Below, piece after piece: positions 1-43,983 of a stretch of DNA of 43,983 nucleotides. The number at the start of each line of letters is the position of its first letter. Within the stretch, counting starts at the first letter, position 1. Under the pieces are notes generated by a model that was not told where the DNA came from, did no database searches, and worked only from the letters and a program-made list of their open reading frames with translations. Origin of the DNA: a virus; IMG/VR virus record IMGVR_UViG_3300042691_012102, positions 1 through 43,983 of that record, one strand, 5' to 3'. Both the position numbers and the translations under genes were made by a program.

Positions 1-46
1 AATATTTCCTGAATGAATTTCATAGTACTAAGTTAGTTAATTAAAT

Positions 47-184
47 TTAATTTTCCAATGGTGGAAATGGTGGTGTTACAACTTCAAACAAAGGTTGCCA
101 AGTATTCGCAAAGTGCAACACCGCAGACGAGCAAGAGATGCCCGTTGCGATGTTAGCAAATGTATCATTTTGGAGATGCTTCAC
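47..184 (-). CDS. Small uncharacterised protein, 45 aa, GTG start
   Basis: This frame begins with GTG (complement of 182-184) immediately after the stop codon of the upstream gene (complement of 185-187), with no gap. It ends at a TAA complementary to 47-49. The product begins MKHLQNDTFANIATG, has a moderately hydrophobic middle at about residues 12-37, and ends in a proline-rich TPPFPPLEN. I recognise no family. The zero spacing suggests translation coupled to the upstream gene, which would make it the last gene of the leftward late block. The hydrophobic stretch is too weak to call it a holin, although a lysis-linked role would fit the position. An open frame of 45 codons is weak evidence alone, so a non-coding tail remains possible. 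Confidence 0.5.
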   Translation of the reverse strand: MKHLQNDTFANIATGISCSSAVLHFANTWQPLFEVVTPPFPPLEN

Positions 185-526
185 TTATAAAGTGATTACT
201 TCAATTTCGTTCGGGTAGATTAAATCCAACGCATTGAATACGGCATTAGTCAACAACACTTCTGCTGACTTAGTTTCGTAATCCGCAACGCTTAACTCAA
301 GTCCTGAAAAAGTGGTGTTAAAATCTTCAATTCCTTGAATCGGTGCTTTGCCTTCTGCCAATGCTTGAACACTTGCAAAAACAAAGGTTGCGATTTGGGC
401 GGGGATGATTCCGTCTTTTTGACTTTTTACATCTGCGTAACCTTCTGCGATTACTACTACTGAACCCGATGGGATTGATAAACCGCTTGTAAGGTTTACG
501 CTTGTATTAATTTGAATTGCTTTCAT
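185..526 (-). CDS. Uncharacterised late protein, 113 aa
   Basis: I do not recognise this protein. It starts MKAIQINTSVNLTSGLSIPSG and appears to be an N-terminal beta-rich half followed by a mixed C-terminal half ending in IEVITL, with no signal peptide or membrane span. The beta-rich start (SGSVVVIAEGYADV) resembles small virion or tail-tip proteins of Bacteroidota phages, but this is an impression only. It lies in the leftward late block, 21 nt after the 93-aa gene, with which it is probably co-transcribed from the promoter at 834-864. The 45-aa frame follows it without a gap. A minor structural role is inferred from position. Confidence 0.7.
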   Translation of the reverse strand: MKAIQINTSVNLTSGLSIPSGSVVVIAEGYADVKSQKDGIIPAQIATFVFASVQALAEGKAPIQGIEDFNTTFSGLELSVADYETKSAEVLLTNAVFNALDLIYPNEIEVITL

Positions 527-547
527 CGATACCTATACCAATTCCTA

Positions 548-829
548 TCATACCAAATAAGCTATAACGCTTCCGCTAGTTAATGTGATTGAGGAAAAGT
601 AAGACCCCTTCGGTGCGGTAATTAGCATACCTTGTTTGATAGATACAGATGTGAGACCCAATGCTGAGGTAATATTTGTACCTGCTGGGTTTAAAACCTG
701 AGCAACAACTGCGTCTGCATTAACTACAAAACCTTGAAAAGCACCTGTATTGGCTGATGTATTTGAAATGACTTGACAACCAGTAAGGCCGCTCTGAAAG
801 TCGATTGTACGTGAGAATACTTCTTGCAT
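548..829 (-). CDS. Uncharacterised beta-rich late protein, 93 aa
   Basis: The protein starts MQEVFSRTIDFQSGLTG and is rich in Ser, Thr, Val and small residues (ISNTSANTGAF, TSALGLTSVSIKQGM, TLTSGSVIAYLV). This composition is typical of small all-beta virion proteins. I know no family for it. It has its own promoter: TATCTTTG at 834-841 ends 4 nt before the ATG, and a TTG lies 20 nt further upstream. A terminator at 849-878 separates it from the preceding gene. It is therefore the first gene of a short 93-, 113- and 45-aa transcript. A decoration or tail-tip role is possible but unproven. Confidence 0.75.
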   Translation of the reverse strand: MQEVFSRTIDFQSGLTGCQVISNTSANTGAFQGFVVNADAVVAQVLNPAGTNITSALGLTSVSIKQGMLITAPKGSYFSSITLTSGSVIAYLV

Positions 830-833
830 ATAT

Positions 834-864
834 CAAAGATACAAAATAAAAAAGAAAAAGGCAA
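834..864 (-). promoter_or_regulatory. Bacteroidota-type promoter for the 93-aa gene
   Basis: On the minus strand TTG (862-864) is followed by a 20-nt spacer and a perfect -7 element TATCTTTG (834-841). Only 4 nt separate the element from the ATG at 829, so the predicted transcript would start at or next to the start codon. The -33 TTG lies inside the hairpin of the terminator at 849-878. Confidence 0.75.
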
Positions 865-878
865 TCGTGTAGATTGCC
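849..878 (-). terminator. Rho-independent terminator after the 85-aa gene
   Basis: Read leftward, GGCAATC (872-878), loop TACAC and GATTGCC (860-866) form a perfect 7-bp hairpin followed by TTTTTCTTTTTT. It lies between the stop of the 85-aa gene (905) and the start of the 93-aa gene (829), and overlaps the latter's promoter. Confidence 0.85.
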
Positions 879-904
879 CTTCCTTAAAATGTAAAATTAT
901 AAAT

Positions 905-1162
905 TTAGAAACATTCAAGAGCCTGAGCCTTGACCCAAATGGTCATAGTTTCATTCTCTTTGATGAAGTTTCTCAATACATCAGTATCCGTGGGATCTAA
1001 ATCCAATTCTTCACCTTTGTACATTTTGTTTGCCCAATGCCAAAATTTAAGAGCATCGCCCCTACCTGATTGAATTAATGATTGACCGACAATCTTGCCG
1101 ATGTTAGTGTCTGCGACTTCCTTTCCGTCTAGACCGAGTAAGTTTTTGTTAAAGTTTATCAT
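905..1162 (-). CDS. Conserved small phage protein, 85 aa
   Basis: The protein begins MINFNKNLLGLDGKEV and contains IGKIVGQSLIQSGRGDALKFWHWANKMYKGEELDLDPTDTDVL in broken segments, ending in a helix with WVKAQALE. The pattern (short beta start with 'LDGKE', a helix, 'Y-K-G-e-e-L-D-L...D...L...I', a final helix) matches a small phage family I have seen in many tailed phages, whose function is unknown to me. It overlaps the preceding 90-aa gene by ATGA (1159-1162), which implies translational coupling. A strong terminator follows it at 849-878, so it closes the transcript that starts at the promoter at 1436-1443. Confidence 0.75.
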   Translation of the reverse strand: MINFNKNLLGLDGKEVADTNIGKIVGQSLIQSGRGDALKFWHWANKMYKGEELDLDPTDTDVLRNFIKENETMTIWVKAQALECF

Positions 1163-1431
1163 ATGATTATAAAGTTTAATTGGTTACAGGCCCAAGTGGT
1201 AACATAAGAATCGTCTGAGCCCCAATTCAAATAGGTCTCTTGATCCATAGTTAAGTTGCCATCCATCAATGGAGTGCCTGGGATTTTAACTCCGTCTTCA
1301 TCTTCAACTTCAGAACAAATCTGCCAATAGAAAGTTACAGAACTAGGATTCATAGGGAAGTTCAATGCAATAATATTGAAGTATTTTGCAGTCCCTCTGG
1401 TAGGTATTTCTATAGGCTGAATCTTAATCAT
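1159..1431 (-). CDS. Uncharacterised late protein, 90 aa
   Basis: The protein begins MIKIQPIEIPTRGTAKYFNI and continues with beta-strand-like segments (VTFYWQICSEVEDEDG) and a C-terminus containing TWACNQLNFIII. I do not recognise it. Proteins with this compact, Trp/Tyr-containing, beta-rich character often sit next to tail fibres in Bacteroidota phages, so a tail-fibre-associated role is possible. Its ATG lies 4 nt after a perfect TATATTTG element (1436-1443). It overlaps the 85-aa gene by four bases (ATGA), and the two probably form an operon. Confidence 0.7.
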   Translation of the reverse strand: MIKIQPIEIPTRGTAKYFNIIALNFPMNPSSVTFYWQICSEVEDEDGVKIPGTPLMDGNLTMDQETYLNWGSDDSYVTTWACNQLNFIII

Positions 1432-1435
1432 AGTA

Positions 1436-1443
1436 CAAATATA
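1436..1443 (-). promoter_or_regulatory. -7 promoter element TATATTTG before the 90-aa gene
   Basis: On the minus strand TATATTTG matches TAnnTTTG perfectly and ends 4 nt before the ATG at 1431. No good TTTG or TTG is seen 19-21 nt upstream. The call rests on the -7 element and on the same spacing recurring at other late genes. Confidence 0.55.
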
Positions 1444-1450
1444 ATATATT

Positions 1451-3799
1451 TTAAATTAAATTTACCCAAACACCATTTTCATATCCTCTAAATTTATTTG
1501 TCGTTGTGTTGTAGTAAATCATTCCGTTTGCTCCAGTTGGATCTGACGCAAGAGAACCAAGTGTTAAAGCGTTTTGAATTCTTGCAGTACCGTTTACGTC
1601 AAGTCTGAATCCTGCATCTGTTGTAGTGTTAATAAATAATTTTCCATCCTGTGTCAACCTCATTCTTTCGGCAAAAGTATTGGCGTTACGGGTAAAGAAT
1701 AACATTTGTGCCGACCTATTAGAAGTTGTAGACCAAGCACCCGTAATACTCCTAAATTCAATTGATGCACCTTCTACATACGTAGATGGAGTTGTTCCTA
1801 AACCATAAGCACTAACTTTCCCCAAAAGTATTGCACCATTTATTACCGCATTATTGATGGTTCTATAAAACGCTAATTGACTTGATATGGTTGTACTAGT
1901 TGCAGCATTAGAATCAATCCTTACAGTTGTGTTAACTAAAGTTTCGGGGTTCCCAACGTGCAACATTTCTGCGGGAACAACACTTATTCCCATTCTACCC
2001 GAACCACTATCCAATACATTATTAAAAGTATGGACAACTTTATTGTTATAGATAGTAAAATTAACCGCACCTCTACCATTACCACTTTGGTCTTTTGCAA
2101 GAACTCCAAATGAAGGTTGAGTATCGGATACGGTTAAATACGATGCAATGCCCATACCACTATAATACCCTCCTATTGATGTAGTATTTGAAGTCAATGC
2201 GGGAAGTACGGGCGTTATGCCATACTTAATTCCATTCCAAGTAACGCCAACAAATGAATTTTGTGAATCGGAGTATAAAACAATAACTCCATTTGTATTT
2301 ACTAATGGGTTGGTATTTGTTTCTGTATAAGGTCCAATTAGTAAAGTAGTTGCTCTTGCTGCTTGAGTATCGACTTCATAAAGTCCTTCGTCATCAAGAA
2401 AAGAGTCTACAAAGGTGGCTCTTGGTGAAATCCAATGTACGTCTCCACTTTTGTACTTTTTCGCATTAATTAAAAGAAAACCATCATCAATTTGGAAATT
2501 TTGGTTTGCTATAATAGTATTACTTAAAGTACGATTTGACTGCTCTAAATAATGGTTTGCAACTATGTTAGTAGTTAAATAAATTACACTCGTGAGACCA
2601 GCATTACTGTAAAGTTCAACTTGGTTGTCTTTATAAAGTCCTCCTACGGGATTGACCGTCCCCGTCAATTTTTTGACATAGTAAGTAGTGCCATTTACTA
2701 AAGGAGAAATGTTTGCCCCACCACTTAAATTGCGATAAATTACCGCACCATTGTTTAGTGTATCATAATTGCTTATGGTAAAATTTGGATACAAATTGTT
2801 TAAATCAACTTGAGTCATTCGGGATAGATTTACATCTATACCTACATTATCGGAATATTGAATGCCTCCCGTCACATCAACCCATTGACTACTACCAGTC
2901 ACAGTCCAACTTCTATCGGCTGTTAAGTCATAGGTAGTTCCATTGATTGTAAGCTGCCTTGAGGTAGGAACAATTCCTAGTGCTGAAATTGTTTTATTCT
3001 TCCATAGTCCTGTAGACGATTCATAAGTAAGAAGATCGTTGTTGGCCTCAGAAGAAATAAGAACTCCGTGTAACTCATTTAACTCGTAGCCGTTTTGAAT
3101 ATGAAGAACTATACGACCTTGCGTAGGGTGAGCCCTAGCAATATACCCGACAAATACTGCATAATTCGGTTCAGCAGGAACTGTAGCTGTAAATGCCCCT
3201 GCTGTAGCAGCAGATAACCAAACAGCATCTCCAGCCGTAAATGCAGAAGTATCTAAGTCGTGAAGAGTTCCGCTTACCGCAACAAAACCATCAGAGTTAT
3301 TCGCAATATTCGCTACAACTATTCCTATTGTTTTGGTTGCAGTAACTTCGACATCTGCCCTAGACAAAACTGCGTTGGGTCTATTACCTGTTGCTCCGCT
3401 GAGGTAGACTACTTGTCCTTTGGTTAAGGTAGAGCCAGTAGAGTTTCTTACTATAATCTGAACGGTCTCAGAACCATCTACAATGCCATCATTATCAACA
3501 TCGTAAACACTTTTGTACATATCACCTCCACCACCGCCTCCAGGAAATTGGTTTTCCCATTGACCGCTGGTTGAGTTGTAGGCTAGTACTTGTGCATTGG
3601 CAGGAGCACTTATAGTGACATCTGTTAAATCGTCAAGGCTCTCAGCCCCACCGCCACCACTAAAGGCTTCTAACTCAACCACAATACGCCTTAAGCGTAG
3701 TTCTTGGTCTTTATATTTTTTGTCACGAGTTTGATCGTAGAGTTTTTTAAACTCTGCCGCTTGCCTTAATATTTCTTGTTTTGTAATTTCAAAAGCCAT
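1451..3799 (-). CDS. Tail fibre / receptor-binding protein, 782 aa
   Basis: The N-terminus (residues 1-46) is a charged helix (ITKQEILRQAAEFKKLYDQ). It is followed by a Gly linker and the module SLDDLTDVTISAPANAQVL...YNSTSGQWENQ (about 52-88), then a second Gly stretch. These modules are common in tail fibres of Bacteroidota phages. The middle is long and beta-rich. The C-terminus (about 600-782) has the pattern GRMGI...MLHV, AERMRLTQDGKLFINTT, FRLDVNGTARIQ and GMIYYNTTTNKFRGYENG, usual for host-binding fibre tips. No S74 chaperone peptidase domain is seen at the end. The gene overlaps the endolysin by one base (TAATG at 3797-3801). Adsorption to the cell surface is the expected role. Confidence 0.85.
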   Translation of the reverse strand: MAFEITKQEILRQAAEFKKLYDQTRDKKYKDQELRLRRIVVELEAFSGGGGAESLDDLTDVTISAPANAQVLAYNSTSGQWENQFPGGGGGGDMYKSVYDVDNDGIVDGSETVQIIVRNSTGSTLTKGQVVYLSGATGNRPNAVLSRADVEVTATKTIGIVVANIANNSDGFVAVSGTLHDLDTSAFTAGDAVWLSAATAGAFTATVPAEPNYAVFVGYIARAHPTQGRIVLHIQNGYELNELHGVLISSEANNDLLTYESSTGLWKNKTISALGIVPTSRQLTINGTTYDLTADRSWTVTGSSQWVDVTGGIQYSDNVGIDVNLSRMTQVDLNNLYPNFTISNYDTLNNGAVIYRNLSGGANISPLVNGTTYYVKKLTGTVNPVGGLYKDNQVELYSNAGLTSVIYLTTNIVANHYLEQSNRTLSNTIIANQNFQIDDGFLLINAKKYKSGDVHWISPRATFVDSFLDDEGLYEVDTQAARATTLLIGPYTETNTNPLVNTNGVIVLYSDSQNSFVGVTWNGIKYGITPVLPALTSNTTSIGGYYSGMGIASYLTVSDTQPSFGVLAKDQSGNGRGAVNFTIYNNKVVHTFNNVLDSGSGRMGISVVPAEMLHVGNPETLVNTTVRIDSNAATSTTISSQLAFYRTINNAVINGAILLGKVSAYGLGTTPSTYVEGASIEFRSITGAWSTTSNRSAQMLFFTRNANTFAERMRLTQDGKLFINTTTDAGFRLDVNGTARIQNALTLGSLASDPTGANGMIYYNTTTNKFRGYENGVWVNLI

Positions 3800-4431
3800 T
3801 ATAAACTTTTTAACATCTCAATCATTTTGGGATGAGGGTATATGTCAATTTTATCTTTGCGGCAAGAGTTATGAGTGTATACACCTTTCTCACCTTTCAA
3901 ACATCTAGGAGTAATACCCCAAATGTCTTCATTATAGGTAAGGGGAATATTATATTTCTCTTTCCACAACAAGAGCAATTCCTTTACTGCTTGGATCTGA
4001 GCGTCTGTGTAATTATGAAAGTACTTAAATCCTTTGAATGATTTATCCAAAGTGCAAACTTGATCAGCCGGAACTACCTTATTTACGTAGTTATAAAACT
4101 TACCATCCTTCTGTGTAAGTTGTCCCCAATTGCAGATTTCAATTCCAATGCTTGTCTTATCCAAACTTTTATATGGAACTCCATTAGCAGTAAATACAGA
4201 AGTTTTAAGTCCCAAATGATATGCCCAAAACTTTGAACTAAACCCTTGTACCACTTCGCCATCAGCACTAATGGATACACAAGTCGCAATCTTATCGGGG
4301 TTTGAGGCCCAACCTTGAAATACAATGTGAGCGTTAGGGCCACCAGCAGTGTGATGCAAGAAGATTTGATTTTTAGGATACTCCTCTGCAAAATATTGGG
4401 TCTTAGGGAAGTCAATTTGAGTCAGTTTCAT
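3799..4431 (-). CDS. Endolysin, N-acetylmuramoyl-L-alanine amidase (Amidase_2/PGRP fold), 210 aa
   Basis: The enzyme should cut the amide bond between muramic acid and the peptide stem of peptidoglycan, releasing progeny phage. Visible signature: HHTAGG at residues 26-31, FWAYHLGL at 69-76 and the C-terminal block THNSCRKDKIDIYPHP (186-201). Together these give the His/His/Asp-or-Cys zinc site of the T7 lysozyme/PGRP family. The length (210 aa) suits a single-domain enzyme with a small extension. There is no signal peptide, so a holin would be needed, but none is clear nearby. It lies between two fibre genes, 10 nt after the repeat fibre and overlapping the 782-aa fibre by one base. That position would also allow a virion-associated role. 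Confidence 0.9.
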   Translation of the reverse strand: MKLTQIDFPKTQYFAEEYPKNQIFLHHTAGGPNAHIVFQGWASNPDKIATCVSISADGEVVQGFSSKFWAYHLGLKTSVFTANGVPYKSLDKTSIGIEICNWGQLTQKDGKFYNYVNKVVPADQVCTLDKSFKGFKYFHNYTDAQIQAVKELLLLWKEKYNIPLTYNEDIWGITPRCLKGEKGVYTHNSCRKDKIDIYPHPKMIEMLKSL

Positions 4432-4441
4432 TAGTTATTTC

Positions 4442-5428
4442 TTACAAGCCTACAGAATCTAAGAAGAAAGTATTTGTTGCAATACAAGTGATTTTAAATA
4501 CACGACCTCTTTGTGCACTAGGAGTTAAAGTTCCGCTTGATGCAATTGTCTGAGCCAAACCAGCATTATTTACATAGTAAACTGTTACTGAAGAATCAGC
4601 AGAAATCGCAACACTTTGAGCAGTATTGCAGAAAATGGTTGTTGTAAAACCAGCCGTAAAGGCAGGGTTATTAGGACATACGATAGTCACTATACCAGAT
4701 GCGTGAGTAACCAATAAGAAGGCATCGGCATCTGCTGCGACCAAAGGACGTAAACCAGCACTTCCAATTGCAAACTGAGTCTTTGATTTCAACTCGACAT
4801 TCGCAGACAAACGAGCATCTGCTAAAGTTCCACTTGCAATGTTTGATGCATTCAAGTTGGTCAAGTTGATTCCACTCACCGCAGGAAGCAAAGTAGTTCC
4901 ATCTAATTTTACCAATTGGTTAGCACCATTGAAAGTGTTTCCTTGAACTGTAACTTGAGCACTCAAACGAGCATCGGCTAGAGTTCCGCTAGCAATATTA
5001 GAAGCGTTTAAAGTGGTCAGATTGACCCCGTTAAGAGCAGGTAATTGCGTGCTTGCATTCATCTGAACTAACTGAGAAGCACCGTTAAAGGTATTACCTT
5101 GCACCGTTACTTGAGCACTCAAACGAGCATCAGCAAGCGTACCACTCGAAATATTCGAGGCGTTCAAAGTAGTCACCAAAGCACCGCTAACAGCAGGTAA
5201 TTGGGTTGATGCGTTCAACTGAACTAATTGACTAGCTCCGTTGAAAGTGTTACCTTGCGCAGTCAAGTTTCCAACAGAGATAAGCGCTGTTGCCAAGTCA
5301 CTAACTGTTATTCTCTTAGTAGTTCCAGCAGCAGTGTCTGAAATATCTACAATTGGTAATACATCACTAGCGGCAATTGTTACAATTGCGTCTAGTTCGC
5401 TTATTGCTCTATCTTTAAATACTGACAT
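4442..5428 (-). CDS. Repeat-containing tail fibre protein, 328 aa
   Basis: The N-terminus (ISELDAIVTIAASDVLPIVDISD, about residues 9-31, then GTTKRITVSDL) is a fibre-attachment module often seen in Bacteroidota phages. Residues 56-211 are three tandem 52-aa repeats with the core QGNTFNGASQLV...NASTQLPA and NASNI(A/S)SGTLADARLSA, likely trimeric shaft repeats. The rest (about 212-328) is a Ser/Thr/Ala-rich beta domain ending in FFLDSVGL. The start codon overlaps the stop of the 128-aa gene by one base (TAATG at 5428). I infer a tail fibre or appendage carried with the 782-aa fibre, possibly as an alternative or stacked segment. Confidence 0.8.
   Translation of the reverse strand: MSVFKDRAISELDAIVTIAASDVLPIVDISDTAAGTTKRITVSDLATALISVGNLTAQGNTFNGASQLVQLNASTQLPAVSGALVTTLNASNISSGTLADARLSAQVTVQGNTFNGASQLVQMNASTQLPALNGVNLTTLNASNIASGTLADARLSAQVTVQGNTFNGANQLVKLDGTTLLPAVSGINLTNLNASNIASGTLADARLSANVELKSKTQFAIGSAGLRPLVAADADAFLLVTHASGIVTIVCPNNPAFTAGFTTTIFCNTAQSVAISADSSVTVYYVNNAGLAQTIASSGTLTPSAQRGRVFKITCIATNTFFLDSVGL
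4796..5263 (-). repeat. Three tandem 156-nt coding repeats (52 aa each)
   Basis: These are the DNA units encoding residues 56-107, 108-159 and 160-211 of the fibre protein. The amino-acid core is nearly identical between copies, but the codons differ at many synonymous positions. The duplication is therefore old and held by selection on the protein. Confidence 0.85.
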
Positions 5429-5814
5429 TATAGTTTAATTTGATATCCATTTTGTTGTAAAAGCCACGCTCCATTTTGTATAAGAATATAACCTCCGAGG
5501 CCCGAAACATAGGCCAACTCTTCTCCTTTATCGGTAATTAGAAAATCTGCTATCTCTTGCTCGGTTACTGTGCAATTTGCGCAATTTTTACTATAACGAT
5601 TAGCAATAGAAATAAGTTTATCTGTCTGATCATCATAGCAATCGATATTTTCTAAACACCATAAAAGAAACAAACCTTTCTTTTGATTTTTTTCTAAATC
5701 ACAGCAAGGCTTATCGTATCTTTTTGCTGAATCAATCTTGGCCTCAGTAGCAACTAAAGCCTTGCGCACAGCAAGATACGTTCCAATATAACTATATAAA
5801 GTTGCAAAAGTCAT
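5428..5814 (-). CDS. Uncharacterised Cys-containing protein, 128 aa
   Basis: I chose the ATG at 5812-5814 (product MTFATLYSYIGTYLAV...) because it overlaps the stop of the upstream gene as TAATG, the same coupling used by neighbours. An in-frame ATG at 5850 would add 12 residues lying inside the upstream gene. The protein has an N-terminal helix, a cluster of cysteines (KPCCDLEKN, WCLENIDCYDD, YSKNCANC) and a C-terminus with GLGGYILIQNGAWLLQQNGYQI. The Cys pairs could bind metal or form disulfides, but no known motif is complete. It sits between the 266-aa protein and the repeat fibre, so a tail-associated role is inferred from position only. Confidence 0.7.
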   Translation of the reverse strand: MTFATLYSYIGTYLAVRKALVATEAKIDSAKRYDKPCCDLEKNQKKGLFLLWCLENIDCYDDQTDKLISIANRYSKNCANCTVTEQEIADFLITDKGEELAYVSGLGGYILIQNGAWLLQQNGYQIKL

Positions 5815-6614
5815 TAGCAACCACAAGAATTTATTGCGTAAGGAGAACAATCAGTAAACATATCATTGAGCTCTACATAAATATCTTGAGCCAAAACATA
5901 TTCACCGCACTCAAACGCTTGAACCATTCGATCGTAAAGAATTTTAAAGTCTTCGTAGCCATTAATTGACATATCACCAAGTGCTAATTCTGCAATTGAG
6001 CAGCGTAACTCATTTACCCGAAGTGCATACTTTGTAGTAGTAACAGTACTTCCGTCAATAGTCCAAGTAACGACAAACTTCCAAACGCCTTCTTGCAAAG
6101 TAACAGAAGAGGTCAAATCTAAAGCATAATCAGGACTAATCCAGAAACCCGTAGTGTATAAATTAATTGCAGCCAATGCTGTGCTTGCTCCTGGAGGTGT
6201 AACAGCCAAAGAGATAGCCGTTACCCTTGCTCTTACATCGTTGTAAGGAGTCAATGCATTACTTGTTAAAGTAGCATTGTTCAAATCCAATATAGGAATC
6301 AATCCCGGATTAGTTGGGTACAAAGCAAACTTTAAAGTATTCGCATCAATTACATTTGCGTACAACTCATCACCACTAGCCACACTAGCCATTGGACTTC
6401 CACCAAAAGTATAAGTAAGTACTTGACCAGTATAAAATCCGTGGTTGTTGTAAGTAAGAGTATCGTTGGTTGTATTAACAACGCCCGTGAAACTGCGAAC
6501 AGTGGCAGGTATCCAACCACCTGGGTTTGTCACAGCGTTATAATCTCCCGTTTGATCGGCAATGATTATTTTATTTTTCTCATTGATTATACCGATTCTA
6601 ATATCAAGTGCCAT
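5814..6614 (-). CDS. Uncharacterised tail-region structural protein, 266 aa
   Basis: The protein starts MALDIRIGIINEKNKIIIAD, followed by beta-rich segments. One (about residues 37-100: TGVVNTTNDTLTYNNHGFYTGQVLTY) resembles the short beta modules found in phage fibre and baseplate proteins that read 'x-H-G-F-x-x-G-x-x-V/L-x-Y'. The C-terminal 60 residues are helical, with Cys (LRCSIAELALGD, FECGEYVLAQDIYVELNDMF) and a CGC end. It has its own promoter at 6619-6648, with the -7 element 4 nt from the ATG. It heads a short coupled series with the 128-aa and 328-aa genes. A structural role between ejection proteins and fibres is likely; the exact function is unknown. Confidence 0.7.
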   Translation of the reverse strand: MALDIRIGIINEKNKIIIADQTGDYNAVTNPGGWIPATVRSFTGVVNTTNDTLTYNNHGFYTGQVLTYTFGGSPMASVASGDELYANVIDANTLKFALYPTNPGLIPILDLNNATLTSNALTPYNDVRARVTAISLAVTPPGASTALAAINLYTTGFWISPDYALDLTSSVTLQEGVWKFVVTWTIDGSTVTTTKYALRVNELRCSIAELALGDMSINGYEDFKILYDRMVQAFECGEYVLAQDIYVELNDMFTDCSPYAINSCGC

Positions 6615-6618
6615 ATCT

Positions 6619-6648
6619 CAAATTTACGAATTATTTTTTGAATTTCAA
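6619..6648 (-). promoter_or_regulatory. Bacteroidota-type promoter for the 266-aa gene
   Basis: TTG (6646-6648), a 19-nt spacer and a perfect -7 element TAAATTTG (6619-6626) read leftward. The element ends 4 nt before the ATG at 6614. The -33 box lies within the last codons of the giant gene. Confidence 0.75.
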
Positions 6649-9600
6649 TTTGCTCTTATCAAACTCTGCAACTATCTCACTTGTGCCTTCTGCATTGGCC
6701 ATTCTAAGATATTGTTCTTCTGTGTATAAGCCAGCCGCCAAAGCCTCGTGAATCGCCTTTGTTTTTACAACACGATACGTCTCATTGCTTTCCAATTGGT
6801 CGATTGCATCATTCATCTTTGGAGCAATACCTCCGCTACGTGCTAGAGTGACTGCATTTATAGGGCCCATTAACAAATCTTCTATTTCATTTTCAGTATA
6901 CTTGTTAAACTCCTCATCTGACATATCCTCTGCGTTCTTTTGAATTCTGTCAATTGACTCTTTAATTTGATTTTGATCGTATGAATTTAATATTTGATCG
7001 CCTCTCAATTTTGCAAGTTCTCTTTGATACTTCAATGGAATGTAAACCCCAAACTCACCCTCATCATCTTTACCTTGAACAAAAGGAGCATAGTATTTGT
7101 TTAACAAAGCAAATTCTTTTCTGCTACCTGTTGATTTTTGATACAGCGCTAACAAATCATAAAGTTGTGTTGTTGCCTCACTGCCTCTTTTGTTAAGTAT
7201 AAATTTATCCTTATCAAAGAAGTCTTTAGATTCAGTAATTGTTTCGTAGTCTTTGTCTTGTTGGTCTATGTTCAATTTTTCTAACTTAGCACCAGGGGGT
7301 ATTTCCTTTTTGACCGCAATGATATAATCTCCAAGATCTACGATGTCTCCAGGATTGTAAGTTTGCTTTGAGTCGTATTTCTTAACAGAAGATACAAAGC
7401 CTTCGTAGGTACTCATTGAGAATGGGTCAAAACTTGCTTGTAAGTATGCAGCAACTCTATCGCTTAACTCCCCACTTCTTATATCCCAGAAGGTGTTTTT
7501 CTTGTATAATTCTTCTCCGTGAGGCCCAATCTGAGGCTGATAATAAGGAGATGCATAAGGAGATAAAAATTCACCTTTGCTATTTTTTAAACCGAACAAA
7601 CTAATTGGTGATTTCCCGGTTAAGGAAGTCCATAATTTCAATTTAAACTTGCTTCCGATTGTGTCATCTGCCTCAAGGTCAGGGAAGTAATTTCTCATTG
7701 TATCAGCACTAACACCTTCTGCTTTTTCCACAGCACCAAACAGACCATAAGCCATTGTTGGTACAGTAAGAGCAGTTTTTGCCAAGTTCACTGCAAAGTT
7801 TTGCAAGCCTTCGTCTTTTGTTTTAAAAGCAGAAACAAGCGATGAGATGTTCTGAATAAAACTCAATCCAGTAACACCATTGGTAATAGATTCTGCAACC
7901 ATATTAAATGATACATTACTATAACCATCTTCGCCAACACCCATAATTTTTCTGTCTTCAAACTCTTTGGCAGAAAGACTTCCGTGCAAAGTTGCAAACC
8001 AAGTCATACCAAAACCAAAAATACCCAAGTTCGTGTAGTTAAATGTAAAATCTCCTTTTTGATAAGTGCGACCTTTATTATCAAATCCGTTAGTCAAATA
8101 GTCAACCAATGCACTAACGTTGATTTTTCCAGGGGGTTGACCAGCAAGACCTGCGGCTCTCGCTGCTTTTTTCTCTTCCTCGTCATCCCCGTAAGGAGCA
8201 CCTACAGCACCACTTTGAAATAAAAGATACGCAACAGTTGCAATTTGAATACCTTGAAATGTACTTACCAAGTAACGACCAGTTTTTCTCTGCTGTTCAA
8301 AAATAGCATTTCTTAATCTCTCTTGCTCTTTTTGTTTTGTCGGAGACAATGTTTCATTTTCATCTATATTGAACAAATTATCGTATTGTTTTACTAATCT
8401 ATTAAGTTTTACTTGTTGTACTGAATACATTATAATACTATATGGGAATACAGTTTTTTCTATAGCAGTACTAACAAAATTTGAAGGGATACGAGTAAAG
8501 GGAGACAGAATTGTCATTCCCATTTTCATAGTAGCCAAACCAAGTTTTGCCGGGTAGACATCTACAAGCCTTTGTAAATACTTCCCTTCTTTTTTTAGTT
8601 TTACAGACTTTGCATAAAGATTCTTTTCGGCTTTTGCCATATTTCCTCTAGCCTTTGTAAAGGAGTCAGTAATAAAGTTATCATTAGCAAAAATCCTACG
8701 ATTACCTTCTTTACGAGCGATATCCCCAGCAGTAGCATTTGGAACAGAATTTAAGCGAATAAATTTCTTGACTTCAGCAGGATCTGTAATACCTTGAGCA
8801 TACGCATAACTAGCAAGCGCCTCGTAATATCCGTACTGATAAAAAACACGGTCACCAGATATCGCAATGCTTTTACCAACAACTGTAGGCATATAACCAA
8901 ATATACCCCTAAGAAGTGTTGTGGCTGCTTGATAACCTTTGGGGTTCATTAATTCTAATTTGTTATTTCCGTTTGCATCTTTCTCGTTTAAAAGAACTAA
9001 CAACTGATCAAATTGCTCTGCCCATTCTTGGTCGCTCATTTTGTCAATGTCTTTTTTGAAGATGTTTTTCATCAGAATACCAATCATCTTGATACCCGTT
9101 GGCAATTCTCTTGTTGAATCAATATTGTTTTGACCCTCAAAGAAAGCATTTTCACTAGTTGAAACACTAGCTATGGTATTCTCCAAAATGTTTTTGATTT
9201 GTTGAACACCTTGTTCTCTAGCCATTTTACGATAAAGTGTAGGATCAACATTACCTTGTGCTCCTCTTTTAATCATAGTATTCAACTCGGTCACACTTCT
9301 TCTTGTGAATGCCGTAACTAGTTTATTTGCAAGTGCTCTACTCCAACCCAACACAAGGAACTTACCTTTCTTTGGTGTGTTAGCCAACATCAACTCTAAG
9401 TTACCAATTGCACCAATAACAATTGTTCTGAAAGAAAGTAATGCCAAAGCAGTTGTGCTCGTAAACCAATTGCCTGTACTTTTCTTTTTAAAAGCATCGA
9501 TGGTAGTTTTGAGTTTTCTTGCGGCTTGTTCAAATTTAATTTTAGATTTATCAAATGAATCAAATTGTGTATCTGTGTACGCATCCTCAGATTCCTCCAA

Positions 9601-12600
9601 TGCTTTTATTTCATTCTCATACTCTGCCTTTGCCTCTCTGAATTCCTTAATTGATTTCCTTATCTTTTGTTTCTGATTTTCGGTTAACTTAAATCCTTTG
9701 AACTTACGAACAATACCACCAGCTTCAGTTTTATAGGTTACATTTTCTAGACTATCGAAAATCGCTTTCTCAAATGCTTCTTGGTTCTTAAATAGACCAC
9801 GCCCCATTCTCAACATACGACCAGCTAGTGATAGTAGACGAGAGACGTTAATCATATCATCTGTCTTTATCTCTGCTCTACCAAGTTTCTTGAGTATATT
9901 TAAGTCATTTTCCAATGCAGCACGCTTCTCTCTCATATCATCGGTGACAGCACGAAGAGAAAACTCTAAACCTGTTTCCTCTAATCCATCAGCTAACATT
10001 TGAATTACTTGCTCATTATTGATAATACCATCAAAAAATCCAAACAAATTATTCATTTGGTTTCCTAGGTTAACCATTTTACGAGACCTAGCATCATCTT
10101 TTATCTCACGTAAGAAATCTCTATTGTAAACAGTTCTACCGCCTCTTGTCTCATTGATTGCTTTGTCGATGGTCTGTCTATACTCAGTACCAAAAATCTC
10201 ATCCAATAAGGCAGGATTTGCACCCTCTTCGTAGAATGCTTTGAACAATTCAAAATCCTCGTATTTATCTTTAAGCAAATCATAAAGACTGTCAAACTCC
10301 AATCCAGGGTTGTTTTCTAGTTCTTGACGAATTTCTCCTTGTCTTTTGGTAATCTTACCTCTATGCTTACGAATGGTAGCAAAGAATTTATTTACACTAC
10401 GCTTTTTCCAATTTTCACCAATCTCAGGAATGTATCGTTTGATATCCCCCGGAGAGTAATTCATTTTTTCTAGTTCATAGTACGCACCATCCACACTGAA
10501 ACCAGCATTACGGAAATCGTTGTAGTCTTTGACAATTGCATAGTCTACCCTATCTACTCTTGCCTTACTGATGATTTTGGTTGTATCAGTAATTAATGGA
10601 GTAGCATTTTCTTTCCAATAGCTCTGAGTCCCAATCTTAAACATATTGATATCAGCCTTAGCATCACGATACCAATCGATAGAACGCTGTACGCTCTGTT
10701 CAACATTGAACCCACTATAATCATCACGAACAAAGTTCCACTTATGATGATAAATCTGAGGATCTGATTTCTGCTTCGTAACGGTGACTTCTCCGCTCTT
10801 CTTAACCTTGTAGGCATCCCCAACTATAGGTTCGTTAGAAGTATTCCAATCTGGGCTCGCTATGAAAGAAAATGAGCCATCCGCAGCATTATACTTGATA
10901 ACCTCATATTCGAAATCCGCAGGTAGATTTGCTTCAGCCGCAATCAATTCTTTTTGAGGCAATACATCATTGGCAGAAGAGTGTACATACAAATCACCGC
11001 CAATCATCTTACCTACATCGCCTTTATAACGCTGAGGTACGCCATAGCCTTTAGATTGCTTTACTCTATCTTCAATCCTTGCCTTGCTTTGAATTTGTGC
11101 TTTCTGAGCCCCATTCACTACTGCAGGTTGACCAAACAAACTCATTTGACCTTTGTTATCGGCAATGATGATATTTCCAGAACGCTTGACATTTGCAAAG
11201 TAGGCTTGAACCTCTGGCAAGTACCAAGCAGTTTGTTGGTTGTTTTGCCAACTAGTTTCACCAGCAGTTTTGGTTTCTTTTCCAACACCACGATCCTTGG
11301 GGTCACCCTCGTAAATTTGTATTACCGCAGTACCCGTAGTACCCACGGCATTTGCCATATTTAAGATAACACCCTCTCTTGCCTCGGCCTCAGCAATAAC
11401 ATTCAATACGTTAGGAGATACAGCAATATCTGCTCCTCCATCACGAACGGTATTAATTGTTTCTTCGTTTACAGCGGCAGGTTGGTTGAATGGGTCATAT
11501 GGATGATAAGCAATTTCCTTACCCCCAAGTACTTCTTCCAAAGCAGGGATGGCCTTTTTACCAAGCATCTCCTTAGAAGAATCATTGATAAACTCGGCAA
11601 TCTCTGCTTTCTCCAATAATGGTTTGATGTTCACATTGGCATATTTACCACTACCAATATCGGCAATGACAATACGCTTTCCGGGAACTCCTTTGAGCAA
11701 ATCCAAGAACTTCTTATCACTGTAAACACTTGGCAATTTTGCCTTGTTGATGGAAGTACCAGCAGAACTAATTTCTTGCTGTGGTGTACTCCAAGCCTCA
11801 AGACGAGCCTTGCTCTTAACTTTGTTTTTCTCTAGGTTTGTTTTAACCTCTAGAATTTGTTTTTTGGCTAGTTCGACCCCAATGTCACTATGGTTTCTGC
11901 CAAACTCTTGATTTCCTCCGGTGTCAAATTTTCTAGTTCCATCTTCGTTATTTAATTTATCGTTTATTTGTTTATCAGTAAACCCATATTTTCGGGCTAA
12001 TTTTTTAGCAGCAGTCTCATAATCTGGTTGCTCATTATCACTTGTTTCCTCCGCACCCAACTCTTCTGTCTTACCCTCTTGGAAAGTTTGGTACAAGGCT
12101 TTTTCTGGATACCAATTGACCGCTTGTAAATCAGCAATGGTGATATCCAAATCAAATTCGTCTTTTAGTTTTTTCTGAACTTCATCAAAAACACTAATAA
12201 TGAATGCTCTTTGCTTACCACCATTAGGCGCTTCGATTTCACCTTTGATATTTTTATCCAATGAATTACCAGCTTTTCTAAGTTCATCTAACTTAGTATT
12301 GGCTTGTAGAATTTCTCTTTTTTCTACTTTGCCGCTCACCTTGGCAATCTTCGCTGCTAGTTTATCAGGAGCAAGCGCAGCATAATTTGGTATTAACTCT
12401 TCAAGCGTTCTCTTTTCTTTTACACCAAGTGATTTTAAACTAGACTTAAGTCTGTCTGTTCCTGCCTTAACTTTTGCTGGGTCAACATCAATAAGAGTAC
12501 CTGTCAATCTTCCGTATTGACGCATAAACCAACGATCCATTGTCAACTGAGTAAAGTCTCCATAAAGATTCATGAAGAAACCATTACCAATTTTTGGCCC

Positions 12601-15600
12601 GAAAATAGATGCCCCAAAAACTTGAGTATCTACTGTAAAACCAGTAAGCAAAGGCGCAGACTTACCCGATTTTGTTGTGTATTTTAAATCACCTGCTCTA
12701 AACTTACTAGTCAAGAACTTAATAAATTGCTCCTTTGAAAGAGATTTTAAGATTTCATTTGTAAGTTTAAAAGTAGATTTGATGCCAGATGACTGAGTAC
12801 CAATAGATTCATTTTCATCAAACTTACCGGTATCTTTAAAATGGTTATATTGGCGATCGGCCTCAATAAAATTTTCAGTTACTTTGTTTCCATTGCTTGT
12901 TACAGCAACAGCAATTTTAAATATACCTGCCGCAATAGGATCGGTAGCAATTTCAGGATGCACCAATGACATTGTTTCCATTGCCGCTTTAGTCTTGGCA
13001 TCATACCAACCCAAAGCATCTGGAAACGATTTCATTGCAATCATGGTCTCATAAGTGTATGCATCTACCAAATAGGACTTAAGAACATCATTTTGCTTTG
13101 TGGGATCAAATTTCTCACCATAGGCTTTCTTAAGCTCTGGTAAATAACTTTGGAATCTGTCTTGCATCGCTCTCTTGAATTCCAAATTTGTTGGAATACT
13201 AGAGGCACTTGCAAAGTCTAATGCGTTTGGAATTGAGTTAGAAGAATTTGCTACTGCTGTAGGCACATCTACTTTCTTATCGTTAACAGAAATGTCTCCT
13301 GTATTCTTATCAAAGTCTATCTTTCTTGCCTTACTTCTAACATCGATTATCTTATCTGTGTTCTCTTGTATTGCTTCATTTGAAATCTGAGGCCCAGCCA
13401 TAACCCTTGTTCCACCAAAACCCAACTCTGGAACATTCAATCTCATAATCAAATCAATCGGTACAAGATTGCCCCCTTCTGTTAATACAAAGTTTCTTGG
13501 TGCTGCATCGTGAATCAGAGTCTCGTTATTCTTAAAACGATCACCACCACCAAAACCTTCGTATAATTCAAAGCCAAGTTTACCTAAATAGTCTCTAATT
13601 TCAGTTTGAGTTGCTTCTCTACTTCCTTCGGCAATGTATGGTTGTTCAATGATAACTTCAAAGTCACCATTGCTATCTGAACCAAAGCCAACTATTTTTT
13701 GAGCGCTTATAGGAAAAAGGCTATTGTGAAGAACAACCCTATCCAAAAATTCTTTTAAGTCTCTGTATTGTAATGTATTAGAAGATTTAATGACGGTGTT
13801 TCCATCTTTACGCCAAACGATGGCTTCTTGGCCGCTTCCTAAGCGATCGCCATATTCATTGTTGAATGTCTTTGTAGTATTCTCAGTCCAAATACCTCGC
13901 TCACGAGCGTATTCTTCTATTTCCTGCTCCTGCCGATCGTTTCTCTCGTCTTGTGTTTCGTCTGCTGAGACATTTCTTCCCACGAGTAAGACCGCTTCGA
14001 CAAGAGGTCTACCTCCTTTTGCGATGCCTCGCTGCTCTGCTTGTGAAAATCGTTCAAATACTGCTGTTCCGTCTTCAATTTGTTTTCCATATTCTTCTAA
14101 AAGAGACAAAGTTACATCATCGACTACCCCAGATGCAAGTTTTTTATCTAAATCTTTTCTTACAGCCTCTGAATCCCTTCTTGCTTTGCTCACTACATCT
14201 GGCTGTTCGGGAGTTAATTTATTAATTCCTTCTTGCTCAGATTTGTATAAATCTTTAGGGTTGAAAATCAAATAGTTCTCAACGCCAGTCTTCTTTTCTT
14301 GTAGAATATCCTCGTCAATAAAAGCCACACCAGTATATCCCTCTGACTTCAACTTATCTTGCAGTTGTGCAATTTGCTCATCTGGAAGAGAGGTGTCAAA
14401 ACGATTATCCAATAACTCGTGTATGCCCAATTCGTCTTGTTTCCAACCTTCTTCTCTAGGTGTCAAACCCAAATCTACAATGGTCTGCCTAACTAAATCT
14501 TCTGGAGCAAGTGAATTTTTGTTGACAAAGAATTTAAATACTTTGCCTTGATTGCCTTGAGCATAAGCATCAGCTTGTCTTCTATCTGTGGCAACATACA
14601 AATTATTTCCAGGGCTCTGTAAATCACCTCCGTGAAATACTTGCTTCATCAATGGAGCAATCCTCGGCTTACTTATTTTTTCTTTTTGGCCTTCTTCGGC
14701 AGTGACTTGAGGTTCTGCTTCGGGTTTTCCTTGGCCCACTTCTTCGCCAACGCTGGCTTCTGACTGTACAGGTACTTGACCTGCTGTTTGCTCTTGAACG
14801 GCATCTTTTTTTGTTAAGTTAGTTTCATTTAACGCTTCACCTTTTCTAATTGATGAAGCTATAGTATTAAAGAAGTCAATAACCTCTTGGGTATCATTAA
14901 ACTTTTGTAATTTAATCCCAGCCTCTTTTCCAATTACACCAACCAAACGATTCAACAAAGCCATCAAGCGGTCAAAAAAAGTAGGATCTTCTTGTTCGAT
15001 TTGTTCTCCGTTTTTAAAGAGGATGGTTATCAATTCAGTGAGGTACTCTTCATTCTTGGCATCATCTTTATAATTGCTAATGAAATTATTTAAGTAAGTA
15101 TTCCCTTTCTCATTTATCAAGACTTCAAGTTGATTTTTAAATTCACCCAAGGTCTCAGAAAACTTACTATCATAAGTCTGATTTACTTGTTCTATTTGTG
15201 CTGCTTTATCTTCTGCACTTAAATCTTTGTTTGCATTTATCACAGCAACCTCAGCCATTCTCTTATCGTCACCATAGAACTTGCTGTACAGAACCCCGTG
15301 TGTAACTTCGTGGGCGATATCTACTACAGCACCGTCCTCAACATTAATTTGAATTTCAATCTCACTAGAACCATCGGGGTTACGAATAATGGCAAAGTTT
15401 CCTTTTCTATCCGCTTGTTCGCCTATCTGTGACATCTTATCACGGAATGACTCCCTAGAGTGCATCACAATCTTTGCATTCGGCAGAACGCTTGAAAGTG
15501 TGTTATTCGCATTGTTTCCAACTGCAATAAGTGTAGCAGCATTTCTACGAGCACGTTCATTTGGCAAAGAGGCCAAGAAGTTTTGTGTTTGCTCAGAATT

Positions 15601-18501
15601 CAAATCAGAATTACCCAATACAGCATTCTGATTGCTTCCGGTAAAAGTATCAAACTTTGTTTGTGGAGGAGCAACTGTTCTTATTTGCTCATCGTAGTAA
15701 TTGTTTATCTCAGCAGCCTTTTGTTCTAACTCTGCTTTTTGCTCTTCGCTCTGAGGCCCATCTTCAACAGCTAGCTGCTCAAGTGCTTTTTGGCGCTCCT
15801 CATTAAACAAAGAGACTTGCTTTTGGGTCTCCTCAGCATCAACACGAGGAGTATACTCAGAAGACTCTGCGGCTGTTACACCAGCATTTGTTTGGCGGCT
15901 TTGTTTGTCTGCAAGTTTATCATCAATAGCCTTAAGAACTTCTTCAATCTGTTGTTTCTTTTCTGGAGTCAAAATGTCCCCGTAAGCAGCCGCAAGTTTA
16001 GGATTTTCTAAAATCTCGTTCAAAGTAGAACGATCCGCAGTCAATATTTTTAAATTCGAAGCACCAGAGAATCCCAAACTAGTTATACCAATTACCAATA
16101 ATTGGTCAAGTCTTGATTCGGGAGTAACACCAAACGACTCCTTAAATGCTTTATTAGGATCAAATCCTGCATCAGTCAAACCTTGAATATACTGACCTGC
16201 AACTTCTTCAGTAAACTCACCTGCACCACCTATTAAACTGCGATACAAAAACTGAGCAAGTCTGCCTTTTGAACCAAGAAGTTTGTCAAGGTTCAAAGCA
16301 TCAAATGCCGCTTGTGCACTTGCTTCACCGACACCCGTAGAAAATCCTTGGCCAGCAGCTTGAAATATTAATCCCGAACGCATTGCATTTGCAGTTTGTT
16401 CAAATACAGCACCGCCTATCTTGCCATACTTATTGGTAAGCAAATCTTTAAAGCCCTTAGCCCATCTCAAAGCCATCACCTCTGGAACTGCAATATTACC
16501 TACTGCAATCTGTAGCATTGAACTAACAAGCATACCAGCACTTCCACTAATTGTTTCTGAGACCGAAGCACTTGCCGCTGAACGCAAAGATGGGTCAATC
16601 ACATAACCAGACTCCTCTAAAGAATTTAAAATACTATTACGTGTATTGATTTCAGAATTAGCATCTTGAGTCGATGTACCCGGAACAAACTCACGAGCAA
16701 CACTTTCTGCGGCCATGCCTAAATTCTTAAGGACACTACCAAGCACAGATTCTGATTCTTTACGAAGAGCGACATTCTCATTGAGCATTACTGCTCTATT
16801 CAAACCATACAACTCACTCATTACAGAATACAACTGACTGTTGTAGTCATCCATTTTGCGTTTATAATCATCAGCATCTACGTTTCTGCCATCAGGGAGC
16901 ACTATGGTTCCTGTACCAGCAGTACGAGCAGCACTCACTTGCAAAGCACGAACAGCAGCATCCCAAGTTCCCTCTTCTGGAATATCCAAGTTGAATTGCT
17001 TCATTTTGCCCATAATAAAGGCTCTTTGAGCAAGTAATTCATCTCTACGCTTTACGAGTACTTCTTTTGGCTTATCGCCATATTTTACTTGGAACTCTTT
17101 ATTTTCTTGTCGGATTTCTGCAACCCGTGGATCGCTTTTTCTGATACGAGCATCAATAAACTCACCAGTTCTCCAATCATATAAATTGTTTGGGTTGTCC
17201 CGGAGTTCGCTCAATTGGTCTTGGAAATCATCCAATTGCTTTCTAATCGTTGCAATCTTTGCCGAACTATAATTAGAAAGACCACCTTTCTTTTGTGCTT
17301 CAACTAACTGAGAACGAGCAGCCTCCATTTGCTTAACAATATGGTACGCTTCTTTCTCAGAACCCTCAAGCAAATCAAGACCACGATTATTCCAATAGGC
17401 TAAATAGTTTTGATTGGCCAATGCATCATTACCATTCCATTTGGTAAGCAATTGGTCATATAAACCTTTACTAGAACTCTTTGCTCCTTCTTGAAGGTAA
17501 ACTTGCTTCAAACGCAATATCTCTTCGTCTGTTTGATCTTCACTGAGACCCAAACGTGTAAAGTGGTCTCTTATAGACCTATCGTCAATAACATTGAAAT
17601 TTCCTTCGCCACTAGTTAGAATACCTTTGGTAGGATCAAGAATATCGACTTTGTTTCCTGTTTTAGAAAAAACTTCAATGGGCTCATTTTCAAACAACGC
17701 TCTACCAATGGCATACTCATCTAATTGAAATTTCTGACCATCTCTTGTAGTATAGTCATATATACCTTGTTGTAAACCAGTAAATAAAGAATTTGTAGAC
17801 TCCTTAGCACCCTTGATTTCGGCTGCTTTTTTCTGAGCCGCTGCCTCGTCTGCTTTCTTTTTAAATTCTTCTCCTCTAGCAACTGCTTCCCAATCAACTT
17901 TTTGAATAACGGGCATATCAGATACCGCCCTTTGTTCACGTTCAAATTGTTGTTGAAGCGCTATGCTTTCTTTTGTTTGCTGTGGCGTAGGTTTTTTCTT
18001 AGGAACATAGATATCTTTATTTTTCTTTTGTTCCTCCATAACAGCTTGAATGCCTTCGGCTTGCTGTTGTTTTTTCTTCTCCTCAGGAGTCTGAGGAAAT
18101 CTTTCTTCTATTGTTTTACGCTTGAGCGGAGAACCTGGAGCAGGCTCATCAGGGAATAAAGTTATTCTCGGTGGCCCAACGTTATTGTTTTGCGGACCTC
18201 CTTGCTGAGGTGTCGGCTTAGGAACGGAAGGCTTAGGCTGAGGTGTATTTGCTTGGTCTCCTTCACTATCTCCAGCCAATTGCAAATTCGATAAAGAAAC
18301 GTCTTTTTTTTTTAAAACCCTATCAAAATCTACTTTGCTAACTTGCTCACTTGCACCCATTTTCTCGAAAAAAGAATCTCTCCTTTCGGGTGACATCGAT
18401 TGCATAGAACTTGCTAAATCTTCAGGTGATGAGAAGAGTCCCGAAAAATTTTCGTTAGATGACAATTCATTATATAAATCGTCTACATTCCTAATAGCCA
18501 T
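6631..18501 (-). CDS. Giant polyvalent protein, 3,956 aa (candidate ejected multi-enzyme effector)
   Basis: Domains in order: a P/Q-rich disordered region (about 80-180); coiled coils; a Gly/Ala-rich membrane-active-looking segment (about 650-800); a metallopeptidase motif HEVTH (1064-1068); an ADP-ribosyltransferase-like domain (about 1285-1420; VFHGG, LYVATDRRQADAYA, GYTGV, ENYLIFNPKDLYKS); a kinase-like domain (about 1550-1700; GSGQEAIVW at 1555, IK at 1571-1572, HDAAPRN at 1664, ID at 1682-1683); a DUF7178-like domain (GWYD; NLYGDF...DRWFMRQYGRLTG near 1989); a methylase-like domain (DIGSGKY at 2281, YDPFN, SPNVLNVI); a GDLYVHSSA domain (2502-2510); then coiled coil and hydrophobic segments (about 3013-3045, 3314-3360, 3411-3437). 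A motif SKAR or SKPR sits at each of six domain borders. The polyvalent-protein architecture is known from phages and conjugative elements; delivery into the host and cleavage at the borders are my inferences. Confidence 0.85.
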   Translation of the reverse strand: MAIRNVDDLYNELSSNENFSGLFSSPEDLASSMQSMSPERRDSFFEKMGASEQVSKVDFDRVLKKKDVSLSNLQLAGDSEGDQANTPQPKPSVPKPTPQQGGPQNNNVGPPRITLFPDEPAPGSPLKRKTIEERFPQTPEEKKKQQQAEGIQAVMEEQKKNKDIYVPKKKPTPQQTKESIALQQQFEREQRAVSDMPVIQKVDWEAVARGEEFKKKADEAAAQKKAAEIKGAKESTNSLFTGLQQGIYDYTTRDGQKFQLDEYAIGRALFENEPIEVFSKTGNKVDILDPTKGILTSGEGNFNVIDDRSIRDHFTRLGLSEDQTDEEILRLKQVYLQEGAKSSSKGLYDQLLTKWNGNDALANQNYLAYWNNRGLDLLEGSEKEAYHIVKQMEAARSQLVEAQKKGGLSNYSSAKIATIRKQLDDFQDQLSELRDNPNNLYDWRTGEFIDARIRKSDPRVAEIRQENKEFQVKYGDKPKEVLVKRRDELLAQRAFIMGKMKQFNLDIPEEGTWDAAVRALQVSAARTAGTGTIVLPDGRNVDADDYKRKMDDYNSQLYSVMSELYGLNRAVMLNENVALRKESESVLGSVLKNLGMAAESVAREFVPGTSTQDANSEINTRNSILNSLEESGYVIDPSLRSAASASVSETISGSAGMLVSSMLQIAVGNIAVPEVMALRWAKGFKDLLTNKYGKIGGAVFEQTANAMRSGLIFQAAGQGFSTGVGEASAQAAFDALNLDKLLGSKGRLAQFLYRSLIGGAGEFTEEVAGQYIQGLTDAGFDPNKAFKESFGVTPESRLDQLLVIGITSLGFSGASNLKILTADRSTLNEILENPKLAAAYGDILTPEKKQQIEEVLKAIDDKLADKQSRQTNAGVTAAESSEYTPRVDAEETQKQVSLFNEERQKALEQLAVEDGPQSEEQKAELEQKAAEINNYYDEQIRTVAPPQTKFDTFTGSNQNAVLGNSDLNSEQTQNFLASLPNERARRNAATLIAVGNNANNTLSSVLPNAKIVMHSRESFRDKMSQIGEQADRKGNFAIIRNPDGSSEIEIQINVEDGAVVDIAHEVTHGVLYSKFYGDDKRMAEVAVINANKDLSAEDKAAQIEQVNQTYDSKFSETLGEFKNQLEVLINEKGNTYLNNFISNYKDDAKNEEYLTELITILFKNGEQIEQEDPTFFDRLMALLNRLVGVIGKEAGIKLQKFNDTQEVIDFFNTIASSIRKGEALNETNLTKKDAVQEQTAGQVPVQSEASVGEEVGQGKPEAEPQVTAEEGQKEKISKPRIAPLMKQVFHGGDLQSPGNNLYVATDRRQADAYAQGNQGKVFKFFVNKNSLAPEDLVRQTIVDLGLTPREEGWKQDELGIHELLDNRFDTSLPDEQIAQLQDKLKSEGYTGVAFIDEDILQEKKTGVENYLIFNPKDLYKSEQEGINKLTPEQPDVVSKARRDSEAVRKDLDKKLASGVVDDVTLSLLEEYGKQIEDGTAVFERFSQAEQRGIAKGGRPLVEAVLLVGRNVSADETQDERNDRQEQEIEEYARERGIWTENTTKTFNNEYGDRLGSGQEAIVWRKDGNTVIKSSNTLQYRDLKEFLDRVVLHNSLFPISAQKIVGFGSDSNGDFEVIIEQPYIAEGSREATQTEIRDYLGKLGFELYEGFGGGDRFKNNETLIHDAAPRNFVLTEGGNLVPIDLIMRLNVPELGFGGTRVMAGPQISNEAIQENTDKIIDVRSKARKIDFDKNTGDISVNDKKVDVPTAVANSSNSIPNALDFASASSIPTNLEFKRAMQDRFQSYLPELKKAYGEKFDPTKQNDVLKSYLVDAYTYETMIAMKSFPDALGWYDAKTKAAMETMSLVHPEIATDPIAAGIFKIAVAVTSNGNKVTENFIEADRQYNHFKDTGKFDENESIGTQSSGIKSTFKLTNEILKSLSKEQFIKFLTSKFRAGDLKYTTKSGKSAPLLTGFTVDTQVFGASIFGPKIGNGFFMNLYGDFTQLTMDRWFMRQYGRLTGTLIDVDPAKVKAGTDRLKSSLKSLGVKEKRTLEELIPNYAALAPDKLAAKIAKVSGKVEKREILQANTKLDELRKAGNSLDKNIKGEIEAPNGGKQRAFIISVFDEVQKKLKDEFDLDITIADLQAVNWYPEKALYQTFQEGKTEELGAEETSDNEQPDYETAAKKLARKYGFTDKQINDKLNNEDGTRKFDTGGNQEFGRNHSDIGVELAKKQILEVKTNLEKNKVKSKARLEAWSTPQQEISSAGTSINKAKLPSVYSDKKFLDLLKGVPGKRIVIADIGSGKYANVNIKPLLEKAEIAEFINDSSKEMLGKKAIPALEEVLGGKEIAYHPYDPFNQPAAVNEETINTVRDGGADIAVSPNVLNVIAEAEAREGVILNMANAVGTTGTAVIQIYEGDPKDRGVGKETKTAGETSWQNNQQTAWYLPEVQAYFANVKRSGNIIIADNKGQMSLFGQPAVVNGAQKAQIQSKARIEDRVKQSKGYGVPQRYKGDVGKMIGGDLYVHSSANDVLPQKELIAAEANLPADFEYEVIKYNAADGSFSFIASPDWNTSNEPIVGDAYKVKKSGEVTVTKQKSDPQIYHHKWNFVRDDYSGFNVEQSVQRSIDWYRDAKADINMFKIGTQSYWKENATPLITDTTKIISKARVDRVDYAIVKDYNDFRNAGFSVDGAYYELEKMNYSPGDIKRYIPEIGENWKKRSVNKFFATIRKHRGKITKRQGEIRQELENNPGLEFDSLYDLLKDKYEDFELFKAFYEEGANPALLDEIFGTEYRQTIDKAINETRGGRTVYNRDFLREIKDDARSRKMVNLGNQMNNLFGFFDGIINNEQVIQMLADGLEETGLEFSLRAVTDDMREKRAALENDLNILKKLGRAEIKTDDMINVSRLLSLAGRMLRMGRGLFKNQEAFEKAIFDSLENVTYKTEAGGIVRKFKGFKLTENQKQKIRKSIKEFREAKAEYENEIKALEESEDAYTDTQFDSFDKSKIKFEQAARKLKTTIDAFKKKSTGNWFTSTTALALLSFRTIVIGAIGNLELMLANTPKKGKFLVLGWSRALANKLVTAFTRRSVTELNTMIKRGAQGNVDPTLYRKMAREQGVQQIKNILENTIASVSTSENAFFEGQNNIDSTRELPTGIKMIGILMKNIFKKDIDKMSDQEWAEQFDQLLVLLNEKDANGNNKLELMNPKGYQAATTLLRGIFGYMPTVVGKSIAISGDRVFYQYGYYEALASYAYAQGITDPAEVKKFIRLNSVPNATAGDIARKEGNRRIFANDNFITDSFTKARGNMAKAEKNLYAKSVKLKKEGKYLQRLVDVYPAKLGLATMKMGMTILSPFTRIPSNFVSTAIEKTVFPYSIIMYSVQQVKLNRLVKQYDNLFNIDENETLSPTKQKEQERLRNAIFEQQRKTGRYLVSTFQGIQIATVAYLLFQSGAVGAPYGDDEEEKKAARAAGLAGQPPGKINVSALVDYLTNGFDNKGRTYQKGDFTFNYTNLGIFGFGMTWFATLHGSLSAKEFEDRKIMGVGEDGYSNVSFNMVAESITNGVTGLSFIQNISSLVSAFKTKDEGLQNFAVNLAKTALTVPTMAYGLFGAVEKAEGVSADTMRNYFPDLEADDTIGSKFKLKLWTSLTGKSPISLFGLKNSKGEFLSPYASPYYQPQIGPHGEELYKKNTFWDIRSGELSDRVAAYLQASFDPFSMSTYEGFVSSVKKYDSKQTYNPGDIVDLGDYIIAVKKEIPPGAKLEKLNIDQQDKDYETITESKDFFDKDKFILNKRGSEATTQLYDLLALYQKSTGSRKEFALLNKYYAPFVQGKDDEGEFGVYIPLKYQRELAKLRGDQILNSYDQNQIKESIDRIQKNAEDMSDEEFNKYTENEIEDLLMGPINAVTLARSGGIAPKMNDAIDQLESNETYRVVKTKAIHEALAAGLYTEEQYLRMANAEGTSEIVAEFDKSKLKFKK

Positions 18502-18505
18502 TATT

Positions 18506-18513
18506 CAAAGATA
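18506..18513 (-). promoter_or_regulatory. -7 promoter element TATCTTTG before the giant gene
   Basis: TATCTTTG matches TAnnTTTG perfectly and ends 4 nt before the ATG at 18501. The upstream spacer is T-rich with no clear TTTG. It would let the giant gene be transcribed apart from the 505-aa gene, whose stop lies at 18525. Confidence 0.55.
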
Positions 18514-18524
18514 AGAAAAAAAAA

Positions 18525-20042
18525 TTAGATTTGCGGAGTAGCCATGATATCAGAGAAAGTTGCATTTGCATTTTTCTTTCTCTTTGGTATTTCAACATCA
18601 TATTTACCAGCCGTAGTTAATAATTTTTTCACTTCTTCTTCTAATTGATTATTTGGCTTCTTTAAAAATTGTCCAGAGATATTAGAGTAATTATTGAAAC
18701 GCTTGTAATAATAATTACTTCCTGATTTCAAACGAACAAATACATCCGCACCAGAAACTGATGCTTTATTATCGGCTTCTGAGGCTGATAATTTTATAGG
18801 ATTACCTTTTGCATCAGTAGCCAAAATAACTATACCATCAGCTTGAACATTTGGTAAGGTCGTTGCGCTCACAGGACCAAACTCACCACTAAATGTATCA
18901 GATGGTCTAGCGTCAATACTTTGAGGCTCTTTGTCAAAACTATAATTAATAATTCCTAACTTATAACTCTTATTAGTTGCACCCGTTCTACTAGCCAATT
19001 CCCCTGGAGAAATATCCGAAGTCGCAGAAGAAGTTACTTCATTTTGAGCCTGCATTATTGTCTGAGGTCTCATCATTGAAGTAGTTATACCGGGAGATGC
19101 AAAGTTCTTCGCCCAATTCATAATATTAGCCTTGATAGCCAAAGCATCTTCAGGATTCAATTGACCCTCTTGGTCAAAACGAGCTTGAAGATTATTCTGA
19201 TCTGCATATTGCACAATACTTTCTATACCTCCATCTGGAGACATTAAGAAATTGTCAACCACTGCTTCAATTGATGGTACTTCATTCTCATCTATATTAT
19301 TGTACCGAGCAACTTCTTCTGCACTTACTCCCAAATTAGAAGGCTTGTAAGTAACGGGACGAACTTTAACTTCCTTACCTTGAATATAACCATATGCTTT
19401 TTTCTTCTCGTCAGACTTAAACGGAAGTTGGGTAATTGCTTGTGTAATGTTTTGCTCCAATGTTTCCTTTGGTTTCATATTTCTGAAAGGAGTATAGGAA
19501 ACACTACCCATTGGTCTCATTTGTATCTGAGCATCGGGCTGCCATCCTTCTTTCTGAAGTTTAGCCAACATATCATCATAATCTGAGGCCGTCTCATAAG
19601 CCCTATTGAACTTCTCCCAATTTTTAGTAAAGTATGAACTACCTTTATCTTGAGCAGAAGTCATTATATCATACTGATTCAAATCTTTGCTTCTAGTCGA
19701 GTAAACTGACATTTCTTGCTCATAACGAGAAGCTAAATCACCAATACCATTTTGCCAATCATTAGGACGTTCGGTCTTTAGTTTTTTTAACTGATTCAAA
19801 TAACTAGTCTGAGTTTTTTGAACTTGAGGTAAAACAAGTCTATGAAATACACCAGAAGGTAATTCAAACTTTTTCAGTGCTTTTTCTTCTGCATCTTGAT
19901 CTTGTTTTGCTTTTTGAATGCCTAATTTAATATTACGATTAGCTGCAGCCTCACTTTTTTGAGCAAGCCGATTAGCCATTCTTTCAACATTCTGGTCTCT
20001 GCCTTGTAATCCTATTGCTTGTCCAACTGAAGGTGCTGCCAT
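18525..20042 (-). CDS. Candidate internal virion (ejection) protein, 505 aa
   Basis: The protein begins MAAPSVGQAIGLQGRDQNVE. Residues about 15-160 are strongly helical and charged (NRLAQKSEAAANRNIKLGIQ; coiled-coil-like). The rest is mixed, including a beta-rich stretch near residues 380-460 (VRLKSGSNYYYKRFNN), and it ends KNANATFSDIMATPQI. No enzyme motif is seen. It lies between the 334-aa protein and the giant protein, just where T7 gp15 lies between gp14 and gp16. By this synteny it is a candidate protein stored in the capsid and ejected with the DNA. There is no detectable sequence similarity to T7 that I can claim. It follows the 334-aa gene by 2 nt. Confidence 0.7.
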   Translation of the reverse strand: MAAPSVGQAIGLQGRDQNVERMANRLAQKSEAAANRNIKLGIQKAKQDQDAEEKALKKFELPSGVFHRLVLPQVQKTQTSYLNQLKKLKTERPNDWQNGIGDLASRYEQEMSVYSTRSKDLNQYDIMTSAQDKGSSYFTKNWEKFNRAYETASDYDDMLAKLQKEGWQPDAQIQMRPMGSVSYTPFRNMKPKETLEQNITQAITQLPFKSDEKKKAYGYIQGKEVKVRPVTYKPSNLGVSAEEVARYNNIDENEVPSIEAVVDNFLMSPDGGIESIVQYADQNNLQARFDQEGQLNPEDALAIKANIMNWAKNFASPGITTSMMRPQTIMQAQNEVTSSATSDISPGELASRTGATNKSYKLGIINYSFDKEPQSIDARPSDTFSGEFGPVSATTLPNVQADGIVILATDAKGNPIKLSASEADNKASVSGADVFVRLKSGSNYYYKRFNNYSNISGQFLKKPNNQLEEEVKKLLTTAGKYDVEIPKRKKNANATFSDIMATPQI

Positions 20043-20044
20043 TT

Positions 20045-21049
20045 TTATTTTTCTTTTTTAAACATTATTTGACCAAATGGTCCAGTTTCTGCACCATAGG
20101 TATTCATATATCCAGGAGTTGCCATTCTACCTAATCCACCCATACCACCCATATAATAAGGTAAGTCAGACATTAATGAAATATCAGAACCAAAAGGAGC
20201 ATAATTTTCTCTAAGTCCTCCGGTACCACCCATATTGAATGGAAGGTTGGCTTTATTAACAGGAAGACCTGCCGTAAGAGATGCTCTATCTCCACCTAAA
20301 CCACCCATACTACTCGGTAAACTAAGCCTATCTCCCAAACTCATTGATGAAATTGGAGCTTGTGGATAAATAGCACCTTTCATAGATTCAGGTGTAGGAA
20401 ATTGACCAGGGGGGCCAATTAATAAATTAGGATTGAAATTTCCGGGTGTTTGCTGATTTGGATCTTTTAATCCATAATACTGACGAGTCAAATCACGATC
20501 CTCTTGAAGATTTTTATAGTCCATAAAGCCACTTGCTAGACCACTTACAGCGCCCATAAATTGTCTGCGAGAATCTTGAATCGCTTGACCATATTCTTCT
20601 TCAGCCTTAAATCTCCTTTGTAAACCAACACCAATATCTCTTTGTTGCAACTCACTCAATCCCAAATTGGCTTGAGCAACTCCGCTCATTCCTTGTCTAC
20701 GAATTCCTTCGTTTTGTGCAGCCAGTTGATTAGCAAAGCCACCAGCATTTGCACCAGCCAATCTACCTATTTGTGTTCTCAATTGTCCACCACCAGGTGC
20801 AGCAGTAAGAGCATTTTGACCTGCGGCAAATGTATTCTTAGCTAAATTCAAAGACCCTGGACCCATGCCAGATTTAGCCATGTCTCCATACATCTTTTTA
20901 TTTTCTTGAAGCCCAGCAGCAGCATCCATATACTGAGGAAGCCTTTGCTTGTCAAGTTCTGCTAAACCTTTTTTAGATTTAATATTTCTATATGCCGATG
21001 CCCCAGCATCAACAAAACCAGAAATAAGCATCATAGTCATTGGATCCAT
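20045..21049 (-). CDS. Candidate internal virion protein with LPxxMGGxGG repeats, 334 aa
   Basis: The N-terminus (MDPMTMMLISGFVDAGASAY) is a short hydrophobic helix. It is followed by a long Ala/Gln/Gly-rich helical region (about residues 20-190), a composition seen in T7 gp14-like and other podovirus internal proteins. The C-terminal third is low-complexity and Gly/Pro/Met-rich, with three spaced copies of LPxxMGGxGG (SLPSSMGGLGG, NLPFNMGGTGG, DLPYYMGGMGG), ending GPFGQIMFKKEK. The position after the nozzle-like gene fits a T7 gp14 equivalent. It has its own promoter at 21055-21085. A pore-forming or ejection role is an inference. Confidence 0.7.
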   Translation of the reverse strand: MDPMTMMLISGFVDAGASAYRNIKSKKGLAELDKQRLPQYMDAAAGLQENKKMYGDMAKSGMGPGSLNLAKNTFAAGQNALTAAPGGGQLRTQIGRLAGANAGGFANQLAAQNEGIRRQGMSGVAQANLGLSELQQRDIGVGLQRRFKAEEEYGQAIQDSRRQFMGAVSGLASGFMDYKNLQEDRDLTRQYYGLKDPNQQTPGNFNPNLLIGPPGQFPTPESMKGAIYPQAPISSMSLGDRLSLPSSMGGLGGDRASLTAGLPVNKANLPFNMGGTGGLRENYAPFGSDISLMSDLPYYMGGMGGLGRMATPGYMNTYGAETGPFGQIMFKKEK

Positions 21050-21054
21050 ATATA

Positions 21055-21085
21055 CAAATATAATTATTTATTATTGGTTAAACAA
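21055..21085 (-). promoter_or_regulatory. Bacteroidota-type promoter for the 334-aa gene
   Basis: Read leftward: TTG (21083-21085), a 20-nt spacer and a perfect TATATTTG (21055-21062), ending 5 nt before the ATG at 21049. The -33 box lies inside the end of the 1,529-aa gene. Confidence 0.75.
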
Positions 21086-24000
21086 CCGAGGCATCGTTCT
21101 AAACTTAACAACCAAATTAAATAGCTTCTGAGCGATACCACCTTGGAAAGTAAATTTCGCCTTTAAGTAAGTACCCCACAATCTACTAGTGTCATTAGTA
21201 GCAACTCCTGTTCCCGTACTATCGTTCCTAATAAAGCCAAAATATTGGTCTTCTCGCAAATCAAACTCAGTAGAACCATTGAACGAAGTATGATTTTTTG
21301 TAAAGAAATCAGTTCTATTGGGAGTAGTAGTTGACAATATCTGAACAGCCTCAAAATTCTTTGAAATGTTTGGTTCATAGTTCATCACCATCTCAATGTT
21401 TCCATCAAAACTCGTTCCATAAAAAGAACCATAAGCACCGACATCATGCAAGTATAACTTGTTTTTCTCCAATGGATTGACAGAATATAAACCTATACGA
21501 TTATTCATAAATAAAGAAGGATAAACGCTCAATTTAGTTATGAAACCATTTTTTAATTCATCCCAAACCCAAGTGAATAAAGTATGAGTATTGCTATCTG
21601 TTCCAGGCGTAACCTTAGCCCAATACGTAGTCCAAGATGCACCTGTTTCGGGTTGTGTAGTTGGTCCAGAAGTATGGTTTAAAATACAACGATACACAAA
21701 GGACATACCTGATGCGTGAGTGTAAGTACCTACAGGTAGAACATAATTTCCAACAACATAACTTGTTGAAGTAACCCATTTTATAATATTTGGATTTATC
21801 CCCTTGAAAGTAAATAACACTTCGCTGTATCTATTATTCCAAGCTCCGTGCACACCTAAATTACTCAATGGATTATCTTGACCAACTAGATATTTCATAT
21901 CCCTAGTCAGACTAGTAGAAATTGTTTGGTCAGAAATAACTTTTACACCATCTTGCCCAAAACGCATTATCTTACGCAACTTCTCGTTATACCAATAAAC
22001 AACATCTTTGCCCGTTGGTGTTACACCTTTTACAACTGCCCATTTGTTGTCGCAGCCTATGGAGCTTATTTCAGCACCCGGAGGGCCTGCAAATGTACCA
22101 GTACCCAAAACAATTGAAGAACCTTGTTGTGCATTTACCAAAGTAGTCTCAGCAAAGTATTGTCTTTGAAAACTATTTTGCTGCCAAGTATAAACTGCAT
22201 TATTTACAATTTCGTGATGAGCGATTTCACCATTGGTAATATCCAAATCTAAAAAGTCCAAAGGCATAAATAATCGATATCCATCTATCGCATCGCCAAT
22301 TATTTTTATCTGAGACCAAATTAATGTAGATGGCTTCTTTCCATCGTAAGTAGACAACTGATCAAAGCCAATATTACCAACTCTATCTACTGTCGTATTG
22401 TAACCAGCATTATAGGAGTTTTGTCTATAGACAGAATCCCAAGTCTCAACCCAATACAATAAACCATTGCCCCAACTTCCAACAGCATATGTTCTACTAG
22501 CAGATCCAACTTGACCAACTTCAGTGTACTGAGGAAATTTATATCCAGGACCAGAGTCTGATAAAGTATGTTCAAGTACATTACAAAGTTGAGTATTAGT
22601 AGTGTTCTGTGAATAAAAGCCAAAACTCTGTGTCTGATAACTAAGTTTTGTATCTGGTATTTCGAATTTTATATGTGTTTTTTGTGTGTACACATCACCA
22701 CCAAATACTGATATACCACTAATAGTATTAGCACTGAACTCATTAACTTTTAAGAAATGACCTGTACCATAATAAAGCGTTTGTCGCTTATCACTTGAAT
22801 ACTTTAAGTTTGCTCCTAAGTCCCTAAACACTTGTCCATAATAAAGTCGATTGTCATTGTTATGAATATTAGAAGTAGTTCCAACTTGTTTGAAACTAGT
22901 AGAAGCCAAAAGAAAGGCGTGAGAAACGTCTCTTAAACTTTTAGCAACCAAATAATGCTTACTGACTTGAAACGCCCCTAGGGCAACATACTCATTCGAA
23001 CTGAGTTCAGCAGAAGCAGAAATGGACCAATCTTCATAAGCAGCCTTAGAAGAAGTTTGATCATCAAAAAAGCCACTAAAATCAGCATAGGAACTATTTG
23101 AGCCCGAACCAATAGAGTGACCTTCAATAAAATCTACACCTTGGTTAGTACTTCCTATGTTTACCGATCCCATCAACTTCAATTTATCATTAGCAGAATA
23201 TTGATATTGATACTGACCATAAAAAATATCAGGACTGAACATATACAATACCCTATCTCCGTCATCTGAAGTATGCGTTGCCAAATACGTAGACAAAGCG
23301 CTATACTTGTATATAAAACCATCAGGAATGATTTTAGGAGCAGTTGTTGCAAAGCCAGGATTAAACATTCCAGTAAATAAAACTTCTGGAATTCTTTCTG
23401 CCCGAACAAAGCGCAATGCCTCAATTTCATTTTTTAATATTGCACCATCAGAAAAAGTATATGCTAAGTTTACATCATTGAATTCAACATAATATGATTT
23501 AGTGAACAGTGTAAAATCAGCATCGGCTACTGTGCCGGTTGCCCCTTCTGTTAAATTAGTATTTAGTGAGTTAGCCGTGCGCCTATTGTATGATGGGTCA
23601 TTTAAAATATTATAAGCAAGAGTATCAAAGCGAATATCATCTACCCAATACACAGTACTCCACTTTCCACTTCTTTTCCATTTTACTTGTACACCAAAAC
23701 GATAAGTATCGTTCATCATATACCCCGTAAAATTGTATACATTATTAGGGTCTTGATATTCTCCATACTTATACGCTGGTCTACCAGCAGTAAAAGTATT
23801 GCCCATCAAACCAACAGAAGTAAGTTTTCTTTCTTTTAGTGCGTGAGTAATGCCCGTTGCCCAAGTGCTTAAATCTCTATCGACTTCCTCTGTCAAATTA
23901 GACATTATCAAGCGATTGGAAAAAAGTTTTAAGTTCTGAACCTTTGTATACTTGCTGTACAATTTTACAACATCTTCCAATAAAACTGTTTCTGGCAAAT

Positions 24001-25660
24001 CACCAAAACCAGTATGCTCAATTTCTAAAAAGGTTTGAGATTCATCAAGATTATATTCTCTTACTTTATTTACCGCAAAAGAGTCACCTTGATTCTCAAT
24101 AACAACCAAAACAAAATATTTGTAAATACCAGGCGGTATATCATCAATCTGAAGTTTAACAGATTTGTCTGTTGTTACATTATAATCGTCTCCGTGTATG
24201 TCTATGTGATTAACCTCTGGCTTATTGTAAATAGCTATTGGACCAGTAGGCAATAGATATTCACTTGGTGTTCTACCCTCTGTTAAAAAATAACCTGTGT
24301 ATCTTTTGATACCACAAGTCAAAATACCAGAGTTTTCTTTCACCTCAACCAAATTCATATTTGATGTACCACTAGTCTGAAACAATCTTGTTTCTAGTTC
24401 TATGGTATTCAAAGAATAGTCTCCACCATTTTGAATGAGGGCACTATCTTGAGTATAGGGAGATTTTAAATAAATAACCCTAGGGATAGTATCATTGTTT
24501 GTTATGTATAGACTAACGCCTGATGACCTTTTCTCTCCTACACCGCTTACACGATAAGATGTACTGAGGCCCAAATCCTTAGTTCTAAGCAAACGAGTGT
24601 ACGTATGTGTGTTGCTATTGTCATCATATGTAACATAGCCTATTTCAGTATAATTAACTTGTAATGTTGGCCTGCTTACAGAGTATGCACCATAAGGTGT
24701 TTTCTCTGTTGTGCTTATCAAAAACAAATCATTTTCAATATTTACCTCGCCTACAATTTTTAAGGTCTCTGCTTGGTAAATGTGATCTTGAATTAATTCT
24801 GCACTTATAATAACAGGAGTATTGTAAGCATCGCTTGCTTCAACATAAATTTGATAAGACTGATCCAATCCCGTAGTATCTGTGATATCAAAGTAACCTT
24901 CAATATCCATAACACGAGTAAAGGATTGAGTACCCACCAAAGTACCCGTTAAGTTAATTCTAGTTGGGTTATTGAAAATAATAGCCTCTGCTCTTGTGTT
25001 GTGCAAAGAAAACACGTTTGTAAAACCCGTACTTCCAATGTAATAAAATTGTCCGTCTACTAAACCACCAATAGGCGTATTACCATTTGCATTATATCTC
25101 CATCTTTCACCAGCAGCAAAACCTGCATAACCCGATCCGAAAGCAGAAGCTATAGTAATAGTATCAGGCGTTGTACCACTTGGGCCAATATCTATACTAC
25201 CAATATTTCTAGTTTGTCCTGCATCTGTAGCAACAACATACTTGGTGACAACAAAACCATCAGGTGTAACATTACTAAATGTTCCGGGACTACCGGTATT
25301 CAAATCAGCAAGCGTATTTGTAACTAAAGTGGGAAGAGTAACATTTACGTTTTCTGTAACAAGAAAACCAACATTTAAATCATTAGAGATAATGTTAACA
25401 CTGTTTTCTCCAGTAACAGTTCCGCTATAGTTGCCACTAGTAGCTACGTTGATTCTGTAAGTTTTTGTTTGGGTTGTTATCCCAGGAATAGTAATACTTT
25501 CTGTAGTCCCCTTAATCAAATAAGGCGCTCCATCTGTATTGTTGCTATCTACATCACGATGACGAATATTTAAAGCATCGGTATAATTTCCTCTGTTTAC
25601 ATATCGTACATCTGTATTTTGATCTATTACACCTAGGGGAGTTACTTTAACTTGTGCCAT
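21071..25660 (-). CDS. Tail nozzle / tail tubular B-like protein, 1,529 aa
   Basis: The N-terminus (MAQVKVTPLGVIDQNTDVRY, then NYTDALNIRHRDVDSN) matches the start of podovirus tail-nozzle and stabilisation proteins, where a 'Y-x-D-A-L-N-x-R' motif near residue 30 is typical. The rest is almost entirely beta-rich, with many short strands and turns, consistent with a large propeller-like nozzle decorated with extra domains. It is much longer than T7 gp12 (about 790 aa), so inserted domains are likely, including the Gly/Thr-rich part at about 50-300. The gene starts on the stop of the 165-aa gene (TAATG, 25660). It should form the distal short-tail tube; a separate tail-spike function within it cannot be excluded. 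Confidence 0.7.
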   Translation of the reverse strand: MAQVKVTPLGVIDQNTDVRYVNRGNYTDALNIRHRDVDSNNTDGAPYLIKGTTESITIPGITTQTKTYRINVATSGNYSGTVTGENSVNIISNDLNVGFLVTENVNVTLPTLVTNTLADLNTGSPGTFSNVTPDGFVVTKYVVATDAGQTRNIGSIDIGPSGTTPDTITIASAFGSGYAGFAAGERWRYNANGNTPIGGLVDGQFYYIGSTGFTNVFSLHNTRAEAIIFNNPTRINLTGTLVGTQSFTRVMDIEGYFDITDTTGLDQSYQIYVEASDAYNTPVIISAELIQDHIYQAETLKIVGEVNIENDLFLISTTEKTPYGAYSVSRPTLQVNYTEIGYVTYDDNSNTHTYTRLLRTKDLGLSTSYRVSGVGEKRSSGVSLYITNNDTIPRVIYLKSPYTQDSALIQNGGDYSLNTIELETRLFQTSGTSNMNLVEVKENSGILTCGIKRYTGYFLTEGRTPSEYLLPTGPIAIYNKPEVNHIDIHGDDYNVTTDKSVKLQIDDIPPGIYKYFVLVVIENQGDSFAVNKVREYNLDESQTFLEIEHTGFGDLPETVLLEDVVKLYSKYTKVQNLKLFSNRLIMSNLTEEVDRDLSTWATGITHALKERKLTSVGLMGNTFTAGRPAYKYGEYQDPNNVYNFTGYMMNDTYRFGVQVKWKRSGKWSTVYWVDDIRFDTLAYNILNDPSYNRRTANSLNTNLTEGATGTVADADFTLFTKSYYVEFNDVNLAYTFSDGAILKNEIEALRFVRAERIPEVLFTGMFNPGFATTAPKIIPDGFIYKYSALSTYLATHTSDDGDRVLYMFSPDIFYGQYQYQYSANDKLKLMGSVNIGSTNQGVDFIEGHSIGSGSNSSYADFSGFFDDQTSSKAAYEDWSISASAELSSNEYVALGAFQVSKHYLVAKSLRDVSHAFLLASTSFKQVGTTSNIHNNDNRLYYGQVFRDLGANLKYSSDKRQTLYYGTGHFLKVNEFSANTISGISVFGGDVYTQKTHIKFEIPDTKLSYQTQSFGFYSQNTTNTQLCNVLEHTLSDSGPGYKFPQYTEVGQVGSASRTYAVGSWGNGLLYWVETWDSVYRQNSYNAGYNTTVDRVGNIGFDQLSTYDGKKPSTLIWSQIKIIGDAIDGYRLFMPLDFLDLDITNGEIAHHEIVNNAVYTWQQNSFQRQYFAETTLVNAQQGSSIVLGTGTFAGPPGAEISSIGCDNKWAVVKGVTPTGKDVVYWYNEKLRKIMRFGQDGVKVISDQTISTSLTRDMKYLVGQDNPLSNLGVHGAWNNRYSEVLFTFKGINPNIIKWVTSTSYVVGNYVLPVGTYTHASGMSFVYRCILNHTSGPTTQPETGASWTTYWAKVTPGTDSNTHTLFTWVWDELKNGFITKLSVYPSLFMNNRIGLYSVNPLEKNKLYLHDVGAYGSFYGTSFDGNIEMVMNYEPNISKNFEAVQILSTTTPNRTDFFTKNHTSFNGSTEFDLREDQYFGFIRNDSTGTGVATNDTSRLWGTYLKAKFTFQGGIAQKLFNLVVKFRTMPRLFNQ

Positions 25661-26157
25661 TAAGTATTTCCTAACTTTTGAGTTTGATATTCTCGTTGGT
25701 AGTTCTGCATAACTGCAACGCCAAAGTCTTTAATATATCTACGAGTATACTTCCATCCAATGTAGGCAACTAGCATACGCTCCCATTCTTCAGGGACTAT
25801 TAGATTACCATGATCATCTGTTCTGAGACCCAAGTACACGACATTTATTTTGCTTCCATCTGAAAGGGCTAAATCACAATTGAAGATAATAGTATCTCCT
25901 TGAATTGTGTAATCTATATCCTCACAGTATTGTTCATTTATAGGGTCTAAATAAACCCCTTTGATTTTAAACCAACCCGAAGGAAGAACAGCTTTCTTAT
26001 CAGTAACTATTAAGGTTACTTGTTTCTCAATCAACTTTTTAATTGTCTTGTGGCTCTTGATTGCTTGATTAATCAATACCTCAAACCACAAAGCATTGTT
26101 CTCATAAGAGGTATTCAATTCTTCGGTAGCCGCTGCTATAACATCTTCAGTAATCAT
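25660..26157 (-). CDS. Head-tail connector/adaptor-type protein, 165 aa
   Basis: The protein begins MITEDVIAAATEELNTSYEN and has helices around a beta centre (KAVLPSGWFKIKGVYLDPINE, TIIFNCDLALSDGSKINVVY) and a final helical part (WERMLVAYIGWKYTRRYI). This helix-beta-helix build with the phrase 'LPsgwfkIkgV' is usual in podovirus connector and tail-tubular-A-like proteins (gp4/gp11 class). It is the third of three coupled genes between the capsid genes and the nozzle, with one-base TAATG overlaps on both sides. I infer that it forms one ring under the portal. No sequence identity to a characterised protein can be claimed. Confidence 0.6.
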   Translation of the reverse strand: MITEDVIAAATEELNTSYENNALWFEVLINQAIKSHKTIKKLIEKQVTLIVTDKKAVLPSGWFKIKGVYLDPINEQYCEDIDYTIQGDTIIFNCDLALSDGSKINVVYLGLRTDDHGNLIVPEEWERMLVAYIGWKYTRRYIKDFGVAVMQNYQREYQTQKLGNT

Positions 26158-26795
26158 TATCTAGGAATTTCAGTCATTGTGCTGTTTGCAGGTTCAACAG
26201 GACGAGAAGTTTTACGAATCAAATCTTGAGTAATCATATCAACGATATCTTTCTTAAGACTTGCATCTACAGGATAGTGGTCAGTATCCTTATTAAAGTT
26301 TGGAATAGTCACAGGGTTGTTAAAAATCGCCCTAACGGTTACATATTCTAATCGGTTGTTATTATAAAACTGCAACAACATTTTACCTTGCTCCAAGTGT
26401 TTATAATCCCACATCACTTCAGTTTTATTTTTGAATATAGAATGTCTAGTCAAAGTAGTAAAACCTTTTCTCAAACGAGGGAAAGGCTTAAAGCCATTGA
26501 CGTGACCAACATAAATAAAGCCATCATTCTGCCCGTCAAAACTTGTAACATTTGGACACTCAAAAGTAACTACATCACAATCTTTTTCTCTACCCACAAA
26601 AGACAAGTCTAATGTCTGAACCCAAGCATCGTTGATAAACTTACCAAGTTTGACAATATAGTTTGTGATGATAGTAGAGCGTGCAGAATGCACCTTTGCC
26701 TCAAGATACTCACTATCTAATCTTGAGTCATTGTAACCCATTCCGCTGCTCAAATCATTTCTGATTTCCTCAACTATTTCTTTTAGTAGAATCAT
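26157..26795 (-). CDS. Head-tail connector-type protein, 212 aa
   Basis: The protein begins MILLKEIVEEIRNDLSSGMG, with an N-terminal helical region (EYLEAKVHSARSTIITNYIV), a beta-rich middle (DCDVVTFECPNVTSFDGQND, then FIYVGHVNGF) and a helical end (LKKDIVDMITQDLIRKTSRP). The fold order matches the neighbouring 165- and 263-aa proteins, so the three may be ring proteins of one connector stack. It overlaps both neighbours by one base (TAATG at 26157 and 26795), implying fixed stoichiometry through translational coupling. The family is not recognised; the function is inferred from position and build. Confidence 0.6.
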   Translation of the reverse strand: MILLKEIVEEIRNDLSSGMGYNDSRLDSEYLEAKVHSARSTIITNYIVKLGKFINDAWVQTLDLSFVGREKDCDVVTFECPNVTSFDGQNDGFIYVGHVNGFKPFPRLRKGFTTLTRHSIFKNKTEVMWDYKHLEQGKMLLQFYNNNRLEYVTVRAIFNNPVTIPNFNKDTDHYPVDASLKKDIVDMITQDLIRKTSRPVEPANSTMTEIPR

Positions 26796-27586
26796 TAGGG
26801 ATTTTCAATTATATCTTGTTGGGCCATTTGACGAGTAAGCTGATCTTTCGTCTGAGTCCCGAAATTAAGTACGCACTCATCCATAAGACGATAAAGGAAT
26901 TTACTAGAGTAGTAATCTTCCAATACCGTAACTGTATTAGCAACGTCAATATCCAAAGCAGGTATTCTAACATAATCAATGGTTACAGTTGCAAGGTTGG
27001 TACTCGGAGAAATCTTAAAAGACTCTGGAGTAGTAGTCCCATCACTTTGGGCCTCAAACCTTGGTGTAATCATAGTGGCTTTATGAAAAGGACTGCCCTT
27101 TCTATCAGACTGCATCTGTCTGATTTCTTTTGTAAGCAACTGATAATATGTTCCGGCTGCCAAACCAGCAGTACCCAAGTCAAAAGTATCACCCTTGACC
27201 TTGGTTACAATATATGTGGTAGCACCTGTCTTAACACTTTGCCCTTTGCGCAATGTATGATTTGCAGCAGTCAGTGTAGTTCCAGAAACAGAAGTAACTG
27301 TAAAAGGCATTTCCCAATTACCCTCTAAATACATAATATGCATATAGTTAGGTAAAAGAGTGCTAACCTTTATAACACCACTAACAGGAGTAACACTTGC
27401 ACCTTTAACCATCAAGGACAACATCTCATCTGCCTCTCTCTCAAGAGATTGCGTTCTCCAGAACTTATCTACCATTCGGTACATAGATTCCTTCACTAAG
27501 GAATTTGCCTTTGTGTTATCTAAGTACGCAGAATACGCCTTGTCTATCTTTTGTTGAAGATATGTCCAAAATTGTGCACCTGTCAT
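26795..27586 (-). CDS. Head-tail connector-type protein, 263 aa
   Basis: The protein begins MTGAQFWTYLQQKIDKAYSA, a helical N-terminus continuing to about residue 60. A beta-rich part follows (VTPVSGVIKVSTLLPNYMHI), with a small inserted beta module (about 95-150: FTVTSVSGTTLTAANHTLRK). The C-terminal helices include YYSSKFLYRLMDECVLNF. The inserted module resembles the short 'TVTSVSG-TTLTAANH-LRKGQSV' domain found in other structural proteins of Bacteroidota phages. It is the first gene of the connector operon, behind a terminator (27617-27641) and a -7 element (27592-27599). A role as adaptor between portal and tail is inferred. Confidence 0.6.
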   Translation of the reverse strand: MTGAQFWTYLQQKIDKAYSAYLDNTKANSLVKESMYRMVDKFWRTQSLEREADEMLSLMVKGASVTPVSGVIKVSTLLPNYMHIMYLEGNWEMPFTVTSVSGTTLTAANHTLRKGQSVKTGATTYIVTKVKGDTFDLGTAGLAAGTYYQLLTKEIRQMQSDRKGSPFHKATMITPRFEAQSDGTTTPESFKISPSTNLATVTIDYVRIPALDIDVANTVTVLEDYYSSKFLYRLMDECVLNFGTQTKDQLTRQMAQQDIIENP

Positions 27587-27591
27587 TATAT

Positions 27592-27599
27592 CAAAGATA
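27592..27599 (-). promoter_or_regulatory. -7 promoter element TATCTTTG before the connector operon
   Basis: TATCTTTG followed by ATATA and ATG (27586) is almost the same string as at 829-841. The -33 position falls in the U-tract of the preceding terminator and shows no clear TTTG. Strength is uncertain. Confidence 0.6.
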
Positions 27600-27616
27600 C
27601 AAAAAATTAAATAAAG

Positions 27617-27641
27617 AAAAAAGGGGACACTTGCCCCCTTT
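27617..27641 (-). terminator. Rho-independent terminator after the 287-aa gene
   Basis: Read leftward, AAAGGGG and CCCCTTT form a G+C-rich stem around a short loop, followed by TTTTTTCTTT. It lies just downstream of the stop of the 287-aa gene (27663) and directly upstream of the -7 element at 27592. Symmetry makes it potentially bidirectional. Confidence 0.8.
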
Positions 27642-27662
27642 CATCTACCCATCAAAATAATA

Positions 27663-28526
27663 TTATTCCTCAGACTCGGCTTTGGTTGCTTTGCCTGCTT
27701 TTCTTTTATCTGTAGCACTACTCAAAGGAAGTACGTCTAGAATTTCTTTTGGTAAATCCAATGAATCAACCAATTCAATTCCGGCTAACTCATCGCTGTC
27801 GTATTTGTCAACTTCAGGCTTGATATAGTTTTCAAACAAATCACTATCTGCCAAAATTAAAGATACAACAGCATCAATAGTTGTTCCTGCATTCTTACCT
27901 CCAATTTTGTAAACAGAACCTTCTTTCTTTACGATATCATACTGAACTGCTTTGTTTGCATAAATAGTGGCAACACGCTCGGCAGAACGAATTTGTAAAT
28001 AGTTTGAAATGAACTCGTGCTTTGCAATAGCAATACCACTTAATGTCAATCCAATCAAATGCAAATAGATTTCCTTAGGCATCATCCCACGAGGATCTGA
28101 GCCCAATGCAAAAGTCAAATCAAAGCGCTCTTTGTTTGTCATAGCGCTTACGTTTGAAACACAAGATAACTTCGAAAGCAATGCATCATATTCAACACGA
28201 ATTTTCTCCTCTTTGATTTCAAAAGTAAATTGATCTGCAACCAAATTAGGATTCGCATGACCTTGGGTACGAACCAAAGGGTGGTTTTTCCAAAATTCAA
28301 TTACCGCCTTATCAGCAAAATCATTCTCATCAAAAGACAACAACAAAGGATATCCAGTCTCAAAAGTGTGTTGGAATACTTTGTCTTTTTCTTCTAGACT
28401 TGAAACAACTTTCTTTCCGCTAGCTAGAAGAAAAATTTCTTTGTCGGTCTTGCGATCACGATACGAACCTACGATGGTGATACTACCACGAGTTCTTTGG
28501 GGTACAATTTCTGCTTTTATTCTCAT
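27663..28526 (-). CDS. Uncharacterised protein of the head region, 287 aa
   Basis: I do not recognise this protein with certainty. The N-terminal third is beta-rich (MRIKAEIVPQRTRGSITIVG, then DKEIFLLASGKKVV). The middle is mixed (FEIKEEKIRVEYDALLSKL), and residues about 130-200 are helical (MTNKERFDLTFALGSDPRGM). The end is acidic then basic (SATDKRKAGKATKAESEE), a flexible tail. It lies between the head-adjacent 252-aa gene and the connector operon. It is isolated as a single-gene transcript: perfect promoter at 28538-28569 and terminator at 27617-27641. A head-completion or capsid-linked function is a guess from position. Confidence 0.7.
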   Translation of the reverse strand: MRIKAEIVPQRTRGSITIVGSYRDRKTDKEIFLLASGKKVVSSLEEKDKVFQHTFETGYPLLLSFDENDFADKAVIEFWKNHPLVRTQGHANPNLVADQFTFEIKEEKIRVEYDALLSKLSCVSNVSAMTNKERFDLTFALGSDPRGMMPKEIYLHLIGLTLSGIAIAKHEFISNYLQIRSAERVATIYANKAVQYDIVKKEGSVYKIGGKNAGTTIDAVVSLILADSDLFENYIKPEVDKYDSDELAGIELVDSLDLPKEILDVLPLSSATDKRKAGKATKAESEE

Positions 28527-28537
28527 AATACTTTTTA

Positions 28538-28569
28538 CAAATATAAATTATTTTACTGATACAAACAAA
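28538..28569 (-). promoter_or_regulatory. Consensus Bacteroidota promoter for the 287-aa gene
   Basis: Read leftward: TTTG (28566-28569), a 20-nt spacer and TATATTTG (28538-28545), both boxes perfect. The ATG is 11 nt downstream. The -33 box overlaps the U-rich tail of the terminator at 28569-28604. This is the best promoter in the window by consensus. Confidence 0.85.
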
Positions 28570-28604
28570 AAGAGAGGCCACAAAAATTGTGACCTCATCT
28601 CTTT
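28569..28604 (-). terminator. Rho-independent terminator after the 252-aa head gene
   Basis: Read leftward, AAAGAGA pairs with TCTCTTT (7 bp), with inner CACAA/TTGTG pairing, and is followed by TTGTTTG. It closes the transcript carrying scaffold, capsid and the 252-aa gene. Confidence 0.75.
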
Positions 28605-28620
28605 AGGGGGTTAATTTAGA

Positions 28621-29379
28621 TTAACGATACGTCAAGAAACCTTGCAACAAGCCCAACAAAGTTGAGTTGTTTGAGTTGTTGTTGATGTAAAGATACACTC
28701 TCTCCATAACACCACCAGCAAGACCACCATTATTGTAAACTTCATTCATGAAAGTAATCACGTTGTAAGTTTGACCAGATACAGGAAGTCCCAAAGCAGC
28801 ATCAGTGAATTGACCACTAGCCAACAAGGTAGCACCGATTCCTATTGGTTGAACACCAGCAGTAGTCAAGGCTTGAGCCAAGTTAGCACCTACTCCAACA
28901 CTGAAAATTGGGAAACCAGTTTTAGCAGTGATGATTAAGGTAGTAGTACCAGATGCAACAACACGAGTACTCCAGTAAGGATGGTTGTTGATTGCAGTAC
29001 GGAAAGCATCACCAATAGTAGTTGCAGTTCCACCTGAAGCAGGAGTAGTGTGTGTGAACACACTCTGAACTTCGTTTGGCAAGTTGTTATTAAAAGCAGT
29101 ACCTTTTTCTGCACTCAATACTAGACGATAGTCTGTACTGTTTGCGGCAGTTGGGGTAACAGTAATAACACGAAGCGTTTCAGCAACACCTGTAGCAGAT
29201 ACACCACCTTTAATCATACCCAAGTTAATTGGATAATCACGCAAGGCAGACGGTACCATAGCAGTTACGTTTGAATCCGCAAGGTCAAACTTCAAGAAAC
29301 CACCAGCAAGAACTACATCACCAGCAGCGGTGGCAGATGCAGCAGCACCTAATACGAATTGTTTTACAGCGATAGACAT
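28621..29379 (-). CDS. Head-associated structural protein, 252 aa
   Basis: The protein begins MSIAVKQFVLGAAASATAAG and is rich in Ala, Thr, Val, Gly and Asn. Predicted strands (TLRVITVTPTAANSTDYRLV, TTTLIITAKTGFPIFSVGVG) alternate with Ser/Thr-rich turns, and it ends NNNSNNSTLLGLLQGFLTYR. This is the composition of a capsid decoration or minor capsid protein. It follows the capsid gene by 12 nt and is followed by a terminator, so it should be made at levels comparable to the capsid protein. I know no homologue by name. A tail-tube-like beta fold is an alternative, though the short-tailed layout makes that less likely. Confidence 0.65.
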   Translation of the reverse strand: MSIAVKQFVLGAAASATAAGDVVLAGGFLKFDLADSNVTAMVPSALRDYPINLGMIKGGVSATGVAETLRVITVTPTAANSTDYRLVLSAEKGTAFNNNLPNEVQSVFTHTTPASGGTATTIGDAFRTAINNHPYWSTRVVASGTTTLIITAKTGFPIFSVGVGANLAQALTTAGVQPIGIGATLLASGQFTDAALGLPVSGQTYNVITFMNEVYNNGGLAGGVMERVYLYINNNSNNSTLLGLLQGFLTYR

Positions 29380-29391
29380 TTTTTTATATAA

Positions 29392-30741
29392 TTAAGAAGC
29401 GAATTCAATCAGACCCATTTTGTCTGCAACGCAATACAAACCACAATCAGAAAGAATGTGGAAGTCAACACCATCAACATCGTTAGTACCCAAAGATACA
29501 GACTGACCACCGCTCAAAGCAGCTTTAACAGTAGAAGGATCGCTAGACTCCAATCCAATCATACCAGGTACGTAGTTAGCAAGTAACTCGTCTTGGTTGA
29601 AGTGGTATTTCTGAAGAGCAGCAATAGTTCCAGAACCATCAGCAGCAGGAATAGGGGTAGTATCAATGAAGTAAATAGAGTTACTCATTTTTGGCTTACC
29701 ATTGATGGTAGAAAGTTCACCACGGAACATCTCGTCATCCAACAATGCCCAACGAACGAATTCAAGTTCGATACCAGCATAAGCATACTTCATTACGTTC
29801 AAACCAGTAACTGAAGTTCCACCAAAGGTGTTAGCAGTACCAGCGAACTTAATAAAGTCACCCAAGATAGTTTGCAAACGAGCCATAGCAGCAGAACCCA
29901 TCAAAGCAACCAATTTACGTCCACCTTCAGCAGATACACGAACCATTTGCTCCAAGAAGTCGTTGAATACGCTTTGAGTCAATTCAGAAGTCAAAGACAT
30001 ATAAGAACCACCATTGTTGATGATTGACCAACGCAATCCACCTGTAGTGAAGTATTCACCTTGAGGACCTTGTTTGATAGCACGCTCAGAGAAAGCATAT
30101 TTGTACTCCAACTGTTTAGCGAATGCTTTCAAAGTTAGATCGTCATAAGACCTCCACCAGAAATCACCATTCCACTTAACGAAAGAAGCAATACGATCTC
30201 TACGAGATTGGTGAGAACTTTCACGAGTTACAGCAGTCAAAGCGAAGTCTGTATCAGGTGTGTAATTCAAAGTGGTCTTACCAACTGAAGAACGGTTAGC
30301 AGAAGCATCAAAGAAACGCTTAGCTTGTGTGTTTCCTAAGAAGTGAGTACCTGCAGTAAAAGAGGCAACACTATGAGGAGCAATAAACAATTTGTTACCT
30401 GTGAAATCTACGTCAGTTACTAAACCTTGTACTAAGTTACCATCAGCAATGATATCACCTACACGGAATTTAGAAGCGTCAACTACCAAAACTTGGAACA
30501 ATGAAGTACCAGTTACAGCACTAGCGTTTGCAGTAATTTTTGAGTAAACACCCAAGTTACCTAAAGAAGAAATTTCTATCTTACTCTGAGGAGAAGAAAT
30601 AGAAGATGCCAACTTTGAAGTAAGCTGAGTCAAGACGTTATAGCCGTAATCTTGGCTATAAACCATTGCCATTTTGTTAGGCAATGAAAGTCCTTTAAGC
30701 AACAATGATTGACTTATTGGAAGATTGGAGATAGTTGCCAT
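29392..30741 (-). CDS. Major capsid protein, 449 aa
   Basis: The protein begins MATISNLPISQSLLLKGLSL; a beta insert lies at about residues 85-130 (FQVLVVDASKFRVGDIIADG). The central helical and beta core contains RDRIASFVKWNGDFWWRSYD and FNDFLEQMVRVSAEGGRKLV. The C-terminal half (FIKFAGTANTFGGTSVTGLN, FHILSDCGLYCVADKMGLIE) resembles HK97-fold capsid proteins of Bacteroidota podoviruses. Length, position after a scaffold-type gene and downstream of the portal, and even Ala/Ser/Gly composition support the call. It lacks its own promoter and is probably transcribed with the scaffold gene from 31710-31741. The fold assignment is an inference. Confidence 0.75.
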   Translation of the reverse strand: MATISNLPISQSLLLKGLSLPNKMAMVYSQDYGYNVLTQLTSKLASSISSPQSKIEISSLGNLGVYSKITANASAVTGTSLFQVLVVDASKFRVGDIIADGNLVQGLVTDVDFTGNKLFIAPHSVASFTAGTHFLGNTQAKRFFDASANRSSVGKTTLNYTPDTDFALTAVTRESSHQSRRDRIASFVKWNGDFWWRSYDDLTLKAFAKQLEYKYAFSERAIKQGPQGEYFTTGGLRWSIINNGGSYMSLTSELTQSVFNDFLEQMVRVSAEGGRKLVALMGSAAMARLQTILGDFIKFAGTANTFGGTSVTGLNVMKYAYAGIELEFVRWALLDDEMFRGELSTINGKPKMSNSIYFIDTTPIPAADGSGTIAALQKYHFNQDELLANYVPGMIGLESSDPSTVKAALSGGQSVSLGTNDVDGVDFHILSDCGLYCVADKMGLIEFAS

Positions 30742-30771
30742 TTATTTTTTTGTTGTTTTTGTTTTATTCCA

Positions 30772-31701
30772 TTAACCCGGAAACAAGGTATTAAAAGCCT
30801 CTTGTGCGGCTTCAAGTCCAGAACCAACACTACGTCCACCGCCAGTCATGTTTTTAGAGGGATTAGTAACTTCTTTAATTACTTGTTCCCTTCCTTCATT
30901 CTTGGCTTTCGTGATGTTGGCTTTAACTAAATCTTTTCCGTATTTCATCCATACGGCTACGGAATAGATTTTTTCAATGTCGAAACTTCCGTCCTCTTTG
31001 GTAAGTCTAAAGTCATTGTCAATATAGTTCCTCAAATCTTTTGACATTTCGTCAGTGATTTTCAAACCATACAACTCTTTGTTTACAATACCATTAGAGA
31101 AACTTTCAATTTCTTCATTGTATTTTGCAGCAATAGCCTTCTGATAATCAGCCGCTTGTTGATTTGAACCCATTAACTGTTTCAGTTTAGTAGAGTTCTT
31201 TTCTTCAAACTTTTGTTTAAAAGATTCTGCCCATTGTTTCTTTTGGAAAAAAGACGAACTCTCAAACTCACTAAAGGCTTGTTCGTACTCGTCTTCACTT
31301 AATTGCATAAACTCTCTGAGACCTTCTTTAACCAATTGTTCATCAGTCATAGATTGAACATCTGATACTTGATATTCTTTTACGAAGTCAGCAAGAGTTT
31401 TTCCGCTTTTTTTATACTCTCTCAATAATTGTAAATCCTCATCCAAATCAACCTGGGTTTCCTTTGGCTCATTTGTTGATTTCGAATCTACTGGAGGAGT
31501 CGGCCCTTCTTTATCCCACCATTCTTTCTCTACAGCAGCAGGTTCAGGATTGGGTTCGGGATTAGGATTGGGAGTCGGATCTACTAGAGCAGGCTCTGCT
31601 GGAGTAGGGTCTACTGGAGCAGGATCTACCGGTGCAGGATCCGCAAGGGGTGTCTGATTTCTTAGTTGATCAGCAAGTTCACTTAAAAATGATTCACTCA
31701 T
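30772..31701 (-). CDS. Capsid scaffolding protein (candidate), 309 aa
   Basis: The first 80 residues include a proline/acid repeat region (DPAPVDPAPVDPTPAEPALV, then PNPNPEPNPEP). The rest is highly charged, helical and coiled-coil-like (EEDEYEQAF-type stretches, WAESFKQKFEEKNSTKLKQL). The C-terminus is Gly-rich and then helical (NMTGGGRSVGSGLEAAQEAF). Acidic, helical, low-complexity proteins encoded between portal and capsid genes are usually internal scaffolds that are expelled or degraded. No Ser or Asp protease motif is seen, so the maturation protease is unknown. Its own promoter lies at 31710-31741. Confidence 0.75.
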   Translation of the reverse strand: MSESFLSELADQLRNQTPLADPAPVDPAPVDPTPAEPALVDPTPNPNPEPNPEPAAVEKEWWDKEGPTPPVDSKSTNEPKETQVDLDEDLQLLREYKKSGKTLADFVKEYQVSDVQSMTDEQLVKEGLREFMQLSEDEYEQAFSEFESSSFFQKKQWAESFKQKFEEKNSTKLKQLMGSNQQAADYQKAIAAKYNEEIESFSNGIVNKELYGLKITDEMSKDLRNYIDNDFRLTKEDGSFDIEKIYSVAVWMKYGKDLVKANITKAKNEGREQVIKEVTNPSKNMTGGGRSVGSGLEAAQEAFNTLFPG

Positions 31702-31709
31702 ATTATTAT

Positions 31710-31741
31710 CGAATTTAGTATATTTTAAACAAATTTACAAA
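31710..31741 (-). promoter_or_regulatory. Promoter for scaffold and capsid genes
   Basis: Read leftward: perfect TTTG (31738-31741), a 20-nt spacer and TAAATTCG (31710-31717), one mismatch from TAnnTTTG, with 8 nt to the ATG at 31701. The same TTCG variant occurs in the rightward promoter at 35275-35282. Confidence 0.65.
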
Positions 31742-31748
31742 TAAATTT

Positions 31749-33941
31749 TTACATTCCCGCTTCTGCAAGCAGTCCATCATCTGCATTTCCTTCTTCGGCA
31801 AGTCCTGCTTGCATACCTATTTGTGCTAATTTTCCTTGCACATCCATCTGCTTTCTAAAGTTTGCACCTTCTTCTTTCATGCTTGCTAAACCTTGCTGCT
31901 GAGACATTTGCTGTTCTTGTTGGGCTTGTTGCATCATCTGCATCATCTGTTGTTGCTTTTCGGCATCACGCTTTTTCTTATTCAAAGTATACTCCAATTG
32001 ATTTTCCAACTCTGTAAAAGTTTTACATTTTTCAATCTGAAGATACTCCATAAAGTCAATGATTTGATTTTGCATAGCAGCTTGAGCAATTCCAAGAAGT
32101 CTTTCACGAGAGGCATCATCAATGAAGTCTTTAACTTTGATGTATACGCCAAGTTCTTCCATTTGGAATTCTTTGGTCAGTTTCAAATATTGTTTGCCTT
32201 TTGTTCCAACTACCGGAATTGTAGTTTCGGGCTCATCAATTAAAGTAACTTTATATTGGTTCAAGGCATAGGCCAATTGCTTTTCAATGAACTGAACAAA
32301 ACCTTGGTACAAATATGCAGTACCCAAATTTGATTGAGCAATAGTTCCTGCTTGAGTTTTAGCGCCAACGTATCCTTGCTGTTGTCCCAAAGCAACCTTT
32401 GGAATATTTACAATCTCTTCCATCAAACGCTCTTCTTCTCTGCGAAGACTAATCAATTGGTTTACGTTTGTGTCAAGAGTCATATCAACAACTTCAACCA
32501 TACGAGCATCTTGACCAGCCACAAAATCTTCTCCCGTAGCAGAACCGTCAGTAACGTGGATGCCCATTCTTTCGAAATCAGAGATAACATCCTTAGCACT
32601 TGAAGTACCGAGTTTTTGTCGGTTGATGATATACACCTTACCTTTCGCACGATTCATCATCTTAGTAATCTCATTGGTGATATAATCGATACGATCTTGG
32701 TGCTGGTGCAAACGAGCGACTACAGAGCGATTCTCTCCCATTACCATATTCGGAATGAATACTTGCAATGGCAATAGAACGTCTCCAGGGTTATCAGTCT
32801 TTCTGACAATATTTGTAGTCTCCCCGTGTTCAACCATATATTTGTTACCAATCAGAGTTCCTTTGTAAACGGTCTTTGTCCAAAATTCTCCTTTACGTCC
32901 ATTACGAATTTTACCAAAGTGCTTATTACCAAATTTATCAGTTGATTTTTCGTAACCTAAATCTTTCATACCAATCCAATATCCGGTTACACACGCTAAG
33001 GTTGGAAGGTTATTTATATTGAACGCCCAGTTAGTAGCATAAGGGTGAGTAGTCAAATCAAGCAACTGATACAAGTTGTTCATATTGATTTGTTTGATTT
33101 CCTCAAGTTCTTCGGCAGTCAAATCGTCTTGATAACGCTCTACGATATCGGTAATATTCAACCAATCTACTTTTCCTACGAATCGGGCCTCCGAATTAAA
33201 ATCGTCATCTTTCGCCCTATCAATAATTAAGTTGTGAGGTAAAATAGTATCGAAATACTGTCTTCCATTTTCAATTCTATTTTCAATACCTACATACCCT
33301 CCTAGAAGAGTATAAAGAAAGGCTTGTTTGTATTTCTCAGAATAATTGTTTCGGTTAAGAATGTCCTCTACCATTTTGATAGCAAGTATCTCTGCTCTCT
33401 CTTGGTAAGAGTACTCCATATAGCGATAAACATCATCGGGAGTTTCAAACTCATTTGACTGAGGCCCCATCGGTTGAAACTTAATTCCGAATTTCGCCAT
33501 AGACTCAAATAATTGAGGAGCTTCAATTCTTAACAAACCTTCTTCCAATAATTCAGTTTTTCTATTGATGGCTTGCTGAGATTGTGATTTTACCGATGGT
33601 TCAAGATTCTGAACCATTTTGATTGCAGTACCCACCATGAAGTCAACCAAGGAAGTTACCTTCTGACCATTAATCCATACTGTTGGAAGGTCACAAGCAT
33701 TTTGGTCTTGGGTGGTGTAGTAATAATCTTTGTTATATTGTCTCCCTAGGTAGTAAGTAAACATTCTTACAACCTCGTCTATGGGATTCTCTAAATCATC
33801 TACTTTGCGAACTCTTGAAATGCGATCGTGTCTCTTGTTGAAATGAGACATTACAAATTGAATATTCTCCTTGTACCAAATTTTAGTTTTCTCACTTTCT
33901 GACAAAAACTGCTTTGGTTGATTAGTTATAGTAAACGCCAT
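31749..33941 (-). CDS. Portal protein, 730 aa
   Basis: This should form the dodecameric DNA-entry vertex and organise packaging. The N-terminal region contains VRMFTYYLGRQYNKDYYYTT and VGTAIKMVQNLEPSVKSQSQ, the latter a phrase typical of P22- and crAss-type portals. The central part holds ENRSVVARLHQHQDRIDYIT. The long C-terminal helix region is Gln/Met-rich (about residues 655-690), as in the barrel of large portals. At 730 aa it has the length of the large podovirus class. It is the first late head gene, with a -7 element at 33948-33955. The terminase genes usually found next to it are not seen here. Confidence 0.8.
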   Translation of the reverse strand: MAFTITNQPKQFLSESEKTKIWYKENIQFVMSHFNKRHDRISRVRKVDDLENPIDEVVRMFTYYLGRQYNKDYYYTTQDQNACDLPTVWINGQKVTSLVDFMVGTAIKMVQNLEPSVKSQSQQAINRKTELLEEGLLRIEAPQLFESMAKFGIKFQPMGPQSNEFETPDDVYRYMEYSYQERAEILAIKMVEDILNRNNYSEKYKQAFLYTLLGGYVGIENRIENGRQYFDTILPHNLIIDRAKDDDFNSEARFVGKVDWLNITDIVERYQDDLTAEELEEIKQINMNNLYQLLDLTTHPYATNWAFNINNLPTLACVTGYWIGMKDLGYEKSTDKFGNKHFGKIRNGRKGEFWTKTVYKGTLIGNKYMVEHGETTNIVRKTDNPGDVLLPLQVFIPNMVMGENRSVVARLHQHQDRIDYITNEITKMMNRAKGKVYIINRQKLGTSSAKDVISDFERMGIHVTDGSATGEDFVAGQDARMVEVVDMTLDTNVNQLISLRREEERLMEEIVNIPKVALGQQQGYVGAKTQAGTIAQSNLGTAYLYQGFVQFIEKQLAYALNQYKVTLIDEPETTIPVVGTKGKQYLKLTKEFQMEELGVYIKVKDFIDDASRERLLGIAQAAMQNQIIDFMEYLQIEKCKTFTELENQLEYTLNKKKRDAEKQQQMMQMMQQAQQEQQMSQQQGLASMKEEGANFRKQMDVQGKLAQIGMQAGLAEEGNADDGLLAEAGM

Positions 33942-33947
33942 TGATTA

Positions 33948-33955
33948 CAAATTTA
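33948..33955 (-). promoter_or_regulatory. -7 promoter element TAAATTTG before the portal gene
   Basis: A perfect TAnnTTTG ends 6 nt before the ATG at 33941. The -33 position holds TTTC (one mismatch from TTTG) with a spacer of about 20 nt. It is likely the first late promoter. Confidence 0.6.
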
Positions 33956-34097
33956 TGCAAAAATGATAAAAAAAGAAAGACTCTTTTTTAAAAAGAACAG
34001 AGTTATCTCATTTAAGATACATATACTCTGAGACCTAGATTGAATACTTGCTTACGGAACCAGCAAAAAACCATACCCCCCTTTCCCCCCTTTCCAT

Positions 34098-34116
34098 AAA
34101 AGCAAGTGCTTTTTTT
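34098..34116. terminator. Short bidirectional terminator-like hairpin
   Basis: AAAAGC, loop AAGT and GCTTTT form a 6-bp hairpin with a T-run on the plus strand (34110-34116) and a shorter one on the minus strand. It lies in the 285-nt gap between the resolvase stop and the portal start, so it could end the leftward regulator/resolvase transcript. Confidence 0.45.
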
Positions 34117-34136
34117 GAAAATTGGTTCAGGATGAG

Positions 34137-34173
34137 CTGGTTGATTACGCAAGCGACTTGCTTTACTCACCAG
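34137..34173. other. 37-nt imperfect hairpin in the gap before the portal gene
   Basis: Two 17-nt arms (34137-34153 and 34157-34173) pair at about 12 positions around a CGA triloop. GCAAG/CTTGC closes the loop and CTGGT/ACCAG closes the base. A partial direct repeat of the right arm (ACTTGCTTACGGAACCAGC) lies near 34047-34066. The whole 33,942-34,226 gap also holds C-tracts (34072-34095). No gene or tRNA is supported here. An attachment-like, regulatory or small-RNA element is possible. Confidence 0.4.
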
Positions 34174-34226
34174 GCGGCTTGGAACAATACCCCCATTACA
34201 AATTCGGCCGTGCTGCAATATTAATA

Positions 34227-34625
34227 TCAATTTTCAGAATTTGCAAGCACATAATGATTCGGTTCGTAATTTTTTATGAAAAATTCTATGAATTCCGCTC
34301 CTTTCTTCACTATAACTTTCTCAACAACAAGGCGATAGATAAATTTATCGTTGAAGCCATATTTTTTTTGCAAGATGTCTACAAAGGGTTTTACAACATT
34401 GTCTGCATCTGAGGCAGCGTTGCTTACACCAACGAATAGATTTAACTCGATGGGTCCAGTGACGGTAAAGGTATGAGGATGTAATTTTAACAAAACTTCC
34501 TTTTCATACTCTTTGTACAAGGGTGATTTAAATTTACGTCCTTGCCATGCTTGATTGACAGACATTGGTTTAACTTCTACTTTGTCTGAAAAGAGTAGGA
34601 TATTGCGCTTTAAGTGTTGTGCCAT
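34227..34625 (-). CDS. rusA-like: RusA-type Holliday junction resolvase, 132 aa
   Basis: RusA family enzymes cut four-way DNA junctions formed in recombination or packaging. The signature is S-D-A-D-N-V-V-K-P-F-V-D (residues 72-83), giving the paired acidic residues D73 and D75 with K79. FND (D93) follows, with the strand VVEKVIVKKGAEFIEFFI near the end. The N-terminus has the usual KVEVKPMSVNQAWQGRKFK. I kept the ATG at 34625, which keeps the first strand but overlaps the upstream gene by 56 nt; an ATG at 34565 would avoid the overlap but lose that strand. It is third in the leftward regulator operon and acts in the cytoplasm. Confidence 0.85.
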   Translation of the reverse strand: MAQHLKRNILLFSDKVEVKPMSVNQAWQGRKFKSPLYKEYEKEVLLKLHPHTFTVTGPIELNLFVGVSNAASDADNVVKPFVDILQKKYGFNDKFIYRLVVEKVIVKKGAEFIEFFIKNYEPNHYVLANSEN

Positions 34626-34983
34626 TGGCTTCTAAGTCGGTGAAGAGAAGTAATTCTACGGGCAAGCCGAAGAACTCAGATGTTATAATCGCTTGACGCA
34701 AAGAATAGATTTTGTTCTCCTCATAAATCGTTTTATTAAAGTCATTTGGCATATCGATGCCCATAAACTCTTTGATTTTGTTGGCCGAGCAGTTTTCTTT
34801 GTGTAGGCGGTTGAGATATAAAACATTCGCCCGGAATCTATCCGATATGTGATGTATCCTTTTTTGAATCGCTTTCTCATAGTATTCTTTGCGTATATCA
34901 GCAATCAGTTCATTTTCAATAAAATTGTTGAGACCACGTTTTTTTATCTCAATGATTTTTCTGTCTAATTCGTCAGAAGTCAT
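34570..34983 (-). CDS. Putative DNA-binding regulator, 137 aa
   Basis: The protein is mostly helical: a charged N-terminal helix (ELDRKIIEIKKRGLNNFIEN), ISDRFRANVLYLNRLHKENC, then SANKIKEFMGIDMPNDFNKT. It ends SLRQAIITSEFFGLPVELLL plus FTDLEAN, which resembles the last helix of Cro/CI-type (XRE) domains ('a-x-f-f-x-v-p-x-e-x-L-L-x-x-D-L'). It overlaps the 81-aa gene by ATGA (34980-34983). The pair is divergent from the early genes, the usual position of a phage repressor or early switch. The fold call is moderate; binding sites are unknown, and the TGTCC repeats at 40.1-40.3 kb are candidates. Confidence 0.6.
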   Translation of the reverse strand: MTSDELDRKIIEIKKRGLNNFIENELIADIRKEYYEKAIQKRIHHISDRFRANVLYLNRLHKENCSANKIKEFMGIDMPNDFNKTIYEENKIYSLRQAIITSEFFGLPVELLLFTDLEANGTTLKAQYPTLFRQSRS

Positions 34984-35225
34984 AAATCAGAAATTCGACT
35001 TTCAAATTCCTTCAGGTAGCGTTCGTTCTCTTCGATACACTTTTTAACCTCACGCATAACAGTGATCAGTTTTTGTTGATCGATAAGAGATTTACCATTG
35101 AGAATATTGTAGACATCGTATTTTTCGACTCCTAATCGAGATGTTCTCTCTACGATACGAGCCATGTCTCCACGCTTAAGTTGTCCCTTAAGGTTGAGCA
35201 CTCTCTCTTTTAATTGGTTGTTCAT
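34980..35225 (-). CDS. Small helix-turn-helix-like regulator, 81 aa
   Basis: The protein begins MNNQLKERVLNLKGQLKRGD and continues MARIVERTSRLGVEKYDVYN and ILNGKSLIDQQKLITVMREV. The segment 'GDMARIVERTSRLGVEKYDVYNILNG' reads like a helix-turn-helix (residues about 19-45) followed by a packing helix and a charged coiled C-terminus. The size is right for a Cro-like protein. It is the first gene leftward from the divergent promoters at 35235-35282 and so may regulate both directions. The -7 element of its own promoter ends 9 nt before the ATG. The HTH assignment comes from reading the pattern and is not certain. Confidence 0.65.
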   Translation of the reverse strand: MNNQLKERVLNLKGQLKRGDMARIVERTSRLGVEKYDVYNILNGKSLIDQQKLITVMREVKKCIEENERYLKEFESRISDL

Positions 35226-35234
35226 AATATTTTA

Positions 35235-35265
35235 CAATTTTACAAAAAAAATTTGAAATTACAAA
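35235..35265 (-). promoter_or_regulatory. Leftward promoter of the regulator operon
   Basis: Read leftward: TTTG (35262-35265), a 19-nt spacer and TAAAATTG (35235-35242), one mismatch from TAnnTTTG, 9 nt before the ATG at 35225. It overlaps the rightward promoter by 14 nt. Confidence 0.65.
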
Positions 35266-35282
35266 ATATTCTAGTATATTCG
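35252..35282 (+). promoter_or_regulatory. Rightward early promoter
   Basis: TTTG (35252-35255), a 19-nt spacer and TATATTCG (35275-35282), one mismatch from TAnnTTTG, 20 nt before the ATG at 35303. It faces the opposite way to, and partly shares DNA with, the leftward promoter, so one regulator or polymerase could exclude the other. Confidence 0.7.
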
Positions 35283-35302
35283 CCCTACAAATAGATAAAA
35301 TC

Positions 35303-35908
35303 ATGGGTTTAAAAAATGGAATGGGTAGTAAAATCTACCTAACAATTCGGGAGGGCAAAATTGCCCACAAACAAGGAGATGCTTATGTGTTGTATGATTC
35401 TTTCGAGGGTCAAATCGTAGGTATTAGCACACGTGAAGGTAAGTACGGCACAGATTTGTGTTTGGACTTATTGGACAACGACAAGGTGTATCAATTGCAA
35501 ATCAAGATGAAAGGTGAAGAGCCTACTAGTAAGCAGACTTCTTACTTCATTGCTTTTGCACATTGTTGCCCTGGTATTGACCCTAGTAAAAAGGTTGAGT
35601 TTATTCCTTCTTTGAAAATTATCGAAGACAAGAAGAGATCGGCTTTATTCATCAAGCAAAATGGACAAATCCTTAAGTGGTCTTACAAAGTAGGACAAGA
35701 TGGAGTACCTGCGCCAGAGGAATTGACAAACAAAAAGGGTGAGGTAATTTCTACAGATTGGTCAGAGGTTGAAGCGTATCGAGTTGACAGAGTAAATGAG
35801 TTTACTAAGACTTTGATTCCTTTCGAACTCACGAAAGATATTGTTGCAGATCATGCGATGAATCCTTACGTAGAGTCTCCTCAAGACGGTGATGATCTTC
35901 CATTCTAA
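35303..35908 (+). CDS. Single-stranded DNA-binding protein (SSB-like), 201 aa
   Basis: The protein should coat ssDNA during replication and recombination. The N-terminal two thirds look like an OB-fold (VLYDSFEGQIVGISTREGKY, LCLDLLDNDKVYQLQIKMKG). The C-terminus ends in an acidic tip, S-P-Q-D-G-D-D-L-P-F, matching the DDxPF tail by which bacterial SSBs recruit partner proteins. It is the first gene of the rightward early operon, 20 nt after its promoter, and its stop overlaps the next start (TAATG at 35906-35910). The neighbouring YqaJ-type exonuclease suggests they work together in recombination. The OB-fold call is an inference; the tip is directly visible. Confidence 0.75.
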   Translation: MGLKNGMGSKIYLTIREGKIAHKQGDAYVLYDSFEGQIVGISTREGKYGTDLCLDLLDNDKVYQLQIKMKGEEPTSKQTSYFIAFAHCCPGIDPSKKVEFIPSLKIIEDKKRSALFIKQNGQILKWSYKVGQDGVPAPEELTNKKGEVISTDWSEVEAYRVDRVNEFTKTLIPFELTKDIVADHAMNPYVESPQDGDDLPF

Positions 35909-36147
35909 TGCCAAGAGGTGTAAATAATATGACACTAGCTAAAAAAATTGGAGAAAAAGTTGAACCTGCTCATATGAAACATTATGGGCAGGAACAAAAG
36001 GCTATAATTCGGCAGTCTTCGTTAAAAAGTGCCGTTTCTTTGGTTGAGTCCATTGTTCCAAGATTACAAGTCGATTTCACGGTTACAGATATTCGTAACC
36101 TTACTTTGGAAACTGCTGAGTTGTTCGAGGAATGGGTCTTGAGATAA
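35908..36147 (+). CDS. Uncharacterised early protein, 79 aa
   Basis: The protein is small and mostly helical (MPRGVNNMTLAKKIGEKVEP, then LKSAVSLVESIVPRLQVDFT and LTLETAELFEEWVLR). I recognise no family. It overlaps the SSB-like gene by one base and the exonuclease gene by 16 nt, so all three are translated as a coupled unit. The position suggests an accessory factor of the recombination module, perhaps a partner of the exonuclease or SSB. A second in-frame ATG seven codons later (MTLAKK) is an alternative start. Confidence 0.65.
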   Translation: MPRGVNNMTLAKKIGEKVEPAHMKHYGQEQKAIIRQSSLKSAVSLVESIVPRLQVDFTVTDIRNLTLETAELFEEWVLR

Positions 36148-37115
36148 TTCAAATCAATAAGGACAAGTCATACGAAGAGTGGATTAATTTCCGCTCTCGT
36201 GGGCTTGGTGCTTCTGAGATTGGTACTCTGATGGGTGTCAACTCTTGGAAGAGCCCTGCGGAACTCTACTACCAAAAGATTGGTTTGATTCCACAGAAGG
36301 TAGAGCCGAATATTCCTATGTTTATGGGGACAATCTTGGAAAAGACTGTTGCTGAGATATTTGAGTATTGGGATGGAGACGATGCGTCTATGCTAAAAAA
36401 CTATGAGGCCCAAACTAAGGTTAGAACATTGTACGAGCCAGTTGGTTATGTGGTTAATCCTGAGTATCCTCACTTGTTCTTTTCTCCAGACCGCTTACAA
36501 ATCAAAACAAAAAACTTACGTATAAGAGATGGTAGAATTAACTTGGAAAATGTGGAAGCTGTTATTGAGATTAAGACGATTAGTGGATGGAGTAGCAAGC
36601 AGTGGGAAGGTGGCATTCCACCGTCTTATTACTTGCAACTGCAAACCTACTTAATGGGTCTCGGAATTGATACTGGCTATATGGTCGCTCTAGAGGACGG
36701 AAGAAACTTAAAGGTTCACAAATTCGATAGGGAACAAGAAATGATTGATATGATTGGCAATGTCAGTAAGAACTTTTGGGAGTGCGTAGAAGCAGGTCGT
36801 TTGGCTCTTGAGTTAGGAGAGGACTACGAGCAGTTTGCTCCACCGCCAGATGGCACAGAGGCTTATGCTGAGTTCTTAAACGAGAGATACAAAAATCCCG
36901 AAGAGAACACTATTGTATCTACACCGGAGATTGATGAGTTCGTTCTCCAATACAAAGTCAAGAACACAGAGATATCTCTTCTAGAAGACGAAAAGAGGGA
37001 GGCCGCCAATTACATCAAGAACTATATGGGTAACAATACGACCATTCATTCTGAAGAAGGTAAAGTAACTTGGAGACCCAATGCAAAAGGATCTAGAGTT
37101 TTTAGAATTGGATGA
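36132..37115 (+). CDS. YqaJ-type phage exonuclease (lambda-exo fold), 327 aa
   Basis: The protein resects double-stranded DNA for phage recombination. Domain signature: W-I-N-F-R-S-R-G-L-G-A-S-E-I-G-T-L-M-G (17-35, the family's 'R-x-x-G-I-G-A-S-D' start), MGTILEKTV with E70, FFSPDR with D120, VIEIKT with E146 and K148, and YYLQLQTYL with Q171. These form the D/E-x-K nuclease core of the RecB/lambda-exonuclease family. The C-terminal third is a charged helix region. The length is normal. It works downstream of an SSB-like gene and near a RusA resolvase, giving a compact recombination set. No RecT or Erf annealing protein is seen nearby. Confidence 0.9.
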   Translation: MGLEIIQINKDKSYEEWINFRSRGLGASEIGTLMGVNSWKSPAELYYQKIGLIPQKVEPNIPMFMGTILEKTVAEIFEYWDGDDASMLKNYEAQTKVRTLYEPVGYVVNPEYPHLFFSPDRLQIKTKNLRIRDGRINLENVEAVIEIKTISGWSSKQWEGGIPPSYYLQLQTYLMGLGIDTGYMVALEDGRNLKVHKFDREQEMIDMIGNVSKNFWECVEAGRLALELGEDYEQFAPPPDGTEAYAEFLNERYKNPEENTIVSTPEIDEFVLQYKVKNTEISLLEDEKREAANYIKNYMGNNTTIHSEEGKVTWRPNAKGSRVFRIG

Positions 37116-37396
37116 GCAAAAAGGATATGGCGTGGTATCGGGCCATGTGGGAGTCACGCTCACACGACTGCCAGGAGTGTGGTTCACATCTACCACACTT
37201 CAGTCCGATGTACATCTCGCATATCATAACAAAAGGAAGTTATCCGAGTTTGAGGAATCATCCAGAAAACTTTATGATTTATTGTTCGCAATGTCATCAG
37301 CAGTGGGAATTTGGGAACAGGACGATGATGAAGACGTATGAAGAAGCGATGGAGATAATGAATCGCCTTAAAAGAGAGTATCATGAATCACGGTAG
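37112..37396 (+). CDS. HNH-like zinc-finger nuclease, 94 aa
   Basis: The residues match a compact HNH endonuclease: C20-x2-C23 (DCQECGSHL), H37 in SHIITKGSYPSLRNHPENF, N53 and C58-x2-C61-H62 (YCSQCHQ). This is the C-x2-C...H-I...N...C-x2-C-H order of the family. It overlaps the exonuclease gene by ATGA (37112-37115) and the methyltransferase by 14 nt. Its role could be DNA cleavage in packaging, restriction of competing DNA, or homing. Being part of an ordinary coupled operon argues against an intruding homing gene. A zinc-binding non-catalytic protein remains possible. Confidence 0.75.
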   Translation: MSKKDMAWYRAMWESRSHDCQECGSHLPHFSPMYISHIITKGSYPSLRNHPENFMIYCSQCHQQWEFGNRTMMKTYEEAMEIMNRLKREYHESR

Positions 37397-38321
37397 TTTA
37401 TTTAGTGGAATAGGTGGATTTGATTTAGCAGCCGAGTGGATGGGGTGGGACAATAAGTTTCATTGCGACATCAATCCTTTTAGTAGAAAATTATGTAGTT
37501 TTTATTGGCCCAAGGCCGAAAGTTATGACAACATCAAGACAACTGACTTTACAATTTGGCGAGGAAGAATCGATGTCCTCTCCGGTGGTTTCCCCTGCCA
37601 GCCATTTTCCCACGCTGGAAAAAGGATGGGAAAAGAAGATGAGCGCCATCTTTGGCCTCAGATGCTCAGAGCAATCAGAGAGATTAGACCAAGGTATGTC
37701 GTGGGGGAGAATGTTCGTGGAATCCTTAGTTGGTCGGACGGATTGGTTCTCGAAGAGGTGTACGCTGATTTGGAAGGCGAGGGTTACGAAATCCAAACGT
37801 TTGTACTTCCAGCTATCGGCATCAACGCTCCACACAGAAGGGACAGAGTTTGGATTATTGCTAAAGACACCAGCAGCGATGGATGCCTACAGCGAGAACC
37901 TATCGAAGAAGGAACAGGTCTTCGGGAACTCCGGGACACTGGCTCAAGAAGTAGCATCGGGGTTCATATACAAGAGGGGTCTACTGCCGACACCGAACGC
38001 TTGCGATTGGAACTCGGCCAAGATGCCACAGACTTACATCGCCTCGGTTCTCAGACACAAGGAGAAAGGAATCAATCAGCAGTTAACATTACGCCAAATG
38101 ACAATGTTCATTCCGAACAAGGTGGACCATCCGAAATTTGGGACGGCTTCCCAATTAAATCCCCACTTTGTTGGGGAGATGATGGGCTTCCCACTGAATT
38201 GGACGGACTTGCCCTTCCTAAGTGGAGAAAAGAAAGTATAATGGGCTATGGCAATGCCATTGTTCCACAAATTGCTTACCGTATATTTGCAACCATAGAT
38301 GAAATCGAAAATAGAAGCTAA
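37383..38321 (+). CDS. dcm-like: DNA (cytosine-5) methyltransferase, 312 aa
   Basis: The enzyme transfers a methyl group from SAM to C5 of cytosine in DNA, probably protecting phage DNA from host restriction. Motifs: I LFSGIGGFDLA (6-16); IV GGFPCQPFSHAGKR with catalytic C72; VI VGENVRG (107-113); VIII APHRRDRVWII (149-159); X GYGNAIVPQIAYRIF (288-302). Residues about 160-285 form the target-recognition part, rich in Gly/Asp/Thr, including WDGFPIKSPLCWGDDGLPTE. It overlaps the HNH gene by 14 nt. From 37525 to 38241 a second long frame is overprinted on it in the +1 frame. No restriction partner is seen. Confidence 0.92.
   Translation: MNHGSLFSGIGGFDLAAEWMGWDNKFHCDINPFSRKLCSFYWPKAESYDNIKTTDFTIWRGRIDVLSGGFPCQPFSHAGKRMGKEDERHLWPQMLRAIREIRPRYVVGENVRGILSWSDGLVLEEVYADLEGEGYEIQTFVLPAIGINAPHRRDRVWIIAKDTSSDGCLQREPIEEGTGLRELRDTGSRSSIGVHIQEGSTADTERLRLELGQDATDLHRLGSQTQGERNQSAVNITPNDNVHSEQGGPSEIWDGFPIKSPLCWGDDGLPTELDGLALPKWRKESIMGYGNAIVPQIAYRIFATIDEIENRS
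37525..38241 (+). CDS. Overprinted gene inside the methyltransferase, 238 aa
   Basis: This 238-aa frame lies wholly within the methyltransferase gene, shifted +1. It starts MTTSRQLTLQFGEEESMSSP and contains CTLIWKARVTKSKRLYFQLS, LLKTPAAMDAYSEN, LLPTPNACDWNSAK and SQLNPHFVGEMMGFPLNWTD followed by LPF. The pieces LPTPxAxDW and LNPxFVxxMMGFPxxWTDLPF are a pattern I recognise as shared by proteins linked to phage cytosine methyltransferases, which argues that this is a real product and not a chance frame. Both frames carry family-like motifs over the same bases. A ribosomal shift joining the two products is an alternative. Its function is unknown, perhaps a partner or specificity factor for the methylase. 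Confidence 0.65.
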   Translation: MTTSRQLTLQFGEEESMSSPVVSPASHFPTLEKGWEKKMSAIFGLRCSEQSERLDQGMSWGRMFVESLVGRTDWFSKRCTLIWKARVTKSKRLYFQLSASTLHTEGTEFGLLLKTPAAMDAYSENLSKKEQVFGNSGTLAQEVASGFIYKRGLLPTPNACDWNSAKMPQTYIASVLRHKEKGINQQLTLRQMTMFIPNKVDHPKFGTASQLNPHFVGEMMGFPLNWTDLPFLSGEKKV

Positions 38322-38547
38322 GCAGTACTTGAGGTATATGAAGACTTTTCTTTGGGCCAATAGAAAGACCCTAGAAGAACTGATGGAAGTATCCTCCAAA
38401 GGGATTATGGTAGACTACCCAGTAGATGCCACGAATTTAGAAGACGCTATTAATTTTATAGAGACAGGTGACGGGCTCAGAGAAACAAAAATCTCCAAGA
38501 CTGATCTATACGCTATGATGGAATCAATGAAACACAAAAACAAATAA
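38299..38547 (+). CDS. Uncharacterised early protein, 82 aa
   Basis: The protein begins MKSKIEAKQYLRYMKTFLWA and is charged and mostly helical, with a short strand in KGIMVDYPVDATNLEDAINF. I recognise no family. It overlaps the methyltransferase stop by 23 nt and precedes the 69-aa gene by 9 nt, keeping the tight packing of the operon. There is no membrane span or Cys/His motif. Confidence 0.65.
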   Translation: MKSKIEAKQYLRYMKTFLWANRKTLEELMEVSSKGIMVDYPVDATNLEDAINFIETGDGLRETKISKTDLYAMMESMKHKNK

Positions 38548-38556
38548 AAAAAGAAT

Positions 38557-38766
38557 ATGACAAAAAAATCTAACCCTGAAGTAGAAGTAAAAGACTTGTA
38601 CGTAGTAAATGAGGAAAACATCACCGAGTTGTGTGAATTGATTCCTACTTGTAGAATCACTCTTGACAAACCAGGAGTAGTATTCAATGTAGAAGGCGGC
38701 AAGCAATACGCTTACGTAGGAACTACAATTGAATTTGACGGAACAGCATGGAAAGTTTCGTTGTAA
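38557..38766 (+). CDS. Uncharacterised small beta-rich protein, 69 aa
   Basis: The protein begins MTKKSNPEVEVKDLYVVNEE and continues ITELCELIPTCRITLDKPGV, VFNVEGGKQYAYVGTTIEFD and GTAWKVSL. Alternating strands and turns suggest a small beta-barrel or sandwich. The first residues follow an A-rich sequence (AAATAAAAAAAGAAT) that can serve as an unstructured Bacteroidota translation start. Its end overlaps the GroES-like gene by 19 nt. No family is recognised. Confidence 0.7.
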   Translation: MTKKSNPEVEVKDLYVVNEENITELCELIPTCRITLDKPGVVFNVEGGKQYAYVGTTIEFDGTAWKVSL

Positions 38767-39035
38767 GAGGCCCAAGAGTTCTTCTAACTCCTCCCGTAAT
38801 TAAAGAATCATCTATCGAGGTAGATGAAAAACTAAAGAAGGAGATACTAGAAGAGCAAATGAAGAAGTGGACTCGCCTAGATGTATTCGCTGTTGGTGAA
38901 GAAGTAAGCGGAATTGAAGTAGGTAACAAAGTATTCGTCAATCCTATGTTCATCAGGAACGCAGAGAATGTTGAAATCAATGGTGAAGTCAAAATCATTG
39001 TAAGGGCTGCTGATATTTCTATCGTTTGGAAATAG
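38748..39035 (+). CDS. GroES-like co-chaperonin, 95 aa
   Basis: The order of motifs follows GroES: a first strand RVLLTPPV (residues 10-17; GroES 'DRVLVKP'), a charged mobile-loop-like stretch (SSIEVDEKLKKEILEEQMKK), then LDVFAVGEEVSGIEVGNKVF (GroES 'VVAVGPG...VKVGDRVLF') and INGEVKIIVRAADISIVWK (GroES 'dgeeylilresDIlaii'). The length (95 aa) is that of GroES. Phage co-chaperonins such as T4 gp31 replace GroES so that the capsid protein can fold in host GroEL. It is the last gene of the early operon, before the hairpins at 39058-39130. The mobile-loop GroEL-binding tripeptide is not obvious, which is the main weakness. Confidence 0.6.
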   Translation: MESFVVRGPRVLLTPPVIKESSIEVDEKLKKEILEEQMKKWTRLDVFAVGEEVSGIEVGNKVFVNPMFIRNAENVEINGEVKIIVRAADISIVWK

Positions 39036-39057
39036 TACCTTTGTAATGCGAACCCCC

Positions 39058-39130
39058 CTAGGGATAGTCTCCCTAGACCGAAAGTTCCCACCTGCATACC
39101 GTAAGATCTGCTAGTGGGACTTTTTCTTTT
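39058..39130 (+). terminator. Tandem hairpins ending the rightward early operon
   Basis: First hairpin: CTAGGGA, loop TAGTC, TCCCTAG (39058-39076), a perfect 7-bp stem with no T-tract. Second: AAAG(T)TCCCAC (39081-39091) pairs with GTGGGACTTT (39114-39123) across a 22-nt loop, followed by TTTTTCTTTT to 39130. The second is a credible rho-independent terminator for the + strand and may also serve the convergent gene that stops at 39129. Confidence 0.7.
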
Positions 39131-39608
39131 AAGCGTCCCAGTGTTTATTGTATCGTTCGTAGTAGAACTCTGGCATCTTTGTAGAATACTCTGCTACATA
39201 GTCACAATTAAAAACACTATTTGTCATTTCTATCAAGCAGGTGGTGATGATTTGGTCATTCTTGTATCCCAAGTCTAATAGAACTTGCTTTATCCAAATG
39301 TAATTGTTTCCAGATAGTACAGCAGCTTCACATAAGATTACTTTGTCATAGATCTGAGGAAAAATAACTGAATTTTTTATAAATGCTTTTTGATATTCAT
39401 CCTTGCTTTCCTTTGGGTAAGGAACATCTACAGGAAACATATCTAGCATTTTACCTCCTACAGATAAATGATGCGCCATATGCATTGAGATACTGCTAGA
39501 GTAGTCTGGAGATACGTTTAAAACAACAGTAGTAAATGGATCTACGGCTGGTACTTGACGAATCAAATCTTGAATCATCTGATATTCTTTTATGTGGTCG
39601 ATGTACAT
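39129..39608 (-). CDS. Phosphoribosyltransferase-like protein (tentative), 159 aa
   Basis: The protein alternates hydrophobic strands and helices. The key segment is DKVILCEAAVLSGNNYIWIK (about residues 88-107), which has the form of the PRPP loop of PRTases: four hydrophobic residues, two usually acidic positions, then small residues ending in a Gly. The second acidic position is Ala here (E-A instead of E/D-D/E). Downstream CLIEMTNS and a YYERYNKHWD end also fit. Catalysis is therefore uncertain. It is transcribed alone and leftward from a perfect -7 element at 39613-39620, against the early operon. A role in nucleotide salvage or host takeover is speculative. Confidence 0.55.
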   Translation of the reverse strand: MYIDHIKEYQMIQDLIRQVPAVDPFTTVVLNVSPDYSSSISMHMAHHLSVGGKMLDMFPVDVPYPKESKDEYQKAFIKNSVIFPQIYDKVILCEAAVLSGNNYIWIKQVLLDLGYKNDQIITTCLIEMTNSVFNCDYVAEYSTKMPEFYYERYNKHWDA

Positions 39609-39612
39609 AGCA

Positions 39613-39620
39613 CAAAAGTA
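39613..39620 (-). promoter_or_regulatory. -7 promoter element TACTTTTG before the 159-aa gene
   Basis: A perfect TAnnTTTG read leftward ends 4 nt before the ATG at 39608, the same spacing as at 829, 1431, 6614 and 18501. The nearest upstream TTG is 23 nt away, longer than usual. Confidence 0.6.
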
Positions 39621-39667
39621 ATTAATTGCGCCTACTTTTTATACAATGCGCCCATTTTTCTTATACC

Positions 39668-39708
39668 ACTTCCGACTTTGGCAGTGTTTTACTTCCGACT
39701 TTGGCAGT
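39668..39708. repeat. Two direct repeats of an 18-nt word
   Basis: ACTTCCGACTTTGGCAGT occurs at 39668-39685 and 39691-39708, perfectly conserved, with a period of 23 nt. That is about the same period as the TGTCC array 500 bp further right, but the words differ. This could be a protein-binding tandem site. Confidence 0.8.
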
Positions 39709-39808
39709 AACTAACAAATGCCAGTAAATAAAAAAAGTGGCAAATGTTTGCACAAAGTAGCGAAAAGTAATACCTATTGCAAAAAATATACCCCCTGGTA
39801 TAATACCG

Positions 39809-39882
39809 CTCGGTAAAAATGTACCCCCCCCTATTGATATCAAGGCCAAATATTCCCCCTCGGTAAAAATGTACCCCCCCCT
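39809..39882. repeat. Two 24-nt repeats ending in a C-tract
   Basis: A 24-nt unit with the core CGGTAAAAATGTACCCCCC and a run of eight C occurs at 39809-39832 and 39859-39882 (period 50 nt). Degenerate relatives (TATACCCCC near 39788, ATTCCCCCT near 39852) lie between and before. The minus strand is G-tract-rich here. Confidence 0.8.
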
Positions 39883-40110
39883 CTTTTATTCTGACAAAAC
39901 AAAATTTGTGTGAGTGGTGAAGGTAATAATACGTTGCGGATCGGTAGGGGTGGCGAAAAAAACAGCCCCCCCCTAACCTATTGATAATCAACGATTTAGG
40001 AAGCAATCATTTACCTAAGTGACTGATATTCAATGAGTTACAATTAAAAAACGAACTGAGCATCCGTATACACTCGCTCGATTGTGTACACTAAAAACTA
40101 CACTGCCTGA

Positions 40111-40291
40111 TGGATCGTCCATTAAATTAGACAGCTTGTGTCCGCTATTCTGGACGATCCACTATGTGTACCTTATAGTATACAGAAGGGGGTTAACTGC
40201 CCATTATATTGGACGGTATGTGTCCACTTTATTAGCCAGGCCGAGTGTCCACTTTACTGGGCACCGGCTGTCCACTATTCTGGACGATCCT
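40111..40291. repeat. Array of six imperfect ~24-nt TGTCC...GGAC repeats
   Basis: Copies lie at 40111-40134 (reverse orientation), 40138-40161, 40197-40220, 40220-40243, 40245-40267 and 40268-40291. The best form is TGTCCACTATTCTGGAC followed by GATCC. The last four are spaced 23-25 nt, about two helical turns. Most copies contain an inner TGTCC...GGAC inverted repeat, so each may bind a dimer. A seventh, perfectly symmetrical copy lies at 41081. Candidate iterons of an origin, or operators. Confidence 0.75.
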
Positions 40292-40485
40292 CAGATGGCG
40301 TTTCACAGTGATTTCGTGCACCCATTTTAGGTGATTAAATACACCCATATTTGCACCCATTTTGGGGGGTTATTTGGTACGCATTTCGAACTTGGTGCGT
40401 ATACCTAAGCACGCTGAAACCATCATTTTGAAAATTTTTTTTCCCAATGTTTTCGGGGCTTGACAGCGATTTCGAAAAATAATGC

Positions 40486-40516
40486 TTGACTTTTTTTTGT
40501 GGATGTTGTAGAATTG
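40486..40516 (+). promoter_or_regulatory. Rightward promoter of the right arm
   Basis: TTG (40486-40488), a 20-nt T-rich spacer and TAGAATTG (40509-40516), one mismatch from TAnnTTTG. The 50-nt leader before the ATG at 40567 is A/C-rich and unstructured, with CACTAAACAAA twice, a translation enhancer-like start in place of a Shine-Dalgarno site. Confidence 0.65.
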
Positions 40517-40566
40517 CATCATCAAATCACAAACAAAACACTAAACAAACACTAAACAAACAAGTT

Positions 40567-41040
40567 ATGAAAAACATCACACTCACACTCACACAAGTTA
40601 ACCGCATCGATGCGAATGTAACTGAGTACCAACACACCATCAATGTCAAGTTGAACACCGAAGTATCGGTAACCTTTGGTCAACTGATTGGTCAATTGAA
40701 CTTCAAGTTTTTCAAATCAGTAATGGCAATGCGCCATTCGGGAAACAAGGGCTTCAGTTTCAACAATTTGTTCCACTTTCAAATCGATGCGGATGGTCAC
40801 ACCCTATGTAATACCCTTACTTTGGAGGAGTCGCTCAAAGCCAAAGTGCGAATGGCCAACACCATCGATGGGCAGAAACGATTTGCACGCCTTATGGCGG
40901 GTATGTTGTACTCGGCCTTTGGTGATGACTTCCACTATAGTGCCTTTGGTGACTACGAAGACACGACCTACATAGGAAGCGACCACGCCAATGCTATCCG
41001 CATCTTTATGGATACCGAGGTCTGCGAGATTATAGACTAA
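40567..41040 (+). CDS. Uncharacterised right-arm protein, 157 aa
   Basis: I use the ATG at 40567 because it follows the promoter and an A/C-rich leader. An earlier in-frame ATG at 40486 lies within the promoter itself. The product begins MKNITLTLTQVNRIDANVTE and is an alternating beta/helix protein with a Phe/Tyr-rich end (GDDFHYSAFGDYEDTTYIGS). No family is recognised. It is the first gene of the right arm and directly next to the repeat region, so a replication-initiator or repeat-binding role is worth considering, but no HTH or initiator motif is visible. Confidence 0.7.
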   Translation: MKNITLTLTQVNRIDANVTEYQHTINVKLNTEVSVTFGQLIGQLNFKFFKSVMAMRHSGNKGFSFNNLFHFQIDADGHTLCNTLTLEESLKAKVRMANTIDGQKRFARLMAGMLYSAFGDDFHYSAFGDYEDTTYIGSDHANAIRIFMDTEVCEIID

Positions 41041-41045
41041 ACCCC

Positions 41046-41077
41046 TAAGTGTGGGTGGGTCGTACTGCCCACACTTA
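41046..41077 (+). other. Perfect 10-bp hairpin after the 157-aa gene
   Basis: TAAGTGTGGG (41046-41055) and CCCACACTTA (41068-41077) pair perfectly around a 12-nt loop. No T-run follows, so it is not a standard terminator. It lies 3 nt before the symmetrical TGTCC site at 41081-41098 and could act as an RNA-processing, attenuation or cruciform element. Confidence 0.7.
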
Positions 41078-41080
41078 CAA

Positions 41081-41098
41081 TGTCCACTATTCTGGACA
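41081..41098. repeat. Symmetrical TGTCC-N8-GGACA site
   Basis: TGTCCACTATTCTGGACA is the most symmetrical copy of the array element at 40111-40291 and is about 0.8 kb away from it. It supports the idea that the unit is an operator bound by a dimeric protein, here placed upstream of the structured leader and its genes. Confidence 0.7.
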
Positions 41099-41149
41099 CA
41101 ATCGTTCTCACATTTCGCTTGTAGGTTTATATCTGCGAAGGCTTTGAGT

Positions 41150-41427
41150 AGTTGGTTCTGCTGACGAAAAGGGTACATAGGGATATATTTATGGTAGGGG
41201 AGACCCGACCAACTGAGAGGTGTGCGAATCGTTCTTTGACATATGGTGTGTTCTGTTATCGCTTAGGTTACCTAAGGCTAACGACCTAACTTAATACTTC
41301 GGTTGACCACTGATGGCACGCTCTTAAGCCTAAAATCAGTAGTTGTTAGGTGAACACAAACCAAGGGTGCAAAAGTAAAGGCTTGGCATCTATGTTGTGG
41401 GTTCGATTCTCCACCCCCTTGGCAACT
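41150..41427 (+). other. Structured leader RNA candidate upstream of the membrane-protein gene
   Basis: This 278-nt stretch has no gene but has nested complementarity: AGTTGGT/ACCAACT (41150-41156, 41208-41214), CTTAGGT-T-ACCTAAG (41262-41276), ACCTAAC/GTTAGGT (41284-41290, 41345-41351) enclosing ACTGAT/ATCAGT (41309-41314, 41335-41340), and a final tRNA-like fold: CCAAGGG/CCCTTGG (41361-41367, 41416-41422) with a T-arm-like GTGGG-TTCGATTC-TCCAC (41397-41414). A boxA-like CGTTCTTTGACA occurs at 41230-41241. The end abuts the ATG at 41428. Together with 41041-41149 it makes up the gap between the flanking genes. It may control translation or antitermination. Confidence 0.45.
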
Positions 41428-41646
41428 ATGAAACACCTAATAAATAAATCCGTACAATTCCTTGGCATCTTCTTATTGTGTGCCGTTGTTAGCCTCATTG
41501 CAGATGTTATTCTCAGTGGCTTTCTCTCTATCCTATTTCAGACTCCGTTCTATTCTATCTTCACCTCTAATGCAATGGAGGGTACTACACTCGTCTTGTG
41601 GATGATGTGCCTTATTGCTTGTTTCACCTATTCTCCTAAGAAGTAA
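41428..41646 (+). CDS. Small two-span membrane protein, 72 aa
   Basis: I chose the ATG at 41428 because upstream in-frame codons fall inside the structured leader, whose last hairpin ends 5 nt before it. The product MKHLINKSVQFLGIFLLCAV... has a first membrane span at about residues 9-36 and a second at about 52-68 (TTLVLWMMCLIACFTY), with a short polar end SPKK. The topology resembles small holins or superinfection-exclusion proteins, but it is far from the endolysin and in the right-arm early block, so exclusion or membrane remodelling is more plausible. No family is recognised. Confidence 0.65.
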   Translation: MKHLINKSVQFLGIFLLCAVVSLIADVILSGFLSILFQTPFYSIFTSNAMEGTTLVLWMMCLIACFTYSPKK

Positions 41647-41662
41647 TCTGAGACCCAATACT

Positions 41663-41839
41663 ATGACACAAGAAAAATTAAACTACGCAAAAGAATGGTT
41701 CGAGTCTATGGGCTACGATGCACAAATCGACCACGATTCTATCTACCTATATCTTGACGGGTTCAGTGTACAACTAAGTAACGCTGAGATATTCGCAAGA
41801 GCAGAACAATTCCAAGACGAATTAACAAGAGAAAATTAA
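41663..41839 (+). CDS. Uncharacterised acidic protein, 58 aa
   Basis: I chose the ATG at 41663. A longer frame from 41615 would begin inside the membrane-protein gene. The product is MTQEKLNYAKEWFESMGYDA, then a strand region IYLYLDGFSVQLSNAEIF and a final helix. This helix-beta-beta-helix layout is common in tiny phage proteins. It is acidic and has no known family. Confidence 0.6.
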   Translation: MTQEKLNYAKEWFESMGYDAQIDHDSIYLYLDGFSVQLSNAEIFARAEQFQDELTREN

Positions 41840-41858
41840 CACCAAAAGCTATCACACT

Positions 41859-42140
41859 ATGCAAGCACAAACTTATGTCAAGCACCACGAAGTCTCATCT
41901 AAATTCGCAGACTCAGTCAACCTTTGGAATGCCGATGAGGTTGTTATCATCTACCCTTATGGTGATGTGTACGAAATATTTGCCGTCCGTAAAGGTGACA
42001 AATACGAAATTGAATTCGACCGAGACATATTCTTGGTGAGTTTAGAAGATGCCAAGGTTATGTCTGAAATATGGCACGACTTCGAAGACATCATTGCAAT
42101 CCGCAAATATTTTAACACTAAAATCAAACCTACAAAATGA
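41859..42140 (+). CDS. Uncharacterised right-arm protein, 93 aa
   Basis: The protein begins MQAQTYVKHHEVSSKFADSV; the beta segments EVVIIYPYGDVYEIFAVRKG and KYEIEFDRDIFLVSLEDAKV are followed by a helix. Acidic, no Cys, no membrane span. Its end overlaps the next gene by ATGA (42137-42140). The coupled run of five small acidic genes here looks like an early host-interaction block. No family is recognised. Confidence 0.65.
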   Translation: MQAQTYVKHHEVSSKFADSVNLWNADEVVIIYPYGDVYEIFAVRKGDKYEIEFDRDIFLVSLEDAKVMSEIWHDFEDIIAIRKYFNTKIKPTK

Positions 42141-42418
42141 ATTACGATATCAAAATTTCGACCTACCGCCCCCTTGATTTGATCGGGAAAAATGACCACA
42201 ACCTAACCCTTGTTTGGCAGTTTGGTATTGACTGCAACGATAAGCAAAGTTGTGCTGATGTTGACAAAATTGTTCTGCTCCAAGTGGGTGGCAACAAGAT
42301 TTATACCTACTGCGATATGGATGGTATGTACTACGCAAGAATGCGTGAAGGAATCTATAACACCAAGGATTTCTTAAACATCATCGGTGTAATGTGTGAC
42401 TATGTTTTAACCAACTGA
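42137..42418 (+). CDS. Uncharacterised right-arm protein, 93 aa
   Basis: The protein begins MNYDIKISTYRPLDLIGKND and has beta strands (LTLVWQFGIDCNDKQSCADV, KIVLLQVGGNKIYTYCDMDG) and a helical end (FLNIIGVMCDYVLTN). It has four cysteines but no recognisable metal motif. It is coupled to the preceding gene by a four-base overlap and followed after 1 nt by the 107-aa gene. No family is recognised; possibly a small protein acting on host factors. Confidence 0.65.
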   Translation: MNYDIKISTYRPLDLIGKNDHNLTLVWQFGIDCNDKQSCADVDKIVLLQVGGNKIYTYCDMDGMYYARMREGIYNTKDFLNIIGVMCDYVLTN

Positions 42419-42419
42419 T

Positions 42420-42743
42420 ATGAGCAACGAATTTTATTGGAACGACCACACCAAGTATGTAATGTCTACACTACTTGAGCAATTACAATATCACGACCTC
42501 CCTTATGAGGTTGCTGATGTCACCTACTTGAATGACACTTGCCCTTCCCTGGAAATTAGTACATCTGAGACCCAAAAATATATCTTGTTCCTCCCAAATT
42601 CGTGGAGGAATGATGGCGAAGACACCACCACCTATATGTTAATCCGTGACGAAGAGTATGGATGCGTAGAGACATACAAACAATTCGATACCCTCGGAGA
42701 ATTCATTGACCACCTAAACAATAACGACACCAACTTACTATGA
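42420..42743 (+). CDS. Uncharacterised right-arm protein, 107 aa
   Basis: The protein begins MSNEFYWNDHTKYVMSTLLE and is an acidic alpha/beta protein: helix, beta hairpin (EVADVTYLNDTCPSLEISTS), strands and a final helix (LGEFIDHLNNNDTNLL). The C-terminus overlaps the start of the 239-aa gene by ATGA (42740-42743). It is similar in size and character to its neighbours but shows no repeat or family signature. Confidence 0.65.
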   Translation: MSNEFYWNDHTKYVMSTLLEQLQYHDLPYEVADVTYLNDTCPSLEISTSETQKYILFLPNSWRNDGEDTTTYMLIRDEEYGCVETYKQFDTLGEFIDHLNNNDTNLL

Positions 42744-43459
42744 GCAAGAGAATAATCTACCGCCAAGGTGATACCATCACCATCGTCACAATGGGTACTA
42801 CATCCAACAAAAAGATTGCGATGCCCAAAGAGAAAATTGTACAAACTTACCACTTCAGTAGAGAGCAGTACGAGGTGGCTCAGGGACAGACATCTATGCG
42901 TGAGTTCTTCAGTCACGATGGCAAAGTATGTTTCGACTGCCCATTTGCAGTAAGTAATGGCGCTAAATTATCTGCTTGCTATACCCACAAGATGATGCAG
43001 TATAGCGGTTTCCTATCCTCCCTCCGATCGATCGGCAAACTACACGAGTCCTTTGACGATATCCCACATATGGATGCCAAAATTCATATGCAAATTGTAG
43101 GTCTGTGCGAAGATAAGTATGTGCGATTTGGTACATATGGTGAGCCATCTCTGATGCCCCTTGAATTAGTGGGAAACATTATCAAGGGTGCAAAATCTTG
43201 GACGGGATACACCCACCAATGGAGTAAGAAACCCGAATACGCCCCATACTTTATGGCATCCACTCACACCGAGGACGAAGAGCGCATCGCCTCACTCATT
43301 GGGTATCGCTCCTTTGTAGCATCACCTACACCCATATCTCAGTTTATATCTTGTCCGGCCTCAGAAGAGATGGGCTTCAAATCTAATTGCTCCAAGTGTG
43401 GACTATGTAGTGGCACTAAGGGTAAGGGTAGCAAATCAGTAATCATTATAGAACACTAA
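42740..43459 (+). CDS. Seven-cysteine phage protein of unknown function, 239 aa
   Basis: Seven cysteines lie in two groups: C64-x2-C67 and C80 (KVCFDCPFAVSNGAKLSACY), and C205, C217-x2-C220-x2-C223 (CSKCGLCSG). The middle has RFGTYGEPSLMPLEL and WTGYTHQW, then MASTHTEDEERIASLIGYRS. The pattern matches a conserved phage protein family I have met in Bacteroidota phages without a known role. The Cys spacing suggests an Fe-S cluster or zinc. The TIM-barrel-like phrases hint at a radical-SAM-related or metal-dependent enzyme, but the C-x3-C-x2-C motif of radical-SAM enzymes is absent. It is the largest right-arm protein and overlaps its upstream gene by 4 nt. Confidence 0.75.
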   Translation: MSKRIIYRQGDTITIVTMGTTSNKKIAMPKEKIVQTYHFSREQYEVAQGQTSMREFFSHDGKVCFDCPFAVSNGAKLSACYTHKMMQYSGFLSSLRSIGKLHESFDDIPHMDAKIHMQIVGLCEDKYVRFGTYGEPSLMPLELVGNIIKGAKSWTGYTHQWSKKPEYAPYFMASTHTEDEERIASLIGYRSFVASPTPISQFISCPASEEMGFKSNCSKCGLCSGTKGKGSKSVIIIEH

Positions 43460-43462
43460 ATT

Positions 43463-43747
43463 ATGTCAGAAAAATATCAATCATTCATTGACCCAATCGG
43501 AGACGGTAATATAGAAATACTGTCTGAGTACCACCCCAAAGAGAATGTGTGGACATCTGTAGTATGTCTACCTCACGAATGGAATACCCAAAGAGAAATG
43601 CGCATCGATATGTTGATTCATATCCTTGCCGAGGAGGACTCAGAGATGACCCAAATGATGCAACAATGGGATTGTCAATCTGAGGATGCTCTCCTCGAAC
43701 GATACGAAAATTATTTACACAACCTAAATCAAGACTATGACAAATAA
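43463..43747 (+). CDS. Uncharacterised acidic protein, 94 aa
   Basis: The protein begins MSEKYQSFIDPIGDGNIEIL and is strongly acidic, with a helical second half (HILAEEDSEMTQMMQQWDCQ, ALLERYENYLHNLNQDYDK). It starts 3 nt after the preceding stop and overlaps the next gene by 11 nt. Small, acidic and coupled, it fits the neighbouring set of presumed early proteins, some of which in other phages act as DNA mimics; this is only a suggestion. Confidence 0.65.
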   Translation: MSEKYQSFIDPIGDGNIEILSEYHPKENVWTSVVCLPHEWNTQREMRIDMLIHILAEEDSEMTQMMQQWDCQSEDALLERYENYLHNLNQDYDK

Positions 43748-43983
43748 AATTATAACCAAAGACGCAATCGCAATCATCAAGAGCAAGAAATTCTTTTCTG
43801 CTGAGTTCATCAAGAAAGACGGCACTATCCGTTACATCTATGGTCGATCGGGAGTTAAAAAGTATCTTAAGCCCAATGCCCTACCCCAAGCCTACAAGCC
43901 CTCAGAGATGGGTTACCTCACCGTCTGGGACATGGGTAAAAAAGACTACAGATTAATCAATGCTCAAACTATCACGAAGATTA
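43737..43983 (+). CDS. SH3-like small phage protein, partial (82 codons seen)
   Basis: The frame begins MTNKIITKDAIAIIKSKKFF and runs off the window without a stop. The phrases FIKKDGTIRYIYGRSGVKK and MGYLTVWDMGKKDYRLINAQ are the pattern of a small SH3-barrel-like phage family ('F-x-K-K-D-G-T-x-R... v-y-D-x-x-k-x-g-Y-R-x-I-N'). If the ends of the window are joined, the frame continues through positions 1-41 and stops at TAA 42-44, giving a 96-aa protein that ends 2 nt before the convergent 45-aa gene. It overlaps the 94-aa gene by 11 nt. Confidence 0.75.
   Translation, partial: MTNKIITKDAIAIIKSKKFFSAEFIKKDGTIRYIYGRSGVKKYLKPNALPQAYKPSEMGYLTVWDMGKKDYRLINAQTITKI

Follow-up and report, generated by a model that had tools for sequence, protein, structure and literature searches.

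Regulation in Bacteroidota phages is poorly mapped. The operators OL and OR of phage lambda, bound by CI and Cro, are partial palindromes of 17-18 bp that stand in several copies, in 23-25-bp steps, at promoters of the early region. In Cluster A mycobacteriophages, one stoperator motif occupies several places per genome and drifts between relatives (PMC6550527), each stoperator being a 13-bp asymmetric site bound by a monomeric repressor (PMC9283540).

The locus analysed here lies in a viral record of 43,983 bases, the whole of which is hereafter referred to as the window. Its repeated elements share with OL and OR the form of partial palindromes of 17-18 bp, several of them in 23-25-bp steps, and a possible association with early-region promoters. 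Unlike the lambda operators, however, the array copies either stand 70-300 bp away from any promoter that can be recognised or fall within leaders, their spacing is not conserved between phages, several proteins are candidates for their owner, and the promoter of the XRE-like genes carries no copy. As with stoperators, one motif is found at several genome places, mostly in one orientation, and drifts between relatives; in contrast to stoperators, which number up to about 30 per genome, these are 18-bp dyads in 1-7 copies, confined to the right arm. With origins built from iterons or DnaA boxes they share tandem sites in a non-coding region and phages that encode a DnaA domain-IV protein, but the array units are palindromic rather than directional, their spacing is variable, single-copy members exist, and one relative (G001) is devoid of copies at the corresponding position. 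We consider it probable (roughly 0.6) that these 18-bp dyads are operators for a homodimeric DNA-binding regulator near the right-arm operons.

The dyad array of the window

The window has no near match among named phages. Its portal protein is distant kin of Flavobacterium phage portals (20-21% identity) and its relatives use promoters of the Bacteroidota type TAnnTTTG, a consensus described previously (PMC9723704); on both grounds, its host is likely a member of the Bacteroidota. The longer right arms of relatives carry genes for a DNA polymerase, a primase-helicase, a terminase, a serine recombinase and a DnaA domain-IV protein, and the window is therefore probably truncated on the right. 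An earlier note had described seven TGTCC-N8-GGAC copies next to this arm, and all seven are borne out, in the form TGTCC-N8-GGACA, at the starts listed here, with their weight-matrix scores and adjoining features.

40116-40133, plus strand: dyad copy 1, CGTCCATTAAATTAGACA, 18.9 bits
40139-40156, plus strand: dyad copy 2, TGTCCGCTATTCTGGACG, 20.6 bits
40167-40184, plus strand: degenerate copy, possibly a decayed site, in the 59-nt gap, TGTACCTTATAGTATACA, 7.8 bits
40198-40215, plus strand: dyad copy 3, TGCCCATTATATTGGACG, 20.8 bits
40221-40238, plus strand: dyad copy 4, TGTCCACTTTATTAGCCA, 18.6 bits
40246-40263, plus strand: dyad copy 5, TGTCCACTTTACTGGGCA, 24.3 bits
40269-40286, plus strand: dyad copy 6, TGTCCACTATTCTGGACG, 23.9 bits
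40486-40516, plus strand: promoter-like TTG-N20-TAGAATTG of Bacteroidota type for the 157-aa gene, a pattern match only, 200 bp downstream of copy 6
40567-41040, plus strand: 157-aa gene (open reading frame), first gene 3' of the six-copy cluster, with homologs in G005, G006 and G007
41047-41076, plus strand: 9-bp hairpin AAGTGTGGG/CCCACACTT, read from the sequence, a possible end of the 157-aa transcript
41081-41098, plus strand: dyad copy 7, TGTCCACTATTCTGGACA, 26.1 bits

The element is an 18-bp dyad, TGTCCA-N6-TGGACA, with an AT-rich centre (consensus TGTCCAMTWTWCTGGACA). Its count over the whole window is not enriched (12 found versus 12.65 expected at up to two mismatches). Its clustering is non-random, with six copies in 171 bp compared to never more than three per 190 bp in 60 Markov replicates of the window; the 961-bp intergenic region, replicated 2,000 times, averaged 0.28 copies and never had more than three. 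On a weight matrix built from the copies of the window and its relatives, all seven copies score 18.6-26.1 bits and the rest of the window at most 11.3; the training sites come from the window's own lineage (A), so that high scores within that lineage are partly circular, while the sites of lineage B, left out of training, score 20.6-25.7 bits. A scan of 648 kb from 15 phage records with this matrix returned 33 sites at or above 16 bits and none in a shuffled replicate, separating true sites (16-26 bits) from a background at or below about 13 bits.

Several details of the original description needed adjustment. Steps of 23-25 nt are present, yet the full series in the cluster is 23, 59, 23, 25 and 23 nt. 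The 41081 copy, reported as perfectly symmetrical, is so in its outer 6-bp arms and asymmetric in its inner six bases. The six-copy cluster does lie between opposing genes (39129-39608 on the minus strand and 40567-41040 on the plus strand), whereas the 41081 copy sits between two plus-strand genes, 3' of the 157-aa gene and 5' of a small-gene operon that includes a phrog_2554 gene; equivalent sites occur in G005 and G006. The window sites fall under no conserved open reading frame. A search of the viral collection for relatives of the 157-aa protein returned none, yet homologs exist in the three related records listed above.

Recurrence in three phage lineages

The motif search in related phages that had been proposed earlier found the element in eight related records of lineage A (G001, G004, G005, G006, G007, G008, G012 and G016) and in two further lineages, B and C, whose structural genes differ from those of the window's lineage; the short contig G011 has a site identical to that of G004. 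Lineage B (G029 and G030) has a different portal (23% identity), and its arrays precede small right-arm genes. Lineage C comprises G038 and five shorter contigs with 3-5 sites at a largely 19-nt pitch, in arrays that separate a GP88-family gene from the operon after it and begin about 35 nt 3' of a TATCTTTG box. On sequence grounds, the sites are a real, conserved family of palindromes, shared by no fewer than three distinct groups of phages that appear to infect Bacteroidota.

Across carriers, the sites are set in promoter, leader or intergenic regions of the right arm, at variable positions, with 1-7 copies per phage and steps of 18, 19, 23-25 or 33 nt, a range that does away with the suggested phasing near two helical turns. 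In most site-bearing records, G008 being one exception, no more than about 3 kb separates a site from a downstream gene that encodes a GP88 or phrog_2554 protein, two families that may or may not be related to each other. The window, G001, G005 and G006 each have sites at two dispersed places. G001 has no copies at the position used in the window, although the adjoining non-coding block is kept; its copies precede two other operons, stop just short of promoters and overlap two genes at their 3' ends, while elsewhere the sites lie outside conserved reading frames. No sites were found in a matrix scan of the relatives G018, G014 and G020, and G016 has a site that is missing from its close relative G018. 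Between L027 and L028, 3 of 18 bases changed in the element compared to 10 of 242 in its flanks (Fisher p = 0.05), which hints at fast site turnover.

A recognisable promoter lies 68-300 bp away in G000, G001, G005, G006 and G008. The arrays of G001 and G008 are placed about 70 bp (68-71 bp) upstream of TTG-N-TAnnTTTG promoters, and the distance is 200-300 bp in the window, G005 and G006; no recognisable promoter pattern was seen near the lone sites of G004, G012 and G016. This variable distance (about 70-300 bp) and the lone sites with no promoter pattern nearby count against the operator reading, in which a direct effect on transcription, such as repression by promoter overlap, is a supposition.

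Collections of phages and plasmids, searched for both close and remote DNA similarity, gave no match, and searches of the open-access literature brought up no account of sites of this kind from phages of Bacteroidota. Six viral contigs with a single 17-mer match each, and nine genomic matches that resembled arrays, were put down to chance, most of these matches being isolated or coding. The archaeal (Archaeoglobales) contig L018 has three copies resembling TGTCC...GGACA where an ATPase gene begins (2682-2770), which are probably unrelated. In the actinobacterial contigs L090 and L105, TGTCCACTTTTCTGGACA-type pairs stand at the start of an HTH gene, a hint that TGTCCA-N6-TGGACA may suit HTH dimers generally and not evidence of a common owner.

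Half-site logic and candidate owners

The two halves of the element tolerate the same substitutions in nearly equal proportions. Over 32 distinct copies, position 5 is C in 24 and T in eight on left and right alike, position 1 is T29/C3 versus T28/C4, and position 9 is A24/T8 versus A25/T7. Each copy could also form a 6-bp stem, and some copies (L027, L028, G016) lie in structured-looking leaders, raising the alternative that the elements act as RNA hairpins with UGUCCA/UGGACA stems. Against it, 20 of 37 one-sided changes would break the stem, changes on both sides occur at chance level (3 versus 3.4 expected), and several arrays lie upstream of promoters; we regard this alternative as most improbable. 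Equal half-site tolerance without co-variation points instead to a DNA site for a symmetric dimer, such equivalent half-sites being what an operator array for a dimeric regulator should present, and the element is predicted to be a site with two equal protein contacts on DNA. The earlier note had called one copy inverted, a label without real meaning in a palindrome whose only clear left/right asymmetry is at position 7/12. Tandem copies tend toward a common polarity there, but in lineage B arrays this polarity is opposite to the adjoining genes and is hence not tied to transcription. As improbable as the hairpin alternative is a reading of the repeats as leftover or mimic transposon ends, akin to the IstA-binding arrays of IS21-like elements. 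TG...CA palindromes in short gene-less arrays, with several other repeat families nearby, would suit such ends; nevertheless, six related phage records, which are incomplete, gave no match to the IS21 transposase (NF033546), the repeats of one IS21 element compared are unrelated to the dyad, and the dyad logic and promoter proximity look regulatory.

The earlier note had left the choice between an origin with iterons and operators of a dimeric repressor. Its operator half gains from the half-site statistics, the lack of co-variation, the recurrence in three lineages and the non-fixed spacing; its origin half finds no support here. An origin predicts one conserved multi-copy locus and operators predict dispersal. 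Rather than regularly spaced copies at one conserved locus, we found sites at two places in several phages, single-copy phages, and no copies at the equivalent position in G001, a dispersal that favours operators. In the same vein, variable spacing, copy number and position, together with close relatives devoid of sites, appear more in line with operators than with a replication origin. In the window's lineage the array does not coincide with a GC skew extreme, and the cumulative skew minimum of the window, at 34.5 kb, follows gene orientation and lies away from the array. A role for the phages' stand-alone DnaA domain-IV (Bac_DnaA_C) protein as binder of the sites, in an origin or initiator-controlled locus, is possible but on balance unlikely, and its more specific form, a DnaA domain-IV protein turned dimeric binder of TGTCCA-N6-TGGACA at operators or a phage origin, is decidedly tentative. 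Bac_DnaA_C is the sole DNA-binding family found in all three site-bearing lineages (A: G001, G004, G005, G006, G008, G012 and G016; B: G029 and G030; C: G038), being present in every site-bearing record that covers that genome part. It is missing from 31 other records checked, most with single, probably chance, sites, and named phages seldom carry it (0 to 52 of 50,697, varying with the query used). The half-site core TGTCCA also resembles TTGTCCACA, one form of DnaA boxes. Conversely, G014, G018, G020 and the named phages tooticki6-1, ctyzp037 and HTVC204P carry the protein and lack the array, L026 and L027 pair an identical site with very different DnaA_C proteins, clusters of classical DnaA boxes were not found, and several phages have one site only or two distant places. 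The association is moreover confounded, as the control records are mostly non-Bacteroidota phages and include an incomplete contig of lineage C, and the DnaA_C gene itself is not on the truncated window. A link between the array and loss of the DnaA signature aspartate looked promising and failed on L026. Doubtful as well is a Cro/CI-like switch in which the sites are operators of one of two XRE-like proteins of the window:

34570-34983, minus strand: 137-aa protein, candidate regulator (AlphaFold mean pLDDT 90)
34980-35225, minus strand: 81-aa protein, candidate regulator, predicted four-helix HTH (AlphaFold mean pLDDT 94)

Both have lambda-repressor-like predicted folds, and 18-bp dyads in 23-25-bp steps recall OL and OR. 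The C-terminal half of the 137-aa model, a predicted XRE/lambda-repressor-like fold, matches SinR, EspR, LexA-like, 434 and P22 repressors at Z 5-7 and the 81-aa model matches lambda cI weakly (Z 4.7), values of a size (4.7-7) that may mean no more than a widespread arrangement; with Foldseek alone, neither model had a hit at E <= 0.001. On the other hand, both families are conserved in site-less relatives, and neither was detected in a profile search of lineages B and C. A lambda-type switch would have its repressor gene adjoining and autoregulated via the same operators, but the surroundings of the 81-aa and 137-aa genes show no such arrangement, and their shared promoter region (35226-35302) has no copy and a different conserved repeat, TTTTACAATTTTAC...AATTACAAA.

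Under the operator reading, a homodimeric regulator would occupy the 18-bp dyads, repeated sites would let several dimers sit side by side near right-arm promoters and leaders, and occupancy, through repression or activation, could switch the right-arm operons, the presumed responders, together. The lead candidates for the owner are a shared host factor, the phage DnaA domain-IV-type protein, and the XRE-like 137-aa or 81-aa protein. Across the compared records of lineages A, B and C, no regulator is distributed in step with the sites, and their lack in G018, G014 and G020 implies that such control would be dispensable. A host factor would explain both the sharing across lineages and this dispensability, and as a candidate fits as well as a phage owner. 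Two other owners were rejected. The serine recombinase came into consideration since TGTC also opens resolvase half-sites, but lineage B yielded none and lineage C only a 25-residue match, and a C5 methyltransferase, present in all three lineages, is common in phages generally (1,708 records). One palindrome reused by at least three lineages offers a testable handle on Bacteroidota phage regulation, pointing either to a common host regulator or to a shared phage regulator, possibly a repurposed DnaA DNA-binding domain.

Neighbouring features

Several other repeat families are found near the array, and one conserved block precedes it:

39627-39936, strand not assigned: non-coding block that has repeats of its own and is conserved at about 78-82% identity in G001 and L010-L012

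This block holds two copies of ACTTCCGACTTTGGCAGT, copies of the TCGGTAAAAATGTACCCCC type and four to five C-runs; it is better conserved in relatives than the TGTCC array is, and a core function may more likely reside in this block as a cis-element. The product of the minus-strand 159-aa gene (39122-39627; 7981-8487 in L025) is 90% identical to its counterpart in G010. As the structural genes of G010 are of the lineage B type, the lineages seem to have exchanged genes recently. A serine recombinase of about 228 aa, with a Resolvase and a truncated Recombinase domain, is encoded near the DnaA_C gene in relatives (L024 15474-16169 and equivalents).

Beside the dyad there are also tRNA-like pieces (window 41363-41421; L037 about 9100-9160 and 9400) with an acceptor-type stem and a T-arm with a TTCGATTC loop, and no apparent anticodon arm, which neither ARAGORN nor Rfam called. 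A structured-looking conserved leader of about 300 nt lies ahead of a 130-aa gene in L027 (7700-8000), L028 (1115-1430), L051 (about 19280-19630) and L053 (about 12000-12400); the L027 leader, the sole one of these four loci to be scanned, had no Rfam match. In G014 (L057 4798-5144), ARAGORN called a tmRNA gene in the right arm, closely followed by a tRNA-Ala, ahead of a phrog_2554-like gene.
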